A DNA stretch of 64,000 nucleotides, taken from positions 1 to 64,000 of the forward strand of contig JAUNNB010000005.1 in the NCBI GenBank assembly GCA_030531645.1, read 5' to 3'. Position numbers and translations under genes: made by a program. Origin of the DNA: Candidatus Saccharimonadota bacterium (GTDB lineage: Bacteria > Patescibacteriota > Saccharimonadia > Saccharimonadales > Saccharimonadaceae). Shown piece by piece: positions 1 through 64,000 of the stretch. Position 1 is the stretch's first letter. Every line of letters starts with the position of its first letter. The notes under the pieces were generated by a model. The model saw nothing but the letters and a program-made list of their open reading frames with translations, ran no database searches and was not told the DNA's origin.

Positions 1-62
1 AACGGATAGGACATAGACCCTCTAAGTCTACAATGCTGGTTCGATTCCAGCTGGCGCTACCA
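1..62 (+). tRNA. tRNA-Arg(TCT), 5' truncated by the window edge
   Basis: The 3' part of a tRNA is visible. It has an anticodon stem TAGAC/GTCTA around loop CCTCTAA (anticodon TCT), a T arm GCTGG-TTCGATT-CCAGC, the acceptor strand TGGCGCT, discriminator A and an encoded CCA at 60-62. Anticodon UCU reads AGA/AGG arginine codons. The acceptor 5' strand and D arm lie outside the window. Confidence 0.9.
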
Positions 63-78
63 TCGTAGGAGACGAATG

Positions 79-142
79 AAAAGAAAGCTTGCTTTCTTTT
101 CTTAGTCGACGCCCGATGGAAAAATTTGCGTCAGCAAATTTT
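79..142. repeat. two perfect palindromic hairpins in the tRNA-Arg spacer
   Basis: Positions 79-100 form a perfect 10-base palindromic stem (AAAAGAAAGC, then TT, then its complement). Positions 121-142 form a perfect 9-bp stem (AAAATTTGC, loop GTCA, complement). Neither is followed by a clean T tract on the plus strand, so they may act as processing or termination structures between the two tRNA genes; that role is inferred. Confidence 0.6.
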
Positions 143-150
143 ACCAGTTT

Positions 151-228
151 GCACCCTTAGCTCAGTTGGATTAGAGCGTCTGTCTTCGGAACAGAAGGTC
201 GTGGGTTCGAGTCCCTCAGGGTGTACCA
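151..228 (+). tRNA. tRNA-Arg(TCG)
   Basis: A complete cloverleaf: acceptor GCACCCT/AGGGTGT, D arm GCTC..GAGC, anticodon stem TCTGT/ACAGA with loop CTTCGGA (anticodon TCG), T arm GTGGG-TTCGAGT-CCCTC with one T:T mismatch, discriminator A, and CCA encoded at 226-228. It reads CGA and CGG arginine codons. It lies 24 bp before the TfoX-like gene. Confidence 0.93.
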
Positions 229-251
229 TTTTTAAAAACACTATTAGTATT

Positions 252-545
252 ATGGCTACCACAAAGAAATATAAAGATTTCGTATTAAAGCAGCTAGGTC
301 TATTGGATGACATCATTTGTAAACCTATGATGGGTGAATACTTGCTTTACTATCGGGGTATTTTATTTGGTGGAATCTATGATAATAGACTACTCGTAAA
401 AATCGTTGAACGTAATAAAAAATACGATATGAAAGAAGACATCCCTTATGACGGTGCGAAACCAATGTATTTAGTAGATGATATAGACAGCCAAGAGACA
501 TTAAAAGGGATCGTTTTAGCCACTTACGAGGGTCTAAAAAAGTAG
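252..545 (+). CDS. TfoX/Sxy N-terminal domain family protein
   Basis: The 97-residue product starts MATTKKYKDFV. It matches the TfoX_N pattern: an early basic helix, then KPMMGEYLLYYRG, GGIYDNRLLVK and a C-terminal helix. In gammaproteobacteria TfoX/Sxy activates competence genes; the single-domain Firmicutes/CPR versions are uncharacterised, so a competence role is inferred from family and from comEC and pilus genes in the same window. The reading frame is open back through the tRNA, but the ATG at 252, just after tRNA-Arg(TCG), is the only sensible start. There is no clear Shine-Dalgarno, so it may be cut from the tRNA transcript. Confidence 0.82.
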   Translation: MATTKKYKDFVLKQLGLLDDIICKPMMGEYLLYYRGILFGGIYDNRLLVKIVERNKKYDMKEDIPYDGAKPMYLVDDIDSQETLKGIVLATYEGLKK

Positions 546-636
546 TGCAAAATACTATGCTACAATTTACCTACCACAATGAGACTAAAAATATCGCCCT
601 ATCTCCAGAACGTCTAGCCATTTTTTACTAGTCTGT

Positions 637-642
637 TATAAT
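637..642 (+). promoter_or_regulatory. extended -10 (TGTTATAAT), leaderless start for the 649 gene
   Basis: TATAAT at 637-642 is preceded by TG and ends 6 nt before ATG 649, so the predicted transcription start falls on the A of the ATG. The rest of 546-636 holds no recognisable gene. Confidence 0.7.
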
Positions 643-648
643 AAGCTT

Positions 649-1326
649 ATGGATAACGAAAATCTTAAGCATAATGCCCCAATAACCGAATTACCCACCG
701 AGGCGCCAACCAGAAAAATCAATCGCTCGCGCATTACAGCCATCGTAGCTTCGCTTTGCATTTTAGCGATCGGAATTGTTGGCGTTATCCTGTTAATCAA
801 TAGAAATCAATCTGAAACTCCAGAGCCTAAAGATCCAGAACCAATAGCGGAACCAGAAACCCCTAAAACAGACCGCAAGTCACTCACCTACCACTTGGAT
901 GATCGTGGCATTCCAGGCACCAGCTACGATGTCGTAATGGACGGCGATTCGCGTTATCTCTCCGTCAACGAAACCAATCATTGCTCAGCTGTCGATTGCG
1001 AATCAAAAACACATTATTATAATACTCAACTTTCAGAAACTGACTACGACAAAATCATCAACATTTTTATGACTGTTTTCAATACTACTGAGGTCTACGA
1101 TATTGCCAATGGCTCAGAAAATATGAATCTTTTCACTAAACTAGATTTCATCACAAGTGCCCTCTCCTCTATCGCACAGGGAAATGCAGAATTCTGCAAA
1201 ACCTCCGAAGGTGAACTTAGCTGCACACCAGAAGCAGACTACGACGAAGATGGTATTGTCACCCAATACGAATTTGGTATGAACTGGCTAAACGGCGTGC
1301 TTGCAGATTTCTCAAATGGACAGTAA
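649..1326 (+). CDS. membrane-anchored protein with one EF-hand-like loop, unknown function
   Basis: This 225-residue protein is not recognised. It has a short cytoplasmic N terminus, one transmembrane helix (about residues 28-51), a Pro/Glu-rich linker (about 55-75) and an extracytoplasmic domain. Four cysteines sit in two pairs (HCSAVDC and FCKTSEGELSC), suggesting disulfides. Near residue 200 the segment DYDEDGIVTQYE fits the 12-residue EF-hand calcium loop (D1, D3, D5, G6, E12). The start is fixed by the -10 box 6 nt upstream. Its last 15 bp overlap the end of the convergent ATP-grasp gene. Confidence 0.75.
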   Translation: MDNENLKHNAPITELPTEAPTRKINRSRITAIVASLCILAIGIVGVILLINRNQSETPEPKDPEPIAEPETPKTDRKSLTYHLDDRGIPGTSYDVVMDGDSRYLSVNETNHCSAVDCESKTHYYNTQLSETDYDKIINIFMTVFNTTEVYDIANGSENMNLFTKLDFITSALSSIAQGNAEFCKTSEGELSCTPEADYDEDGIVTQYEFGMNWLNGVLADFSNGQ

Positions 1327-2196
1327 GAAGTCCTTCATCATCTTCTGTTTTTCTTCAACAAATGATCCAGTCATGATTTGAGGTGTGCGATTTATCTCCA
1401 TGATGTATAATTCATGTGTCTCTTTATCTTCCATCACATCCACACCGGCATAGGCTACCTTGGAAACTTCTGCCGTTTTCTCCGCAACAGCTAAAATTTC
1501 CGGGTTAATTTCATCTAGTGAAATTACTTCTGCTATTCCACCAGTCGACGTATTGTTAAGATGTGTCTCCCCAGTCCTAGTTCTGCGAATCACCATTTTG
1601 GCTTTATAATCCAAACAAACCACGCGGTAATCGCAATCATTCGGAATAAATCTTTGCATAATAAATGCAACCTCCGGATTCTCCGTCACGATTCTTTCCA
1701 AGTCCTCAACTGATTCAACCAGATAATTATCATTGCCCTTCGCGCCAAAAGCAGATTTCAAAACCGCGCGACCACCAAAATCATTTACAAAAACTCGTTT
1801 AAGAAATTCAAGCGGCCCATATGCAGTGTCTGGGACCAAAATCCCATTTAATGCATAATTCATCATTTGATAAAGCTTGCCGGAATTAAATTCCAAGACA
1901 TCATCCATCATTTTAATTCCATGCGCATGTGCAAATAGTGCCAAAGCCCCTAACATATGTGACTTATGTACTACAGGGGCATTAAACATCGAAGCTACAA
2001 TAATTGTTTGAAAATCCGCTACATTTACCCATTCGCCATCCTTCATGAAGCCAATCGTCACGTCAGAATTCTTCACCAAAAACTCAAGATCGTCAATTTT
2101 TGTTTTCATACAATTCAGATTTTCTGAATTTAAAGATTCGACAAATCCATCCCCAGCAGGGAAGTCAGTTCTACTAAGAAATAATACTCTATTCAT
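1312..2196 (-). CDS. RimK-like ATP-grasp ligase (paralogue of the 4380 gene)
   Basis: ATP-grasp enzymes join a carboxylate to an amine through an acyl-phosphate. Visible signatures are the lysine/glycine-loop region KSAFGAKGNDNYLVES, the adenine-binding MQRFI segment, DYRVVCL, HLNNTSTGG and the metal-binding end DVMED...YIMEINRTPQ. HLNNTS.GG recurs in the 4380 product, so the two are paralogues. The substrate is unknown; RimK relatives add glutamate or other residues to peptide ends. I start at ATG 2196, not the in-frame GTG at 2202, because a TATAAT box (2203-2208, minus) ends exactly 6 nt upstream, which implies a leaderless mRNA. It is convergent with the EF-hand gene and divergent from the 2247 gene. 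Confidence 0.8.
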   Translation of the reverse strand: MNRVLFLSRTDFPAGDGFVESLNSENLNCMKTKIDDLEFLVKNSDVTIGFMKDGEWVNVADFQTIIVASMFNAPVVHKSHMLGALALFAHAHGIKMMDDVLEFNSGKLYQMMNYALNGILVPDTAYGPLEFLKRVFVNDFGGRAVLKSAFGAKGNDNYLVESVEDLERIVTENPEVAFIMQRFIPNDCDYRVVCLDYKAKMVIRRTRTGETHLNNTSTGGIAEVISLDEINPEILAVAEKTAEVSKVAYAGVDVMEDKETHELYIMEINRTPQIMTGSFVEEKQKMMKDFLLSI

Positions 2197-2246
2197 AGCC
2201 ACATTATACCAAACCCCTCATATCTTTTCTATGCTATAATATAGGT

Positions 2247-2753
2247 ATGAGAAAGTTAATTTCTATCTTGCTCTCAGCCGTCTTGCTTGCAACTCCAGTT
2301 TTTGCAGTCGACCTCTCGGATGATCAAAAAGGCGCCATCTCTATGGGCTGCTCTTCTATCAAAAACAGCCTCTCTCAGTTACAAAAAGCTGACGCCGCTT
2401 CCCGTTCACGCATTGGCACCACATACCAAACCATCCTCACTAGTTATCTCACCCCAATGAACCTTCGCCTAGTCAAAAACGGTAAGCTCACCACCGACCT
2501 CACATCGTTCGTTAACGATTTCACCACCACTCGTGCTAACTTCAATGCTCAATACGTTTCATATAGCCGTAGCCTCGAAGAACTCATCGCTGTAGATTGC
2601 CAGAACAACCCTGATGAATTCTACGAAAAGCTCGAACACACTAGGGAAGAACGTGCCAAACTCTCTAGTTTCGTCTCAGAAATCAACAAAACTTTAGATG
2701 CCCATATGGTAGCCGTCTCAAAACTCCGTTCGGGAAGGGGGCAAAATGTCTAA
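2247..2753 (+). CDS. secreted protein with signal peptide, unknown function
   Basis: This 168-residue protein begins with a classic signal peptide (MRKLISILLSAVLLATPVFA, cut about A20/V21). The mature part is mostly helical and has two cysteines (MGCSSIK and VDCQNN) that could pair. No family is recognised. TGCTATAAT ends 6 nt before the ATG. The 3' end overlaps the next gene by 8 bp, so the two are probably co-translated. Confidence 0.72.
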   Translation: MRKLISILLSAVLLATPVFAVDLSDDQKGAISMGCSSIKNSLSQLQKADAASRSRIGTTYQTILTSYLTPMNLRLVKNGKLTTDLTSFVNDFTTTRANFNAQYVSYSRSLEELIAVDCQNNPDEFYEKLEHTREERAKLSSFVSEINKTLDAHMVAVSKLRSGRGQNV

Positions 2754-3081
2754 AGGCGGCCGTAATCTCATTATCCTAGGCATCGCATCCATTCTTGTTA
2801 CCGCTATCACCTGCGGCATCTCACTTTTCCTTTACAATACTAGTGGCGATATTTACCTAGATCGCTCTCGTCCAGGTTTTCTCCCGGAAGAGTCAGAAGA
2901 AGCGGAAACCAAAAATGACTTCTCCTTCAGCGAAGATGGTGATTTGAATAATGATGCTATCGACGAATATCTAGATAATCTCAAAGAAACTCGCGCCAGC
3001 ATCAAAGGCGAAGAATTCGGCCCAGATGTTCTATCTGATAAGAACCTCGGCATCCCAGAATCTGAAAAATCTGAAGAATAA
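2746..3081 (+). CDS. small single-pass membrane protein with acidic tail
   Basis: A 111-residue protein with one N-terminal transmembrane helix (about residues 8-30) followed by a strongly acidic, low-complexity tail rich in E, D and S. It overlaps the secreted-protein gene by 8 bp and shares its transcript, so the pair may form an envelope unit. No family is recognised. Confidence 0.68.
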   Translation: MSKGGRNLIILGIASILVTAITCGISLFLYNTSGDIYLDRSRPGFLPEESEEAETKNDFSFSEDGDLNNDAIDEYLDNLKETRASIKGEEFGPDVLSDKNLGIPESEKSEE

Positions 3082-3082
3082 G

Positions 3083-3112
3083 TTGACAAATTTTTCTGAT
3101 GCGTGGTAAACT
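3083..3112 (+). promoter_or_regulatory. sigma70-type promoter of the 3123-6169 operon
   Basis: TTGACA at 3083-3088, an 18-bp spacer and TAAACT at 3107-3112. The predicted start lies about 4 nt before ATG 3123. It rules out the earlier in-frame ATG at 3099, which lies inside the promoter. Confidence 0.65.
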
Positions 3113-3122
3113 ATTTCTAATT

Positions 3123-3341
3123 ATGAGTACAATACAGGAAGCGATGTTAAGAAACGGTGTTTTTTTATATAACCTTGGAGGTGAGCCTCTTACTATTGAA
3201 GGCGGCGCCGGTTCTTATATGGTTTGCCGTGATCGCTCTGGTCGCGTTAAGTATCGTATTGAAAACTCACTCTGCTCCAACAGACTTGCTGTCATTGACC
3301 CTTCGACCAATTCGCTGGTAACTTATTTGGACGCTGCCTAA
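3123..3341 (+). CDS. 72-aa protein leading the ATP-grasp/metallopeptidase operon
   Basis: A 72-residue, probably small beta-rich cytosolic protein (MSTIQEAMLRNG... to C-terminal TYLDAA). No family is recognised. It has two cysteines (YMVCRD, NSLCSN) and no membrane segment. Its stop is separated from the metallopeptidase ATG by a single base, so it is part of the four-gene operon. Because the partners are peptide ligases and a putative carboxypeptidase, it could be their substrate or carrier; this is inference only. Confidence 0.7.
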   Translation: MSTIQEAMLRNGVFLYNLGGEPLTIEGGAGSYMVCRDRSGRVKYRIENSLCSNRLAVIDPSTNSLVTYLDAA

Positions 3342-3342
3342 T

Positions 3343-4374
3343 ATGCCTACTCTGCCTTCAGCCCCGCTGGTCTATTTCCAAATCAAAAACCTCGAGGCGG
3401 AGGAAGCTAATTTCCTAAACAACCAAACTAGCAATCCTAATTTTACTTATTCCAATTATTATAATCAAGAAACTATCAATTCCGCCAAACAGGCCCACCC
3501 AGGCCAAGGCATGGATTTGGTCGAATCTTCTTTTAAGCTTCAGTCCGATGCTTCAGAACTAGAAAATTTCAAGCGTCTCAATCGTGAACTCTACGGCGAA
3601 CCATCCAAAGAAATCGCCGAAAAGATTATTCAGTTTTTTGCCGGCAATCACACATTTGTCTCCCCAGAAGTTTTCAATACATACCGTGAATACCTCAAAC
3701 AATATTTTGGCGATAATTTTAAAGTTGATTTTGATAACCTCGAATCCGCCCTCACCTACTATTTCAGACTTTCCGACCTCACAGCCCAAGGTTGGCGCCT
3801 TAAAGAATCCTCCACTGCCATGACTACTCGCACCATTAGTCGTATCAAAACCATCACCTATAATCGCAACCATACTTCTATTCACCCCCGCGCCTATGCC
3901 GCAATAGCACTCCATGAGATTTACGGCCACGCACTCCATCCAGTTGAAAAACCAGCAACCACCAATCTCCTTAAAGCTAGCGAGGGCTACGCAATTTTCT
4001 TGGAACAACTCGTCCATCCGAATTTCCGTATTCACCGCTCGCTTCGCTATCTTGCACTTTCTTTTGCCTTCGGCCTCACCGACGGCACACCAAAAAATTT
4101 CCGAGATACCTATAACGTTCTCTATGATTTCTGTATCAAAAATTCAGGGAAAGACTACCCTAGCATTTACCCAAAAGACATAGAGCACCGTGTCTTTCTA
4201 GAAACCGCTCGTATTTTCCGTGGTGGCCGCCCAGACTTACCCGGTGCCGTTTTCACCAAAGATCTAATTTATTTTGAGGGCAACATAGCAATCTGGCAAA
4301 GCTTGAACGAAAGACCATTGCAATTTTACGAATTTTATGATATAATAAAAGGAGATAAAGTAATTCAATTATAA
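3343..4374 (+). CDS. MATCAP/DUF1704-like metallopeptidase (QEGLA-type)
   Basis: The 343-residue product carries a zinc motif HExxxH (HEIYGH, residues 191-196) and a downstream SEGYAIFLE (about 213-221). This is the arrangement of the DUF1704/QEGLA family, whose animal members (MATCAP) are tyrosine carboxypeptidases acting on tubulin tails. No signal peptide or membrane helix is seen, so it is probably cytosolic. It sits between the 72-aa gene (1-bp gap) and an ATP-grasp ligase (5-bp gap). In this setting it may trim or hydrolyse what the ligases add. The substrate is unknown. Confidence 0.78.
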   Translation: MPTLPSAPLVYFQIKNLEAEEANFLNNQTSNPNFTYSNYYNQETINSAKQAHPGQGMDLVESSFKLQSDASELENFKRLNRELYGEPSKEIAEKIIQFFAGNHTFVSPEVFNTYREYLKQYFGDNFKVDFDNLESALTYYFRLSDLTAQGWRLKESSTAMTTRTISRIKTITYNRNHTSIHPRAYAAIALHEIYGHALHPVEKPATTNLLKASEGYAIFLEQLVHPNFRIHRSLRYLALSFAFGLTDGTPKNFRDTYNVLYDFCIKNSGKDYPSIYPKDIEHRVFLETARIFRGGRPDLPGAVFTKDLIYFEGNIAIWQSLNERPLQFYEFYDIIKGDKVIQL

Positions 4375-4379
4375 ACATC

Positions 4380-5264
4380 ATGAAAACGCTAATTATAGGT
4401 TCGAAAAATTTTGGCACAAAAAATGACCCAACCTTTATCGCCAACAATACTAATTCAGATATCTGTTTTTTTGAAGACTTAATTTTCGACATTAAGACAA
4501 ACTCAGTGCAGGTCCTAAATAAAACTGAAAATATCCTGGAAAAAGGTTATGATACCATTATTTGTCTCGGCTGGTATAAAACCGGAAAGTTGTCTTTCTA
4601 TCGCGACGTAGCTTACTCATTAGCTCTCACCTTCGACCATGCTGGCATCAAATATTGGAACAGCGAAATGGGTACTCAGCGCTCCACTTCCAAACTATCA
4701 CAGATGGTTTTACTTGCATTAAATGGCCACAAAATCGCCGACACCATCTTTTCGCTAGATGGTTCAAAACTCACAGATTATATCACCGACGGTAAAAAAC
4801 ATATCGTAAAAACCGCAATGGGCAGTTGTGGTAAGAATAATTTCCTACTAGATTCAAAGAATGAAATCATAGGTCTTCTTACCTCAGGCAAAAGACCATT
4901 TAATCATTTTCTCGTTCAGGAATTTATTGAAAACGACCACGATCTTCGTGTGATTTGTTTTGGCGGCAAACCTCATCTTGTCCTCAAGCGCAGTCGCAAA
5001 GATAATTCCACTCATCTCAACAACACTTCACAAGGTGGCACTGGTGAATGGGTTGAAATCACCCCAGAATTAAAAGCCGAGGCAACCGCTATTTCTAAGC
5101 TTTTTGGACGTGAAATGGGCGGCGTAGACTTCATTGAAACTATTGACAAAAACGGTTATGTATGCTATTATTGTCTAGAGATAAACGCTATCCCACAGCT
5201 CACTTCTGGTTCAGATGTGAACCGTAAAATGAGTGAGCTAAAATCTGTTTTAAACGAGAATTAA
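4380..5264 (+). CDS. RimK-like ATP-grasp ligase
   Basis: A 294-residue ATP-grasp protein. Signatures are AMGSCGKNNFLLDS, LVQEFIENDHDLRVICF, HLNNTSQGG and the metal-binding VDFIE...CLEINAIPQ near the C terminus. The N-terminal ~100 residues are a divergent pre-ATP-grasp domain that probably sets substrate choice. It is closest in the window to the 1312-2196 product. It follows the metallopeptidase by 5 bp and precedes the RimK-type gene by 2 bp. The acceptor is unknown. Confidence 0.82.
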   Translation: MKTLIIGSKNFGTKNDPTFIANNTNSDICFFEDLIFDIKTNSVQVLNKTENILEKGYDTIICLGWYKTGKLSFYRDVAYSLALTFDHAGIKYWNSEMGTQRSTSKLSQMVLLALNGHKIADTIFSLDGSKLTDYITDGKKHIVKTAMGSCGKNNFLLDSKNEIIGLLTSGKRPFNHFLVQEFIENDHDLRVICFGGKPHLVLKRSRKDNSTHLNNTSQGGTGEWVEITPELKAEATAISKLFGREMGGVDFIETIDKNGYVCYYCLEINAIPQLTSGSDVNRKMSELKSVLNEN

Positions 5265-5266
5265 TT

Positions 5267-6169
5267 ATGAAAATTGGTATCCTAACTCGTGTGCCTGGTT
5301 ACACTACTGGCCGTCTCAAACACGAAGCACGCATTCGTGGGCATGAAGCGGTTAATATTAAGTTTCCAGAATGTTACATTGAGCTTGAATCTGACAATCC
5401 TACCACCCACTATCGCGGTGAAGAGTTGAATGATTTTGATGTTATTATCCCTCGTATTATGCCAGACATGAGCCAGTATGGCACCACCGTACTTCGTCAG
5501 TTCGAAATGATGGGTGTTTATACTCCACTTCGCTCTATTGCTATCACCCGTGCTCGCGATAAGCTGCGCGCAACCCAGCTTCTTTCCAAGTCCCACATTG
5601 GCATTCCTAAAACTATTTTCGCTAGTGAAACTTCTGACGTAGACGACCTTATCGCCCAGATTGGCGGTGCTCCACTTATCGTGAAGCTCGCTAACGGTAC
5701 TCAGGGCAACGGCGTGGTACTTGCCGAAACCAACAAAGCTGCCAAGTCCGTGATTCAGGCTTTCTATGTTACCAATACTCCTATTCTTATCCAGGAATTT
5801 ATCGCTGAATCTGCCGGCACCGATATTCGTGCATTTGTAGTTGGCAACCGCGTTGTAGCTAGCATGAAACGCCAATCTCTCGACGACGATTTCCGTTCTA
5901 ACATCCACCAAGGTGGTAGCGGTTCAATCATCAAGCTTACCGACGAAGAAAAATCTGTTGCCGTCAAAGCTGCCAAAGCTATGGGCCTCCCAATCTGTGG
6001 TGTCGATCTTATGCGCACCAATCGTGGCCCAATGGTCCTCGAGGTGAACCCAACTCCAGGCCTAGAGGGAATCGAAACCGTTACCGGCCGCAACGTTGCT
6101 GGCAAGATTATCGAGTACGTCGAGCACAACGCTTCTCGCAAGAATTCAAAAGACAAAATTGGCGCTTAG
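5267..6169 (+). CDS. rimK: RimK family alpha-L-glutamate ligase-like protein
   Basis: The 300-residue length and full pattern fit RimK: N-terminal MKIGILTRVPG, the KLANGTQGNGVVL loop, ILIQEFIAESAGTDIRAFVVG, RSNIHQGGSG and VDLMR...VLEVNPTPGLEGIE. RimK adds glutamates to the C terminus of ribosomal protein S6 in E. coli; the target here is not known and may instead be the small operon protein. It is the last gene of the four-gene operon; the next gene has its own -10 box. Confidence 0.82.
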   Translation: MKIGILTRVPGYTTGRLKHEARIRGHEAVNIKFPECYIELESDNPTTHYRGEELNDFDVIIPRIMPDMSQYGTTVLRQFEMMGVYTPLRSIAITRARDKLRATQLLSKSHIGIPKTIFASETSDVDDLIAQIGGAPLIVKLANGTQGNGVVLAETNKAAKSVIQAFYVTNTPILIQEFIAESAGTDIRAFVVGNRVVASMKRQSLDDDFRSNIHQGGSGSIIKLTDEEKSVAVKAAKAMGLPICGVDLMRTNRGPMVLEVNPTPGLEGIETVTGRNVAGKIIEYVEHNASRKNSKDKIGA

Positions 6170-6184
6170 TGATATAATAAGCTT

Positions 6185-6634
6185 ATGATTATTATTATTA
6201 CGCTTATTGCATTGTTTGCGCTATTTATGGTAGTCCGCAAAAACATCGGCGTTGCCTTACTTGGCGCCATTGCCGGTGTTTCTGTCTTTGAAATGTTTGG
6301 CAAGGATCTCACAACCTTTATTACGAGCAACATCCAAAACGTAGACTCTGCCATGATTGAAGCTATTGTCTATTTGGTATTTGTAGCTGGTTTTCCTCTC
6401 GTCCTCTATCTTCGCTCATCACGCGGCGGGCTTTTCGGAATTCTTCGCATCGCTGAGGCCGCCATCTTCGCAGTTCTTCTCGCCTTACTCTGCTCCAAGC
6501 AAATTGCATATTTCTGCAGCTTTGATGACCTCGCTCAAAACATTATGACCAACATCGAAAATGTCAAAGGTTGGATTATGGTAGGAGGCATCGTCTCAGC
6601 CTATCTCGACATCCTCGTATGTAGACAAGTTTAG
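6185..6634 (+). CDS. multi-pass membrane protein, unknown function
   Basis: A 149-residue very hydrophobic protein with about four to five predicted transmembrane helices. No family is recognised. TATAAT (6173-6178) ends 6 nt before the ATG, so it has its own leaderless promoter. Its last 59 bp overlap the end of convergent comEC, which makes the exact C terminus of one or both worth checking. Confidence 0.65.
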   Translation: MIIIITLIALFALFMVVRKNIGVALLGAIAGVSVFEMFGKDLTTFITSNIQNVDSAMIEAIVYLVFVAGFPLVLYLRSSRGGLFGILRIAEAAIFAVLLALLCSKQIAYFCSFDDLAQNIMTNIENVKGWIMVGGIVSAYLDILVCRQV

Positions 6635-7598
6635 CGACAATTATCATTATCACAACCGGCACGTATAGCAAAAATACTGCCGGATTTCCTTTTTCTATGG
6701 TCACCATAAACTCTTCGTGTTCAGACAATATATTAATAATATATACATGAAACTTTAGAATCATTTGCGCCGGCCACCCAAAGCCAGTAATCCCCGCAAT
6801 AAATGTCGCACCCATCGCATAGGGAATCGTTGGCAAAATCAAAATATTAGCAATGAATGAAACAATACTAAAAGATCCAAAATAAAACAACGAGATAGGC
6901 AGGCAACTCAGCATTGCTGCGATTGAAGCTATCAAGGTAGATGCAATAAATCCCGGCTTTTCATCCGGCGCATAAAATATCTTTAAGAGTATCGGCAAAA
7001 TAACTATAATCCCCGCATACGCCATCATCGAAAGTTGCCACGAAACATTAATGATAAATCTAGGTTCATATAAAAGCGAAAGTGCTGCCACTATTATAAT
7101 GATTCGCCACGGCTCAAATTCTTTGCCAAAATACCACGCTACTAGAGACAGGATTGCCACCAGCCCCGCTCGCACCAACGACGGTGTTAATCCAATAATA
7201 CCTATATATAACATAAGTAACAAAACCGAAAAATATATTCCCGAGAGCCGCGAGATTCTACCAAAAACTTTCTTCGCAAATCCTATAATGATTCCGAGAT
7301 GCGTGCCAGACACTACCACGATATGCGAGAGCCCCACTATCCGGATCTTGTCATTCATAGAACTTATGATCGAGTCCTTTGAGCCTAAAAGATAGCCCTT
7401 ACCAAGTCCTGCCAATTCTTCATCTGCCACTGCGTCGGACACTCTCTCACCAAACCATTCGCTAGCCCCCTCAAAAATCACCTCCGTTTCAAGGCTATCG
7501 TTTTTGATGATTCCTGAGACGGCGAGAACTATATCTACCACTATAATTATGGCAGAAAAAAATATCACCATCCAGGATGGATGTATGAACTTTTGCAT
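6576..7598 (-). CDS. comEC: ComEC/Rec2 competence-domain protein, minimal form
   Basis: ComEC forms the inner-membrane channel that imports single-stranded DNA during transformation. The 340-residue product is highly hydrophobic (about eight helices). It carries the Competence domain signature GLSHIVVVSGTHLGIIIG and a downstream conserved SWQLSMMAYAGI segment. Full-length ComEC is about 700-800 residues with an N-terminal OB fold and a C-terminal metallo-beta-lactamase nuclease domain. Both are missing or vestigial here. Promoter TATAAT lies near 7615 on the minus strand with a short leader; topA is divergent. Confidence 0.85.
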   Translation of the reverse strand: MQKFIHPSWMVIFFSAIIIVVDIVLAVSGIIKNDSLETEVIFEGASEWFGERVSDAVADEELAGLGKGYLLGSKDSIISSMNDKIRIVGLSHIVVVSGTHLGIIIGFAKKVFGRISRLSGIYFSVLLLMLYIGIIGLTPSLVRAGLVAILSLVAWYFGKEFEPWRIIIIVAALSLLYEPRFIINVSWQLSMMAYAGIIVILPILLKIFYAPDEKPGFIASTLIASIAAMLSCLPISLFYFGSFSIVSFIANILILPTIPYAMGATFIAGITGFGWPAQMILKFHVYIINILSEHEEFMVTIEKGNPAVFLLYVPVVIMIIVAKLVYIRGCRDRLRRCLLP

Positions 7599-7666
7599 AA
7601 TTCTCTTGCCATGTATTATACACCCTCCACTTGTTTTTTTAAAATTTTTGTTTATAATACAAGCAT

Positions 7667-10078
7667 ATGTCTAAAAACCTACTCATTGTAGAGAGCCCTG
7701 CAAAAGCCAAAACTATCGAAAAATATCTCGGAAAAGATTATCACGTTTTATCAAGCGTTGGCCATATCAGAAAAGACACCAAGGTTGATGTTCATAATAA
7801 CTTTGAAGTTACTTATGAAATCGACCCAGATCATGAAAGCATCGTAAGTGCTCTAAAAAAGGCTGTCAAATCCGTTGATACAGTTTGGCTCGCAACTGAT
7901 GAGGACCGCGAAGGTGAGTCTATTTCTTGGCATCTTTGTGAGGTTTTGAAACTTCCTAAAAACACCAAGCGTATCACATTCCACGAAATTACAAAAACTG
8001 CACTCGAAGAGGCTATCAAGAATCCACGCACCGTGGATATGGATATGGTTTCCGCTCAGCAAGCCCGTCAAACACTCGATATGCTTGTAGGTTTTGATTT
8101 GTCTGATATCGTTCGCAAAAAAGTTCCGGGTGCTAAAAGTGCCGGCCGTGTTCAAAGTCCAGCCCTCCGTCTCATTGTTGAACGCGAACGCGAAATTGAG
8201 AAATTCGACAGCAAATTCAGCTTCAAAATTACGGGTCAATTCAGCCCAGAAAAAACTCCAAAGAAAGTCTTCGATGCTGCGCTCGATAAGGTTGCCCCAA
8301 AATCTGAAGCTGATACTGAAGAATTATTAAACAGCTTAAAGCTCGCCGAATTTGAAGTCGAAAAAGTAGAGCAAAGTGAAGGTAGTAAAGCTAATCCTGT
8401 TCCATTTACTACTGCAGCACTCCAGATTGAGGCCAACGCTCGTCTCGGTTTTAGTTCCAAAACCACTATGAACGCCGCTCAGGCCCTCTACCAAGCTGGC
8501 CACATCACATATCACAGGACCGACTCTCTCAATCTTTCTAACCAAGCCCTCGCTTCAATTGCAAATTATATCGAAAAAACCTATGGCAAAAACTATCTCC
8601 AAGTCCGCCACTTCCATACAAAGGATGCATCCGCACAGGAAGCTCACGAAGCTATCCGCCCTTCACATATCGAAGTCGAAGAGGCAGGTAAAAATGAATA
8701 TGAAAAGAAACTTTACAAGTTAATCCGCACTCGTACGCTTGCAACCCAAATGGCTAACGCCAAAGTTGCCAAGACTACTGCCAATATTATTCCAAAAGTC
8801 AAAGGCACTAGCATTGCATTCAAAAAAGATCCGTTAATCTTCATTGCAAAGGGCGAATCAGTCATCTTCGATGGTTTTCTAAAAGTTTACGGGAGCTCAA
8901 AGGATGTTTTGCTTCCTCCACTAGAAGAGGGGACCAAGCTCAATATGCACGACATTTCTGCACGCCAAACCTTCTCCAAGCCGCCTGCCCGTTATACCGA
9001 GGGTTCACTTGTTAAGAAACTCGAAGAACTCGGTATCGGCCGTCCATCTACCTACGCCACCATTATGAATGGCATTCAAATTCGTGGCTACGCTCTGAAG
9101 GGCGAAAGTGAAGGCGAAAAGCGTGAAGTCGAGGAAATTATTCTTCACGGTTCTCTTCCATTAAAAGACCCTGATGCCGCACCAAAATCCATTTCAAAAA
9201 CTACGATTGAAGAAAAAACTGGTGCCACCAAAGGCAAACTTATCCCAACTCCAGTTGGCGAACTTGTATCCGATTTCTTAACTGAAAACTTTGAAAACAT
9301 CGTAGATTATGAATTCACAGCCGGTATCGAAGAGAAACTTGATAAAATCGCCGAAGCAAAATTAACCAGGCTCAAAATGCTCAAAGATTTCTACGGTCCA
9401 TTTTCTGAGCAAGTTGGCTCTGGCGCTCTCGCAAATCGTTATAACTCTGCCACAGAACTCGGCAAAGATCCAAAGACCGGCAAACCAATTTATGCCAAAA
9501 TCGGCAAAAACGGTGGCTTCATCCAGCTTGGTGATGGTGAAAAAGAAACCGGCGAAAAGCCACGCTTCGCGCCTCTACCAAGTGGTAAGACAGTTAAGAC
9601 AGTCACATTAGAAGATGCCATTAAGCAACTTTCGTTGCCAGCGCTTCCAAGGGTACTCGGCACAGCCAAAGACGGCACAGAACTCATTGCAGCCTCTGGT
9701 CCATTTGGCCCATATCTCAAGGCAGGGAATTATAATATCCCGCTCAAAAAAGATGACGCCAACCAAAACCCATACAAAATCACTTTAGCTACCGCTTCCG
9801 AACTATACCAAAATAAAATTGATAGTATCATAGCGGATTGGGGCGAAATTAAAATCATCATCGGTCCATACGGCCCTTACATCAAAGGTCCTGCCATAAA
9901 GACCACCGGTTCTCGCCGTCCACGCCCAAACAATGCTAAGATTCCTGATGGCACCGACCCTAAGAAGATTACATTAGAGCAGGCTAAAGAACTTCTAGAA
10001 AATAAGCCAAAGGCCACTTCGCGCCACGCGCCACACAAACGCAAAACCAAAAAGACTACTTCAAAAAAGAAGAAATAA
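7667..10078 (+). CDS. topA: DNA topoisomerase I
   Basis: Relaxes negative supercoils by a type IA mechanism. The 803-residue protein has the TOPRIM motifs VESPAKAKT (residues 8-16) and TDEDREGE (77-84) and the active-site tyrosine in TYHRTDS (Tyr282). The C terminus holds repeat modules of the PFGPYLK/PYGPYIKGP type instead of Cys4 zinc fingers, then a Lys-rich tail. TATAAT ends 8 nt before the ATG. It is followed by a strong bidirectional terminator. Confidence 0.97.
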   Translation: MSKNLLIVESPAKAKTIEKYLGKDYHVLSSVGHIRKDTKVDVHNNFEVTYEIDPDHESIVSALKKAVKSVDTVWLATDEDREGESISWHLCEVLKLPKNTKRITFHEITKTALEEAIKNPRTVDMDMVSAQQARQTLDMLVGFDLSDIVRKKVPGAKSAGRVQSPALRLIVEREREIEKFDSKFSFKITGQFSPEKTPKKVFDAALDKVAPKSEADTEELLNSLKLAEFEVEKVEQSEGSKANPVPFTTAALQIEANARLGFSSKTTMNAAQALYQAGHITYHRTDSLNLSNQALASIANYIEKTYGKNYLQVRHFHTKDASAQEAHEAIRPSHIEVEEAGKNEYEKKLYKLIRTRTLATQMANAKVAKTTANIIPKVKGTSIAFKKDPLIFIAKGESVIFDGFLKVYGSSKDVLLPPLEEGTKLNMHDISARQTFSKPPARYTEGSLVKKLEELGIGRPSTYATIMNGIQIRGYALKGESEGEKREVEEIILHGSLPLKDPDAAPKSISKTTIEEKTGATKGKLIPTPVGELVSDFLTENFENIVDYEFTAGIEEKLDKIAEAKLTRLKMLKDFYGPFSEQVGSGALANRYNSATELGKDPKTGKPIYAKIGKNGGFIQLGDGEKETGEKPRFAPLPSGKTVKTVTLEDAIKQLSLPALPRVLGTAKDGTELIAASGPFGPYLKAGNYNIPLKKDDANQNPYKITLATASELYQNKIDSIIADWGEIKIIIGPYGPYIKGPAIKTTGSRRPRPNNAKIPDGTDPKKITLEQAKELLENKPKATSRHAPHKRKTKKTTSKKKK

Positions 10079-10107
10079 AAAACTCCCCAGCTGGGGGAGT
10101 TTTTCTT
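10078..10107. terminator. bidirectional terminator between topA and the 88-aa gene
   Basis: ACTCCCC/GGGGAGT hairpin with A tract upstream and T tract downstream, so it works on both strands for these convergent genes. Confidence 0.88.
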
Positions 10108-10372
10108 AGCTTCTTTCAATATAATCAGGCCCGTCTTTGTCGATTGTCTCATCAAGATTTTCTTCAATCTCCACGCGTCCGCCATCTGCATTCAACTCAA
10201 AAGTGTATGTTGAATCAGAATTTTGGTATGTTCCATTAATAACAAGATGATCCACCATATAATACGCGAACGCAAACATTGCGACCAACATTGCTAAAAT
10301 TATGCCGACTGCAATAATTAGCGCAAGTTGCCAAGTCAAACCTTTTTTCTCCTGTTTCGCCTCTTTTGCCAT
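10106..10372 (-). CDS. small single-pass membrane protein
   Basis: An 88-residue protein: basic N terminus (MAKEAKQEKKG), one transmembrane helix (about 14-40) and a short outside domain with a beta-like TYQNSDSTYTFELNADGG stretch. No family is recognised. A TATAAT on the minus strand near 10400 gives a leader of about 25 nt. It ends at the terminator shared with topA. Confidence 0.65.
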   Translation of the reverse strand: MAKEAKQEKKGLTWQLALIIAVGIILAMLVAMFAFAYYMVDHLVINGTYQNSDSTYTFELNADGGRVEIEENLDETIDKDGPDYIERS

Positions 10373-10433
10373 ACTATTCCTTATATTACTTACGCTTATT
10401 ATATCACATAACCTATGTTATAATATGAAAGTT

Positions 10434-11516
10434 ATGGAAGAAATCAAAAAGAAACTCGGAGCACTCGCTACAGAACTTGAAGAAGCCTGGACCAAGCTAA
10501 ACATCGATGCAAAACTCGTTGAAAAGTCTGAACTCGAAAAACAAGTTTCTGAACCAGAAATCTGGTCCAACCCAGAAAACGCTAAAAATCTCAACCAAAA
10601 ACTTGCTCGTCTCACCGAAGAAACCGAGCCGTGGGAACTTCTAAAAACCCAGACTGCTGACCTTTCGGATATTCTAGAATTAGGAGACAAAGACCTTCTG
10701 GCCGAAGTCGAAAATCAGCTCACCAGCATGGAAGAGAACTTCCTGAATCTCAAAAAAGAACTTCGTTTCACTGGCGATTATGATTCATGTGATGCAATCC
10801 TTCGTATCACTGCCGGCGTAGGTGGCACTGAAGCTATGGACTGGGCCGGAATGCTCGAGCGTATGTATTTGCGTTTCTTTGAAAAGAATAATTTTTCAGC
10901 CCGCCTTATCGAACGCCAACAAGGCGAAGAAGCCGGCATCAAAACTGCCGTTTATGAAGTTAGCGGCTCCCATACTTATGGTAATCTCAAATCAGAACAC
11001 GGAGTACATCGCCTAGTCAGACTTAGCCCATTTAACGCAGATAATCTTCGCCAAACCTCGTTCTCACTCGTTGAGGTCCTACCAAAAATGGATACCGATA
11101 CAGATATTGAAATCGATGAAAAAGATCTTCGCATCGATGTTTACCACGCCTCCGGACACGGTGGACAGGGTGTCAATACAACCGACTCCGCAGTACGCAT
11201 TACACATCTCCCAACCGGCATTGTTGTAGCCATCCAAAACGAACGCTCACAGCACGCCAATAAAGATACCGCTATGAGTATTTTGAAGGCTAAGCTAGTT
11301 CAAATGCAGCAAGAACAACATGCCGCCAGTATCGGGGAACTTCGCGCGGGTGAATCCGCCAAATGGGGCCAACAAATTCGCAACTATGTGCTCCAGCCGT
11401 ATAAGCTAGTCAAAGACACTCGCACTAAATATGAAGAGACCGACGCCGACTCCGTTTTGGACGGCAAAATTAGTGGGTTCATTGACGCATATCTAGAAGA
11501 CCAAATCGGCAAATAG
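10434..11516 (+). CDS. prfB: peptide chain release factor 2
   Basis: Releases nascent chains at UGA and UAA codons. The 360-residue protein has the anticodon-like tripeptide SPF (RLSPFNADN) that defines RF2 and the catalytic GGQ in GHGGQGVNTTDSAVR. The reading frame is open without the usual in-frame UGA and CUUUGA slippery site, so the classic +1 autoregulatory frameshift is absent. TATAAT (10419-10424) abuts the ATG at 10425, which would lie upstream of the start of transcription, so ATG 10434 (MEEIKKKLG) is chosen. Confidence 0.95.
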   Translation: MEEIKKKLGALATELEEAWTKLNIDAKLVEKSELEKQVSEPEIWSNPENAKNLNQKLARLTEETEPWELLKTQTADLSDILELGDKDLLAEVENQLTSMEENFLNLKKELRFTGDYDSCDAILRITAGVGGTEAMDWAGMLERMYLRFFEKNNFSARLIERQQGEEAGIKTAVYEVSGSHTYGNLKSEHGVHRLVRLSPFNADNLRQTSFSLVEVLPKMDTDTDIEIDEKDLRIDVYHASGHGGQGVNTTDSAVRITHLPTGIVVAIQNERSQHANKDTAMSILKAKLVQMQQEQHAASIGELRAGESAKWGQQIRNYVLQPYKLVKDTRTKYEETDADSVLDGKISGFIDAYLEDQIGK

Positions 11517-11541
11517 CCCAGTAAAAATAAAACCATTATGC

Positions 11542-11570
11542 TTGACTCATAAAGCAAAATATGCTATAAT
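11542..11570 (+). promoter_or_regulatory. promoter of the NERD-thermonuclease operon
   Basis: TTGACT at 11542-11547, a 17-bp spacer and TATAAT at 11565-11570, ending 7 nt before ATG 11578: a near-consensus promoter with a leaderless start. Confidence 0.75.
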
Positions 11571-11577
11571 GATAGAT

Positions 11578-13365
11578 ATGGCATTACATGTTTTTCACAA
11601 TAATGAACCCTCGAAAGAATTTGAAAACTCATTCTTCAGGTTTTTTGCATCGGTCCTAAAAGACATGTACGAACAAGAACCAGGCTTAAAAAACGAGAAC
11701 GCCATTCTCATTGGTTTTCCAAAAGTTCCAACCAACCCAAACGCAAAGATAGACGCCATCCTTATTACTAACCATCGTATCGTAATTATTGATTTCAAAA
11801 AATACGGATCAGATAACAATAGCCCAGATGAGAACAATCAATTACGTTTTAATGACAATAATCTCGAAAAAGGCGAGTGGTATGTAGGGGATCAGCTAGT
11901 ACAAGGCGGATCCAAATGGAAAAATCCATATGATCAGGTTAAAAACTATTCAGACATGTTATTCGACATATTCCAGAAAAACAACGTGCTTTCTTTTAAT
12001 GAATTAAAAAATCTCCTTTCCACATGTATCATATTTGGAAATTTTGTAAATTTTGAACCCGTCCCGACAAGATTAAATGGCCGTTTTTCTATCGCAGATA
12101 GAGCCAGCTTCCGCAACACCATATTCGATAAAATCAGAATTAATAGCTACATTAACGACGACAAAATGTGGGAAATTAGGAGCTTCTTTGCTGCATATAA
12201 GTATAACACCGAGAATCTTCCACCGGTCAGTTACGAAGATATTGAAAAATCCATACGTACACAGAAAGAAAATGACGAGCTTAAAAATAAAGTCAAAAAA
12301 CTAGAAAAAGATATCCTAAACGAACAAAGGGAAAAAGAGAAAATCACAAAAAGTTACAATTCCAAACTGTCCAAGATGAAAGATATGTCAGACAATGCAT
12401 GGAGAGTGCAATTTGATCGTCAATATTACGCAGCACACAATGCAAACCTCAAAAAGGAGAACGCGGACCTTAAGACTCAGCAATCTAAAATGCAAGATGA
12501 GCTTCAAAAAGCTTATTCGGCGCTCGATAAAGAAAGACAGATTAGCGCATTTAGCGAAAAGAATCGTAAAGAAATCCAAGCGGAAAAAGAAAAAATAATA
12601 GAAAAACTTCGTGTTGAAAAAGATGAGGTTGAGCTTAAATATGATGAACGTATCAATAAACTCCAGCAAACGTTGGAGAGTACCAAACGTGCATTAAATG
12701 AATCAACGAAAAAAAACAATGAAATACAACGCAAAGTGAATAACGATTATCTAAAAGCACTTAGATACCAACATGGCATAGCCGAAGAAAATCATAAAAC
12801 CAGCAAAGAAAATCGCAAGGCTAGCGAAGCCGAGCGCGATAAAACTCGCAACGAACTACAAATCCAGTCCAAAAAGAATCACCGCACATTTGGTATCATT
12901 CTTGCAATTTTCAGTACAGTCATCGCAGCTATCATTGCTACCCCACTCATTATTCAAAAAACAAACGATATATCCCAAGAAAATTATCTTGCAATCGCCG
13001 AACAAGAAGAAACCGAAAACCTACAAAGCGGCAAAGAATGCTTCACCCTCATGGAGCAACTAGCAAAATACAAAGCCGAGATTGAATCGGATGGGCTAAA
13101 AGGCGTTTGTATGGAAATGTCTATTGCCGACGTTAACGCCAGTAACAAATATATTTATCTCCGCAATGTGCCATACAAAGATTCTTTGGACGATAACATT
13201 TACATGCAAATCACCATCAAGTATAGCGGTGACAAAATGACCACGAAACAACACTATGAGAAAACGGTTCTCAATAAACGCGTTCGCGCCTACGGAACTA
13301 TTAAAAAATACCAAAATAACTATCAAATAGAACTCGGCCCAAATGACGAAATCGAGGTGTTATAA
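11578..13365 (+). CDS. NERD-domain protein with long coiled coil, membrane helix and outside OB-like domain
   Basis: A 595-residue protein in four parts. Residues ~5-220 look like a NERD (nuclease-related) domain: KIDAILITNHRIVIIDFKKYGS, a Trp-rich patch and KNPYDQVKNYSDML fit its D..EVK-type core. Residues ~230-430 are a long charged coiled coil. One transmembrane helix follows (FGIILAIFSTVIAAIIATPLII). The last ~120 residues lie on the other side of the membrane and end in a beta-rich stretch (RVRAYGTIKKYQNNYQIEL) resembling OB-fold nucleic-acid-binding domains. The stop and the thermonuclease ATG overlap (TAATG), so the two are translationally coupled. A role in DNA handling at the cell surface is inferred. 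Confidence 0.75.
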   Translation: MALHVFHNNEPSKEFENSFFRFFASVLKDMYEQEPGLKNENAILIGFPKVPTNPNAKIDAILITNHRIVIIDFKKYGSDNNSPDENNQLRFNDNNLEKGEWYVGDQLVQGGSKWKNPYDQVKNYSDMLFDIFQKNNVLSFNELKNLLSTCIIFGNFVNFEPVPTRLNGRFSIADRASFRNTIFDKIRINSYINDDKMWEIRSFFAAYKYNTENLPPVSYEDIEKSIRTQKENDELKNKVKKLEKDILNEQREKEKITKSYNSKLSKMKDMSDNAWRVQFDRQYYAAHNANLKKENADLKTQQSKMQDELQKAYSALDKERQISAFSEKNRKEIQAEKEKIIEKLRVEKDEVELKYDERINKLQQTLESTKRALNESTKKNNEIQRKVNNDYLKALRYQHGIAEENHKTSKENRKASEAERDKTRNELQIQSKKNHRTFGIILAIFSTVIAAIIATPLIIQKTNDISQENYLAIAEQEETENLQSGKECFTLMEQLAKYKAEIESDGLKGVCMEMSIADVNASNKYIYLRNVPYKDSLDDNIYMQITIKYSGDKMTTKQHYEKTVLNKRVRAYGTIKKYQNNYQIELGPNDEIEVL

Positions 13366-14177
13366 TGTCGAACTATAAAAACTCATATAAGATTGGAATT
13401 ACATGTATAATGTGCGCTCTTTTTATTTGCGGTTTAGTTATACTACTTAACAACCAACGCTCTTCTGAAGATACTAGCACCGCAGAAACAAACTCGCAAT
13501 CGGAACTTAGCCGTCCAGAAAAAATATTCGAAGACGGAGAATTTTTTGTTGAATCCGTAACCGATGGTGACACTATTAAAATCAACTATTATGGGAAAGT
13601 AACTCCACTCCGCCTCATTGGAGTTGATGCTCCTGAAACATATAATACAACCAACACTACCACAAAATGCAAGGGTCAAAAATCTACTGAGTATCTCAAG
13701 AAACTTATCGCTGGTAAAAAAGTCAAAATTGCAAAAGATAGCTCTCAATCTGAAAAAGATATTTACGATCGACTTCTCCGATATGTATACCTCGAACACG
13801 AAGACATCGGGGAACTGTTGCTAAAAAATGGATTTGCGTCGGAATACACTTTTAGCAACCAAACATACTTACACCAAACAACTTATAGAAACGCCGAGGC
13901 TGAAGCTAAAGCCAATTCGGCCGGAAACTGGAATAAAGCAACTTGTAATAACGAGGACCAATCTTCTAAAACTTCAGCAGGCTCCACGACAATAAATACG
14001 CCATCAGTTTCAGACTGCAAAATTAAAGGCAACATAAACAATAAAGGTAAAAAAATCTACCACGTTCCTGGCCAAAAATATTATGATTCAACAAAAATCA
14101 ATACGTCCTCTGGAGAACGTTGGTTCTGTACTGAAAATGAAGCCGTAGCCGCTGGATGGCAAAAATCTAAAGTTTAA
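13365..14177 (+). CDS. secreted or membrane-anchored thermonuclease (SNase) with sunset-like C-terminal domain
   Basis: Staphylococcal-nuclease-type enzymes cut DNA and RNA using calcium. Residues ~10-30 are a hydrophobic anchor or signal. The SNase core follows: VTDGDTIKINYYG, RLIGVDAPET, then YDRLLRYVYL with the expected Asp/Arg catalytic positions, and GFASEYTF. The C-terminal ~50 residues (CKIKGNINNKGKKIYHVPG...GERWFCTENEAVAAGW) match the small Cys-pair sunset domain often attached to secreted nucleases. Coupled to the NERD gene by TAATG. Confidence 0.88.
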   Translation: MSNYKNSYKIGITCIMCALFICGLVILLNNQRSSEDTSTAETNSQSELSRPEKIFEDGEFFVESVTDGDTIKINYYGKVTPLRLIGVDAPETYNTTNTTTKCKGQKSTEYLKKLIAGKKVKIAKDSSQSEKDIYDRLLRYVYLEHEDIGELLLKNGFASEYTFSNQTYLHQTTYRNAEAEAKANSAGNWNKATCNNEDQSSKTSAGSTTINTPSVSDCKIKGNINNKGKKIYHVPGQKYYDSTKINTSSGERWFCTENEAVAAGWQKSKV

Positions 14178-14614
14178 TTTAAAATCCTTGCATCGATTTT
14201 CTCATTGTCATCATACCCCCAGTTCTGCACTTCCATTTTTGCTTCGTTGTATTTCACAACTATCCACCCCCACTTACGCTCTTCATCGCCGGTAAATTTC
14301 ATATATTTGGAACGCAAGATAATCACTTCTGCACCACCAAATTGCTTCTCAAGTTCCTTTTCCTTATCGTAATCATGACCATACCAGATCTCATCAAGCC
14401 TCGCGCCGAAGAAGTTTTTCTTGAAATAATCTTTCACCGCAACTACAGCATTTTCCATATCTGTTTTCCTGTGATGTGTATTTTCTAATTGCAAAACCCT
14501 AACATTATTAGCGTCACCCTCGACATTCTGCGTGGCATTATAGATTCCATAGACAACTAGAGCACCCAAGGCACCCCATACCAAAAACGAAAAGAATTTT
14601 ATAATTTTTCTCAT
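14174..14614 (-). CDS. membrane-anchored small protein, unknown function
   Basis: A 146-residue protein with one N-terminal transmembrane helix (KIIKFFSFLVWGALGALVVY) and an outside alpha/beta domain ending in WGWIVVKYNEAKMEV. I start at ATG 14614 (MRKIIKFF) instead of the GTG at 14641, because a TAAAAT -10 box overlaps the GTG-proximal codons. It overlaps the end of the convergent thermonuclease gene by 4 bp. No family is recognised. Confidence 0.62.
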   Translation of the reverse strand: MRKIIKFFSFLVWGALGALVVYGIYNATQNVEGDANNVRVLQLENTHHRKTDMENAVVAVKDYFKKNFFGARLDEIWYGHDYDKEKELEKQFGGAEVIILRSKYMKFTGDEERKWGWIVVKYNEAKMEVQNWGYDDNEKIDARILN

Positions 14615-14680
14615 ATTATCGTTATGCTTATATTTTAACACAATTTTGCATTTTTATACCACTTATGTTAATATAGACTT

Positions 14681-15562
14681 ATGATATTGTTTGATCATGT
14701 CACGAAGTTATATCCGAGTGATCCACGCCCGGCTCTTGACAATGTATCTCTTCACATCGCCGCCAACGAATTCGTTTTTCTCGTAGGTAAGTCTGGCGCC
14801 GGTAAATCTACACTTATTAAAATGATTACTAAGGAAGAAATTCCTGATTCTGGCAAGCTTATTATTGGTGGTATCGACCTTGATTATGTCAAAAAACGCC
14901 ATGTTCCGAATTATCGTCGCCGTATTGGCGTGGTGTTTCAGGATTTCAAACTCCTGCCAACTCGCACCGTCTATGAAAACGTTGCCTTCGCGCTCGAAAT
15001 CGCTGGCATGAGCAATATGGAAATCGAAAAAACTGTTCCAAAAGTTTTGGATCTTGTTGGCCTTAGCGAAAAAGGGAACAAGTTCCCAGACAATCTATCT
15101 GGCGGTGAACGTCAACGTGTCTCTATTGCCCGTTCTGTTGCTCGCCAGCCAAAAATCCTGGTCGCAGATGAGCCTACCGGTAACCTAGATGTCCTAACTT
15201 CCAAAGAAATTATCGAGCTTCTTCAGAAAATCAACGATTATGGCACCACAGTCCTTGTCACTACACACGATGCCAGCATCGTAAACCTCTTGAAGAAACG
15301 TGTTATTACCTTGAAAGATGGTAAAGTTGTTAGTGACCAGAAGCAACACGGTATTTATCGCCTCGATGCCAATAACGACGGTATCCATCTTCCTCAGCCA
15401 GGCCACATGCATACAGAAAATTATCTCGAAGATGATGACGAACCACATATGTGCACCGAACGTCCGATTCGTGAGGTTCCAAAAACTGTTCATATCTCAC
15501 CAGACGGCACTCCAGTCTCACAGCCAAAACGCTCTAATCCAAGAAGGAGATTAGTCCAATGA
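14681..15562 (+). CDS. ftsE: cell division ATP-binding protein FtsE
   Basis: ATPase of the FtsEX complex, which switches on cell-wall hydrolases at the septum. Walker A GKSGAGKST (36-44), Q-loop FQDFK, signature LSGGERQ (139-145) and Walker B/D-loop DEPTGNLD (163-170) are intact. The protein is 293 residues, about 65 longer than usual, with a C-terminal extension rich in H, D, P and R. TAATAT ends 6 nt before the ATG. It overlaps ftsX by 4 bp. Confidence 0.95.
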   Translation: MILFDHVTKLYPSDPRPALDNVSLHIAANEFVFLVGKSGAGKSTLIKMITKEEIPDSGKLIIGGIDLDYVKKRHVPNYRRRIGVVFQDFKLLPTRTVYENVAFALEIAGMSNMEIEKTVPKVLDLVGLSEKGNKFPDNLSGGERQRVSIARSVARQPKILVADEPTGNLDVLTSKEIIELLQKINDYGTTVLVTTHDASIVNLLKKRVITLKDGKVVSDQKQHGIYRLDANNDGIHLPQPGHMHTENYLEDDDEPHMCTERPIREVPKTVHISPDGTPVSQPKRSNPRRRLVQ

Positions 15563-16575
15563 CAAAAGACCAAAAGACTATCGATAATCTTAAAACGATG
15601 GAGAAAAATAACTCCCACCATACTCTCCGTAATGGTCGTCGCATTTTGAAATATGGTTTTATTGGCTATGGCCGTAATATTTGGCTCTCGCTCACATCTA
15701 CTATCGTGATGAGCTTAACCCTAATCCTGCTTTTCGTCACCATCATTGCCAGTCTTATGCTTTCCAGCACAGCAGAAGTGATGCGTGAGAAAATTGATAT
15801 CACCATCTTCTTCAAACCAGGCACATCAACTTCTATGCTTGAAAAAATGGCCAACACTATGCGCAAGGACAGCAATGTTCGCAATGTTGAATACTCGACC
15901 ACCGAGGAAGAATACCAAAAGTTCATCGAAGAACAAAAAGACAACACAGAACTTATGGATCTTCTAGAAAACGATGAGGACGGCGCCTTGAAGGAACTCA
16001 TGATGGCAGGTCTTCAATCCACGATGCGCATCAAAGTCGTTGATGCAGAAGATTTAACCAGCGTCAAAGATATCGTAGATAACAACGAAGATTTTGTTGA
16101 AAACCTCGACGCTAGCAGGGAACCAACCTATGACACAAATAATGCCGCTATCGACACTATCGTGAATTGGTCCAACATTGCACGCGTCGGCGGCCTTGGT
16201 CTTTCCGGCTTATTCCTCGTCATCTCCATTCTTGTCATCTTCAACACCATCCGTATGGCTATCTACTCTCGCTCAGAAGAAATCTATATGGAAAAGCTTG
16301 TTGGCGCCAACAACTCATTTATTCGTGGCCCATTCCTAGTTGAAGCCTCTATATCTGGTATTATCGCTGGCATCTTATCCGCCATTATCTCATTCGTCGC
16401 ATTTAATGCTCTCACCCCAAAGCTCGAAAGCTATGATATCGATGTCTCTAAGGTCAGTGCATTCATTAACATCGATCATATCGCTCTTATCTTACTCGCA
16501 TTTATAGGCATTGGCGTCATTATCGCCCTCACCTCATCACGCCTTGCGGTTCACAAGTATCTCCGCCGCATGTAA
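15559..16575 (+). CDS. ftsX: cell division protein FtsX
   Basis: Permease-like partner of FtsE: a 338-residue protein with a first transmembrane helix near 55-80, a large extracellular loop (~85-205) that contacts the hydrolase, and three further helices. The ILVIFNTIRMAIYSR...MEKLVGA segment is typical of FtsX. The ~45-residue cytoplasmic N-terminal tail is longer than usual. Overlaps ftsE by 4 bp (ATGA). Confidence 0.93.
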   Translation: MTKDQKTIDNLKTMEKNNSHHTLRNGRRILKYGFIGYGRNIWLSLTSTIVMSLTLILLFVTIIASLMLSSTAEVMREKIDITIFFKPGTSTSMLEKMANTMRKDSNVRNVEYSTTEEEYQKFIEEQKDNTELMDLLENDEDGALKELMMAGLQSTMRIKVVDAEDLTSVKDIVDNNEDFVENLDASREPTYDTNNAAIDTIVNWSNIARVGGLGLSGLFLVISILVIFNTIRMAIYSRSEEIYMEKLVGANNSFIRGPFLVEASISGIIAGILSAIISFVAFNALTPKLESYDIDVSKVSAFINIDHIALILLAFIGIGVIIALTSSRLAVHKYLRRM

Positions 16576-16613
16576 ACCTTGCATTTTCATAATGCTTATG
16601 CTATTATTTAAGT

Positions 16614-17777
16614 ATGAAAACCTCTAAAAACAAAAATATTTTAGTAGTGGGCCTTATCTTTACTGTAATAATGACATCTATTCCTGTTTCCGTCAATGCC
16701 ACCAGCAACTGTGTGACAGACCGCTGTAAGCAGGCCGAAGCCGCAGAAGCTGAAGCGCTCGAAAAAGCTGCCAATGCCACATCTGCCGCTAACACTCTCG
16801 CTGCCGAGGTCCAGCGTCTTAATAACCAAATCGCTATTTATGAAGCTCGTATCCGCGCCAATGAAGCACTCTTAGATGACCTTCATATGCAAATCGAAGA
16901 GAATACAGCTAAACTAAAGTTGCAACAGCAGGCTCTCGCTGGCATGCTTGCAGATCTTCACTTTGAAGGTCGCCAGAACGACGCCATCATGGTGCTCGCC
17001 AGTAGTTCATCTCTTTCTGACTATGCCGAAAAACAGTCTCGTGCAGATACCGCCAAAAACCAAGTTACCCTTTCAGCTCAGACAGTAAAAGCTCTAAAAG
17101 AAGACCTCGAGTCTCAAAAGGCTGAGGTTGAACACATCCTAGCAGACCAAGAGCTTCAGAAAGCTACCGTCGAGGAAACTCGTTCCAAACAGCAAGCTCT
17201 AGTTGCTCAATATCGTGATAACGCAGCTGCTTACACTGCTGATGCTGAAGCCGCAGCCAAGATCAAGAAGGAAGAAATTGCAGCCTACATCCGTGCTAAC
17301 CAACAAGACAAATACGCTCAATACGCCAACGATTCCACCGGTTACCTCGCAGCGGTGCGCGCTCGCGGTATGGACTGTCCACGCTCTAATTGGCAATATA
17401 ACGGCGGATATGTCTATTCGTTTGATTACTACGTCGTCTGTGAGTGCGTAAGCTATGTCGACTATAAGGTTCAACGCACCTGGGGCATTAAAACTGCTTG
17501 GGGCAACGCCGCTGATTGGGGTTGGCACGCCAAAGCTGCTGGCTATCGCGTAGACCATGAGCCAGCTGTCGATACCGTAGGCTACACATCTAATGGTAGA
17601 TTTGGTCACGTCGTTTGGGTTGAAAATGTTTCTACCGATTCATCCGGCAATAAAATTATTACATACTCTCAGTACAACGGTACCTATGATTACCAAAACA
17701 ACTCAGCTGACGCCCGCTATTCTGAGGGTTGGTCTAACGCTTCTGCGTTCGATGGCTTCATCCACTTCGACCGTTAA
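16614..17777 (+). CDS. secreted coiled-coil CHAP-domain peptidoglycan hydrolase (PcsB-like)
   Basis: A 387-residue protein: signal peptide (~1-29), long coiled coil (~35-225) and a C-terminal CHAP domain (~250-387). The probable nucleophile is Cys278 (ECVSYVDYK) and the catalytic His is His332 (GHVVWVENV). The same layout occurs in streptococcal PcsB, whose coiled coil binds FtsX. Lying directly after ftsEX, this is the likely FtsEX-controlled hydrolase that splits daughter cells. TATTAT (16602-16607) ends 6 nt before the ATG. Confidence 0.9.
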   Translation: MKTSKNKNILVVGLIFTVIMTSIPVSVNATSNCVTDRCKQAEAAEAEALEKAANATSAANTLAAEVQRLNNQIAIYEARIRANEALLDDLHMQIEENTAKLKLQQQALAGMLADLHFEGRQNDAIMVLASSSSLSDYAEKQSRADTAKNQVTLSAQTVKALKEDLESQKAEVEHILADQELQKATVEETRSKQQALVAQYRDNAAAYTADAEAAAKIKKEEIAAYIRANQQDKYAQYANDSTGYLAAVRARGMDCPRSNWQYNGGYVYSFDYYVVCECVSYVDYKVQRTWGIKTAWGNAADWGWHAKAAGYRVDHEPAVDTVGYTSNGRFGHVVWVENVSTDSSGNKIITYSQYNGTYDYQNNSADARYSEGWSNASAFDGFIHFDR

Positions 17778-17795
17778 TATGCTATAATATACTGT

Positions 17796-19019
17796 ATGAA
17801 AAAATCCAAAACACCTACTGAAAAAGTTAAGTGGAGTGAAAAGAAGGTCGGGTTAGCCGGAGCCATTGCTGCCGTAATCATCATGTTTGCTGGTGGCGTT
17901 GTGCTAGGCGCTAATTGGGAAAACCTTTGGTATTCCTGGGGACCATACCTTGGCCTAACACGCAAAATTGACAAAGATATTGATTTATCTAGCATTGAAA
18001 GACTTTACCGCAAACTCGCCACATATTACGACGGTGATTTGGATAAAGAAAAACTACTCGACGGTGCCAAAAAGGGCCTCGTCGCTGCAGCCGGTGATGA
18101 ATACACCACATTTATGAATTCTTCTGAAGCCACCAACTATCTCGATAGTCTAGACGGCAGTATTAAGGAGGCTGGTATCGGCATTGAATTTGGTAAACGC
18201 GAAGATTATATCAAGGTCATTCGCACCCTTCCAGACAATCCAGCTCGTCGTGCAGGCGTGCTCGCTGGCGATATTATCTTTGCTGTAGATGACGAAGAAG
18301 TTTGGGATAAAGACGCCGAATATATTTCTGGCAAACTTCGTGGTAAGGCCGGTGACAAAGTAAAACTTACAGTCGTCCGCGACAACAAGAAAAAAGATTT
18401 CGAACTCACTCGTGAAAAGATTAACAATGTATCCGCCGACATTACTTACGACGGTAAGACCGCTATTATCAGCGTCTATCGCTTTAGCTCGGACACTGGC
18501 ACATTAGTTTCATCATTCCAAAAAGAAATGAAAGAAAAAGGCGTTGAAAAGATTATCCTAGATCTCCGCAATAACGGCGGTGGATATGTTTCAGCGGCCA
18601 AAGACTTGCTTAGCCTCTGGATTAGCGGCGAAAAAATCTTCACCCAGAAGGGGAAGGACGGAAGCGACAATAATACCTATGCTTCTCGCGACAAAAATGT
18701 CTTCAAGGACATGAAGACTGTCGTGCTCGTCAACGAATCTACTGCATCCGCTTCCGAAATCGTAGCCGGTGCTCTTAAGGACTACGGCAAAGCTACCATC
18801 ATTGGCAAAACCACCTTTGGCAAAGGCGTTGTTCAGCAAATGCTTAATGTTGAAGATGGCGGCATCCTCAAAGTCACCATTGCACGCTGGTACACTCCAA
18901 ATGGCACCTCGATTAACGGTTCCGGTATCAAGCCAGACATCGAAGTCGACCGCACCTACGAACAAATCAACAAAGATCAAGATCCACAACTAGACAGAGC
19001 AAAGCAAGAAATTAAGTAA
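17796..19019 (+). CDS. ctpA: carboxyl-terminal processing protease (S41, CtpA-like)
   Basis: A 407-residue membrane-anchored serine protease. Transmembrane helix ~20-38, a PDZ domain around 125-200, then the S41 core. The catalytic dyad is Ser318 (NESTASASE) and Lys343 (FGKGVVQ), 25 residues apart as in other Ctp proteases, with Gln347 following. Ctp proteases trim or degrade envelope proteins, often cell-wall hydrolases, which fits its place after the CHAP gene. TATAAT ends 7 nt before the ATG. The stop codon lies within the arm of the structured repeat element. Confidence 0.93.
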   Translation: MKKSKTPTEKVKWSEKKVGLAGAIAAVIIMFAGGVVLGANWENLWYSWGPYLGLTRKIDKDIDLSSIERLYRKLATYYDGDLDKEKLLDGAKKGLVAAAGDEYTTFMNSSEATNYLDSLDGSIKEAGIGIEFGKREDYIKVIRTLPDNPARRAGVLAGDIIFAVDDEEVWDKDAEYISGKLRGKAGDKVKLTVVRDNKKKDFELTREKINNVSADITYDGKTAIISVYRFSSDTGTLVSSFQKEMKEKGVEKIILDLRNNGGGYVSAAKDLLSLWISGEKIFTQKGKDGSDNNTYASRDKNVFKDMKTVVLVNESTASASEIVAGALKDYGKATIIGKTTFGKGVVQQMLNVEDGGILKVTIARWYTPNGTSINGSGIKPDIEVDRTYEQINKDQDPQLDRAKQEIK

Positions 19020-19123
19020 TATATAAAGGGGAGTCAATTTCCAACGGGGAAATTAACAGGGAGCGAGCCACATAACGATGTGCGCGAGCGACCGGCCCCG
19101 TATATATTACTTATTTCTTGCTT
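19002..19123 (+). ncRNA. structured repeat element, copy 1 (72-nt core plus long flanking stem)
   Basis: The core at 19028-19099 matches 66 of 72 bases with a core at 52145-52216. GGGG/CCCC and GTC/GAC pair the ends. Hairpin 1 is ATTTCC/GGAAAT and hairpin 2 is CACAT-AACG-ATGTG. The flanks 19002-19025 and 19101-19123 are complementary over 23 bp with one bulged T. The 5' arm runs through the last codons and stop of ctpA, and the 3' arm ends 4 nt before the pyk -10 box. No known RNA family is recognised. Confidence 0.8.
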
Positions 19124-19127
19124 ATGG

Positions 19128-19133
19128 TATAAT
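19128..19133 (+). promoter_or_regulatory. -10 box of pyk (TGGTATAAT)
   Basis: TATAAT ends 7 nt before ATG 19141, predicting a leaderless mRNA. It starts 4 nt after the structured repeat element. Confidence 0.7.
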
Positions 19134-19140
19134 CTAGTGT

Positions 19141-20616
19141 ATGAGTACACTTTTTAAACGCACAAAAATCTTAGCCACAATCGGCCCGGCCGTCTACAGT
19201 GAACAAGCTATCGAAGACCTTATCATGGCCGGTGTTAACGGCTGCCGTCTTAACTTCTCTCACGGCGATTACAAAGAACGCGACCAACAAATCGAATGGA
19301 TTCGCAAAGCTGCCGCCAAGAAAGGCCGCTCCGTTGCCATCTTGCAAGATCTCCAGGGCCCAAAGATTCGTCTCGGTGAAATCCAGAATAATCACTTTGA
19401 TGTCCACGTGGGCGATGAATTAATTCTTGATAATTCCATTACCGAACACGATGGAAGCAACATTATCCCAGTCCAATATAATCTCGCTGAGCGTATGAAA
19501 GTTGGCGAACCTCTCAGTATGTTTGACGGAAAAGTAAAATCCCATGTTACTGATATCGTCTCAAAAACTGCCGTTAAAGTGAAGATTGAAAACGAAGGTT
19601 TCATTATGAGCCACAAAGGCCTCAACCTTCCTGATACAGATTTTGGTGGCGACATTATTACCGAAAAAGATATGGCAGATATTGAATTTGGTGCCTCACG
19701 CGACTTCGACTACGTTGCTATGAGTTTCATCCAGTCCGCCGAAGACATCGATAAGCTTCGCCAAATTTTACTTTCTCACGGTTCTACTGCTCAGATTATC
19801 GCTAAAATTGAAACCAAAAAAGCTATCGAGAATGATGAAGTTATGGAAGCTATCGTTGAAGCCAGTGATGGCATTATGGTCGCACGCGGTGATATGGCCG
19901 TCGAAGCAGGGAACGAAGTCGTTCCAACTGTCCAGCGCAAACTCGTCGCACTTTGCCGCAAGCATGCTAAACTCTGTATTGTTGCAACCCAGATGATGGG
20001 CTCAATGGTTGATAATCCTGAACCATCCCGTGCAGAAGTCTCCGATGTTGCTAACGCCGTTATCCAAGGCGCCGATGTTGTGATGCTCAGTGATGAAACC
20101 GCCAACGGCAAATACCCAGTAGAAGCCGTCAAGCAAATGAAAAAAGTTATTCTCTATTCGCAGAATCACTCATACGCTATGCCGTTCAAAGATTTTGTTA
20201 AATCTATTTGGGGGCCAAACACTCCTGGCAATAGCACCCCAGCTGATCCAGTCCACGAACGCTATACCGCCATGTCTCGCTCCGCCGCTCGCGTAGCCGA
20301 ACAAATCGGTGCCGACGCTATTATTTGCCAGACCGCTTCCGGTGCCACAGCCGCTGCCATTGCCGCCGAGCGTCCAAATGTTCCAATTATTTCCGTCACA
20401 TCCAATGCTCGTGTTGCTGGTCAACTCGCACTTTGCTATGCCAACTCCGCATTTGTCCGTCCATATTCTGATACCTATGGCATCGACATCGCACAGGAAC
20501 TCAAGGAATCTGGTTACATTCCTGCTCGTGAAGATGGCACTATCACAGTTGTGCTCGTCTCTGGCCAACCAAACACCGAGGGTGGCACTGACACTATCCA
20601 AGTAAGAAGAATTTGA
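19141..20616 (+). CDS. pyk: pyruvate kinase
   Basis: Makes pyruvate and ATP from phosphoenolpyruvate and ADP. The 491-residue protein has KILATIGPA at the start, RLNFSHG, LQDLQGPKIRLG, IAKIETKKAIEN, the metal/phosphate region MVARGDMAVE, and VVMLSDETANGKYP. A normal-length C-terminal domain is present. It ends in TGA and is followed after 9 nt by pgk with its own Shine-Dalgarno, so the two ATP-yielding steps of lower glycolysis are co-transcribed. Confidence 0.97.
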   Translation: MSTLFKRTKILATIGPAVYSEQAIEDLIMAGVNGCRLNFSHGDYKERDQQIEWIRKAAAKKGRSVAILQDLQGPKIRLGEIQNNHFDVHVGDELILDNSITEHDGSNIIPVQYNLAERMKVGEPLSMFDGKVKSHVTDIVSKTAVKVKIENEGFIMSHKGLNLPDTDFGGDIITEKDMADIEFGASRDFDYVAMSFIQSAEDIDKLRQILLSHGSTAQIIAKIETKKAIENDEVMEAIVEASDGIMVARGDMAVEAGNEVVPTVQRKLVALCRKHAKLCIVATQMMGSMVDNPEPSRAEVSDVANAVIQGADVVMLSDETANGKYPVEAVKQMKKVILYSQNHSYAMPFKDFVKSIWGPNTPGNSTPADPVHERYTAMSRSAARVAEQIGADAIICQTASGATAAAIAAERPNVPIISVTSNARVAGQLALCYANSAFVRPYSDTYGIDIAQELKESGYIPAREDGTITVVLVSGQPNTEGGTDTIQVRRI

Positions 20617-20625
20617 GGAGTCTTT

Positions 20626-21711
20626 ATGAATAAAAAAACTATCCGCGATATTGATGTTAAAGACAAAACCGTCCTCGTTCGCGTTGATTATAATGTCCCA
20701 CTAAAAAACGGTCATGTCGCAGGTGATATCCGTATCAAAGCTAGCTTGCCAACCATAGAATATCTCAAGGAACACGGCGCCAAAAGAATCATTTTGATAT
20801 CTCATCTCGGGCGTCCGGAAGGCCAAAAAGTTCCTGAGATGTCTTTGGAGCCGGTCGTCAGTGCCTTGCAAAATCTTCTACCAGACACCGAAGTTAAATT
20901 CGTACCGGATGTTTCCGGCCCAGATGTCGAAGAAGCCGTGGAATTAATGCCCGATGGTGGTGTTCTACTTCTAGAAAACTTGCGTTTCTTCCCAGGCGAA
21001 GAAGAAAACTCACGCGAATTTATTCAGGAAATTATTAATTCCACCCATGCACAGATTTTCGTACAGGATGGGTTTGCCGTCATTCACCGTGCTCACGCCT
21101 CCACAGAAGCCATCACACACGAGTTGCCTTCCGTGATGGGTCTTTTAGTTGAAAAAGAAGTCGCGGAGCTCACAAAGGCCACAGAAAACCCAGAACACCC
21201 CGTTTTACTTATCATCGGTGGTGCTAAAGTTGACGACAAGCAGCCTCTCATTGACGCTCTAGCCGATAAAGTAGACCAAATCGCCGTAGTTGGTAAAATT
21301 GCCGCCGATGGTTACACTCCGGCACCTGAAATCGCCGATAAAGTTTATGTCGCAGATGAATTCTCTACGGATGAAACTGGAGCCAAGCTCGACATCTCGA
21401 AAGATTGTGCCGTCAAAGTTGCTATGATGGCCAGCGATGCCAAAACCGTCATCTGGAATGGTGTAGCCGGCATGGTCGAAAAACATCCATTCGACGCAGG
21501 TTCCGCCACTATCGCTATGATGATTGGCTCAAGTATGGGCGACCAGACCTCAATCATTTGTGGTGGTGATACTACCGCTTTTGTAGAAGATTTCAGAGAG
21601 ATGAGTTTGAACACGGCTGAATACAGTCTCATCTCCACTGGCGGTGGCGCTTCACTTGAATTCCTCACCGGCAAAACTCTCCCTGGACTTGAAGCTATCG
21701 AGGATAAATAG
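20626..21711 (+). CDS. pgk: phosphoglycerate kinase
   Basis: Transfers phosphate from 1,3-bisphosphoglycerate to ADP. Recognised by VLVRVDYNVPL, ISHLGRPEG, LLENLRFFPGEE, IIGGAKVDDK and the nucleotide-binding end STGGGASLEFLTGK. At 361 residues it is about 30-40 shorter than typical bacterial Pgk. A GAGGAG Shine-Dalgarno lies just before the ATG. Second gene of the pyk-pgk operon. Confidence 0.96.
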   Translation: MNKKTIRDIDVKDKTVLVRVDYNVPLKNGHVAGDIRIKASLPTIEYLKEHGAKRIILISHLGRPEGQKVPEMSLEPVVSALQNLLPDTEVKFVPDVSGPDVEEAVELMPDGGVLLLENLRFFPGEEENSREFIQEIINSTHAQIFVQDGFAVIHRAHASTEAITHELPSVMGLLVEKEVAELTKATENPEHPVLLIIGGAKVDDKQPLIDALADKVDQIAVVGKIAADGYTPAPEIADKVYVADEFSTDETGAKLDISKDCAVKVAMMASDAKTVIWNGVAGMVEKHPFDAGSATIAMMIGSSMGDQTSIICGGDTTAFVEDFREMSLNTAEYSLISTGGGASLEFLTGKTLPGLEAIEDK

Positions 21712-21735
21712 TATAATATCAAAAAGGAGTTTTTT

Positions 21736-22044
21736 ATGGGACAAGTTGCAGACCAAATGAAAATGATTAATGCTCTTCGTAAAGCTCAGAAAGAGCTCAA
21801 GAATGAGATTGTTGAAGTTGAAGCTGGCGACGGAGCTGTCGTAGTCCAAATCAACGGTGAATTGAAAGTTAAAAGTGTCAAAATCGACCCTGAGCGTGTC
21901 GATCTAGATGACATCGAAGAGCTCGAAGGCTGGATTAAGAACTGTTTTGCTGATGGTTACGCCAAAGCTCAAGAAATTGCTACCGAAAAAATGAAGCCGA
22001 TGATGAGTGATCTCGGTGGACTTATGGGCGGAATGGGGGCTTAG
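21736..22044 (+). CDS. YbaB/EbfC family nucleoid-associated protein
   Basis: A 102-residue DNA-binding protein: N-terminal helix (MGQVADQMKMINALRKAQKEL), a beta hairpin (VVVQINGELKVKSVKIDPE) and a Gly/Met-rich end. This is the usual neighbour of recR in bacteria. Shine-Dalgarno AAGGAG precedes the ATG, and a TATAAT lies near 21715. Its stop overlaps the recR GTG by one base. Confidence 0.9.
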   Translation: MGQVADQMKMINALRKAQKELKNEIVEVEAGDGAVVVQINGELKVKSVKIDPERVDLDDIEELEGWIKNCFADGYAKAQEIATEKMKPMMSDLGGLMGGMGA

Positions 22045-22649
22045 TGCTCCCTAAGGCACTCGAAGAAGCAATCGAAGCACTCGGACATCTTCCGGGTGTT
22101 GGACCTCGCACGGCCGAGCGCTACGCTTATTATCTTTTCAAAACTAATCCACAAATTTCAAGCAATATTGCAGATTCTCTTCAGAACTTACACAAGGGCG
22201 TCAAAAACTGCCCTGTCACTTTCGCATTAATAGATGTTGATGAAGAAATCTCGCCATTATATGCGGACGAAAAGCGTAACAAGACTACCGTCTTAGTAGT
22301 TGAAGAACCACTAGATATTTACGCCTTGGAGCAAACCAAATCCTTCAAAGGAACTTACCATGTCTTAGGCGGAGCCATCTCTCCAATAGACGGCATCAAT
22401 CCAGAAAATCTTCACATCAAAGAGCTTATTACTCGCGTCGAAAAAGACAGTGTCGAAGAAGTTATTATCGCTACTAATCCTTCTGTGGAAGGGGAAAGTA
22501 CAGCGCTATTACTACAAAAATTGTTACACGAAAAATATCCAGATTTGAAAGTTACACGCCTCGCACGTGGTCTTCCTCTTGGCGTAGATTTGTCCTACGC
22601 GGACCAAATCACCTTAAGCGCCGCTCTAAATAATAGAACAGACCTATAA
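22044..22649 (+). CDS. recR: recombination mediator RecR, zinc finger degenerate
   Basis: RecR helps load RecA at gaps. The 201-residue protein has the helix-hairpin-helix (LGHLPGVGPRTAERYA) and the Toprim domain (TVLVVEEPLDIYALEQ, IIATNPSVEGESTALLL, TRLARGLPLG). The usual Cys4 zinc finger between them is reduced to a single cysteine (KNCPVTFALIDVDEE). The start is GTG, sharing a base with the ybaB-like stop codon. Confidence 0.93.
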   Translation: MLPKALEEAIEALGHLPGVGPRTAERYAYYLFKTNPQISSNIADSLQNLHKGVKNCPVTFALIDVDEEISPLYADEKRNKTTVLVVEEPLDIYALEQTKSFKGTYHVLGGAISPIDGINPENLHIKELITRVEKDSVEEVIIATNPSVEGESTALLLQKLLHEKYPDLKVTRLARGLPLGVDLSYADQITLSAALNNRTDL

Positions 22650-22724
22650 AATTCAATAATGTCCCATCTCGCACAATGTCCGGATAGTAACCCGCCGTGC
22701 GAGATGGGATATTATGAATTTTAT
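22646..22724 (+). repeat. long hairpin between recR stop and rmuC promoter
   Basis: Arms 22646-22674 and 22697-22724 pair over about 27 bp with one bulge and one G.T pair, including CCCATCTCGCAC and its complement. The loop is 22 nt and GC-rich. The 5' arm covers the recR stop codon, and the 3' arm ends 2 nt before the rmuC -10 box (TATAAT 22727-22732). No T tract follows, so it is not a standard terminator. Confidence 0.8.
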
Positions 22725-22756
22725 GATATAATTAAAGTATTGTATAAGGAGGTTGA

Positions 22757-23926
22757 GTGGATATATTCTTGATTATTTTAGGTATTACAAATCTTCTACT
22801 TGTAGGATTTTTATTGTTTAAACTTTCTCATAGTTCATCATCTCATGAAGACCGCGACTTCAAAGAACTTTCTGAACGCCTTGTCCGTATGGAAGCCGAA
22901 ATGGATAAAGTAATTCCTAAAATCAGCACTGAATTCCGCGACAACCGCAAAGAAATCAGTGAGAATCTCCAGGGCATCCAAAAAACAGTTGATACTCGCG
23001 TTAAAAACTTACAAGACGAAAACGCCAAGAAGCTCGAAGAAATGCGTGAGACCGTTGATGAAAAACTTAAGGCATCTGTCGAAAAGCGTTTCAATGAGAG
23101 CTTCAAGAATATCTCAGAGCAACTAACTCAAGTCTATGAAGGCCTTGGCGAAATGAAAACGCTTGCTGGTGATGTTGGCGATCTTAAAAAAGTTATGGAA
23201 GGCGTAAAAACTCGCGGTATTTACGGAGAAGTTCAACTCGGTTCAATTATTTCCGATATGCTTTCCGATAACCAATATGAAGAGAACATCGCTACTAAAA
23301 AAGGTTCTTCAGACCGCGTCGAGTTTGCTATCAAGATGCCAGGAAAGACTGACGATACTGTATATTTACCTATCGACTCCAAGTTCCCAGTAGAAAACTA
23401 CTCGCGTCTTATTGCAGCTTATGACAAAGGTGATAAAACCAAAATTGCCGTCTATCAGAAAGCTCTTGCCGATGATGTAAAGGTCCAAGCCAAAAAGATC
23501 CACGACAAATATCTTGACCCACCTGTAACTACTGACTTCGGTATGATGTTTGTACCAACCGAGTCTCTATATGCTGAAATCTTGCGTATTCCCGGCCTCT
23601 CAGATGAAATCCGCCAAAAATACAACATCACCATTTCATCGCCAACTACTTTGCCGACCATGTTGAGTGGTCTCCTAATGGGCTTCCGTTCAGTCGCCAT
23701 AGAAAAACGCTCCGCCGAAGTCTGGGCCACCTTGGGCGCCGTCAAAGCACAGTTTGGTAAATTCAGCGAGCTTCTCGCCGCCACTAAGAAGAAGCTTGAA
23801 GAATCTGCTAATAAAATTGGATCTGCCGAAGTTACTTCCCGCCAAATCGAAAGAAAGCTCAAAAACGTCGAGACTTTGCCAGAATCTGAATCTCAAAAAC
23901 TCATTGGCAAGATTGACATCGATTAA
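22757..23926 (+). CDS. rmuC: DNA recombination protein RmuC
   Basis: A 389-residue protein with one N-terminal transmembrane helix, a long coiled coil (~30-150) and the RmuC domain (RGIYGEVQLGSIISDML, LPIDSKFPVENYSRL, MMFVPTESLYAEIL). RmuC limits rearrangements at inverted repeats in E. coli; it resembles nucleases of the PD-(D/E)XK type. The start is GTG at 22757 with a strong AAGGAGG. Its end overlaps the convergent DHH gene by 4 bp. Confidence 0.92.
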   Translation: MDIFLIILGITNLLLVGFLLFKLSHSSSSHEDRDFKELSERLVRMEAEMDKVIPKISTEFRDNRKEISENLQGIQKTVDTRVKNLQDENAKKLEEMRETVDEKLKASVEKRFNESFKNISEQLTQVYEGLGEMKTLAGDVGDLKKVMEGVKTRGIYGEVQLGSIISDMLSDNQYEENIATKKGSSDRVEFAIKMPGKTDDTVYLPIDSKFPVENYSRLIAAYDKGDKTKIAVYQKALADDVKVQAKKIHDKYLDPPVTTDFGMMFVPTESLYAEILRIPGLSDEIRQKYNITISSPTTLPTMLSGLLMGFRSVAIEKRSAEVWATLGAVKAQFGKFSELLAATKKKLEESANKIGSAEVTSRQIERKLKNVETLPESESQKLIGKIDID

Positions 23927-24900
23927 TCATCTAACTCAAGCAACGGATAGACGCACTTAATCAAATCTTTTACGACACCATTGTAATCAGTGTCATAAGT
24001 GCGGAATCCAGCAGCGTATGGATGGCCACCGCCACCAAAGTACCCAGCCACTTCTTCAGAGATTGGTACGCTACTCCTTAGCTTACCTGTCACACGGCCA
24101 TCTGGATATGTCTTGATAGCTACCGCAATCTTCACTCCTTCTACCATACGCATTTCATCTAGAATCAGCACGCCAGGATTATATTCGTTTGAGTATTCTT
24201 CAATATCTTCCCAAGGAATATGAACCGTAGCCAAATTACCATCCAAATGGTATTCGATACGCTTAATCAGATCTGCTTTGTATCCTAAAATGCGCTGAGA
24301 TTTCTTCATAAACTCGCGGCGCTTTTCGTCAAGCTCAGCAATGTCGGCCCCATATTCAAGCAATTCCGCAGCAGTACGGAAAGTATCCGCATCCACGCCA
24401 GAAACCGTAAAGCCCAAGGTATCAGATGTCAAACCCTGCAATAAAAGTTCTGCGGCTAACTTAGAGACCTCGATGTTTTGATCCTTAGCAATTTTATAAA
24501 TCAAATTAGTGCAGGAAGGGAGTGTTTCAATAATCGCTTCATGGCTAAATGATAAATCATCCTCGGTTTCGTGATGATCAATTACGAATACCGGCTTATT
24601 TTCCAAAGCATCTCTTGCTGCCAAATCTTCCAAGACCTTAGACAATAAAATATCGGCAGCGGTGTCCACAATAATATACCCATCTACGTCGGTTGGGAAT
24701 TCGTCATTTACACGGCCCCAACCCTCAAAATAACGCAGGTATGGTGGTATATTAACCGGGCAGAAAAGTGAAACTTCTTTATCTTTCAAAAGCTCTTCAA
24801 GAGCCAAAGCTGAGCCTAGGGAATCACCATCAGGATTTTCCGCTTGGATTACACAAATTCTACCTTTATCTTTTAGAAAATCAGAAAAATTATTATACAT
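23923..24900 (-). CDS. DHH/DHHA1 phosphoesterase (NrnA-like)
   Basis: A 325-residue cytosolic enzyme with the DHH motifs NPDGDSLGS (19-27), VDTAADI and IDHHET, and the DHHA1 substrate motif GGGGHPYAAGF near the C terminus. NrnA-type enzymes degrade short oligoribonucleotides and pAp, and relatives cleave cyclic dinucleotide products. Which applies here cannot be told. TATAAT (24908-24913, minus) ends 7 nt before the ATG and overlaps the stop of the upstream glycosyltransferase gene. Confidence 0.88.
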   Translation of the reverse strand: MYNNFSDFLKDKGRICVIQAENPDGDSLGSALALEELLKDKEVSLFCPVNIPPYLRYFEGWGRVNDEFPTDVDGYIIVDTAADILLSKVLEDLAARDALENKPVFVIDHHETEDDLSFSHEAIIETLPSCTNLIYKIAKDQNIEVSKLAAELLLQGLTSDTLGFTVSGVDADTFRTAAELLEYGADIAELDEKRREFMKKSQRILGYKADLIKRIEYHLDGNLATVHIPWEDIEEYSNEYNPGVLILDEMRMVEGVKIAVAIKTYPDGRVTGKLRSSVPISEEVAGYFGGGGHPYAAGFRTYDTDYNGVVKDLIKCVYPLLELDD

Positions 24901-24908
24901 ATAATATA

Positions 24909-26147
24909 TTATAACATCTCTTTATAGATATCTTCCAACTTCTGAATCCAATAACTCTGCAAGACTTCCTTGCGCGACTCAAGCGCCTTCCTACTCATTT
25001 TCTCAATCAACTCAGGCTCTGCCATAATATGCTTCAACATTGCCGCCATAGCCTCTGGCGTTTCGTTCTTCGCACACATCCCGGTTCCTGGCACAATCAC
25101 GCTCTTCATATCTTCGTCACAAAAGATCGTCGGCAAACCCGTAGCTGTAGCTTCTAGAAGTGTCAGGCCTTGCGTATCGAACCCATACGAATTCGTAATC
25201 GACAAGTGCTGAGTTCCTAGCATATCTAGGACATCTTCGTGGCGCACCGCCCCCAAAAATTCCACATTGTCAGACAGCCCATTCTTTGCTACAAATTTCT
25301 GAGCTTTCTTAAATTCGTTACCATCGCCAGCTATCGTAAAGAAGAAATCATTTGTGTAGCCACGCAATAACCTCAGTGCTTCCAAGAACGGCATAATACG
25401 CTTCTCTTTTGAAACCCTTGAGCTCCAAATAATCCTCAGCTTCTCGCCCTCAGATTGGTAATCTTTTTGAAAACTACGCACAGCCCATTTTCGATCCACA
25501 TTCTCATCTGCTACGCCATTAGATAGAACCTCGATTGGTTTCGATGCGCCATAATGTTCTAGCTTCAGTTTAAAATGTTCAGACGGGGTTAAGACTTTGT
25601 CTGCTTCATTTGCTTGGCGCACCATAATACTCCACATATTTGCCTGAGCATTAGTCGTGGCGAGATATTTATCCCGAGCCACTTCAATATTCATCTTTGG
25701 GCAAATCAACTTTCGATGCAGGCTGTTCAAAACGCCCGAAATAAGGCCTTGCAACGCACGAGGCGTATTTATCGTAATCGCCTGATCCTCACGCCCATGC
25801 ATCGTCTGCACAAGCGGTAGGCCATATTTGCGTGCGACTAGCACTGCCGCAATCGAGACCTCTGCTTCATAGTGTGCATGGATCAAATCAAACTGTTCCT
25901 GGAAGTCTGGATATTTTTCTTCTATAAATTCCAAGATAGCACTCGGCCTCCTTGCCATTGGCGCACCATTAATCTTTAACCAAGAAGTCGGCAGCAAAAC
26001 CACATCTCCATCATCACATCTTTCACCTGGACAGAACACCTTAACTTCATGGCCATCCTTCTTCAAAGCCTCCTTTTGCGCAGCTATCGAAGACGGAATA
26101 CCACCCGCTACTTCAAGATAGAGGTCTGTAAAAATCGCTATTCTCAT
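24909..26147 (-). CDS. glycosyltransferase family 4 (GT-B fold)
   Basis: A 412-residue protein starting MRIAIFTDLYLEVAGGIPSS, typical of GT4 enzymes. An acceptor-side IHAHYEAEVSIAA stretch and the donor-binding C half (SRVSKEKRIMPFLEALRLL, GDGNEFKKAQKF, FDTQGLTLLEATATGLP with the E-x7-E-like motif) are present. The sugar and acceptor are unknown; diacylglycerol glucosyltransferases share this fold. It follows the P-type ATPase by 3 bp with a good AAGGAG site, so the minus-strand genes 29131 to 24909 look like one operon. Confidence 0.87.
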   Translation of the reverse strand: MRIAIFTDLYLEVAGGIPSSIAAQKEALKKDGHEVKVFCPGERCDDGDVVLLPTSWLKINGAPMARRPSAILEFIEEKYPDFQEQFDLIHAHYEAEVSIAAVLVARKYGLPLVQTMHGREDQAITINTPRALQGLISGVLNSLHRKLICPKMNIEVARDKYLATTNAQANMWSIMVRQANEADKVLTPSEHFKLKLEHYGASKPIEVLSNGVADENVDRKWAVRSFQKDYQSEGEKLRIIWSSRVSKEKRIMPFLEALRLLRGYTNDFFFTIAGDGNEFKKAQKFVAKNGLSDNVEFLGAVRHEDVLDMLGTQHLSITNSYGFDTQGLTLLEATATGLPTIFCDEDMKSVIVPGTGMCAKNETPEAMAAMLKHIMAEPELIEKMSRKALESRKEVLQSYWIQKLEDIYKEML

Positions 26148-26150
26148 ACT

Positions 26151-28619
26151 TTAGCTCCTTTTTATCCTACGCCCGCGCTTTTTATTTCTAGAAAGCTTTG
26201 CCTGAACTTTTTTCGCATTTTTCTCACGCCTAGTAACCCACCTGTTTACGTACTTACCTAAGAATGAATTAACTACCCAGCGTGTAATCTCACGACAAAT
26301 CATTAACAACGGATAAGTAGCAACTGCCATTCCGCCAAAGATAATCCAAGCATGTAGGCCCAAATCCGACTCAATACTGAACCACCACTTGAAACCTAAG
26401 AGACACACAATCATGCCAACCACCGAGACAATAAAGATTGCCAATTTCCACCAATCAGAGGCCTTCATATTCTTATAGTCCTCCGCCTTGGTTAATCTAG
26501 CGAGATTTGTCAGGCCAACTGCCGCCCAAACCATCGTGCAAAGTGTGGCAATCACCTCCTGGCTCAACTCACAGATATTACCAAAAACTACCGTAGCGCC
26601 AATCAAGATTAAGTTTGCCAAAGCCACTGGAGCCGCCGCAAATAATACATTTCTGATGAACTTGCCCTTAATCAATTTCTCGTTCGGGATCTGTGCTAGG
26701 AAGAAGCTTGGAACACCGATTGTCCAAAGTGTTACCAATGACACCTGGGATGGAATCATCGGGTAAGTAATTGCAAAACAAATTGCAAGTAATGACATCG
26801 CCACAGAGAACAGATTCTTCACCAAGAACAGGGAACCACTATTTTCAAGGTTATTCACCACCCTACGACCTTCCGCCACAACCGATGGCATTCTAGAAAA
26901 ATCTGAATCCAGCAATACCATCTGTGATGCCTGCACTGCAGCCTGTGCGCCAGAAGCCATCGCCACAGAACAGTCTGCATCCTTGAGCGCCAACACATCA
27001 TTAACACCGTCACCGGTCATAGCCACGGTGTGTCCAGCATCCTTCAGGATTTTCACTATCGTGCGTTTCTGTGCTGGAGTCACACGACCAAATACCGTAT
27101 TTTCTAGAACCGCTTTCTGGAACTCGCGTTGGCTAGTGAGTTTGGACATATCGACACATTTATCTGCATTTTTAATGCCAACTTTTCTAGCAATTTCCGC
27201 AACAGTCTCAATATCATCGCCAGAAATTACTTTAATATCTACACCTTGATCTTCAAAATATTTAAATGTGGCTGGTGCAGTTTCGCGAATTTCATTCTCA
27301 AGTACAACTAAGGCTAGGGCCTCTGCACGAGCCGTCAAAGCCTCGCCGTCTAATTTTCCGTAGTATCTTGCAAACACCAAAACACGCGCGCCCTGGCGAG
27401 TGTATTTAGATACCTGTGCACGAACTTTACTATATTCATCTCTGAGCACCAACTCTGGCGCACCAATCACAAACGAACTACCCTTGAACTGAACACCGCT
27501 ATATTTATAGCGTGATGAGAAGCCCTGAATCTTCACAATATTTTTATACTCATCTCCGCGCATATCACCACGATTTCTCTTGTATTCACGCTTCATCGCA
27601 GCCATTGTCTCAGTATCAGCAGAGAGCGCAGCCACCGTCTCAACCAAAGCCATTCTCCATTTCTCATCAGCAAGCCACTTAGTCTCTACGACATTCATTT
27701 TGTCGCTAGTAATAGTACCTGTTTTATCGACACAGAGCGTATCTACGCGTGCAAGAGTCTCAATACTCTTCATATCGTGAAGCATCACTTTCTGGCGAGC
27801 AAGGCGCATTGCAGAAAGCACCAAGGTCACCGAAGCTAGAAGGAACAAACCTTCCGGAATCATTCCAATCACTGCTGCAGCCATCGCCTGGACACTGGTC
27901 TGAACCGGAGCGCTCTGGAAAAAGAATTGTTCAGCAAACATAATAATCCCAATCGGGATAATCATAAGACCCGCCACCTTCACAAAGGAGTTGAGGCTGC
28001 GAATAATCTCGCTCTGTTCACCAGTTTTAATAGCCTTAGCCTTCAAGGTAAGCTGTGCTGCATAAGAATCTTCGCCAACTTTCGTAATCTTCGCATAACA
28101 TTCACCGTAAACAATGAAACTCCCTGAAAGCAATTCATCACCCTCGTGTTTCATAATCTCATCAGCTTCACCGGTTAGAAGCGCTTCGTTAGCAGCCACT
28201 TCGCCAGAAATTACTACAGCATCTGCCGGAATCTGATCGCCGCCTCGAAGCACAATAATATCATCAAGTACAATCTCATCAACCTTTAGCGTTTCCAATT
28301 TGTAATCACGCACTACACGTGCAACCGGAGCGTTCAAAACCTTTAGGTTATCAAGCACCTGCTTCGCGCGAAGCTCCTGCACAATACCAATCACGATGTT
28401 TGCAACAATAATTGGCAAGAACGTCAAATCTTTCCAAGAATGCACTAATGCCAAAACAACGGCTAAAATCAAGAATACAAAGTTAAAATACGTCAAAAGA
28501 TTTGAACGAACAATTTCACCCACCGTCCTTGACGGCGCTTCTACAGATTTATTTACAAGCCCAACCCTTTTTCGCTCACGGACATCTTTGGCCGTGAGAC
28601 CCATAAATGGTTGCTTCAT
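26151..28619 (-). CDS. cation-translocating P-type ATPase (P2-like, CtpE type)
   Basis: An 822-residue ion pump. It has the actuator TGEADE (LLTGEADEI), the phosphorylation motif DKTGTIT, the hinge TGDGVNDVLALK, and a transmembrane IPEGL motif, with about ten helices. No N-terminal heavy-metal CxxC domain is present. The pattern resembles CtpE-like calcium uptake ATPases, but the ion is not proven by sequence. A basic C-terminal tail (KKRGRRIKRS) follows the last helix. It overlaps the upstream gene by one base. Confidence 0.88.
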   Translation of the reverse strand: MKQPFMGLTAKDVRERKRVGLVNKSVEAPSRTVGEIVRSNLLTYFNFVFLILAVVLALVHSWKDLTFLPIIVANIVIGIVQELRAKQVLDNLKVLNAPVARVVRDYKLETLKVDEIVLDDIIVLRGGDQIPADAVVISGEVAANEALLTGEADEIMKHEGDELLSGSFIVYGECYAKITKVGEDSYAAQLTLKAKAIKTGEQSEIIRSLNSFVKVAGLMIIPIGIIMFAEQFFFQSAPVQTSVQAMAAAVIGMIPEGLFLLASVTLVLSAMRLARQKVMLHDMKSIETLARVDTLCVDKTGTITSDKMNVVETKWLADEKWRMALVETVAALSADTETMAAMKREYKRNRGDMRGDEYKNIVKIQGFSSRYKYSGVQFKGSSFVIGAPELVLRDEYSKVRAQVSKYTRQGARVLVFARYYGKLDGEALTARAEALALVVLENEIRETAPATFKYFEDQGVDIKVISGDDIETVAEIARKVGIKNADKCVDMSKLTSQREFQKAVLENTVFGRVTPAQKRTIVKILKDAGHTVAMTGDGVNDVLALKDADCSVAMASGAQAAVQASQMVLLDSDFSRMPSVVAEGRRVVNNLENSGSLFLVKNLFSVAMSLLAICFAITYPMIPSQVSLVTLWTIGVPSFFLAQIPNEKLIKGKFIRNVLFAAAPVALANLILIGATVVFGNICELSQEVIATLCTMVWAAVGLTNLARLTKAEDYKNMKASDWWKLAIFIVSVVGMIVCLLGFKWWFSIESDLGLHAWIIFGGMAVATYPLLMICREITRWVVNSFLGKYVNRWVTRREKNAKKVQAKLSRNKKRGRRIKRS

Positions 28620-29131
28620 TACTTATCTCCGGCGCTTGCCTTCGCCTTTTTATCCTCAATTACTTCTTGGCTTAGAATCTTAGCTTTTTTAGGCATTGCT
28701 ACGAAAATTGCAAGCGCAATACCAAGCACAGCTACTGCAGCACCACATGCGATAAACGGCATAGTACTACGTTCAGTCTCATGTTTCATATCTTTGTAAA
28801 GACCACTTTGAACATCATAAAGTTCTGCTTCAACATTTGAACGACGGCTTTCCTTGGAAGTCAATTCACGAGCGAGTTCTGCATATTTGTCATCTTGAAC
28901 AGACAATGCATTCTTCTCACGGCGAATATTTTCGATTTCACTGTATAAATTATTTACCTCAGCCGAAATCTCATCTTGTGAACGAACATTCATCTGAGTG
29001 TAATCTGCATCCTGACGATTTTTCACGCCATAGGCAATCAAACTTACAGATGCCACTGCTGCTACAAGCACAATCAAAAGTGGCTTTAAAGCATCAGTAT
29101 TAAAATCTATTTTCCTCGCACCTTTCTTCAT
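28619..29131 (-). CDS. two-helix membrane protein with coiled coil, unknown function
   Basis: A 170-residue protein: transmembrane helix ~17-37, a charged coiled coil ~50-115, a second helix ~125-146 and a Lys-rich tail. It shares one base with the P-type ATPase start and may be its partner or scaffold. TAAAAT (29138-29143, minus) ends 6 nt before the ATG, making this the first gene of the operon. No family is recognised. Confidence 0.7.
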   Translation of the reverse strand: MKKGARKIDFNTDALKPLLIVLVAAVASVSLIAYGVKNRQDADYTQMNVRSQDEISAEVNNLYSEIENIRREKNALSVQDDKYAELARELTSKESRRSNVEAELYDVQSGLYKDMKHETERSTMPFIACGAAVAVLGIALAIFVAMPKKAKILSQEVIEDKKAKASAGDK

Positions 29132-29170
29132 AACTTTATTTTATCATACCTCCATTGTTAATTAAATATT

Positions 29171-30475
29171 TTATTCACTACCAGTTAGCCAACTCCAGAT
29201 CCTCTCAAAGAAGGTCTTTTCGTTCTTTGGCATCTCTTCTTCTTTCGGTGCTTCAGCCTCTGGTTCGTCAGAAGAACTGCTACCCTCAATCACCGGATTA
29301 ATTTGTTCAGCTTCCACCAACAACCTGTAACGATCCGTGCCAACAGGCCAACAAGTTAGAAGCGTCAGAAGCCCTTTATCACCATCATATCTAAGCGCTG
29401 CTACATCACTTGGGTCTACTGTTCGACGATTTCCATTAACTTTGTATGTATATCGCACATGATTGTAGTTAATATAAATCAAATCGCCTTCCACCAACCT
29501 CTCTATGCCAGAGAAGATAAACTTATATTGAATGCTACTATAAATATCGCCAGCCGAGTGACCAGAAATCACCACATTACCCACTTGACCAGGGAAAGCC
29601 GAAGCGCCAGGCACGCGAAAATGCGCCACACCATCAATCATAGCTTTATCGAGCGAGGCCTTATCATTATTAATGCCAAAGAACACCGGTACATTTACAT
29701 TGAGCTTCGGAATAATCAACTTACTATCACCATTTGGAGCCTCGGTCACGGTTGGGTCGATTGCCGTAATTTCTTCATCGGAAACATTGCCTGGAGAAAC
29801 ATAGGCGATAATTGGCGCAAAGACCAAACGGTTATACTGTAAGAATAAAATCAACAAAGTCGTAAACACGCCAGCCACAACTGGAATCCATTTCCTATGT
29901 TTTCGTTTAACTGAGAATTTCTTACCAGCCTTGCTCTGAACTGTAGCCTTCAATTTATCCGCCACGCGCTGCGACTGTTCCTGGTCAAGTTGGCCAGAGT
30001 TAATTTGTCCAGCCAAAGTCTGCTGCGCATATGGATAAAAATCCTTCAACTTTTTCTTTTCAATCGACTTCTGCAATTCACGAACACGGCGAGTCTGCAA
30101 CTCTTTCTTTACCGCGCGATCTTGCTCGGCAGCACGACGCTGCAAAAGTTGTTGCATCGCAATATTTTGACGCTCCGCCTCATCCTCGACTTTTTTCTTC
30201 TCATTTTCGACAAATTTCTGAGCCGCCTGCGAATAATATTCCTGGTAATATTTCTGATAATAATTCTGCCAAGCCGTATGATAAGTCTGCCAATCTTGCG
30301 GGCGTGCCGAACCTGGATTTGCGTATTTATAAGTATTCGTTTGCTGAACCGGTGGGGTCTGCTGAGGCACCTGATTTATAGCCTGTCCAGAATACGCGGT
30401 CACAACTTTCTTGCGCGCGATTTCTGCAGCAGTTTGACGCTGCCTCTCTTCGGGGGTCATCCCACCACTATCCAT
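29171..30475 (-). CDS. sortase with long cytoplasmic coiled-coil N terminus
   Basis: Sortases attach proteins to the cell wall or build pili. The catalytic His is in ISGHSAGD, the Cys in TLLTC and the Arg in GTDRYRL, all in the C-terminal half (~250-400). The N-terminal ~200 residues are a Gln/Tyr-rich stretch and a Lys/Glu coiled coil before one transmembrane helix, an unusual addition. The tail after the sortase domain is acidic and ends WSWLTGSE. I start at ATG 30475, because a TATAAT box (30483-30488, minus) overlaps the earlier ATG at 30484 and ends 7 nt before this one. Confidence 0.87.
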   Translation of the reverse strand: MDSGGMTPEERQRQTAAEIARKKVVTAYSGQAINQVPQQTPPVQQTNTYKYANPGSARPQDWQTYHTAWQNYYQKYYQEYYSQAAQKFVENEKKKVEDEAERQNIAMQQLLQRRAAEQDRAVKKELQTRRVRELQKSIEKKKLKDFYPYAQQTLAGQINSGQLDQEQSQRVADKLKATVQSKAGKKFSVKRKHRKWIPVVAGVFTTLLILFLQYNRLVFAPIIAYVSPGNVSDEEITAIDPTVTEAPNGDSKLIIPKLNVNVPVFFGINNDKASLDKAMIDGVAHFRVPGASAFPGQVGNVVISGHSAGDIYSSIQYKFIFSGIERLVEGDLIYINYNHVRYTYKVNGNRRTVDPSDVAALRYDGDKGLLTLLTCWPVGTDRYRLLVEAEQINPVIEGSSSSDEPEAEAPKEEEMPKNEKTFFERIWSWLTGSE

Positions 30476-30521
30476 AGGATACATTATATCATATACAAAA
30501 GATATATGCTATAATTATCGC

Positions 30522-32003
30522 ATGGACAGAGAACGTAAACATCGCGTCCGTTTAATAAAAATTGCAATTATCGACTTCGTCTCCGTTATTAGCGTCGTAA
30601 CGATTGTCTTAGTTTTGCTTGGCCTCGTAGCTGGCTGGCGTTTTAATTCCGATTTCAAACTCGAGCAAAACGGCCTCGTTCAAATCAATTCGCTCCCAAC
30701 CGGTGCAACCGTCATTATCGACGACGAACAAGTCTTTGGTACTACCAATCTTTCTCGCATTTTGTCAGGCGGCGAGCACAAAATCGTCCTCCAGCGCGAA
30801 GGTTATGAATCGTGGGAAAAAACCATCAAGATTACTCCAGGTTGGCTACTAAATTTGAACCAACCACATCTTTTCAAACAAAATCGCGAGCGCGAGGAGC
30901 TCAAAGAATTCGACAGGCTCACTTTCTTTGAAGCCACTCGTGACCGCAAGGGAATTATCTACAAGACCGACGACAAGCCTACTTTACACTACGTCACAGA
31001 TTTAGGTGGAGATATTAAGGATACTGAGTTAAACCTAGAGCACATCTTGAAAGAAGAAACCGATAAAGACACCGTCGCTACTGATGAAGAAGAAAAATTC
31101 ATTCCTTTCACCATCGCCGCAAGTTTCTGGAACAAAGATTCCAACCGTGTTCTCTTCAAACTAAAATCTGGAGATTGGCTCTACGTCAATCCTAAAACAC
31201 CAAAGGAGAGCGTCAACCTCAGCCAAGATATCAAAAACTACGCTAATTACGAGAGCCTTATCAAAAATCTAAAGTCCAAGTCCATCAAGTATGTCGCCTT
31301 TGCAAACCACGGCGGCAGCGAACTCTACCTCACCATCGGACAAACTATTTTCAAAGTTAATCCAGGCGATAAAACCATTTCCGCTACCCCACTTGTGGGT
31401 ATCTCGGAATTCATGGCCTACGATTCCACCATTGTCGCACTCACCGAACCAGACGAAAAGGGAATTAGGTTTGTCGAACTTTATAAAGACGGCGAACGCA
31501 ACGTCACCAATTTCTATGAAATCACCGACAAATCCGCCAGCGCCCATGTCGCACTTAGCGAATTCTACGGCCAAAGATATATCATTTTCACAGTAGGCAA
31601 ACGTCTTTTTGTCTATCGTAACGAAAGCTTCAACCAAAATATGAACAAGGTTACTGAGAATGATCTTTCTATCGTTCCAGAATCTATAGCAATTTCCAGC
31701 AGCGGGGAATTCTTCGTCATGAAATCTGGCACCAAACTCGCTGTCTACGATTCAGAAATTGAAGATTATACTGAATACGATTCGGGTGAGGAAAAGACAC
31801 GCTGGTTAGATGCATTCGTGATGTTTGGAGTAAAAAATAAGACCCTCTCGGTCTGGGATCATGATGGTTCCAATAAGCGCACACTAGTAGTTGATGATGC
31901 CGCTCCAAATCAGAACGCACTTATCACTTCTGAATTTAAATATTTCTATTACATTGCCCAAAATAAGGAAGGTAAGCTCATTCTCCGCAGGGAAAGACTA
32001 TAA
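30522..32003 (+). CDS. membrane-anchored PEGA-domain protein with propeller-like region
   Basis: A 493-residue protein: N-terminal transmembrane helix (~18-43), a PEGA domain right after it (INSLPTGATVIIDDEQVFGTT...HKIVLQREGYESWEKTIKI) and ~370 residues of repeated beta segments suggesting a beta-propeller. PEGA domains are small surface beta modules. TATAAT ends 6 nt before the ATG. It is divergent from the sortase gene with only ~45 bp between starts, so the two may be co-regulated. Confidence 0.8.
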   Translation: MDRERKHRVRLIKIAIIDFVSVISVVTIVLVLLGLVAGWRFNSDFKLEQNGLVQINSLPTGATVIIDDEQVFGTTNLSRILSGGEHKIVLQREGYESWEKTIKITPGWLLNLNQPHLFKQNREREELKEFDRLTFFEATRDRKGIIYKTDDKPTLHYVTDLGGDIKDTELNLEHILKEETDKDTVATDEEEKFIPFTIAASFWNKDSNRVLFKLKSGDWLYVNPKTPKESVNLSQDIKNYANYESLIKNLKSKSIKYVAFANHGGSELYLTIGQTIFKVNPGDKTISATPLVGISEFMAYDSTIVALTEPDEKGIRFVELYKDGERNVTNFYEITDKSASAHVALSEFYGQRYIIFTVGKRLFVYRNESFNQNMNKVTENDLSIVPESIAISSSGEFFVMKSGTKLAVYDSEIEDYTEYDSGEEKTRWLDAFVMFGVKNKTLSVWDHDGSNKRTLVVDDAAPNQNALITSEFKYFYYIAQNKEGKLILRRERL

Positions 32004-32026
32004 AAAAGACGCCTTTCGGCGAATCT
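32002..32026 (-). terminator. terminator of tRNA-fMet
   Basis: On the minus strand, stem AAGA..CGCC-GAAA-GGCG..TCTT is followed by a T tract, directly after the tRNA 3' end. Confidence 0.82.
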
Positions 32027-32103
32027 TGGTGGCGGGGGTTGGATTTGAACCAACGACCTTTTGGTTATGAGCCAAACGAGCTACCAGGCTGCTCTACCCC
32101 GCG
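32027..32103 (-). tRNA. initiator tRNA-fMet(CAT)
   Basis: CAT anticodon in loop CTCATAA. Initiator identity is shown by the unpaired C1:C72 end of the acceptor stem (CGCGGGG against CCCCGCC), the AGCCTGGTA D loop and encoded CCA. The anticodon stem is TTTGG/CCAAA, so only two of the three conserved initiator G-C pairs are present. Confidence 0.95.
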
Positions 32104-32203
32104 ATATAGCACTAAACAAGTATACACTAAATAAAAATAGAAGTCAAGACTTACTCTTTGACCTCTATAATTCCATTATATCACGCTTTTGCGTTTTTGT
32201 CAA
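32104..32203 (-). promoter_or_regulatory. tandem promoters of tRNA-fMet
   Basis: On the minus strand a full consensus TTGACA (32198-32203), 17 bp, TATAAT (32175-32180) is followed downstream by a second TTGACT-17-TATACT ending about 15 nt before the tRNA. These are the strongest -35/-10 pairs near a stable RNA in the window. Confidence 0.75.
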
Positions 32204-32256
32204 GGTACCCCCACAATACGCTTGCGTTTTTCTCAATAATCTGTTATAATACTTAT

Positions 32257-33612
32257 ATGAAATCGTTGCCAATAGTCGCATTAGTCGGCCAGACTAATGC
32301 CGGAAAATCAAGCCTTCTAAACCGCCTCGCTAAGCGTAATATTGCTATTGTCGCACGCGAAGAAGGCACCACTCGCGACAATGTTGTGGCAACCATTGAT
32401 AATCAGTTTATTCTTATAGATACGGCGGGCCTCAAAAACCCAGAAGATGATTTCGAGGCTTCCATCCAAGACCAAATTTCTGATGCTATCGACAGCGCAG
32501 ATTTGATTTTGGTTACCCTTGATTCTAGCAAATTCCCAAATCAAAAAGATCGCGACATCGCTCGTATGGCTTTGAAATCCCGCAAACCAGTCTTGCTCGT
32601 TCTCAATAAGTCCGACATTCACGGCCCTGCAGATGAGGAATTCCTCTTTGGCATTAAACCATCCGAAACCATCCGCACCTCTACCACCACAGGGCAGGGA
32701 ATTGGCGACCTCAAGCGCAAAATTTATAACGTTCTTTCGGAAAACGGGCACTTGGGAGACGTGCCGCAGGCTACGGCCGAGAACGAGGACATTATCAAGT
32801 TGGCGTTAATCGGCCGCCCAAATGTTGGTAAATCCAGCCTTTTCAACTCACTCAGCAAGAAACAGCAAGCAGTTGTCAGCTCTCGCCAGGGCACTACTCG
32901 TGATGTTAATCGCGTACAGGTCAAATACGAAGGCCAAACTATCGAAATTCTTGATACCGCCGGCCTCCGCAAGCCAGGCAAACGCGAAGTTGGCATCGAG
33001 AAATTCTCCGCACTCCGCACTCTAGCCGCTATTGAAGAGGCGGACGTCTGTGCGTTGCTTATCGATAGCACTGAACCCCACTCCAAATTAGACCAATCCC
33101 TCGCCGGCCAAATCGTCGAGGCAGGGAAGGGAATTATCGTGGTCGTTACCAAGTCTGATTTACTCAGCGAAGACACCGTCACCAGCACTCGCGAAACCAG
33201 CGAGCACGCCACACCTGTCGATATTATCCTCAACGAACTAGAGCACGATTTCGACTTCTTGCCATTTGCACCAGTTCTCGTTACCAGCTCCGAAACCGGC
33301 AAGAATGTCACCAAACTTTTCGATCTCACCCTCCAAGTCGACGCCGCCCGCCACACAGAACTCCGTACTAATAATCTCAACAAAATCCTCCGCGAAGCCA
33401 TCGTTGCTCATCCGCCAGCTGGTCTCAAAAATACTCATCCAAAGCCAAAGTATATCGTCCAAACCGACACTTGCCCACCTTGGTTCGTGATTCACGGCCG
33501 CGAGATGGAATTAATGCACTGGTCTTACAAGCGCTATCTAGAGCGCAAAATCCGCGAATTCTACCCGTTCCTCGGCACACCTATCAAGTTCAGTTTCCAT
33601 AATGAGAAATAA
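32257..33612 (+). CDS. der: ribosome biogenesis GTPase Der (EngA)
   Basis: Double-GTPase needed for 50S assembly. Two G domains are visible: G1 GQTNAGKSS, G3 DTAGL and G4 NKSD, then G1 GRPNVGKSS, G3 DTAGL and G4 TKSD, followed by a KH-like C-terminal domain. The first P-loop has GQTNAGKSS in place of the usual GRPNVGKST. The 451-residue start at ATG 32257 is set by TATAAT ending 6 nt upstream; the longer open frame to 32158 is not used. Confidence 0.95.
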   Translation: MKSLPIVALVGQTNAGKSSLLNRLAKRNIAIVAREEGTTRDNVVATIDNQFILIDTAGLKNPEDDFEASIQDQISDAIDSADLILVTLDSSKFPNQKDRDIARMALKSRKPVLLVLNKSDIHGPADEEFLFGIKPSETIRTSTTTGQGIGDLKRKIYNVLSENGHLGDVPQATAENEDIIKLALIGRPNVGKSSLFNSLSKKQQAVVSSRQGTTRDVNRVQVKYEGQTIEILDTAGLRKPGKREVGIEKFSALRTLAAIEEADVCALLIDSTEPHSKLDQSLAGQIVEAGKGIIVVVTKSDLLSEDTVTSTRETSEHATPVDIILNELEHDFDFLPFAPVLVTSSETGKNVTKLFDLTLQVDAARHTELRTNNLNKILREAIVAHPPAGLKNTHPKPKYIVQTDTCPPWFVIHGREMELMHWSYKRYLERKIREFYPFLGTPIKFSFHNEK

Positions 33613-33649
33613 GCTTTACTTTTATGCTTATCTGTGCTATAATGTAACC

Positions 33650-33724
33650 ATAGAGATAACCCACTCTAGCAATGAGTTATCCTGTTGTGTGTATTACCTA
33701 CTATTTATAGTAGGTAATTTTATT
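33650..33724 (+). ncRNA. putative ~75-nt small RNA with own promoter and terminator
   Basis: TGCTATAAT (33638-33643) predicts a start near 33650. Two hairpins follow: GATAAC...GTTATC (33655-33681) and a perfect 10-bp stem TTACCTACTA/TAGTAGGTAA with TTTA loop (33694-33717), then TTTTATT, a standard intrinsic terminator. No ORF with a ribosome site lies inside. Confidence 0.6.
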
Positions 33725-34158
33725 GGATTTGCCACCAAAAGCGACAAAGAACTCCACACGCTTCAACTTCAGATTAATCATCAGTATCATCGTATAGGCT
33801 TTCCTTTCTAAGCCTTTAGGGCTTTCTACTCGCTAGAAAAGCTTTTCATTGAAAGCCCCCTTTAGATCCCCGACCACCCAGAACTAAGGATAGACACTCT
33901 TAGTTGGAGATCCTTAGGAACTATCAATATACATCCTCAGGTTTTAATAAACCGCCCACACGCCGTCCATTGTATCATACGAGTCAATAAATACAGCAAC
34001 ATAAGCAATAATAAAAGTGATGTAAAAAATACACGGATAACGGGGGTAGAACATTCAAAATGGTTATGGGTAAAAAATACATAAAACAGAGATACAAATA
34101 ATCATAAAAACTGTAAATTTTACAATGAGTTTTTTCAAATTACCTCTATGAATTATGG
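33725..34158. other. gene-free stretch with three stem-loops
   Basis: I see no gene. Stem-loops are AGGCTT/AAGCCT (33796-33815), GGGCTTTC/GAAAGCCC (33819-33858) and CTAAGGAT/ATCCTTAG (33884-33917). No promoter is clear, so this may be remnant or part of an unrecognised RNA. 33960-34150 is plain AT-rich sequence. Confidence 0.5.
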
Positions 34159-34389
34159 TATAATAGATATTGTCTATCTATAATTTAAGAGTGAATAAAA
34201 AGAGCATTTTCGTAGGGAGTTTGTCCTCAACGATGACGACAAGCGAGTACTGACTCGAGCTGTAAGGCATCGTTGCGAAAACGCTCTGAATTATAGATAG
34301 ACCTCGAAGTTGGTGCTCGCTTTTCGCGTATCAAGACACCGCATCACGAGGTCTATTTTCTATAATTCTGTCGCTCAGAAGGAACAGCG
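34159..34389 (+). promoter_or_regulatory. promoter and switch-like structured leader of the type III restriction-modification operon
   Basis: TGGTATAAT (34159-34164) gives a leader of about 220 nt. Segment B (34289-34305) can pair either with segment A (34173-34185, 13 bp) or with segment C (34348-34367, two 9-bp blocks), but not both. A:B encloses a long hairpin with AGAGC.TTTTCG/CGAAAA.GCTCT ends (34201-34287). The Shine-Dalgarno AAGGA sits in the loop of TCGCT/AGCGA just before the ATG. Confidence 0.72.
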
Positions 34390-36189
34390 ATGTCTACCCC
34401 GTTGGAAGAGCATTCGAAAGAAGAGCTCATAGAGATTATTAAATCTCTGAAAAAACAGAAAAAATTCGGACTTGTCTGGGAAGATGAACCAGAGAAAGTG
34501 GCAGAGGAATGCAAAGCAAAACTACCTGTCCTAGAAGAAGCTTCAGAAAAAGAAATTCATTCCGCGCCCAACGAACCGACAAATCTCATTATCGAAGGCG
34601 ACAACTATCACACACTTTCAGCTTTAAATTATACCCACGCAAGAAAAATCGATGTAATCTATATTGACCCTCCATACAATATGGGTGGGGACTGGAGATA
34701 TAACGACCACATAATAAACGAGGAAAATGTCTTTAAGCACTCCTTATGGCTCTCTTTTATGTCTAAGCGACTATCGCTAGCAAAAGGACTTTTATCCAGT
34801 AATGGTATTATTTTTATATCTATAGATGACCACGAATTTGCAACATTAAAATTACTCTGTGATGAAGTTTTTAATAGTTCTAACTATATTAGCTCCTGTT
34901 TCATCCTTGATAACCTTAAAGGTAAAACAAATGATAATTTTATAACATCCGTAGGCCATCAAATCTTAGTCTATGCAAAAAATAAAAATAACTTATCAAA
35001 AAAAGGGTTTGAAAAAATCGAAAACATCTTCGCACAAAAAACAGAGGATAAGTTCTCGTTCGAAGATGAATATGGACTGTACAATAAGATAACTTTTAAG
35101 AAAACTGGTCAATCTAAAAATCGTGAAGATCGTCCTAATATGTTTTATCCGTTACTTGAAAAGAATGGGACACTCTCTATGATTACAGAAGATGAGTATG
35201 TTCACATATATAATTCGATCTCAAAAACTTTCGACGATTCATATTTACATAAACTTGAGTCTAAATATTTATCTCAAGGTTATAAGTTTATACTCCCGTT
35301 AGACTCAAGCGGAAAATATTTACGGTGGACTAGTGGTTACCCTACTTGTAAACAAAAAATACAAGAAGGCGAAGTATTCTTCGAGAATGGAGTATACCAA
35401 AAAACTCGCCCATCAGCATCAGAGATGCTCCAAGTCTACAGCAGTGGAACGCCAAAAAACTTCATGTATAGGCCAGAGTTTTCAACAGGAACCACAAATC
35501 TTAACGAAATCTTCAAAAACGACGGCATATTTCCATATCCTAAACCAGTATCTTTAATAAAACAACTACTGAAATTAACAAACGCTAAAAATTCAACTGT
35601 CCTCGATTTCTTTGCCGGCTCAGGTACCACCGGCCAAGCCGTTCTCGAACTCAACAAAGAGGATGGTGGCCATCGCCAATTCATTCTTTGTACAAATAAC
35701 GAAAATCAAATCGCAGAAGAAGTTACATATCCTCGCATCAAAACCGTAGTCACAGGCATCCGCCCGGATGGATCAAAATATTCAGATGGCACCCCTGCCA
35801 ATGTTCGTTATTTCAAAACAGCCTTTGTAGACAAAGAGCGTTCTACTGATACCACTCGTGAAAAGCTCGTGGAACGCTCAGCAGATATGATTCGAATTCG
35901 CGAGAATGCTTACGAAGAAATCGAATCCGGTTCCATCAATAAATACTACGATTCAAAAGACGCATTTGTCGCTGTGGTTTTCGACCCATTCAGCATTGCA
36001 AGCACATGGGAGGAAATCGAAAAACTAAATACCGACAAGAAACTTGTAAAACTGTATATCTTTTCATACACGCGCGATACATCGGCTTTCACAGATGAGA
36101 TTCCAGAAACGCAATTAAAATGGGAATCCGTCCCAATTCCGGAAAGCATCTTGCAAGTTTATCATCGTTTATTTGAGGAGAAGAAATAA
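34390..36189 (+). CDS. type III restriction-modification DNA methyltransferase (Mod)
   Basis: Methylates adenine N6 and supplies sequence recognition for the complex. The 599-residue protein has catalytic motif IV DPPYN (~93-97) before the SAM-binding motif DFFAGSGTTG (~405), the beta-class order typical of Mod subunits. The region between (~175-395), the target recognition part, is notably more AT-rich and Lys/Asn-rich than either end. The last codon overlaps the res start (TAATG). Confidence 0.94.
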   Translation: MSTPLEEHSKEELIEIIKSLKKQKKFGLVWEDEPEKVAEECKAKLPVLEEASEKEIHSAPNEPTNLIIEGDNYHTLSALNYTHARKIDVIYIDPPYNMGGDWRYNDHIINEENVFKHSLWLSFMSKRLSLAKGLLSSNGIIFISIDDHEFATLKLLCDEVFNSSNYISSCFILDNLKGKTNDNFITSVGHQILVYAKNKNNLSKKGFEKIENIFAQKTEDKFSFEDEYGLYNKITFKKTGQSKNREDRPNMFYPLLEKNGTLSMITEDEYVHIYNSISKTFDDSYLHKLESKYLSQGYKFILPLDSSGKYLRWTSGYPTCKQKIQEGEVFFENGVYQKTRPSASEMLQVYSSGTPKNFMYRPEFSTGTTNLNEIFKNDGIFPYPKPVSLIKQLLKLTNAKNSTVLDFFAGSGTTGQAVLELNKEDGGHRQFILCTNNENQIAEEVTYPRIKTVVTGIRPDGSKYSDGTPANVRYFKTAFVDKERSTDTTREKLVERSADMIRIRENAYEEIESGSINKYYDSKDAFVAVVFDPFSIASTWEEIEKLNTDKKLVKLYIFSYTRDTSAFTDEIPETQLKWESVPIPESILQVYHRLFEEKK

Positions 36190-38561
36190 TGTTAGATCTA
36201 AAAGATTTTCAAGAAGATGCAGTCTCAAAATTAGTTGAGACTATGCGCAAGCAAGTTTCCGCCATCGACTCTGGTGCTATGATTAATCCAAACATCATTT
36301 TCAAGTCGCCTACCGGTTCTGGCAAAACCATCATGATGACCGAAGCCCTTCGCCGCCTACCAGACGAATTTGATTTTAACGACAAATACTTCGTCTACCT
36401 ATGGCTCGCGCCCGTGAAACTCCATGCTCAAAGCTACAAGAAGCTCAAAAAAGAATTACACGATGATATATACAATCTCATCAATATCGACGACGGCCTA
36501 ACTAGCGACCCTCTCGCTCCAAACACACTTCTTTTCTCCAACTGGGAAAAACTCAACTCCACTGCAAAAAAAGATGATCCAGAAAAAGGCCTAAAGGCTG
36601 GCGATTGGACAAATACCGCTGTTCGTCAAGGCGAACAAGCAAACCTCCAAGATATCTTGAACGCCACAAGGGAAAAAGGTGGCAAAATTATCCTGATAGT
36701 CGACGAATGCCACCAAGCGTTCTTTGGCGATAAAAGCCAGAGGTTTGTAGATGAAGTAGTGAAGCCATCACTCATAGTCCAGCTTTCTGCTACGCCAAAA
36801 GAAAAGCCCACCATCGAAGTAAAATACGAAGATGTCGTTGAGAGTGGTCTCATCAAAAATCAAATCATCATCAATAATGACCTCGCAAACTCAAGCACGG
36901 ATGACAAAACTGTTATCGAAAGCCTCATTCTACAATCCCTAAAACAACGCGATGACCTTGCCAAAAAATATGAAGCGATGGGTAAAAATATCAACCCTCT
37001 TCTCCTCATTCAGCTTCCAAATGAAACAGACAACCTATCCGATCTTGACATCAAGTACCGAGATATTATAGAAGAAGTTCTCTTGAACGAGGGAATCAAT
37101 TACGATTATGGAAATATGGCCGTATGGCTTTCTGAAGAAAAACGAAATCTCGAAAATATAGAAGCGCCAGATAATCCGGTCAAGGTTTTATTATTCAAAC
37201 AAGCCATCGCGCTCGGCTGGGACTGCCCACGCGCGCAAGCACTATTAATGCTTCGCGACATCAAATCTGATTCATTCAAAATTCAAACCATTGGGCGCAT
37301 CTTGCGTATGCCTGAGGCTGAGCACTATCTAGATGATACACTCAACACGGCATATGTATTCACCGATTTGGAAAGCATAAAAGTAGATGCAGACGCTAAA
37401 GACCCAATGCGAAATCTCATCAAATATAAAGTATCTCGCATCAACCCGGTCTTTAATAGCGACCTAATCACGCTACCAGACAGCATCTTTCTAACTCGTG
37501 TCGATTATGGCGATTTAAAGGCGGATTTTCACGATATTCTGGAGAATGTTTTAGAGCAAGCATTTGGTCTTGACGAATCCGACGATGAAAAAACTTGCTA
37601 CGAGAAAATCGATGAGAAGCTAGAAGTCTACGACGAAGAGCTCACGACTGTCCTGCTCTCAGATGAAGTCCTCGAGAATATCGACGAAGCCGCCAAGCAA
37701 GATTTCTTCGCCGAAGGAGATATCGTTAAACGCAAACTAGACGATGCAATGGTTGAAAATGTCTTTAATGCAGAACTTCGCGAAGATATCAAGCCATTCA
37801 AAAACTTCGCTAGGTCTAGAAGTATTGTATATGGAAGCCTTAAAAATGTTTTTCGTCGCGGTGGCTTTAGCGATTTCGACATTCAAAGAATCTTCGCTTG
37901 TTCTAAGCTCAACAAAGACTTCCTTAGGGAGTGCTTTGAAATCGCAATTGATCAATATAGTCATATCAATCAACAAGATTTGAAAAAGCGCCGCGACCGC
38001 GAAGGAAAAGTATTTGACTTTACGATTCCGGAAAGAGATGAGTTTTCAGACAACTCAGAATCAATTACAACCATCCGCAATGTTTATGTTGATTACTACC
38101 GTAGCAAGAATGCTCCGACCACTACCGAAGTTCCATTCGAAGAATATTTGGATCATAGCCATGGCGTCTCATGGTGGTATAAGAATGGCGATAAGGGCGA
38201 AAAATACTTCGCCGTAGAGTATTGGGAGCTAGACGAAAAGGCTTTGAGCCATCGTGCAGCCTTCTACCCAGATTACATTGTCAAATTTAAAGATGGGACG
38301 ACTGGCGTCTTCGACACCAAATCCGGTTTTACATCCGAAAACAAGAATGCCAAACAAAAAGCAAATGCCTTGCAAGATTATCTACGCAAACATGCTGATT
38401 TATGTCTTTGGGGTGGCATCGTAAGGCCAGCAAAAAATAATACTGGATGGGAAATTCAAGCAGACTATCTCAATAATCAAATAGCTAGAAGCGACCACGC
38501 TAACCTGCCAGATTTCGATTACTCAGATGAAAATTGGGTGTCATTCGAAATTCCAGCATAA
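36189..38561 (+). CDS. type III restriction endonuclease subunit (Res)
   Basis: Translocating and cutting subunit, 790 residues. SF2 helicase motifs are SPTGSGKT (39-46), DECH (about 172-175), LSATPKEK and QTIGRILRMP. The C-terminal PD-(D/E)XK nuclease is seen as PDYIVKFKDGTTGVFDTKSG. All key motifs are intact, so the system is probably functional. It overlaps mod by one base and ends beside the tRNA-Glu terminator. Confidence 0.95.
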   Translation: MLDLKDFQEDAVSKLVETMRKQVSAIDSGAMINPNIIFKSPTGSGKTIMMTEALRRLPDEFDFNDKYFVYLWLAPVKLHAQSYKKLKKELHDDIYNLINIDDGLTSDPLAPNTLLFSNWEKLNSTAKKDDPEKGLKAGDWTNTAVRQGEQANLQDILNATREKGGKIILIVDECHQAFFGDKSQRFVDEVVKPSLIVQLSATPKEKPTIEVKYEDVVESGLIKNQIIINNDLANSSTDDKTVIESLILQSLKQRDDLAKKYEAMGKNINPLLLIQLPNETDNLSDLDIKYRDIIEEVLLNEGINYDYGNMAVWLSEEKRNLENIEAPDNPVKVLLFKQAIALGWDCPRAQALLMLRDIKSDSFKIQTIGRILRMPEAEHYLDDTLNTAYVFTDLESIKVDADAKDPMRNLIKYKVSRINPVFNSDLITLPDSIFLTRVDYGDLKADFHDILENVLEQAFGLDESDDEKTCYEKIDEKLEVYDEELTTVLLSDEVLENIDEAAKQDFFAEGDIVKRKLDDAMVENVFNAELREDIKPFKNFARSRSIVYGSLKNVFRRGGFSDFDIQRIFACSKLNKDFLRECFEIAIDQYSHINQQDLKKRRDREGKVFDFTIPERDEFSDNSESITTIRNVYVDYYRSKNAPTTTEVPFEEYLDHSHGVSWWYKNGDKGEKYFAVEYWELDEKALSHRAAFYPDYIVKFKDGTTGVFDTKSGFTSENKNAKQKANALQDYLRKHADLCLWGGIVRPAKNNTGWEIQADYLNNQIARSDHANLPDFDYSDENWVSFEIPA

Positions 38562-38585
38562 ATAAAAATAAGCCCCAAAGGCTTA
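38562..38585 (-). terminator. terminator of tRNA-Glu
   Basis: On the minus strand AAGCC..GGCTT is followed by an ATTTTTATTT tract, just past the tRNA 3' end. Confidence 0.78.
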
Positions 38586-38591
38586 TCGTAG

Positions 38592-38666
38592 TGGTGATCT
38601 CTGCGGGAGTCGAACCCGCGTTGACGGGATGAAAACCCGTTGTACTAACCGTTATACTAAGAGACC
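38592..38666 (-). tRNA. tRNA-Glu(TTC)
   Basis: Acceptor GGTCTCT/AGAGATC, anticodon stem ACGGG/CCCGT with loop TTTTCAT (anticodon TTC), T arm GCGGG-TTCGACT-CCCGC, discriminator A and encoded CCA (38592-38594). Confidence 0.95.
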
Positions 38667-38779
38667 GCCAAATTGCTCCCCCTGCCCATATATATTATCA
38701 TACATTCTTTAAAAAAGCAAATAAATGGGCGGACCTTTCACAGTCCGCCCGTAAAACTAGTAGAAAGCCAAAAGATAAA

Positions 38780-39076
38780 TCATGCAGTAAGTGTGCCCGT
38801 CATCGAGTCAGTATCATAGAAGATCTTAACCTTATCAGTTTTACAGCTAAAGCTGCTCGCAGCCAGAGGTGTTGCCACCAAATTAAACTTTGAGCCGCTC
38901 TCATCCTCATACTCCAAGGACTCCAAACGAACAAGAAGTCTTGTCCCGTCCTCTATTCCGAATGATTCGTTATAGTACTGATGCGGATGATGTGCAAACT
39001 GCAGCGCCTTAAACAATGCCTCTCTTATTGGTCCGTCTACAATTTTAAAAGTGCTATTATTCATAGGTTTACCCAC
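38780..39076 (-). CDS. small cytosolic protein, unknown function
   Basis: A 98-residue protein without signal or membrane segment (MGKPMNNSTFKIVDG...). No family is recognised. The GTG start at 39076 has a GGGAGG site 9 nt upstream; ATG 39064 (M5) is the alternative. TGCTATAAT on the minus strand near 39130 gives a leader of about 45 nt. Confidence 0.6.
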   Translation of the reverse strand: MGKPMNNSTFKIVDGPIREALFKALQFAHHPHQYYNESFGIEDGTRLLVRLESLEYEDESGSKFNLVATPLAASSFSCKTDKVKIFYDTDSMTGTLTA

Positions 39077-39277
39077 GATTTAAAGCCTCCCGGCTATTGA
39101 TTTTATTACCTCACGGTATACTTCTATTATAGCACAAAACATCAAAAAAGTCAATAGAAAATAACATATTTAAACATAAGCATTATAATTTGAAAAGAAA
39201 AACACAATTTTTTGTTGCATTTGTAAAAAATGTGGTAAAATAGAATAGAAAGCGACGAATTTTCCAGATGAATTCAG

Positions 39278-39306
39278 TTGACATTAGCACATAACTATGA
39301 TATAAT
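39278..39306 (+). promoter_or_regulatory. consensus sigma70 promoter of the sigma4-HARE gene
   Basis: TTGACA (39278-39283), exactly 17 bp, TATAAT (39301-39306): a perfect consensus. The transcript has a ~47-nt leader with GGGGTGGAG and AAAGGG before the ATG. Upstream 39077-39277 is AT-rich with no gene. Confidence 0.85.
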
Positions 39307-39359
39307 TATCATAATTTACAATATCAATGAGGGGTGGAGAAAGGGATTTTTAAGCCAAA

Positions 39360-40388
39360 ATGGATAAAAATACGGACATTATCACAAAAGCGATAGAAGG
39401 AAGTCTCAAGATCATCGAGCAAGAGCGCGAGAAAGAGATTATTATTCGTCGCTTTGGTCTCAATGGCCCAAAAGAAACTCTCGAACAGATTGGAGAAATG
39501 TTAAACATTACTCGTGAGCGTGTCCGTCAGTTAGAGAAAGCTATTCTTATCCGTTTGCGTATTGCTGCTGAAGAGTCCCAAATCCCAGAACTCAATGCTG
39601 CTGAAAAAATCTTAATTCGTAATCTTACAGAGGAAGGTCGTGTCGCTCGCGTTACCACCCTCGCCGAAAAAGTCTACGGACACAATCCATCACAAACCGA
39701 AACTTCTAGCATCAGTTTTATTGGTGCTATTTCTGCCCATCTCACCTCTGTTGAGGAGAACGATCGCTATGCTTCAGCGCTCGGTATTTCCGACTATGGA
39801 GATGAAAAGGGAATTAAAGCCAAGATTGATGAAATCGTTGCCGTAATCAAGAAAAAAGGTTCACCAATGTCACTTGATGAACTTGACGAAAAGCTTGATT
39901 ATGAGCACCCAGACCACATTCGTGCCGTTGCGTCTATATCTAAACTACTTTCACATCTCGGCGACAAATGGGGCCTTGCTAAATGGCCTACAGTTAATCC
40001 AAAGAATATTCGCGACAAGATTTATGTCGTATTGCAGACCGCTCAAGAGCCAATGCACTTCACTGACATCGCAGAATCTATCAAGAAATCTGATTTCCGC
40101 CGCAAGAATGTCACTCTTCAGGCTATTCACAACGAACTTATCAAAGATTCACGCTTTGTTCTCATTGGTCGTGGCATCTATGCACTAGATTCCTGGGGCT
40201 ACAAGAAGGGAACTGTCAGCGAAATCATTACCGATGTCCTCAAAGAAGCTGGCGAACCACTCACCCGCGAAGAGATCGTCAAACGCGTCCTCAAAGTCCG
40301 CAAAGTCAAAGAGACAACCATTCTCTTGAATCTTCAAAATAAAAATACCTACGAAAAAGTAGATAAAAACCTCTACAAATTAGCATAA
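39360..40388 (+). CDS. sigma-70 region 4 plus HARE-HTH transcription regulator
   Basis: A 342-residue protein. Residues ~1-70 are a sigma70 region 4 helix-turn-helix (IIIRRFGLNG...LEQIGEMLNITRERVRQLEKAI). Residues ~205-270 fit a HARE-HTH domain (MHFTDIAESIKK...VTLQAIHNELIKDSRFVLIGRGIYAL), as in the delta subunit of RNA polymerase, and ~275-340 look like another winged helix. There is no sigma region 2, so it cannot melt promoters alone and probably modulates RNA polymerase. It has the strongest protein-gene promoter in the window. Confidence 0.85.
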   Translation: MDKNTDIITKAIEGSLKIIEQEREKEIIIRRFGLNGPKETLEQIGEMLNITRERVRQLEKAILIRLRIAAEESQIPELNAAEKILIRNLTEEGRVARVTTLAEKVYGHNPSQTETSSISFIGAISAHLTSVEENDRYASALGISDYGDEKGIKAKIDEIVAVIKKKGSPMSLDELDEKLDYEHPDHIRAVASISKLLSHLGDKWGLAKWPTVNPKNIRDKIYVVLQTAQEPMHFTDIAESIKKSDFRRKNVTLQAIHNELIKDSRFVLIGRGIYALDSWGYKKGTVSEIITDVLKEAGEPLTREEIVKRVLKVRKVKETTILLNLQNKNTYEKVDKNLYKLA

Positions 40389-40408
40389 ACATGCTATAAT
40401 ACTTACAT

Positions 40409-43399
40409 ATGGGCAACATCTTACATTTTCTTTTGATGCCAATAGTTTGGATACCTATAGTTGCGATACTTGCCTTTTTGACATACCGAAATTACAAAAA
40501 GATTAATCGCCTGAAGGTGCTGAATGTTGATTCAGTGCTTTTGCGTCTCGAAATTCCTCGCACTAACGACAAAAAAGAGCTTGCCGCAGAACAGATGTTC
40601 GCATCGCTTCACGGTATCTTGCGCGACGCCCGCGATCTCCGCGCCAATGGCGGAGTTCAGGAACATCTCAGCTTCGAAATCGCCTCTCACGGCGGCCAAA
40701 TTCAATTCTATGTTTGGGTTCCAAAAGAACTCCAAAACTTTGTCGAAGGTCAGATTTATGCCCAATATCCTACCGTCCAGATTCATGTTTGCGACAGTGA
40801 TTATGTCGACAACCGCAAAAACCACACGGTCACTCTCGCTACCGAGCTCGGACTAACTATGCCAGAGCCACTTCCTATTAAGACTTTCACAGATTTCGAA
40901 GTTGACCCGCTCGCAGGTATCACCGGCACCTTAGCCAAGCTCGACCCAGACCATTCCGAAGAACTTTGGATTCAAATTCTCACTCGCCCAGTTGCCGATT
41001 CATGGCATCAAGACAGCGACAAATGGATTGCCCGCATCAAGTCAGGGAAGAAGTCGATTAATCTTTTCGGTATCGATTGGACTTGGCTCATAACTAGCAT
41101 TGGCGCCCTCTGGACCCCACCTACCGGCGGCACAACTTCCGAAGTGAAAGTTGAACTTTCTGAACGCGCTAAATCTCAAGTTTCCGCAGCCGAAGAAAAG
41201 GCCACCAAACTTGGCTATCAGGTAAAAATCCGCCTCGCCTATCTCGGCGATGATTCCATCAACGCCAAATTAAATATGCAGGCCCTCGTTGGTACCTTCA
41301 AACAATACAACTCTACATCTCTAAACGGTTTCCAACAAATCGCATCCAGCACCGACCCTAAAGGTTTGGACTCCTACAAAGCTCGCCAGTTCTCTGATAG
41401 TGGCTTCATCCTCAATATCTCTGAGCTCGCTTCGGTTTATCACCTTCCACATACTTCCGTGGAGACTCCTAACATTGTTTGGGCCACATCCAAAACCGCT
41501 GAACCGCCAGCCAAACTTCCTCTCATTACCGGCACATCTAACGATATGAATATTTCCGCCTTTGGTCTCACTAACTTCCGCGGCATCAACCACCAATTCG
41601 GCATGCTCCGTCGCGACCGTTCTCGCCATGTTTATATCATCGGTCAGACCGGCGCAGGTAAATCCGGCTTGCTCGAGCTCTTTGCACTGAGCGACACCTT
41701 CTATAATCAAGGCTACTGTATTATTGATCCACACGGCGATTTCGCCATCGACAACCTCCGCTTTGTTCCAAAAAGCCGTATCGAGGATGTTGTCTATTTC
41801 AACCCAGCCGACACTCAATACCCAGTAGCATTCAACCCTCTTGAGCTCTCCGATGCCACACGCAAACCAAATGTCTGTTCCGAGGTTATCGGTGTTTTGA
41901 AGCGTATGTTCGGCGATTCTTGGGGTCCGCGCCTTGAGCACATCTTGCGCTACACCCTTCTCGCTCTCCTCGACCGTCCAGAAACCACCCTCCTCGACAT
42001 CTCCCGCATGCTCACAGATAAAGATTTCCGCAAAGAGACCCTAGATTACTGTACCGATGTTACCGTTCTTCAGTTCTGGAAACACGAGTTTGGCCAATGG
42101 AACGAAAAACAGGTCAACGAGTCTATCGCCCCAGTTTTGAATAAGGTCGGTGCCTTCACCGCCAACCCAATCATCCGTAATATTATCGGCCAACCACATT
42201 CCTCATTCAATGTCCGTAAGATTATGGATGAGGGAAAGATACTTGTCGTGAACCTTTCCAAAGGTCTAATCGGCGAAGACAACGCCGGTATCCTTGGCGC
42301 CTTCCTCGTTACAAAAATTCAGCTCGCCGCCATGAGCCGTTCTGATATTCCTAATGTCGAAGATCGCCGCCCGTTCTATCTCTATGTCGATGAGTTCCAA
42401 AACTTCGCTACCGATTCCTTTGCCGTGATTCTTTCCGAGGCTCGTAAATACGGCCTCAATCTCACCGTCGCCAACCAGTATATCGCCCAGATGACAGACC
42501 AAGTCCGCGACGCCGTCTTTGGTAACGTCGGTACCACTATTTCCTTCCGTGTCTCTGCTGATGATGCTCCTATTCTTTCCAAGCAATTCGAGCCAACCTT
42601 CGAGGCAGCAGACCTCTTACAGATGAACAACCGCAACTTCGTTATCTCTATGATTATCGCCGGTGAAAAGGTCCCAGCCTTCTCGGCCACCTCTCTTAAC
42701 ATCCCAGAAACTCCAGAAGACAACTTCGAAGCCATCGTTGCATCATCTCGCGCCAAGTATTCTCGCAACCGTGCCGATGTCGAAAATGAAATCCGCGAAA
42801 CCATCGAGCAAAGCGAAAAATACAAAAAGGAACTCTCGGACTCCGGCAGGGAAGCAGGCGAAGCAGGGAATGATCCGTTCGCAAATTCCAGCTGGGGCTC
42901 TAATTATGGTTCCCGCTCCAATAATCCTGCCGTCACTGGACCGAAGCCAACCTTCATTGTTGCACAGACCAAGAAATCTGCTCCTTCCCCTGCTCCAAAA
43001 GCTCCTACAAGCGCTCCAGAGGCCCCAGAAGCCCCTTCTGAACCCGAAGAGCCATCAATATCCACTCCAGCCGAAGAAGCCCCTGAAGAGGTTCTACGCG
43101 TCTCTCATGCTAAATCTACCCCTGTTACAACAGAGGTGGCGTCCTCCCCTGCCCCAACCCCTGTTGCCACCCCTGTTACAGAACCACAGGGAATCACTAT
43201 TTCCAGCAAAAAGGACTTTAGGAAGATTAGCCCAAATACCGTCGAAGGTAAATCGTCTGGCAAGACTCTAAAGGATCTCGGCTCACTCGTCGACAAATCT
43301 CAACTCGCAAATTCATCTGAAAATTCCTCGGATAAAAAATCCAAACGAGGGAAACGTCGCTACAAAAAATATCGCGGCAAGAAAAATAAAGAGGTCTAA
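40409..43399 (+). CDS. TraG/VirD4-like DNA-transfer ATPase with Pro/Ala-rich tail
   Basis: A 996-residue membrane ATPase: N-terminal transmembrane helix (~4-26), a large DUF-type N domain, Walker A GQTGAGKS (~412-419), Walker B YVDEFQNFATD (~659) and the RVSADDAPILSKQF end typical of TraG/TraD-like coupling proteins. From ~840 on it is low-complexity P/A/E/S then basic (KRGKRRYKKYRGKKNKE), probably unstructured. Such proteins move DNA or protein through type IV secretion-like machines. TATAAT ends 8 nt before the ATG. The tail's Thr-Pro-Val repeats are written with the ACCCCTGTT motif that continues downstream. Confidence 0.88.
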   Translation: MGNILHFLLMPIVWIPIVAILAFLTYRNYKKINRLKVLNVDSVLLRLEIPRTNDKKELAAEQMFASLHGILRDARDLRANGGVQEHLSFEIASHGGQIQFYVWVPKELQNFVEGQIYAQYPTVQIHVCDSDYVDNRKNHTVTLATELGLTMPEPLPIKTFTDFEVDPLAGITGTLAKLDPDHSEELWIQILTRPVADSWHQDSDKWIARIKSGKKSINLFGIDWTWLITSIGALWTPPTGGTTSEVKVELSERAKSQVSAAEEKATKLGYQVKIRLAYLGDDSINAKLNMQALVGTFKQYNSTSLNGFQQIASSTDPKGLDSYKARQFSDSGFILNISELASVYHLPHTSVETPNIVWATSKTAEPPAKLPLITGTSNDMNISAFGLTNFRGINHQFGMLRRDRSRHVYIIGQTGAGKSGLLELFALSDTFYNQGYCIIDPHGDFAIDNLRFVPKSRIEDVVYFNPADTQYPVAFNPLELSDATRKPNVCSEVIGVLKRMFGDSWGPRLEHILRYTLLALLDRPETTLLDISRMLTDKDFRKETLDYCTDVTVLQFWKHEFGQWNEKQVNESIAPVLNKVGAFTANPIIRNIIGQPHSSFNVRKIMDEGKILVVNLSKGLIGEDNAGILGAFLVTKIQLAAMSRSDIPNVEDRRPFYLYVDEFQNFATDSFAVILSEARKYGLNLTVANQYIAQMTDQVRDAVFGNVGTTISFRVSADDAPILSKQFEPTFEAADLLQMNNRNFVISMIIAGEKVPAFSATSLNIPETPEDNFEAIVASSRAKYSRNRADVENEIRETIEQSEKYKKELSDSGREAGEAGNDPFANSSWGSNYGSRSNNPAVTGPKPTFIVAQTKKSAPSPAPKAPTSAPEAPEAPSEPEEPSISTPAEEAPEEVLRVSHAKSTPVTTEVASSPAPTPVATPVTEPQGITISSKKDFRKISPNTVEGKSSGKTLKDLGSLVDKSQLANSSENSSDKKSKRGKRRYKKYRGKKNKEV

Positions 43400-43422
43400 A
43401 GGGAAGTAGGGGCCTCTTTTTT
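43391..43422 (+). terminator. terminator after the TraG-like gene
   Basis: GAGGTC..GGCCTC stem (one G.T pair) followed by TTTTTT; the stem begins inside the last codons of the gene. Confidence 0.6.
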
Positions 43423-43436
43423 GAGGTCTAGTGCTT

Positions 43437-43530
43437 CCCCACCCCTGTTATCCCCTATTCTGACCCCTGTTAATACCCTGTTTCACCCCTGTTGCAACAC
43501 CTATCGACCCCTGTTCTACCCCTGTTAGAC
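43437..43530 (-). repeat. cluster of AACAGGGGT direct repeats (G-rich minus strand)
   Basis: Read on the minus strand, AACAGGGGT or a one-base variant occurs about six times in under 100 bp, giving at least six runs of three to four G with mostly 6-8 nt between them. Further copies lie at about 43118, 43167, 43178, 43801, 44099, 44169 and 44290. The motif is not seen elsewhere in the window. Confidence 0.8.
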
Positions 43531-43879
43531 CTATATGAGGCCTCAGAAGCCCCTAGAACGGCCATTTGGATCATAGACGGTAAATTAACCATAAGCATCA
43601 TTAGAACGCAAAATAGGCCCCACAGCGCGGGAATTAAACACAAACTCGCACAAACCACCAACCGCCAGCCAAAAATCCAGGCCGAACCCACACATCAACA
43701 ATCGACTTCTTTCTACACACTCAATGTCGCACAATAACTATTTTACGACATAAGAGTCTAATAAAATAGACGGTTAAGTTATCGTGGTAAATATCCAATT
43801 AACAGGGGAAATACGCCTATTTCTGCTCAGCTATCTCTCCGCGGAGCATTTTCAATAAGCCCCAATGTAAACTGCGCAA
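43531..43879. other. gene-free stretch
   Basis: No convincing gene or RNA is seen. It contains one AACAGGGG at 43801 and a weak TAAAAT near 43765. Confidence 0.5.
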
Positions 43880-44074
43880 ATGGTGTTTAGAAAGTCTTCA
43901 GACACAATAAAGATTCGAACCCAATTCCAAACGAATCAGCTAGTAAAAGTCAGCGGTACTGAAATACCAGAACTTTTACGATCGGCGCTAGCCGAAGCTG
44001 AGGCGTTTGGAATCTGGCGTGAGAATCCTGTGTCAGAAGGCATTCTAGGCACCTTTTTATGCGTGAAAACGTGA
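43880..44074 (+). CDS. doubtful 64-aa ORF
   Basis: MVFRKSSDTIKIRTQ... to FLCVKT. No Shine-Dalgarno or near -10 box and no family recognised. The composition is protein-like (SGTEIPELLRSALAEAEAFG), so it may be a small gene or a remnant. It ends inside a GCGTGAAA/TTTCACGC hairpin (about 44060-44093). Confidence 0.3.
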   Translation: MVFRKSSDTIKIRTQFQTNQLVKVSGTEIPELLRSALAEAEAFGIWRENPVSEGILGTFLCVKT

Positions 44075-44305
44075 AATTTTCCACATTTCACGCCTCCACC
44101 CCTGTTAACTGGCCCCCGGCCTCGAGGCCTAAATTTTGACTTGACAATTCCCTAGTTTCCCTTCCCTACCCCTGTTATTTTACATATTATACCACATTTT
44201 TGGCCCAAATCTATACCAAAACATCCCCTAAAAAACAGGGTCATTCTCCTCTTCCCGAACAAAAACCGAACACCAAAAAACGGGAATTACAGGGGTGGAT
44301 GCCCC
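44075..44305. other. gene-free repeat zone with minus-strand -10 box
   Basis: Holds three to four AACAGGGGT-type copies, a GGCCTCGAGGCC palindrome near 44122, G-rich GGGTAGGGAAGGG on the minus strand (~44155-44175) and TGGTATAAT on the minus strand near 44195. That box could start a minus-strand RNA through the repeats. No coding gene is seen. Confidence 0.5.
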
Positions 44306-45217
44306 CTAAAGCACCTTTACTTCTTTGTTAACCTTCCTAAATTCAACCGTATTGACGTCCTCAACTCTCTTATATTCCCCCTCTGCCTGGATCTCTACCA
44401 CTGTCGGGCGTGAAAACTTAAACTTCATTGATGTATCTTTCACGCCAGGCACTCTAAACAATATCCCTCGCGCCATAAACACGCATAGGCGCACAAATGA
44501 TGTTAGCTGACCCTTCACGGCAATAAACTCATCAGTAGAGGCCATATCACCACCTTTTATCATCTTCGCCACAGATGCGCCATTCACAGCCATTGCATCA
44601 GAAAGTCCCTTTTTATAAAACTTCCCATCTATCTCGACCGGCATAATGAACTGGCGATGCTTATTTCTAAAATACCATTTTGCAAGCTGCAACACAGAGA
44701 AAACCGGCCTGCTCTTCCCTCCCTCTTTCAACTTTCCACGCACTACAGGCGAATCAAAAATCTCCGTCGCCTCCGCCATCATCCCCATTGTAAAATAACA
44801 TGCTGCATACTGATAATGTGAGCCATTAACTAATGCCTCAATCGGCTTAATCGTTCCCTGTCGATGGCGTTTCAGGGTCCTCGGCATATCATTGAAGTTA
44901 CCAAAGGGAAGCGCATAAAACTGCACGTTCTTCCCTGTTTCGACCACAGAATTTAGCCCCACAAGCGCCGTTCCATCCCCACCAGCCACAATCACCACAT
45001 CGCCATCTTTTAGCACGGCATTCAACCTCTTTACATTCTCTGGCACCGGAGCCTTTGCTATCTCAAACGAATAAAATTTCTTCGACAAGGCTTCGAAAAT
45101 CGGCTCATACGCCTCTTTTTTTACTCTTAAAGCCTTCGACGATCTCGGATTCCATACAAACACTAGGCGCTCCGCACGCCTTGCGCGACTCAAAATATAC
45201 TCAACTTCTTTTTCCAT
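44306..45217 (-). CDS. diacylglycerol/sphingosine kinase-like protein (DAGK catalytic domain)
   Basis: A 303-residue protein with the nucleotide-binding VFVWNPRSSKA opening, GGDGTA (VIVAGGDGTALVGL) and LPFGNFNDMPRTL, the motif where related kinases have GTxNDFAR. It probably phosphorylates a lipid such as diacylglycerol or undecaprenol, but the substrate is not certain. ATG 45217 is chosen because TATAAT (45224-45229, minus) ends 6 nt upstream. Confidence 0.83.
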   Translation of the reverse strand: MEKEVEYILSRARRAERLVFVWNPRSSKALRVKKEAYEPIFEALSKKFYSFEIAKAPVPENVKRLNAVLKDGDVVIVAGGDGTALVGLNSVVETGKNVQFYALPFGNFNDMPRTLKRHRQGTIKPIEALVNGSHYQYAACYFTMGMMAEATEIFDSPVVRGKLKEGGKSRPVFSVLQLAKWYFRNKHRQFIMPVEIDGKFYKKGLSDAMAVNGASVAKMIKGGDMASTDEFIAVKGQLTSFVRLCVFMARGILFRVPGVKDTSMKFKFSRPTVVEIQAEGEYKRVEDVNTVEFRKVNKEVKVL

Positions 45218-45237
45218 ATCTCTATTATACAACAAGC

Positions 45238-46149
45238 TTAAGCGAGTTTGCGACGGCTACCGATTTTTACTACATTAAGCAACACATAAGCGCCTATCAG
45301 TACCACAATCGATACCACCATAATCACAAACATCCAGCCAAACTCTACCTGATTTCCATAAAGATACAAATTGCAATCCAACGCATCCTTCAAATTCTTC
45401 GTCAACTCACTAGGTATATTCTGTGCTTCCATTTCACGAAGCACACCCGAAAAACAAAGATTGCGAATAATCGATGTTCCATAAGTACTTGGCAGACATC
45501 CAATAATGTTTCTAAGACCTTCCGAGAAGTTCGAAAGTGGCATATAAGCCCCGCAAATAAAGCCATACATCGAGCTTACCATCGAGCCAATTGCCGAAGC
45601 CTGGCCGTTCGTTTTCAATCTGCAATTCACGAGCGACGCAAGCGATGTACCAAATAGTGCCAACATAAACACCCCGCCAATTATCGCGGCTACTTCACCG
45701 CCATTAAAGAACCATGTGTCGGTCGCAGCGATATATGCAAAACAAACACCAAGCGTTGCGTAACACACGATCAATGTCGAAAGTAAGCTAGCAAAGAAAT
45801 AGCTCAGCGCCAAGGTCGAAGTCTTCACCGGCGACACCGTCATATCCTTACGAACCTCATCAGCCCTATCCTTCACCATAATCAAATTTACACAGAACGC
45901 TACCGTCACACAACTCACAGCAAGCAATGACGAAACGAGTTGCGCGTTCACAACTCCGTCTATCAAATTATCCGAAAGCCCAAGCTCTGCTGGGAAATTC
46001 TGCGCGATGCTATCACGATAAACTTTCTGCAAAAATGTCGCATAAAGCACCAATAGAATCATCGGTGTAATCAACGAAGTGAAAAATGTTGCCTTGTCTT
46101 TAAAATACAATTTTGTGTGGCGTCGTACTAAATAAATAAAAGTTTTCAT
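45238..46149 (-). CDS. ABC-2 type transporter permease
   Basis: A 303-residue membrane protein with about six helices (ITPMILLVLYATFL near the N terminus, VLIGAYVLLNVV at the end) and the ABC-2 pattern. Its start overlaps the ATPase stop by 4 bp (ATGA), so the two form an exporter of the DrrAB/NatAB type. The cargo is unknown. Confidence 0.86.
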   Translation of the reverse strand: MKTFIYLVRRHTKLYFKDKATFFTSLITPMILLVLYATFLQKVYRDSIAQNFPAELGLSDNLIDGVVNAQLVSSLLAVSCVTVAFCVNLIMVKDRADEVRKDMTVSPVKTSTLALSYFFASLLSTLIVCYATLGVCFAYIAATDTWFFNGGEVAAIIGGVFMLALFGTSLASLVNCRLKTNGQASAIGSMVSSMYGFICGAYMPLSNFSEGLRNIIGCLPSTYGTSIIRNLCFSGVLREMEAQNIPSELTKNLKDALDCNLYLYGNQVEFGWMFVIMVVSIVVLIGAYVLLNVVKIGSRRKLA

Positions 46150-47051
46150 TTCTGGTCTCCCTCCAATTTCTTCCCAGTTACAGCCAAGAACACATCATCC
46201 ATTTTACCCTTAGTAACTTCATAATCAGAAAAAATCTCAGGATTTGCCACAATCAATTTTGTCGCCTCTTTCGTATTTTTCACAGACATCCTGAACCCCT
46301 CAGGAATCTTCTCGTACGGCACACCCAATTCCTTCACGCGCTTTTCGCTCACATTATACACACGGATAAAATCACCCGTGTATTTATTCTTCAGTTCAAT
46401 CGGTGTTCCCTCTGCCGAAATCTGTCCGTGGTCCAAAATCACCACATGGTCTGCTTCAGCCGCTTCTTCCATATAATGCGTCGTAAGGAACACTGTCATT
46501 CCCTGCTCTTTGCGCATCTTTGAAATAGCGTCCCACAACATTTTTCGTGTTTGCGGATCGAGACCAGTTGTCGGCTCATCCAAAATCAAAATTTCTGGCT
46601 TCTGAAGTAAAGCCCTCGCAATATCAATCCTGCGCCTCTGCCCACCAGAAAGTTTTCCAACTGTGCGTTTATAAAGCTCCTTGATATGCAAAAGTTCATT
46701 TAATTCTTCAAGTCGCTTCTCGAGTTTCTCGCCGGTAATTCCATAAAGCGCACCACGATAAACTAAATTATCACGCACACTCAAGGCTTTATCGAGTGCA
46801 GAATTCTGAAATACTACACCAATTTTTCCAGAGATTTCGCGCATCTTTTTATCGATGTTTTTGCCACAAATTAAAACCTCACCGGCATCCTTTTCGAGCT
46901 GACCACACATAATGGAAATTGTTGTGCTCTTCCCTGCTCCGTTCTCACCAAGGAACGCAAACAGCTCGCCTTTTTCGACCTGAAAGCTAAGATCTTGCAC
47001 AGCCTTCACATCGCCAAAGGACTTATATAAATTCTTAATCTCAATAATCAT
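46146..47051 (-). CDS. ABC transporter ATP-binding protein (DrrA/CcmA family)
   Basis: Walker A GENGAGKST, Q-loop VVFQNSAL, signature LSGGQRRRIDIAR, Walker B ILILDEPTTGLDP and H-loop TTHYMEEA are all intact in about 301 residues. The C-terminal ~80 residues resemble the DUF4162 extension of drug-export ATPases. ATG 47051 (MIIEIKNLYKSF) is chosen; TATAAT (47061-47066, minus) lies 9 nt upstream. Confidence 0.92.
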   Translation of the reverse strand: MIIEIKNLYKSFGDVKAVQDLSFQVEKGELFAFLGENGAGKSTTISIMCGQLEKDAGEVLICGKNIDKKMREISGKIGVVFQNSALDKALSVRDNLVYRGALYGITGEKLEKRLEELNELLHIKELYKRTVGKLSGGQRRRIDIARALLQKPEILILDEPTTGLDPQTRKMLWDAISKMRKEQGMTVFLTTHYMEEAAEADHVVILDHGQISAEGTPIELKNKYTGDFIRVYNVSEKRVKELGVPYEKIPEGFRMSVKNTKEATKLIVANPEIFSDYEVTKGKMDDVFLAVTGKKLEGDQK

Positions 47052-47075
47052 ATTGCTTTTATTATACAACAAAAA

Positions 47076-47163
47076 TGGCGGAAGCGAAGGGATTCGAACC
47101 CCCGATAGTGTTACCTATACACGATTTCGAGTCGTGCGCCTTCAACCACTCGGCCACGCTTCC
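47076..47163 (-). tRNA. tRNA-Ser(CGA)
   Basis: Class II tRNA with a long variable arm: acceptor GGAAGCG/CGCTTCC, anticodon loop CTCGAAA (anticodon CGA, reads UCG), T arm GGGGG-TTCGAAT-CCCTT, discriminator G and encoded CCA. A TGCTATAAT box on the minus strand predicts a leader of only about 3 nt; it is back to back with the HIT promoter. Confidence 0.94.
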
Positions 47164-47230
47164 GTCCGGTTAATTATAGCATAGAAAAAATTGATTTTCC
47201 AGATATGGTATAATGGTAAAAAGGAGTTTT

Positions 47231-47608
47231 ATGAGTTCAATTTTTTCTAAAATTATCGCGGGTGAAATCCCTTGCTATAAAATTTATGAAGACGAAAAAA
47301 CCTTTGCATTTCTTGATATTCATCCAGAAACTGAAGGTCATACATTGGTGATTCCAAAGAACGAAGTAGATAAGATTTATGATCTTCCAGAAAAGGACTA
47401 TGCAGCCTTAATGAATACCGTTAAAAAACTTTCAGCACACCTAGAAAAGGTGACTGGTCGTAGGATACTTTGGAAGGTAATTGGCACTGACGTGCCACAT
47501 GCGCATGTTCATCTTACGCCATATGATGAGACTTGGCATCATGGCCGTGAGTTGCATTTTACAGATGAAGAAATGCAAGCTATTGCCGATAAATTAAAGC
47601 TTAATTAA
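47231..47608 (+). CDS. HIT family hydrolase
   Basis: A 125-residue nucleotide phosphoramidase/hydrolase-like protein: FSKIIAGEIPCYKIYED, DIHPETEGHTLVIPK and the histidine triad PHAHVHLTPY. Likely Hint-type, acting on AMP-linked substrates. ATG 47231 has AAGGAG in front; TATAAT near 47211 precedes it. Confidence 0.92.
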   Translation: MSSIFSKIIAGEIPCYKIYEDEKTFAFLDIHPETEGHTLVIPKNEVDKIYDLPEKDYAALMNTVKKLSAHLEKVTGRRILWKVIGTDVPHAHVHLTPYDETWHHGRELHFTDEEMQAIADKLKLN

Positions 47609-47637
47609 ATTAGCACTAGATTTTTCTTTAAATGTGT

Positions 47638-47754
47638 GTTATAATTAGTAATGTTACGCATAGCGTAATGTTCATTTAATTTCAAGGTGGAGTCGTCTCA
47701 GAAATAAGTCTGTGACGATTTTCCACACACGGAGTTAAATAGAGTTGTGTTTGT
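47638..47754 (+). promoter_or_regulatory. promoter and ~100-nt structured leader of tRNA-Arg(GCG)
   Basis: TGTTATAAT at about 47637-47645 is followed by hairpins TTACGC/GCGTAA, GTCGTC/GACGAT and CACACA/TGTGTG. The last one reaches into the tRNA's first bases. No ORF is seen. Confidence 0.55.
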
Positions 47755-47831
47755 GTGCCCGTAGCTCAGCTGGATAGAGCGTTTGCTTGCGGAGCAAAAG
47801 GTCGTAGGTTCGAATCCTGTCGGGCATACCA
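47755..47831 (+). tRNA. tRNA-Arg(GCG)
   Basis: Acceptor GTGCCCG/CGGGCAT (one G.T), D arm GCTC..GAGC, anticodon stem TTTGC/GCAAA with loop TTGCGGA (anticodon GCG), T arm GTAGG-TTCGAAT-CCTGT, discriminator A and encoded CCA. GCG reads CGC and CGU directly; most bacteria use ACG with inosine instead. Confidence 0.92.
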
Positions 47832-47835
47832 AGTT

Positions 47836-47858
47836 AAAATCCCAGAGGGGATTTTTTG
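47836..47858 (+). terminator. terminator of tRNA-Arg(GCG)
   Basis: AAATCCC-AGAG-GGGATTT followed by a T run. Confidence 0.88.
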
Positions 47859-47883
47859 TTGCAACATAGATCTTTATAGCATC

Positions 47884-47905
47884 AAAAACCGACCCTAAGG
47901 TCGGT
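47884..47905 (-). terminator. terminator of the rsmH-ftsL region
   Basis: On the minus strand ACCGACC-TTA-GGGTCGGT followed by TTTT, 7 nt after the FtsL-like stop codon. Confidence 0.85.
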
Positions 47906-47911
47906 ATATTC

Positions 47912-48343
47912 TTATTCTGAAACCGCGTATTCTGCGTCGTTCGCATTAGCCATTCTGGCCGCCACTGTACTCTTCTCACTCTGCGCAATCGACTGCAATC
48001 TTGCTTTCTCTACTGCCAAATCATCACGCTTAGACTGCAAATCTTCAATTTCATTCTCAATATCATTAAGTGCATAATCATATGAAGTCGCCCTGGTCCC
48101 TGTCTGTAAATATAGCACTGACATCACGAATACCAATCCGATTACGACAAATACCGATGTCATCTTCCCTAGTCCCTTGACTGTATGTCTCACCGTATTT
48201 CGGTTTCGCTGGAAGCTACCGCCCATTGAGGAATAACCTGTCGAATGAGTATAGCCTCTGCCGCCAAATCCACCGCTCGATCCACGACTATATGAGTTAT
48301 CAGCTCGCCAATCTCCTCGTCCTGATGTATACCCGTTTCGCAT
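47912..48343 (-). CDS. FtsL-like division protein
   Basis: A 143-residue protein: a Gly/Ser/Arg/Tyr-rich cytoplasmic N terminus (~1-58), one transmembrane helix (~60-82) and an extracytoplasmic coiled coil (IENEIEDLQSKRDDLAVEKARL). This topology and the place after rsmH match FtsL of the dcw cluster, which recruits septal wall synthesis. Sequence alone is weak evidence, so the name is by context. The disordered N terminus is longer than usual. A GAGG lies about 13 nt before the ATG. Confidence 0.72.
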   Translation of the reverse strand: MRNGYTSGRGDWRADNSYSRGSSGGFGGRGYTHSTGYSSMGGSFQRNRNTVRHTVKGLGKMTSVFVVIGLVFVMSVLYLQTGTRATSYDYALNDIENEIEDLQSKRDDLAVEKARLQSIAQSEKSTVAARMANANDAEYAVSE

Positions 48344-48437
48344 TCTTTTTTATTTTCCTCGCGTTATTTTTATTATTATTCTATTTATCTGTTTGTTTTC
48401 AAAATTAATGTATGTGCTGATCCAATCCACTTCTTTT

Positions 48438-48618
48438 ATGGTCTTAGACCGGAGCTTATTTTAAGCCGCACCATCGCATCGCTTAAAACTTACTCCGGGA
48501 AGGTCATATTTTTAATTTAAACACACTCTCGGATTGTCTCAACAACCCTCGGGACCTTACCGTTTAGCGATAATTTCCCGTTATCGGGGCTGTTCAAGCC
48601 CCGGGGTCCTTAGACCAT
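48438..48618 (-). ncRNA. large structured RNA between rsmH and ftsL
   Basis: Ends ATGGTCT/AGACCAT close a multi-branch fold. On the minus strand, inside are GGACC/GGTCC, GGGGCT..AGCCCC, GATAA..TTATC, GG.TTGT-TGAG-ACAA.CC, and a long arm CCGGAG..CTCCGG enclosing TTTTAAGC/GCTTAAAA. A further ATTTACA/TGTAAAT hairpin links it to the 21-codon ORF. No known riboswitch, tmRNA, SRP or RNase P signature is recognised. Confidence 0.7.
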
Positions 48619-48658
48619 TTACAAGCTGCTGAAGGCTATGTAAATTATTTATCCGATA

Positions 48659-48724
48659 TTAGCGGAAGTGAACTTTGATCTGCTGTGCGCGAGATTTGTT
48701 GGTTACGATGATTTGCTTTGGCAT
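48659..48724 (-). CDS. 21-aa basic peptide with strong Shine-Dalgarno, leader-peptide candidate
   Basis: ATG at 48724 is preceded by AAAGGAGG with 5-nt spacing, the best ribosome site in the region. The peptide runs MPKQIIVTNK then SRAQQIKVHFR and stops at TAA. It lies 85 bp after rsmH and 40 bp before the structured RNA. It could be a leader peptide controlling ftsL or a genuine microprotein. Confidence 0.55.
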   Translation of the reverse strand: MPKQIIVTNKSRAQQIKVHFR

Positions 48725-48808
48725 AATTGCCTCCTTTTATTTTATTTTTTTATTTTTATCAATCCAGTTCGAAAAATACGCCCCCGATTGTTCAGTCTCC
48801 TAAAAACC

Positions 48809-49804
48809 TTAGTTGTTAGTAGGTTTCATCGCAATACGAAGTTTCGCACTCCTCGATCTGGGGTTGATAACTAACTCCAGTTTTTCCGCAGAGATTGGAC
48901 TTTTCGTGATCTGTATCAATTCTGACTCTTGCCCTAGAGTGCTGACTTCACGAAAATAGTTTTTCACCAACCTGTCTTCCAGGCTATGAAAAGTTATAAT
49001 CGCTACTCTTCCTCCAGGATTCAGTAGTTTCGGCAAAAGTGGCAGTGTCCTTTCGATAATCCCTAGCTCATCGTTTACGGCGATGCGAATAGCTTGGAAA
49101 ACTTGTGTTGCAGGATGTTTGCCGAATCGTTTCTTCGACTCAACCTTCCCTGTCTCATCTGAAAACGCGAGCGCTTTAGATTTCGACTGATGTTTTCCGT
49201 AGGCAATTCTATCTGCGAGCTCTTTAGTATCATTCCAAGGTCGCCCTTCAATGATCGTTCGAGCATGTTTCTTGGCAAGTCCTTCAGACTCCTCACCATA
49301 CTCCATAAAGATTCGTTCTAGTTCCCTCGGGCTCCACTTATTAACGATATCAGATGCTGTCAAACTTTGCGTTTGATCCATTCTCATATCCAGTGGTCCA
49401 GGTTTCAAAAACGAGAATCCTCGCTCGGAATTATCCACTTGCGGAGAAGAAACTCCAAAGTCCGCTAGAATCATGTCAAATTTTCTTCCACACTCGATTA
49501 ATAGCCGTGCCGCATTATAAAAGTCTGATTTCACAATCATTAAGCCCTTTGCTTCTTCAAGCGTATGCACATCGCTGTGCTCGGGCTGAACTACTTCACC
49601 ATCAGGGTACTTCGTAGTTAAATGTTTAATCGCAAATTCATCTCGATCAACTAAGACCGATGATTTATAATCCCGCACTGCCGCCAAAATCTTGCTTGCA
49701 TGCCCTGCATATCCTGCCGTGAGATCCAAATACGACTCATCGACTTTAGGAGCAAGACCGCGTATGACTTCTTCTAGTAGTACTGGCTTATGAAGCTCTT
49801 CCAT
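48809..49804 (-). CDS. rsmH: 16S rRNA (cytosine(1402)-N4)-methyltransferase RsmH
   Basis: Methylates C1402 of 16S rRNA in the P site. The 331-residue protein has HKPVLLEEVI, the SAM-binding DLTAGYAGHA, ADFGVSSPQVD, HPATQVFQAIRIAVNDEL and ITFHSLEDRLVK. TAAAAT (49811-49816, minus) ends 6 nt before the ATG, so a leaderless transcript is likely; a longer transcript from near 50198 is also possible. Confidence 0.95.
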   Translation of the reverse strand: MEELHKPVLLEEVIRGLAPKVDESYLDLTAGYAGHASKILAAVRDYKSSVLVDRDEFAIKHLTTKYPDGEVVQPEHSDVHTLEEAKGLMIVKSDFYNAARLLIECGRKFDMILADFGVSSPQVDNSERGFSFLKPGPLDMRMDQTQSLTASDIVNKWSPRELERIFMEYGEESEGLAKKHARTIIEGRPWNDTKELADRIAYGKHQSKSKALAFSDETGKVESKKRFGKHPATQVFQAIRIAVNDELGIIERTLPLLPKLLNPGGRVAIITFHSLEDRLVKNYFREVSTLGQESELIQITKSPISAEKLELVINPRSRSAKLRIAMKPTNN

Positions 49805-49820
49805 ACGATTATTTTATCAC

Positions 49821-50065
49821 GTTTGAGAGCGGTCAACTAGAAACTTCCGAGTTTTTGTTTTTGTATAATTTTTGTTTAATCTATACAATAATTTAAATCA
49901 TAATCTTCAGCCTAAGGCTAGCTTAAACATATTATTATGATCGTTGAGAGACTTATTGTGTAGGTTGTAATTGAGTTAATTGGGAGGTGTTTATAGAAGT
50001 ACCTATGGTTTTGATTACGTGTTTCCTAAACACGCCCAGAAACTCCTAGTTGACCGTTCTCAAAC
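49821..50065 (-). ncRNA. 20-bp inverted repeat enclosing ~205 nt, upstream of rsmH
   Basis: Arms 49821-49840 and 50046-50065 (GTTTGAGAGCGGTCAACTAG and its complement with one G.T pair) close a region with further hairpins: ATCATAAT/ATTATGAT, AGCCTAAGGCT, GTGTTT..AAACAC. The arm nearer rsmH ends 4 nt before its -10 box. No coding gene is inside. Confidence 0.72.
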
Positions 50066-50089
50066 ACTATTAATGTGCTATATCAAAAA

Positions 50090-50161
50090 TCATTCACGAC
50101 TCAAGTGAATAACTTCGTAGTCGAGGTTTTCGTCTTTGAATTTCTTCACTTGATCCTTCAT
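50090..50161 (-). CDS. possible 23-aa upstream ORF before rsmH
   Basis: MKDQVKKFKDENLDYEVIHL then SRE and TGA on the minus strand. A TCAAGTGAA/TTCACTTGA stem covers most of the ORF. No good Shine-Dalgarno is seen, so translation is uncertain. Confidence 0.35.
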   Translation of the reverse strand: MKDQVKKFKDENLDYEVIHLSRE

Positions 50162-50204
50162 AATTTTTGTTTGTGGTTTTTATATGATTGCTTCCACTGA
50201 ACTA

Positions 50205-50233
50205 AGTATAACCGCTTTTTGACAATTTTGCAA
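50205..50233 (-). promoter_or_regulatory. minus-strand promoter ~400 nt upstream of rsmH
   Basis: TTGCAA (50228-50233), exactly 17 bp, TATACT (50205-50210) on the minus strand; predicted start about 50198. It would transcribe the small ORF, the inverted repeat and then rsmH. Confidence 0.6.
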
Positions 50234-50299
50234 GACCCATTTTTGACTTTTTTATGTTTTTCTATGCTAAATTTTTCCACAATGGTGGAAAAACCACCC

Positions 50300-51478
50300 C
50301 TATTTCTTCCAGAACCTCTGGTCCGCTATCTCTTTAGGTAGATAGGAGCCCTTATTATGAAATCCTGCTTCCCACTTGTACCCTTCCCCATATCCTAGGT
50401 CTTTCATCAACTTCGTAGATCCATTTCTAATAGATAGTGGCACCGGCAAATTCATTGATTTATGCGCCGCATCTTTTGCTAGAGTATACGCATCATAAGT
50501 CTCTCTGGATTTCTTCGATAACGCCAAAACTGTCGCTACATGGGATAAAATAATCTGCCCCTCTGGCATCCCCACTCTTTCTACGGCCTGAAATGCCGAC
50601 ACCGCCAACATCAAGGCCGAGTTCTGTGCCACCCCAATATCTTCAGAGGCAAATATCACCATCCTCCTCGCTACAAACTTCGGGTCCTCCCCTGCCTCTA
50701 GCATCCTAGCCAAATAATATAATGTTGCATCCACATCACCTCCACGCATCGATTTGATAAACGCAGATATATTATTATAGTGATGATCCCCCGCCTTATC
50801 ATACCCTGGCACTTTTCGGCCTGCAGCCTCTTTTACAACTTCCTCATCCACCTTATCAGCCAGACTCAATGCCAATTCCAAATCGCCCAATGCCGACCTT
50901 GCATCCCCGCCAGATAACTCTGCTAGATAATCTATAGCCTTAGCTGTTACCCGTTTTGTAGCCTTTTCAGCCTTTATTGCACGCTTCAAAACAACCTTAA
51001 TATCATCTTTTGAAAGCTCATTAATCACCACCACTCTAGATCTAGATAACAGAGGTGAAATCACTTCAAAACTTGGGTTTTCAGTCGTAGCACCAATTAA
51101 AATAATCAGGCCCGATTCCACATGTGGCAAAAACGCATCCTGCTGCGCCTTATTAAAACGATGTATTTCATCCACAAAGAGCACCGTTCGCATCTGTAAA
51201 TTCCAGTTACGCTTGGCTCTATCTACCACCGCTTCAATATCTTTTTTCCCTGATGTTACGGCTGAAAGCTCAATAAAGTCCGCCTTATATTCATTGGCTA
51301 GAATCCTCGCCAATGTAGTCTTCCCTGTCCCTGGCGGCCCCCAAAAAATGAGATTGACCGGCTCCCCCTTCCGGACAATCTCAGTCAAAATTTTCCCCTC
51401 GCCAATCACATCTCCTTGCCCAACAACTTCATCAAGTTTAGTCGGGCGCATCCGCTCGGCGAGAGGAATTCTTTGCAT
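50300..51478 (-). CDS. rarA: replication-associated recombination protein RarA (MgsA)
   Basis: AAA+ ATPase acting at stalled forks: 392 residues with Walker A WGPPGTGKTT, Walker B FVDEIHRFNKAQQD, sensor GATTENPSFEV, and the C-terminal tetramer part (EDIGVAQNSALMLAVSAFQAVERVGMPE, written in part). It shares one base with ppa upstream (TAATG-type), so the two are co-translated. Confidence 0.94.
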   Translation of the reverse strand: MQRIPLAERMRPTKLDEVVGQGDVIGEGKILTEIVRKGEPVNLIFWGPPGTGKTTLARILANEYKADFIELSAVTSGKKDIEAVVDRAKRNWNLQMRTVLFVDEIHRFNKAQQDAFLPHVESGLIILIGATTENPSFEVISPLLSRSRVVVINELSKDDIKVVLKRAIKAEKATKRVTAKAIDYLAELSGGDARSALGDLELALSLADKVDEEVVKEAAGRKVPGYDKAGDHHYNNISAFIKSMRGGDVDATLYYLARMLEAGEDPKFVARRMVIFASEDIGVAQNSALMLAVSAFQAVERVGMPEGQIILSHVATVLALSKKSRETYDAYTLAKDAAHKSMNLPVPLSIRNGSTKLMKDLGYGEGYKWEAGFHNKGSYLPKEIADQRFWKK

Positions 51479-52008
51479 TATTTATCGTTCCAACGCTTAA
51501 TAGCTTTTTCGATAACTTCTTTAGCTTCTTCGACACCAAAGAAACCTTCAACCTTAGTAGAACCAGGTTTCTTCATATCTTTGTAATGATTGAAGTGGTA
51601 TTCAATCTGGTCAAGTGTACGCTTAGGAAGATCCTCAAGCTTCTGGTAACAATCACCGTTATTGCGATCATCAGCAGGTACACAGATAATCTTATCATCA
51701 ACTTCACCATCATCAACAAACTTCATATATCCGAGGATACGAGCCTGCATCCAGATACCAGTTGTTAGAGGTTGATCGGTAATCATCAATACATCAAGCT
51801 CATCACCATCTTCATCGATAGTCTGAGGAATAAATCCATAGTTACAAGGCTTAGCAAAAGCCATCGGTTCAACACGATCAAGCATGAAGCAAGCGTGCTC
51901 TCTATCCCACTCAATTTTGTGGTTGCTCCCTGTAGGAATCTCAATCACTACATTAAGCTCACCATTTTTGTAATCCCCCGGTTCCAGAACTTTATTAAAG
52001 TCTGCCAT
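51478..52008 (-). CDS. ppa: inorganic pyrophosphatase (family I)
   Basis: Hydrolyses pyrophosphate and pulls biosynthesis forward. The 176-residue hexameric type is recognised by VVIEIPTGSNHKIEWD, YGFIPQT and the metal-binding DEDGDELDVL. AAGGAG precedes the ATG. First gene of the ppa-rarA pair. Confidence 0.96.
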   Translation of the reverse strand: MADFNKVLEPGDYKNGELNVVIEIPTGSNHKIEWDREHACFMLDRVEPMAFAKPCNYGFIPQTIDEDGDELDVLMITDQPLTTGIWMQARILGYMKFVDDGEVDDKIICVPADDRNNGDCYQKLEDLPKRTLDQIEYHFNHYKDMKKPGSTKVEGFFGVEEAKEVIEKAIKRWNDK

Positions 52009-52120
52009 TTTAACTCCTTTTTACCTGTTAATTATAGCAAATTTACCATCCTTCCGCAACACAAAACCGAACACACCAAACATTTTATAACATGTTTTGC
52101 ACTTCGTATCAACTTGACTA

Positions 52121-52238
52121 CATAAAAATAATATTATTTCCTAAGGGGAGTCATTTTCCGACGGGGAAAATAACAGGGAGCGAGCCACGTAACGACGTGC
52201 GCGAGTGACCGGCCCCGTGGAAATAATTTATTTTTATG
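52121..52238 (+). ncRNA. structured repeat element, copy 2 (72-nt core plus long flanking stem)
   Basis: Core 52145-52216 differs from copy 1 at six bases. Four of the six form two compensatory pairs (TTTTCC/GGAAAA in hairpin 1; CACGT-AACG-ACGTG in hairpin 2). Flanks 52121-52141 and 52219-52238 pair with each other over ~19 bp with a small bulge but are unrelated to copy 1's flanks. The 3' arm ends 1 nt before the -10 box (TATCAT) of the 52252 gene. Confidence 0.8.
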
Positions 52239-52251
52239 CTATCATATAGAT

Positions 52252-52548
52252 ATGAATAAAATATCTGGCATAGGTAATTTCACCTCTAAAACCGAAAAAA
52301 ACGATGTCTCATACATCGTAAATGACAAAGTTTTCTTAATCGAACATCTAAGTAGCAACGGAGAAATCAAAACCATAGAGATTAGAACAGATAATAATCT
52401 CAAAAATGTCCTCAAAGAGCGTTTTGAATCTGTTATGGACTCCCGCTACTTCGGTCGTGGCGGCATCGAAATCGTAATGAGCGGTCAGCTCACCTCTGAA
52501 GATATAGATGATCTTATTAGACTAAGTTATAATCTCACCAAACAGTAA
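52252..52548 (+). CDS. 98-aa cytosolic protein, unknown function
   Basis: An alpha/beta protein (MNKISGIGNFTSKTEKNDVS...) with no signal or membrane segment and no recognised family. TGCTATCAT ends 6 nt before the ATG, just after structured element copy 2. It abuts the convergent argS end. Confidence 0.65.
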   Translation: MNKISGIGNFTSKTEKNDVSYIVNDKVFLIEHLSSNGEIKTIEIRTDNNLKNVLKERFESVMDSRYFGRGGIEIVMSGQLTSEDIDDLIRLSYNLTKQ

Positions 52549-54336
52549 TTACATCTTCTCTGGCACTTCGATACCGAGGAGATTAAGTCCGTGTGTCATA
52601 ACCTTGAGATAAGCTAGAACAATCTGGCCACGTTCGTATTCAAAGTGACTTCCAGCCACCTTCACGTTTTCATAGAATCTTGAAAACTCTTGTGCCAACT
52701 CATACAAATATGTACAAATTTTACTCGGAGCAAGCTCAGCCACAGCTTCACTAAGAATATTTGGGTATTCAACCACCTTCTTAATCATACTCTTTTCGTG
52801 TTCATCTAATACCCATTCATCATCCCCTGCCTTAGTAATTCCATCTTTCATCATATTGGCAAGGATCTTCTGAGCACGCACTGCAGAATACTGTAAATAT
52901 GGGCCAGAGTTACCAGTCATAGAAACTGAACTCTCCACATCGAATTCAATATTTCCACCAACTTTATATTTGAGAAAGGCGTACTTGATTGCTCCCATCA
53001 CAACTTTTCTGTCAACTTTCATTGCGGAGAAATCCGGGTCAATAGTCACATCCGGCCTTATTCTCTCCATCTTTTCTTTCATACGCATCCCGGCCTCTAG
53101 TTGGCATTCATTTCTGACAGCTTCAAGCACATCGACAGCCTTAATGAAATTACCCTTGCGTGAAGACATCTTTTCATTTCCCGGCAATCTCACATTACCA
53201 TGAGTCAAATGTAGCGTTCTCTCGGTCAATTCCGGCTTCATTTCTGCCACCGAAGATAACACTACCTTCATATAGTCAATAATATCGTTGCCAGTTATCA
53301 CAATTGACTTATCAAACTTATAGTCATCCCATTTCGTAAAGATAAGCCCAACATCCTTTGCTTCGTAAGTAGGAAGCCCAGCGTTATTAATAAATACGCG
53401 AGTATGCAAATCTTTCTTCTCACCTTTATATACAATTGCGCCATCGCTCTCTTCGTACACGCCATCTTTTAGGCCATTCTTAACCTCTGCAAGACCTCGC
53501 ATAGCCACAGTCGACTCTGGATAATATTTATCAAACTTCACTCCAATCTTGGCGTAAAAGTCCTCAAAATATTTGTATGAAATCTCACGACCCTTCCAGT
53601 AATATTTAGCTAATTTTTCGCGCAACAAATCTTCTTCAACAGCGCCCCCATCTTCAAGATTCTCATCGTCATCGCTATCGTACTCACCTTCTAGTGCAAT
53701 TTCATAAATTGCCTTATTAATACGGACAATTTCCTTCTTTGCTTCTTCATTTTCTTCGTAAGCATTTGTACCCTTCACATATTTCTCGGCGATTATTTCA
53801 ATCGTCAAATCATCAAGTGCCACATCGTCGTTCAAAACTGCCCATAAAGTCTTTGCGACATGCAGCCCTACATCACCGCCAAAGTTTGCCCTGACAACCT
53901 TTGCGCCCGCAAACTCGAGCATTCTAGAAATCGAATCACCCACGATAGATGTATAAAGATGTCCCACATGAAGCACCTTAAATGGGTTTGGATCAGAAAA
54001 CTCACAGATGACAGTCTTTCCGTCATATTCTTCATTTATATCACCACATGATATATTTTTAGTGAATTTACCCCCAAAATCAGCTAATTTTTCCTTAAAA
54101 TTATCATCAGATGATATAAAATTCAAAAATCCTGGTGGCGCAATTTCTACGCCATCACCATATTCCTTAGCAATTTCCGAGGCAATCTCCATCGGAGATT
54201 TATGTAGTTCCCTTGCCAATGTCATCGCTACATTACACGAATAATCTGCATCAATGTTTTTTGGCGCAGCCGTAATCACTGGCCTCACGTCAACTCCGTA
54301 CAAATTCTTTACAATGTAATGAATCTCTTCTTCCAT
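52549..54336 (-). CDS. argS: arginyl-tRNA synthetase
   Basis: Charges tRNA-Arg; three tRNA-Arg genes are in this window. The 595-residue class I enzyme has the HIGH-type motif HVGH (123-126, in FKVLHVGHLYTS), the KMSKS-type MSSRKG and the C-terminal DALR anticodon-binding domain. An acidic insert (EYDSDDDENLEDGG) is unusual. Its ATG overlaps the stop of the CYTH gene (TAATG). Confidence 0.95.
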   Translation of the reverse strand: MEEEIHYIVKNLYGVDVRPVITAAPKNIDADYSCNVAMTLARELHKSPMEIASEIAKEYGDGVEIAPPGFLNFISSDDNFKEKLADFGGKFTKNISCGDINEEYDGKTVICEFSDPNPFKVLHVGHLYTSIVGDSISRMLEFAGAKVVRANFGGDVGLHVAKTLWAVLNDDVALDDLTIEIIAEKYVKGTNAYEENEEAKKEIVRINKAIYEIALEGEYDSDDDENLEDGGAVEEDLLREKLAKYYWKGREISYKYFEDFYAKIGVKFDKYYPESTVAMRGLAEVKNGLKDGVYEESDGAIVYKGEKKDLHTRVFINNAGLPTYEAKDVGLIFTKWDDYKFDKSIVITGNDIIDYMKVVLSSVAEMKPELTERTLHLTHGNVRLPGNEKMSSRKGNFIKAVDVLEAVRNECQLEAGMRMKEKMERIRPDVTIDPDFSAMKVDRKVVMGAIKYAFLKYKVGGNIEFDVESSVSMTGNSGPYLQYSAVRAQKILANMMKDGITKAGDDEWVLDEHEKSMIKKVVEYPNILSEAVAELAPSKICTYLYELAQEFSRFYENVKVAGSHFEYERGQIVLAYLKVMTHGLNLLGIEVPEKM

Positions 54337-54878
54337 TAAATTCTCTCTTCCGTGTAAGTTTCCTCCACGACCGTCTTCGCATCCTGCCCAAGCGATTTCA
54401 AAGTCTTGAGGATTTCCTTACGCACATCTTCTACCTTATCTTTTTCATCGAGTTCGGCTTCTATCTTTGCGTAAGTTCCTGCCATCCCCTCAACCTTATC
54501 CATATACATCTTAGTGCCTTTTCCTAGTACCATTTCCTGACGTCTACGCGAAACCTCACCCTGCATTTCAAATCCAAGTTGCAAAATAATGTTCGCTGCC
54601 TCTGCATAGTCAGAAACTTTTGTCACATCTACAATATCTAATCCAGAGTCTTCAATATGCCTTCTCATTTCCATAGAATACTGAGCAGGGCGATCCACAG
54701 ACTTCATCTCAGTACGCAAAATCAAGCGTGGGAATGAACTACGCTTCTTATAATTACGCGGCACATAGACACGCTCATGCTGCCAATAAACTGGCCCAAA
54801 ATCCATATCAATATCAGCGAGTTTTTTCTCGAACTCATCACGATTTTTCAACTTACATTTTACAATTACTTTTTTCAT
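54336..54878 (-). CDS. CYTH-domain protein (CyaB/ThTPase-like)
   Basis: A 180-residue tunnel-fold protein. DKVEGMAGTYAKIEAEL near residue 130 and the alternating charged strands fit CYTH enzymes, which act on triphosphates. The N-terminal ExExK signature is replaced by KCKLK, so activity as a cyclase or triphosphatase is doubtful. It lies between rnhA (4-bp overlap) and argS (1-bp overlap) in one operon. Confidence 0.75.
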   Translation of the reverse strand: MKKVIVKCKLKNRDEFEKKLADIDMDFGPVYWQHERVYVPRNYKKRSSFPRLILRTEMKSVDRPAQYSMEMRRHIEDSGLDIVDVTKVSDYAEAANIILQLGFEMQGEVSRRRQEMVLGKGTKMYMDKVEGMAGTYAKIEAELDEKDKVEDVRKEILKTLKSLGQDAKTVVEETYTEERI

Positions 54879-55348
54879 TTCGTCTCCTTAACGACATTTA
54901 TTGTTGTTAAAATTGGGTCAGTTACAATAAATCCTTTTGGGCATTTCTTTTTTCGTGCCATATTTGCCCATTCATCTGCCTTTTCATTGAATTCCGTTCC
55001 TACATGACCTCTCGTCCACACAAGCTTCACGTCATTTTGCATATATAGCTCATACGCAAGTTGCACCATTTCTAGATTCTGGATCTCCCCCTTCTTTTTT
55101 TTCCATCCATTTTCTTCCCATGTAGGAGCCCACTTTGTTAGAACATTCAGCCAAAACTCTGAATCTGTATTTATCTCTAAACTCTCACCATTGGCATATC
55201 GAATCGCAGAGATAATTGCCGCCCCCTCCATGCGTATATTTGTACTGTCTTTTTCGTACCCCATCACAACTGGAATACCTTCACGAATCACAGCAAAACC
55301 ACCGGGGCCCGGATTAGGATTTGCGCTTCCGTCTGTCCACAGAATCAT
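54875..55348 (-). CDS. rnhA: ribonuclease HI family protein
   Basis: Cuts RNA in RNA:DNA hybrids. The 157-residue protein has the catalytic carboxylates in WTDGSANPNPGPGG, RMEGAAI, NTDSEFW and EKADEWAN. ATG 55348 (MILWTDGS) is chosen because TATAAT (55355-55360, minus) ends 6 nt upstream; the open frame to 55399 is not used. Confidence 0.93.
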   Translation of the reverse strand: MILWTDGSANPNPGPGGFAVIREGIPVVMGYEKDSTNIRMEGAAIISAIRYANGESLEINTDSEFWLNVLTKWAPTWEENGWKKKKGEIQNLEMVQLAYELYMQNDVKLVWTRGHVGTEFNEKADEWANMARKKKCPKGFIVTDPILTTINVVKETK

Positions 55349-55376
55349 ATATATATTATACCATAAATTGCGCCAA

Positions 55377-55398
55377 TAAAAAACGCCCCTGAGGGGCA
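55377..55398 (-). terminator. terminator of the pilus operon
   Basis: On the minus strand GCCCC-TCA-GGGGC followed by a GTTTTTTATT tract, just after pilC. Confidence 0.85.
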
Positions 55399-55410
55399 TT
55401 TCTCCTATTT

Positions 55411-56619
55411 CTATCCTGAAACACTCGAGACGATGGAGTAAATCGGCATGAGCACTGCGAGAACCACGAAACCAATGAGGAGGGCCATCACCACCATCAA
55501 GATAGGCTCAATCATCGTCGAAATCGTTGCCACCTGCTCATCAAGCTCGTCTTCATAAACTTTTGCTGCCTTACCAAGCATCTCGTCAATCTTACCAGAT
55601 TGCTCACCAATGGAAACCATCTGTGGAACTAATGGCAAGATGTAACTGCGGCCTTTAAGGGATTCGGACAACGGCTTACCGGCCTTCACCTTTTCTGCAG
55701 CCATTTTGATTTGCTCTTCAAGAATTACATTGTTCATAGCTTCTGCCGCAATCACCAAAGTATCCTGAATTGAAACACCAGTCGAAAGAAGGTTTTCTGC
55801 AGTACGCGCAAAACGTGAGTTATAAAGCCTCCAGAACATCTTTTTGAAAATCGGCACATTAAGTTTAAGTAAGGCAAAGAATCGGCGACCTGGATTAGTC
55901 TTCCTAAACTGCAAAGTCACCACTACAAACACGATAAGTGCAACTACAATCAAATACCATTGCCCCATCACAAAGTTAGCCATTGCGACAAGCACCTTTG
56001 TAGCGCCAGGCAATTCCTTACCAAGGTCATTATAGAGACCTTCAACCTGAGGAACCACCATAAGAAGCATGAATGCAATCACAGCAATAATCACCACAAG
56101 GATAATTGCCGGATAAGTCAAAGCACCACGAATCGCGCTCATCATTGCCATATCTTTTTCCTGCTGATCAGCAAGTCGCTTCAAAGACAAATCGAGGGTA
56201 CCGGAAGTTTCACCAGCCCTAAGAAGCGCAATATAAACATGATCAAATAGTGCTGGGAATTTCTCACAAGCCTGCGTCAAAGTCTTACCAGCTTCCACAT
56301 CCGCAAGAAGCTCATCAATCACGCGTTGCATAGGCCTACTTGTGGTTTGCTCATTCACAAGTCTAAGCGAGTTAGAAAGTGGCAGACCTGCACCAATAAG
56401 TGTAGCGAACTGCCTTGTAAAAACGATTTTATCTTTCCCTGAAACCTTGTTTTTTAGTTTCGCAAAGAAACCGCTTTCATTCACTTCCTCAATCTGTTCT
56501 GGCGTTAAACCTTGCTCGATCAAAATCTTACCAGCAAGACGTTCGGTCTGAGCCTGCACAGCCCCCTTAACCATCTTTCCAGTCTTTGGATCTCTAGCTT
56601 TGTAGGTATAACGCTTCAC
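55411..56619 (-). CDS. pilC: type IV pilus inner-membrane platform protein PilC
   Basis: A 402-residue GspF/PilC-family protein with two T2SSF repeats, each before a helix pair. YKARDPKTGKMVKGAVQA opens it, FTRQFATLIGAGLPL marks repeat 1, and NLLSTGVSIQDTL repeat 2. It is the platform on which PilB and PilT act. It follows pilT by 3 bp. Last gene of the pil operon. Confidence 0.95.
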   Translation of the reverse strand: MKRYTYKARDPKTGKMVKGAVQAQTERLAGKILIEQGLTPEQIEEVNESGFFAKLKNKVSGKDKIVFTRQFATLIGAGLPLSNSLRLVNEQTTSRPMQRVIDELLADVEAGKTLTQACEKFPALFDHVYIALLRAGETSGTLDLSLKRLADQQEKDMAMMSAIRGALTYPAIILVVIIAVIAFMLLMVVPQVEGLYNDLGKELPGATKVLVAMANFVMGQWYLIVVALIVFVVVTLQFRKTNPGRRFFALLKLNVPIFKKMFWRLYNSRFARTAENLLSTGVSIQDTLVIAAEAMNNVILEEQIKMAAEKVKAGKPLSESLKGRSYILPLVPQMVSIGEQSGKIDEMLGKAAKVYEDELDEQVATISTMIEPILMVVMALLIGFVVLAVLMPIYSIVSSVSG

Positions 56620-56622
56620 CTA

Positions 56623-57996
56623 TTAAACTCCTTTAACGAGCCTATCGAGCTCCCTTTGGTCTACGGCGTATTCACGTGCTGAATCATAAGTAATAGTTCC
56701 CTGCTTCACGAGGTTAGCAAGGGTTCTATCCATAGTCTGCATACCTTCGTTAGCACCAGTCTGAATTGTCGTATCAAGCTGATGTGTTTTACCTTCACGA
56801 ATAATTGAACGCACAGCGGAGTTTGCCACCATAATTTCTGCCGCCACGACACGTCCGCCGCCAATAGCTGGCACCAAACGCTGTGAACATACTGCCATAA
56901 GAATACCAGCAAGCTGTGAACGAATCTGAGGCTGCTGTTCAGCTGGGAACACATCGATCATACGGTCGATAGACTGAGCTGCAGAGTTGGTGTGGAGCGT
57001 TGCGAACACCAAGTGACCTGTTTCAGCAATAGTAATAGCCGATGAAATAGTTTCGAGATCGCGCATCTCACCAAGGAGCACGACATCAGGGTCCTGACGA
57101 AGGGCGCTCTTAAGTGCTCTCGAGAAGCTAAACGTATCGTAGTGAACTTCGCGCTGAACAATCACGGACTTCGCAGATTTGTGCGTAAACTCGATTGGGT
57201 CCTCAATCGTCACGATGTGTACAGATTTTTCGTGATTAATCTTATTAATCAAAGCAGCTAGAGTGGTAGACTTACCAGAACCAGTAGGACCAGTCACGAG
57301 AACCAAACCGCGTGGGTAATCAGCAAAGGTCGTCACTACCTGTGGCATACCTAGTTCATCAATGGTCGGCATCTTAGTAGGAATAAGACGGAAGGCTGCT
57401 GCAAGATTACCACGTTCATTAAATGCGTTAACACGAAAACGTGCGATGTCGCCGAATGAGAACGAGTAATCAAACTCTTTATCTTTTGAGAGGCTTTCCC
57501 TCTGCATAGAATCAAGTGTCGAATAAATCAAAGTCTCGACCATCTGTTTAGTGAGAACAGGTGTATTCTGGATTGCGATGAGTGCGCCGTCAACACGAAG
57601 AATTGGAGGAAGACCAACCTGAATGTGAAGATCGGATGCGTTCCTACGAATACATTCCTCGAGGAGTACCTCAATGCGAACACTATTTGGAACTTCTGTT
57701 GGAGTACCAGCTTCTGCTGCCGCTGCCGCGTTAGCCGAAAGAGAAACTTCCGTCATACCTTCACCAGTCGGATTACTTACGCGACCGATTGCAGCCACAT
57801 CTGCACCTTCTGCTTCTGGCGCTGCCGCCAAATCAGCTACTGGAGCTGCTGGTTGTTCAGCAACTGGCATTTCCATAGCCGGTTCTGCTGCTGGTGCTGC
57901 CAGAGCAACTGGTGCCACTGGTTCAGCTGGAGCTGCTGGAGCCGCCTGACCATCTGGCATTACGAATTGTATCTGAGTTTGATTTTCTTCTTGCAT
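56623..57996 (-). CDS. pilT: pilus retraction ATPase PilT with Ala/Pro-rich N-terminal tail
   Basis: Powers pilus retraction and DNA uptake. From ~105 on it is standard PilT: NASDLHIQVGLPPILRVDG, Walker A GPTGSGKSTT, Asp box TIEDPIEF, Walker B VVLLGEMRDLETI, His box THLVFATLHTNSA-like. The first ~100 residues are an Ala/Pro/Glu-rich low-complexity tail not found in usual PilT. A GGAAG site precedes the ATG, and TAAAAT lies upstream. Confidence 0.95.
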   Translation of the reverse strand: MQEENQTQIQFVMPDGQAAPAAPAEPVAPVALAAPAAEPAMEMPVAEQPAAPVADLAAAPEAEGADVAAIGRVSNPTGEGMTEVSLSANAAAAAEAGTPTEVPNSVRIEVLLEECIRRNASDLHIQVGLPPILRVDGALIAIQNTPVLTKQMVETLIYSTLDSMQRESLSKDKEFDYSFSFGDIARFRVNAFNERGNLAAAFRLIPTKMPTIDELGMPQVVTTFADYPRGLVLVTGPTGSGKSTTLAALINKINHEKSVHIVTIEDPIEFTHKSAKSVIVQREVHYDTFSFSRALKSALRQDPDVVLLGEMRDLETISSAITIAETGHLVFATLHTNSAAQSIDRMIDVFPAEQQPQIRSQLAGILMAVCSQRLVPAIGGGRVVAAEIMVANSAVRSIIREGKTHQLDTTIQTGANEGMQTMDRTLANLVKQGTITYDSAREYAVDQRELDRLVKGV

Positions 57997-58048
57997 TTCC
58001 CACTTCCTTTACTTTATTTTAGCATAAGCACTTTGTTTTTCCAATAGA

Positions 58049-59809
58049 TTAAGCAATATCAGACGCCACCCTATTTACCTCATCTACCGACGTAATTCCG
58101 GAAAGAACTTTCAGCATACCATCCTGGCGCATTGTAATTGTTCCCTTTTCTACCGCTACTTTCATAATTTCGCTCGAAGTTGCATTCTTGGTCACCAATT
58201 TCTGAATATCATCATCCACTTCAATCGTTTCATAGAGACCAGCGCGTCCTTTATAACCACCTGGCGTTTCTTTATCATCAACGCCATGCACCAAGGTATA
58301 ACCAGTTTGGCTAAACACTGGCAAACCTGGATAACCCAAGTCTTCTGAAATCTCAGCTACTTCACCCTGAGTCTTTGGCAACAAGTGCCCAACCAACTCG
58401 TTAATCTGCATCGTTTCATTTTCTGAAGCTGGATATGTTTCCCTCTTATCTGCAATACGGCGCACCAAACGCTGACCAATCACAGTATTAAGTGTCGAAG
58501 CCAACAGGAACGGCTCAATGCCCATATCAAGCAAACGTGGCAAGATACCTGCAGCTGAGTTCGTGTGGAGTGTCGAGAATACCAAGTGACCAGTAAGAGC
58601 TGCCTGCACCGCAAGCTGCGCAGTTTCATTATCGCGAATCTCACCAACCATCACCACGTCTGGGTCCTGACGCAAAATCGAACGAAGCCCCGTCGCAAAC
58701 GTTAACCCGGCGTCTACGTTCACCTGAATTTGGTTAATGCCATCCATCTTATACTCAACTGGATCCTCAAGCGTCACAATGTTAATCTTTTCCGAAAAGA
58801 TTCTCTGTGTCAAAGCATAAAGAGTCGTAGACTTACCAGAACCAGTAGGACCGGATGTCAGAATCATGCCGTTTGGTTTATCAATACCTCTCTTCACCAT
58901 CGCAAGTGCATGACCGGCCATACCCATTTTCTCAATATCAAGCGTCGTCCCACTTTTATCAAGGATACGAATAATCACCTGCTCACCCCAAACCACTGGT
59001 GAAACCTCAATACGAAGGTCGACCTCTTTGTTATTCACCAAAACTGAGAACTGACCACTCTGTGGAATACGGTGTTCATCAATCTTCAAGTTAGCCAAAA
59101 TCTTAATACGCGAAACCAACGCTGGCTCAATCGACTTCGGTAGCTCCATCACTTTTCTAAGCACACCATCAATACGACAACGTATAATCAACTGTTTTTC
59201 TAGTGGCTCAATGTGGATATCAGACGCCTTCATTTTTGCTGAATAGTCAAGAATCGTTGCGAGAGCCTTTGAAATCGGTGAATCCTGCGTAATTGTTTTA
59301 ATGTTGCTTGATGCAAGAGCTGCCTCTTCCTCAGAAGCTTGCGCTGCTCTCGAAACCGCCGTAAAGTCACCCTGGTATTGCTCAAGCGCTGCTCTCAAGC
59401 CATTCATTGAGGCTACAACCGTCTTCACCGGCTTATTTACAAGCGATGACAAATAATCTGTTGCTTGGACGTTTGAAGCATCAAGCATGGCCACCACTAG
59501 GGCGCCGTTCTTCTCACCAAGTGGAATCACCATCTGACGTTCCGCCACATCGTGTGGCAATAGCATCAAGATTTCCTGATCCATCCTTACGTTATTTAAA
59601 TTAACGTAAGGCACCCCCATTACCTGAGCCATCACATGAGACATCGTCTCATCATCAACGACTTTTTTCGCTGTCATAGCTTGCAACAACGGTTGCTTAG
59701 ATTGGTCTACCTCTGCTTGAACTTCTTTCAACAATCGCTCATCAACAAGCCCCTCATTTACAAGAAGTTTTACAATCTTGTCTTGGACATCTTGCGTAAG
59801 CAATTGCAT
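58049..59809 (-). CDS. pilB: pilus assembly ATPase PilB
   Basis: Drives pilus extension. 586 residues: N-terminal MshEN-type domain (~1-150), Walker A TSGPTGSGKSTT, Asp box TLEDPVEY, Walker B VVMVGEIRDNETA, His box HLVFSTLHTNSAAG. The Cys4 zinc site normally found in the C-terminal part of PilB/GspE is absent. Its ATG overlaps the stop of the 118-aa gene by one base. Confidence 0.95.
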   Translation of the reverse strand: MQLLTQDVQDKIVKLLVNEGLVDERLLKEVQAEVDQSKQPLLQAMTAKKVVDDETMSHVMAQVMGVPYVNLNNVRMDQEILMLLPHDVAERQMVIPLGEKNGALVVAMLDASNVQATDYLSSLVNKPVKTVVASMNGLRAALEQYQGDFTAVSRAAQASEEEAALASSNIKTITQDSPISKALATILDYSAKMKASDIHIEPLEKQLIIRCRIDGVLRKVMELPKSIEPALVSRIKILANLKIDEHRIPQSGQFSVLVNNKEVDLRIEVSPVVWGEQVIIRILDKSGTTLDIEKMGMAGHALAMVKRGIDKPNGMILTSGPTGSGKSTTLYALTQRIFSEKINIVTLEDPVEYKMDGINQIQVNVDAGLTFATGLRSILRQDPDVVMVGEIRDNETAQLAVQAALTGHLVFSTLHTNSAAGILPRLLDMGIEPFLLASTLNTVIGQRLVRRIADKRETYPASENETMQINELVGHLLPKTQGEVAEISEDLGYPGLPVFSQTGYTLVHGVDDKETPGGYKGRAGLYETIEVDDDIQKLVTKNATSSEIMKVAVEKGTITMRQDGMLKVLSGITSVDEVNRVASDIA

Positions 59810-60165
59810 TATTCTTCTCCAGGCAACTGATCTTCGTCGCTTATGTCTGTTTCTTCTTTCACTTCGTCTGTCTCACCAGCTTGTGATTGTTCTGCCTGAC
59901 ATGCAGCCAATTCGTCCTCGTCAATAATACCGTTCAAATCCTTATCCTGACATACACCAATGAAGACTTCAACGGTTGGGTTAATAGCATCCTGGTTAAA
60001 CAATTCAGGGTCTGGATCCTTCAATGAAGTAGTCACAGCTTTGATTGTCTTATACTCCGCCCAAAGCTCATCTGGATTACCCATAATTGCATTCACACCA
60101 AAGAAGGCAGCAAGGGTCCCCACAGCCGCAATGATAACAATTGAAATTATATCGGATTGTTTCAT
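59809..60165 (-). CDS. small pilus-operon membrane protein with Cys-clamped EF-hand loop
   Basis: A 118-residue protein: transmembrane helix ~5-28, a short domain, then a canonical calcium loop DKDLNGIIDEDE (residues 74-85) bracketed by Cys72 and Cys89, and an acidic tail. The same V-G-x-C..C loop occurs in the adjacent PilO-like protein, so the two are probably related. It overlaps both neighbours (4 bp and 1 bp). It may replace PilP or be a second PilO. Confidence 0.75.
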   Translation of the reverse strand: MKQSDIISIVIIAAVGTLAAFFGVNAIMGNPDELWAEYKTIKAVTTSLKDPDPELFNQDAINPTVEVFIGVCQDKDLNGIIDEDELAACQAEQSQAGETDEVKEETDISDEDQLPGEE

Positions 60166-61058
60166 TTATCACTACTCCTTTGTTTCTTCTTAGCAGCATT
60201 ACTTGCATAGATATACATCGTTTCTTCCTGTGCAACTTTCTCAGTTGAGTAATAAGCATTCGCCTGAGCCTCCACCTTCAAAGTCTCCTCATTGCTGTCC
60301 TCATCAGTCGCCCACGAAATCGTTGCCACAGAAATATCAAACTCACGAATTGAGCGTTCAATATTAGCAATAATCCTTCGCGTATGTGCCGTATCGGCCT
60401 CGATGAGAAGGCTTACTGGAATCACCGTCAAACCTACGATTGGACTCTCGGTCACGCTACCACCAGGAGACAAAGCTTCAGGTTCCCATTCAGAAAGCAA
60501 GAAGATTTTGTTCAAAGAACTAAGGAGCGCTTCCTCGTTCAATTGTGCAGGCAAAGCATCTGGGATCACACGTAGAGATGAACACTTACGCATCTGTGAA
60601 AGTGCCTTAATACGCTCTTCCTCAGTCTGCTTAGACTGGTAAACTTCGGACCAGTTAATCCTCTTGTTATCTTCGCTATAACACTCACCCAAGCTATCGC
60701 GAGCCACGCTCTCAAGCGCATAGTTATTAGACATCTGTGTAAGAACTTGATTCCTCAAAGTTCCATTCAAAGTATCTACGTCCAACGCGTCTGGGTTACA
60801 ATTCTTTAGCTCAGCCGTGCTATATTTTTTATCGTGATCTTTATCCTCACAAATACCAACACTAGAAATAACAGAGTAGTAATTCTCAATCGATACGTCT
60901 TTTGCGTTAATTACTTTTCCGTTGAATGAGATGACCTTTGAGAAGTAGATTGCGAGCACTAATGTCACACCGAGCACTAATGATGTCACAAGCACAATGA
61001 GCATCATCTGCTGTTGCATTCTCGAAACTTTAACTTTTTTCAAAATTGATGTTGCCAT
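60162..61058 (-). CDS. PilO-like pilus alignment protein with EF-hand-like insert
   Basis: A 298-residue protein with one transmembrane helix (~18-42) and an outside domain ending in a ferredoxin-like part (VGLTVIPVSLLIEADTAHTRRI). By position after PilN it should be PilO. Residues ~73-93 hold VGICEDKDHDKKYSTAEL..C, a degenerate calcium loop bracketed by cysteines as in the next gene. Basic tail AAKKKQRSSDK. Confidence 0.75.
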   Translation of the reverse strand: MATSILKKVKVSRMQQQMMLIVLVTSLVLGVTLVLAIYFSKVISFNGKVINAKDVSIENYYSVISSVGICEDKDHDKKYSTAELKNCNPDALDVDTLNGTLRNQVLTQMSNNYALESVARDSLGECYSEDNKRINWSEVYQSKQTEEERIKALSQMRKCSSLRVIPDALPAQLNEEALLSSLNKIFLLSEWEPEALSPGGSVTESPIVGLTVIPVSLLIEADTAHTRRIIANIERSIREFDISVATISWATDEDSNEETLKVEAQANAYYSTEKVAQEETMYIYASNAAKKKQRSSDK

Positions 61059-61069
61059 TTTATGCTCCG

Positions 61070-62737
61070 TTAGTTACTACTTCCTGAGTTTCGTTCATCG
61101 AAACACTCTTTATCACCCACTTCACAGTCAACTGCTGGTGCACCGAACATACCTTCAATCTGGATGTAAGAATCGGTCATATTCTGCCTATATGGAGTAA
61201 TCGACATCACGTGTTTGTTCTTGAAGGCAAACACATCTGGATCAAGCGAAATAATAGCCGAGAACCTAAGCACCAAGTCACCATCTGTATTCCTACCGTT
61301 TGAAGAACTCTCGATTACGATATCTTCAGCAGCCATCTTGCAGGTATTTTCTGCAGACCACTTAATTACAGGGTTGCCATCATCGTCGATTTTAACTTTT
61401 CCATCATACTCAAGCACTTCTTCACCAGTATATGTAATACATTCACTCTCAAAGTGTGGAACCTTTTCAATCGTTCCGTCAAGTGACATGCTTGGAGTGT
61501 ACTGATATGTAATAATATTCTGATAGGTAATACTTACATCATCCTCGATAACTTCTTGAATATCAGCAGCAAGGCCATCATCACGAGTCTTAACAGTCTT
61601 CTGCTTCTCTGGATCTGGGTTATACCAAATCTTGAATTGTGGCGTGCGCCAAATCTTTTCATTCGGAATCACATCATAGCTATGAGTAATTTTCTCATCT
61701 GAATTATTTTTGTCATTGTCTTTCTTACAGCCATCATACGATGTAGCGACAGAACCATCAGGACAGAAAACTTTATTTCCCGCGTTCTCATCCACTTCCT
61801 CTTCTTCTTCGTCTTCTTCCTCTTCTTTGTCACGGTTATCACACTTATTACCAGAGCATTCCACCACAGTACCAATTCCGTCATCATCGGCACCGGTAAA
61901 TGCCGTGTTATCAAGACTGGAGCTAGAGTGACCCGGATCATAACGATTCGTGCTAACGTTGCCATCTTCATCTTCTACGTAATCTTCACGCTCAGGGTCA
62001 CAACCAGTTTCACCCCTACGCCAAATTGCATAGATTGCACCTTTTTCTGAGTACATCACGCCATTGGCATCAACTTCATCGATACACCTAGTTGGGATTT
62101 CATTACCCTTTGAATCAACATAGCGACCATAATCATAAGTCATCGAGTTCACAGATTTTTTAAATGATTCAAGCACGCGATAATCGATATCTGGGTCTTC
62201 ACCAGCATTTGCCTGAGCATCAAAACTCAATGTGTAATCTTCGAGGTTTACATCGAGTTCTGAAAGAATAATCTTATCACGACCAGTTGGGAGAAGTGAT
62301 GCTAGGATTGGAAACACGCGAGACAATACCTTCTTATTCTCGACGATACTCGACAACTTATCTAGCTGATCCTGAATCGTCAAGAATTCAGTCAACTCGC
62401 CATAGCCCATCACTCTGTTAGACAAATCATCGATATGCTCATCTTGGTGTGCCATCGAAACTGCCTGACCAGCAATCACAGAACCAAAGACGGCAATAGT
62501 ACCACCACAGACTACGGCAATCACGATACAAACGAATAAAACTAAGTTCCTCAACTTCTGAGTCTTAATCATCTGAAGCTTAATTTCAGGAACGAGGTTT
62601 ACCTCATACTTCCCTGTCTGATCCATCAAAAGAGCATCTTCATCTTTACCGGTAATCCTTTTCTTCATTACGCGAATGAAGTCTTTGATATCCATGCCTT
62701 TCAAATCTTTGCTCTTTGGCGCTGTTGTAGCTGGCAT
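61070..62737 (-). CDS. PilN-like pilus alignment protein, enlarged
   Basis: PilN links cytosolic PilM to the periplasmic PilO. The N-terminal ~50 residues include NLVPEIKLQMIKTQKLRNL, the PilN-type PilM-binding stretch, before one transmembrane helix (~68-95). At 555 residues it is far larger than usual PilN (~200). The extra part includes an acidic run around residue 300 and a CPDG...DGC cysteine pair. Its start overlaps the pilM stop. Confidence 0.82.
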   Translation of the reverse strand: MPATTAPKSKDLKGMDIKDFIRVMKKRITGKDEDALLMDQTGKYEVNLVPEIKLQMIKTQKLRNLVLFVCIVIAVVCGGTIAVFGSVIAGQAVSMAHQDEHIDDLSNRVMGYGELTEFLTIQDQLDKLSSIVENKKVLSRVFPILASLLPTGRDKIILSELDVNLEDYTLSFDAQANAGEDPDIDYRVLESFKKSVNSMTYDYGRYVDSKGNEIPTRCIDEVDANGVMYSEKGAIYAIWRRGETGCDPEREDYVEDEDGNVSTNRYDPGHSSSSLDNTAFTGADDDGIGTVVECSGNKCDNRDKEEEEDEEEEEVDENAGNKVFCPDGSVATSYDGCKKDNDKNNSDEKITHSYDVIPNEKIWRTPQFKIWYNPDPEKQKTVKTRDDGLAADIQEVIEDDVSITYQNIITYQYTPSMSLDGTIEKVPHFESECITYTGEEVLEYDGKVKIDDDGNPVIKWSAENTCKMAAEDIVIESSSNGRNTDGDLVLRFSAIISLDPDVFAFKNKHVMSITPYRQNMTDSYIQIEGMFGAPAVDCEVGDKECFDERNSGSSN

Positions 62738-63783
62738 TAGTCATTACTCCTTTCTGCAAGCCCAATTGCTACAGCGAATTCACTTGCCACTGGGAGCAAT
62801 GCCTGCTGCTGCTCTGGCGTCACACGCACGTACTGCCAAGGGTTACCCTGAACCGTAGGAACACTCGTCTTAACCTCAATATACTCTGCAATAAATGGAA
62901 TCACACCCGCAAAGCCGGAGAGAACAATTCCACCCACCTGAGAACCAACATACTTCTGTTGGAAGAATCGAACTGATTTTCCAAGCTCCATCGAGAATGT
63001 TTCAAGTGTCGTATCGAGAGCCTTGAACACCTTGCCGTCCATCTTATCCTGAGCAAGACCGAAGCGCAAAATATACTGCCTTGCTTGATCATCATGAATA
63101 TCTAGCGAAGTCGAAACTGTCTTTGCCAAACTTGCAAGACCACCTGGAATAGAACGCACAAGCCTTGGCGCACCCTGATAAACCACAACAAGGTCCGTAG
63201 ATGTCTCACCGAGGTCAATCAACATTCTAGCATCTGCTAGACCAATCGGAGCAAGTGCTCTAGCCATCGCAAGAGGCTCCGGCTCCTGAGCAATCACATT
63301 AAGACCAATCTTCTCGAGATTTTCCATACTCTCTTCAGCGTAATCTTTTGCTGTTGATGTAATCAAAACCTCAGCCTTAAGTGGATCATTTGGGCTAACC
63401 CCAAGCACGGCATAATCAACTTCAGCGTCTTCTACGGCCATCGGAATATACTGGTCAGCGCCATACTTAATAGAGTTACTAATCTCCTTAATCGGTGCAT
63501 TTGGCACTTCTACGACAGCCGTGTATGTTTTCCTAGCAGGAAGACCCAACGCAACATTCTTCGTGCGAATACCAGCCTGCTCTTTAGCGCCCAAAATATA
63601 CTCAGCCAATTTCCTACGGCCAACTTCTGAAGTATCCTGTGTAATCTTCGGCTCAATCGGAACATAAGCAAACTTCTCTAGTGTCCAGCCTCTATCCGAG
63701 TCACCAGAAAGCTGAATCAACCTCATAGAGTTTGTCCCGAGATCCAACGCGAAGAAATCGCCCACACCGTGTAATAAACTCAT
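62737..63783 (-). CDS. pilM: type IV pilus ATPase-like protein PilM
   Basis: Actin-fold cytosolic protein that binds PilN. The 348-residue product has the phosphate loop FFALDLGTNSMRL, a second MLIDLGETSTDLVV and GGIVLSGFAGVIP. First gene of the pil operon. TATAAT (minus, near 63795-63800) lies 11 nt before the ATG, giving a very short leader. Confidence 0.93.
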   Translation of the reverse strand: MSLLHGVGDFFALDLGTNSMRLIQLSGDSDRGWTLEKFAYVPIEPKITQDTSEVGRRKLAEYILGAKEQAGIRTKNVALGLPARKTYTAVVEVPNAPIKEISNSIKYGADQYIPMAVEDAEVDYAVLGVSPNDPLKAEVLITSTAKDYAEESMENLEKIGLNVIAQEPEPLAMARALAPIGLADARMLIDLGETSTDLVVVYQGAPRLVRSIPGGLASLAKTVSTSLDIHDDQARQYILRFGLAQDKMDGKVFKALDTTLETFSMELGKSVRFFQQKYVGSQVGGIVLSGFAGVIPFIAEYIEVKTSVPTVQGNPWQYVRVTPEQQQALLPVASEFAVAIGLAERSND

Positions 63784-63824
63784 AACTATATATTATTATA
63801 GCACAAGCGGAATAAAAACAATAG

Positions 63825-63852
63825 AAAAAGTCCGAGATTTTACTCGGACTTT
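63825..63852 (-). terminator. terminator before the pil operon
   Basis: On the minus strand AAAGTCCGAG/CTCGGACTTT with a TTTTTCT tract ends the gene entering from the right edge. Confidence 0.85.
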
Positions 63853-63858
63853 GAATTT

Positions 63859-64000
63859 TTATATGCCACCTGGCAATAGCAGCTTTATCACTACCCAAAA
63901 CAGGGCGTAAATCGCAAGACCGATTACAATTTGTAGCATTCTAGTCTTAGCTTTTAACACCTGACCAGAGTTATCACGCGCAGTAATATACTGATATGCA
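63859..64000 (-). CDS. C-terminal fragment of a small membrane protein (pilin/VirB2-like)
   Basis: The frame is open from the window edge for 46 codons: AYQYITARDNSGQVLKAKTR, a hydrophobic helix and end LLLPGGI. The pattern (Y-I-T-A then helix, basic linker, second helix) resembles TrbC/VirB2-like small membrane proteins common in Saccharibacteria. The 5' part is missing, so identity is weak. Confidence 0.55.
   Translation of the reverse strand, partial: AYQYITARDNSGQVLKAKTRMLQIVIGLAIYALFWVVIKLLLPGGI

Follow-up and report, generated by a model that had tools for sequence, protein, structure and literature searches.

A family of palindromic elements in Saccharibacteria with a shared two-hairpin core and site-specific outer stems

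Two copies of a structured element in the window

The DNA analyzed here (the window) is a stretch of 64,000 nucleotides from a Candidatus Saccharimonadota genome (contig JAUNNB010000005.1, positions 1 to 64,000). It contains two copies of a structured element, both of them intergenic: copy 1 lies between the genes for an S41 (CtpA-like) peptidase and pyruvate kinase, and copy 2 lies beside an inorganic pyrophosphatase gene (Table 1). The first-pass annotation of the window had reported that the two cores match at 66 of 72 positions; this was borne out, and the next-best 72-mer match in the whole window reaches only 35/72. The six differences were likewise recovered as described: four fall in two compensatory pairs (19037/19053, A-T to T-A; 19072/19079, A-T to G-C), one is a loop change at 19043, and the last is at 19089. 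The flanks of the two copies are wholly different, yet they are self-pairing inside each copy. Relative to dinucleotide shuffles, both copies have a strongly stable RNA fold (copy 1, -53.9 kcal/mol, z = -8.9; copy 2, -47.6 kcal/mol, z = -7.3).

Table 1. Coordinates of the element copies, their neighbors, and a second hairpin family
Feature	Position	Strand	Basis
Copy 1 core: GGGG/CCCC closing stem, two hairpins, tandem G.A internal loops	19028..19099	+	66/72 to copy 2; covariance model R1, 77.7 bits; fold
Copy 1 left arm, outer stem	19002..19027	+	Sequence, fold
Copy 1 right arm, inverted complement of left arm	19100..19123	+	Sequence, fold
Copy 1 hairpin P2 (variable stem)	19036..19054	+	RNA fold, covariation
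Copy 1 hairpin P3: tandem GA/GA internal loops, AACG tip	19059..19093	+	RNA fold, covariation
Copy 2 core	52145..52216	+	Covariance model R1, 78.4 bits; 66/72 to copy 1
Copy 2 left arm	52121..52144	+	Fold
Copy 2 right arm	52217..52238	+	Fold
S41 (CtpA-like) peptidase with PDZ domain, host gene upstream of copy 1	17796..19019	+	Pfam PF03572, 8e-53
Pyruvate kinase, gene downstream of copy 1	19141..20610	+	Pfam PF00224, 1.3e-101
-10-like TATAAT, immediately beyond copy 1 right arm	19128-19133		Sequence
Inorganic pyrophosphatase, divergent neighbor of copy 2	51481..52008	-	Pfam PF00719
Small ORF downstream of copy 2	52252..52545	+	No Pfam match
Hairpin family of ~175 nt	L203:15785-15963; L188:4416-4590; L206:13461-13635; L209:16913-17089; L214:2799-2977		

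The left arm of copy 1 covers the final codons and the stop of the S41 peptidase gene (AKQEIK and stop), and the tails of this peptidase in relatives end in DPQ(M/L)D(K/R)AK... A BLAST search with the copy 1 arms found no other match in their own genome. Other repeat-like sequences occur right after the ctpA stop codon in the relatives L408, L411, L415, and L420. The covariance model gave a third, weak match in the window (59999-60092, minus strand, 20.6 bits), which lies within a coding gene, has no long stem that we noted, and is probably a chance match or a decayed copy. The description of the element as a two-copy one holds only within the window: at least four strong copies are present in the genome as a whole (two beyond those of the window, by BLAST), and the genus has hundreds. 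The position directly upstream of a leaderless promoter, also given in the first-pass annotation, applies to the two window copies; elsewhere, most copies are within genes, so it is no general feature.

A genus-restricted family with a covarying core

We ran the covariance-model search that the first-pass annotation had suggested, and it recovered the element, with covarying copies, in 35/36 genomes of the window's genus (1 to 33 copies each) and in 0/24 genomes from other genera of the order. Species genomes and viral contigs were also scanned with one exact core pattern. Among the matches listed from 84,980 species genomes were only Candidatus Saccharibacteria metagenome-assembled genomes, many of them from the ruminant gut; the viral contigs gave 0 matches to this pattern, and viral spread was set aside on that count. 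A search of the Rfam covariance models gave no match, in agreement with the first-pass annotation, which had recognized no familiar RNA class in the element.

The core, of about 67 to 70 nt, consists of a closing stem, the variable hairpin P2, and the conserved hairpin P3 with its tandem G.A internal loops. It forms a covarying two-hairpin junction: both partners have changed in 16 of 18 pairs when 112 distinct copies are compared, and 91.9% of the cells pair. The covariation score is 0.392, as against 0.106 for shuffled and at most 0.10 for slid alignments, although fitting the alignment to the model favors the score. These observations support the selection on structure that had been proposed from the two window copies. 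Unrelated copies match the query over only ~80 to 87 nt, and we delimit the element as a miniature mobile palindromic element of about this length, comprising the core and a short inner stem.

Other hairpin repeats were seen in the same genomes. A second, larger family (~175 nt; Table 1) has arms of 24 to 26 bp that differ between sites and an AT-rich core with a GGCGTGAGACGAGCGA-type motif. Further multi-hairpin repeats with long inverted-repeat ends occur at L188:11609-11743, L198:16427-16601, L201:10205-10329, and L218:146-276. Smaller hairpins are nested in several copies of the present element, in the P3 loop at L066:2343, L067:2063, L070:859, and L214:10491, and at L211:15248; they are of a GCCCCTTGGGACGCG type and of a 75-nt GACGGAAC/GTTCCGTC type.

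Insertion between and inside genes

The element inserts both between genes and inside them, in either orientation. Of the 90 non-orthologous copies, 52 are crossed by an ORF whose frame stays open through them (sense in 30 cases, antisense in 22, and in several phases); an ORF here is an open frame spanning the copy rather than an annotated gene, and the other 38 pool intergenic and disrupting copies. The host genes include those for ArgRS, MnmA, TruB, Obg, and class I synthetases, and the same loops are hit repeatedly, namely, the ArgRS N-linker, two sites in MnmA, one site in TruB in many species, and Obg. The ArgRS N-linker measures 36 to 38 aa when empty in close relatives versus 64 to 66 aa when filled, a gain of 84 to 90 nt that is similar to the ~80- to 87-nt unit. 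The ArgRS of the window's own genome has an extra segment that is not a comparable hairpin. Judging from the open frames, the in-gene copies that survive are presumably translated as an extra peptide, mostly in linkers and loops. Mobility of the element would likewise account for the scatter of near-identical cores.

Comparisons with empty sites yielded no clean single-event case with high nucleotide identity and a visibly copied flank. In two of the closest comparisons, the net gain is 114 and 121 nt, above the length of the unit. The Obg copy in one of them apparently arose by local duplication and brought its arms along from another copy of this gene, ~1 kb away; in the other comparison, the absence from the sister may be a deletion, because a third species has the element. 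No target site duplication is visible at Obg or at G175:C8, and a possible repeat of ~25 nt is seen at G166:C5.

Outer arms are specific to the site

That the flanks are unrelated between copies and self-complementary within each, as first noticed in the window, is true of the wider family: the stem score between left and right flanks, taken across 77 copies, has a median of 17.5, versus 6.5 (maximum, 12.1) for pairing between flanks of different copies. The stem around the core has a median of 24 Watson-Crick pairs as measured, with bulges clustering ~16 to 18 nt out on the left arm and 11 to 13 nt out on the right arm. When non-orthologous copies have cores of 97% identity or more (48 pairs), their arms are 0.555 identical against a background of 0.49, with arm identity above 0.8 in only one pair, and only the innermost 8 nt of the arms are partly shared between non-orthologous copies. 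Arm composition shows no correlation with local GC. Orthologous copies of three close species have changed by 2.5% in the arms, 1.9% in the core, and 6.1% in the flanks; copies that stay in place evolve 2 to 3 times slower than their flanks, and this points to constraint by the host more than to a purely selfish element.

The arms at the TruB site are 0.66 to 0.68 identical across species, with cores in the same or opposite orientation, versus 0.36 for the arms of other sites, and they are common to cores of different subtypes in both orientations. Their own complementarity is 0.91 where the stem is present versus 0.42 at homologous stem-free positions. These arms sit on host codons, and host codon similarity is the same as in uninserted or differently inserted genes. 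The inserts in MnmA (L377, L386, and L392) and ArgRS (L076) are complementary to the flank of their own host at a score of 14, versus at most 7 to 10 with the flanks of other species at the same site; in several longer MnmA inserts, no stretch complementary to the conserved codons of the host is seen. Arms occupy host gene positions in MnmA, ArgRS, and TruB alike. Given arms shared by site, their overlap with host codons, and the complementarity of inserts to their own flanks, the outer stem belongs to the site and is made of host DNA, in these three genes at least. Copying of the arms from elsewhere in the genome was rejected as a source: a search of 2.6 Mb, counting matches outside elements and orthologues, gave 51 matches versus 30 with shuffled arms, with no clear excess.

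Origin of the arms and competing explanations

We favor, with a probability of roughly 0.7, a miniature mobile palindromic element that owes the self-complementarity of its flanks to template switching. On this reading, the stem would in its outer ~17 bp be host flanking DNA and not element sequence. This flank would most likely become self-complementary, at or after insertion, through template switching of the DNA polymerase (fold-back copying) at the hairpin, which would also hold each arm complementary to the other and now and then invert the core; in TruB, either arm could have been the template for the stem. Template switching as the agent is our inference; it is known to homogenize the arms of inverted repeats and to invert their spacers (PMC8604942; PMC8794818).

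A more specific version, which we offer tentatively and regard as on balance doubtful, is that insertion itself rewrites the target. Once a flank is joined, the inner stem would close, and self-primed fold-back synthesis would copy ~17 to 25 nt as an inverted repeat on the opposite side. If this is true, the outcome of transposition would be an inverted duplication of the target flank around the element, which we know from no described element. No mobilizer was found among two candidates considered. The Y1 transposase (PF01797) was rejected, being detected in only 1/36 genus genomes and absent from nearly all carriers. Resident reverse transcriptases (PF00078), such as would accompany a retroelement-borne RNA (retron, DGR, or group II), are commoner in the genus (23/36 genomes versus 1/24 other genomes), but they are patchy and missing from the copy-rich genomes G003, G004, G018, G025, and G026 and from the window's genome. 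The reverse transcriptases of the genus look to be of several kinds, and two resemble the DGR type on visual inspection only.

The element might instead carry its own arms of ~25 bp, which would later diverge under selection for pairing only. Such an origin would suit the covariation of the arms, a pair of Obg copies with arms 88 to 95% alike, and a trio subfamily that is 87 to 92% identical over ~110 nt. We nevertheless consider it unlikely, as arms in place change nearly as slowly as the core, yet cores at least 97% identical have essentially unrelated arms; moreover, arms are common to a site irrespective of core orientation, and one arm consists of host codons in several genes. Insertion into preexisting palindromes, with the arms as the old target, was among the suggestions of the first-pass annotation, and we now find it quite improbable because no palindrome is present in Obg and TruB at homologous sites that lack the element. 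Near-perfect palindromes of 17 to 25 bp are also not otherwise expected in unrelated coding genes, even if the outer TruB pairs (ATTCAA/TTGAAT) use codons resembling native ones on both sides and the P3 loop of several copies holds an inserted hairpin of a second type.

A cis-acting structured RNA (terminator, insulator, ribozyme, or leader) would operate at the RNA level, and a transcript-end RNA, an insulator RNA, and a ribozyme had all been entertained for the window copies, which are intergenic and adjoin promoter-like sites. The strong covariation, the stable fold, and the slow divergence in place could be read in the same way. However, more than half of the copies are inside ORFs, with 22/52 antisense, and such roles are unsupported because ORF copies in both orientations keep the frame. 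With the core also found in both orientations within similar arms and with no counterpart in Rfam, we hold an RNA-level role to be very improbable indeed. The remaining suggestion made from the window, a non-autonomous mobile element, named the right class.

Comparison with known systems

Rickettsia palindromic elements (RPEs; Ogata et al. 2000), the hallmark of which is palindromic repeats lying in frame in protein genes (reviewed in PMC10969869), resemble the Saccharibacteria element in several respects. Both are short palindromic repeats with several subfamilies, both occur in many copies within a single genus of bacteria with reduced genomes, both insert in frame in protein genes (here, 52/90 copies), and neither has a known mobilizer. 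The Saccharibacteria element differs in its unrelated lineage, its two-hairpin junction core with tandem G.A loops, its use of both orientations and several frames, and its site-specific outer stem overlying host sequence. We would compare it with RPEs by insertion habit rather than file it under them.

Miniature inverted-repeat transposable elements (MITEs) are similar in being small, non-autonomous, and dispersed in the genome with inverted-repeat ends. Their terminal repeats are conserved between copies because the transposase reads them, whereas here the outer arms differ at every site (0.555 identity with near-identical cores), and neither a parent transposase nor a consistent target duplication was seen. 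The REP/RAYT (TnpA-REP) system also has dispersed structured palindromes, but REPs are 20 to 40 bp and extragenic (PMC3733652), and their Y1 (HUH) transposase is absent from 35/36 genus genomes here. By the features tested, the element is neither a MITE nor a REP/RAYT system. Matched arms, spacer inversion, and in-gene palindromes are also features of arm homogenization by template switching (PMC8604942; PMC8794818) and of the coding palindromes of Nematomorpha mitochondria (PMC6649704). There, the process is mutational or the palindromes have no dispersed core in common, whereas the Saccharibacteria element has a common core at the tip.

Copies recur in particular linkers and loops of essential translation genes, and these homologous sites in many species offer a natural test of how long in-gene DNA hairpins are born and how their pairing is kept up. 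They also caution that many species-specific peptide insertions in the tiny genomes of Saccharibacteria are mobile DNA. The element is a new family of protein-coding palindromic elements in Saccharibacteria, with RPE-like insertion, its own core structure, and site-made stems, which suggests a second large example of a class best known from Rickettsia.
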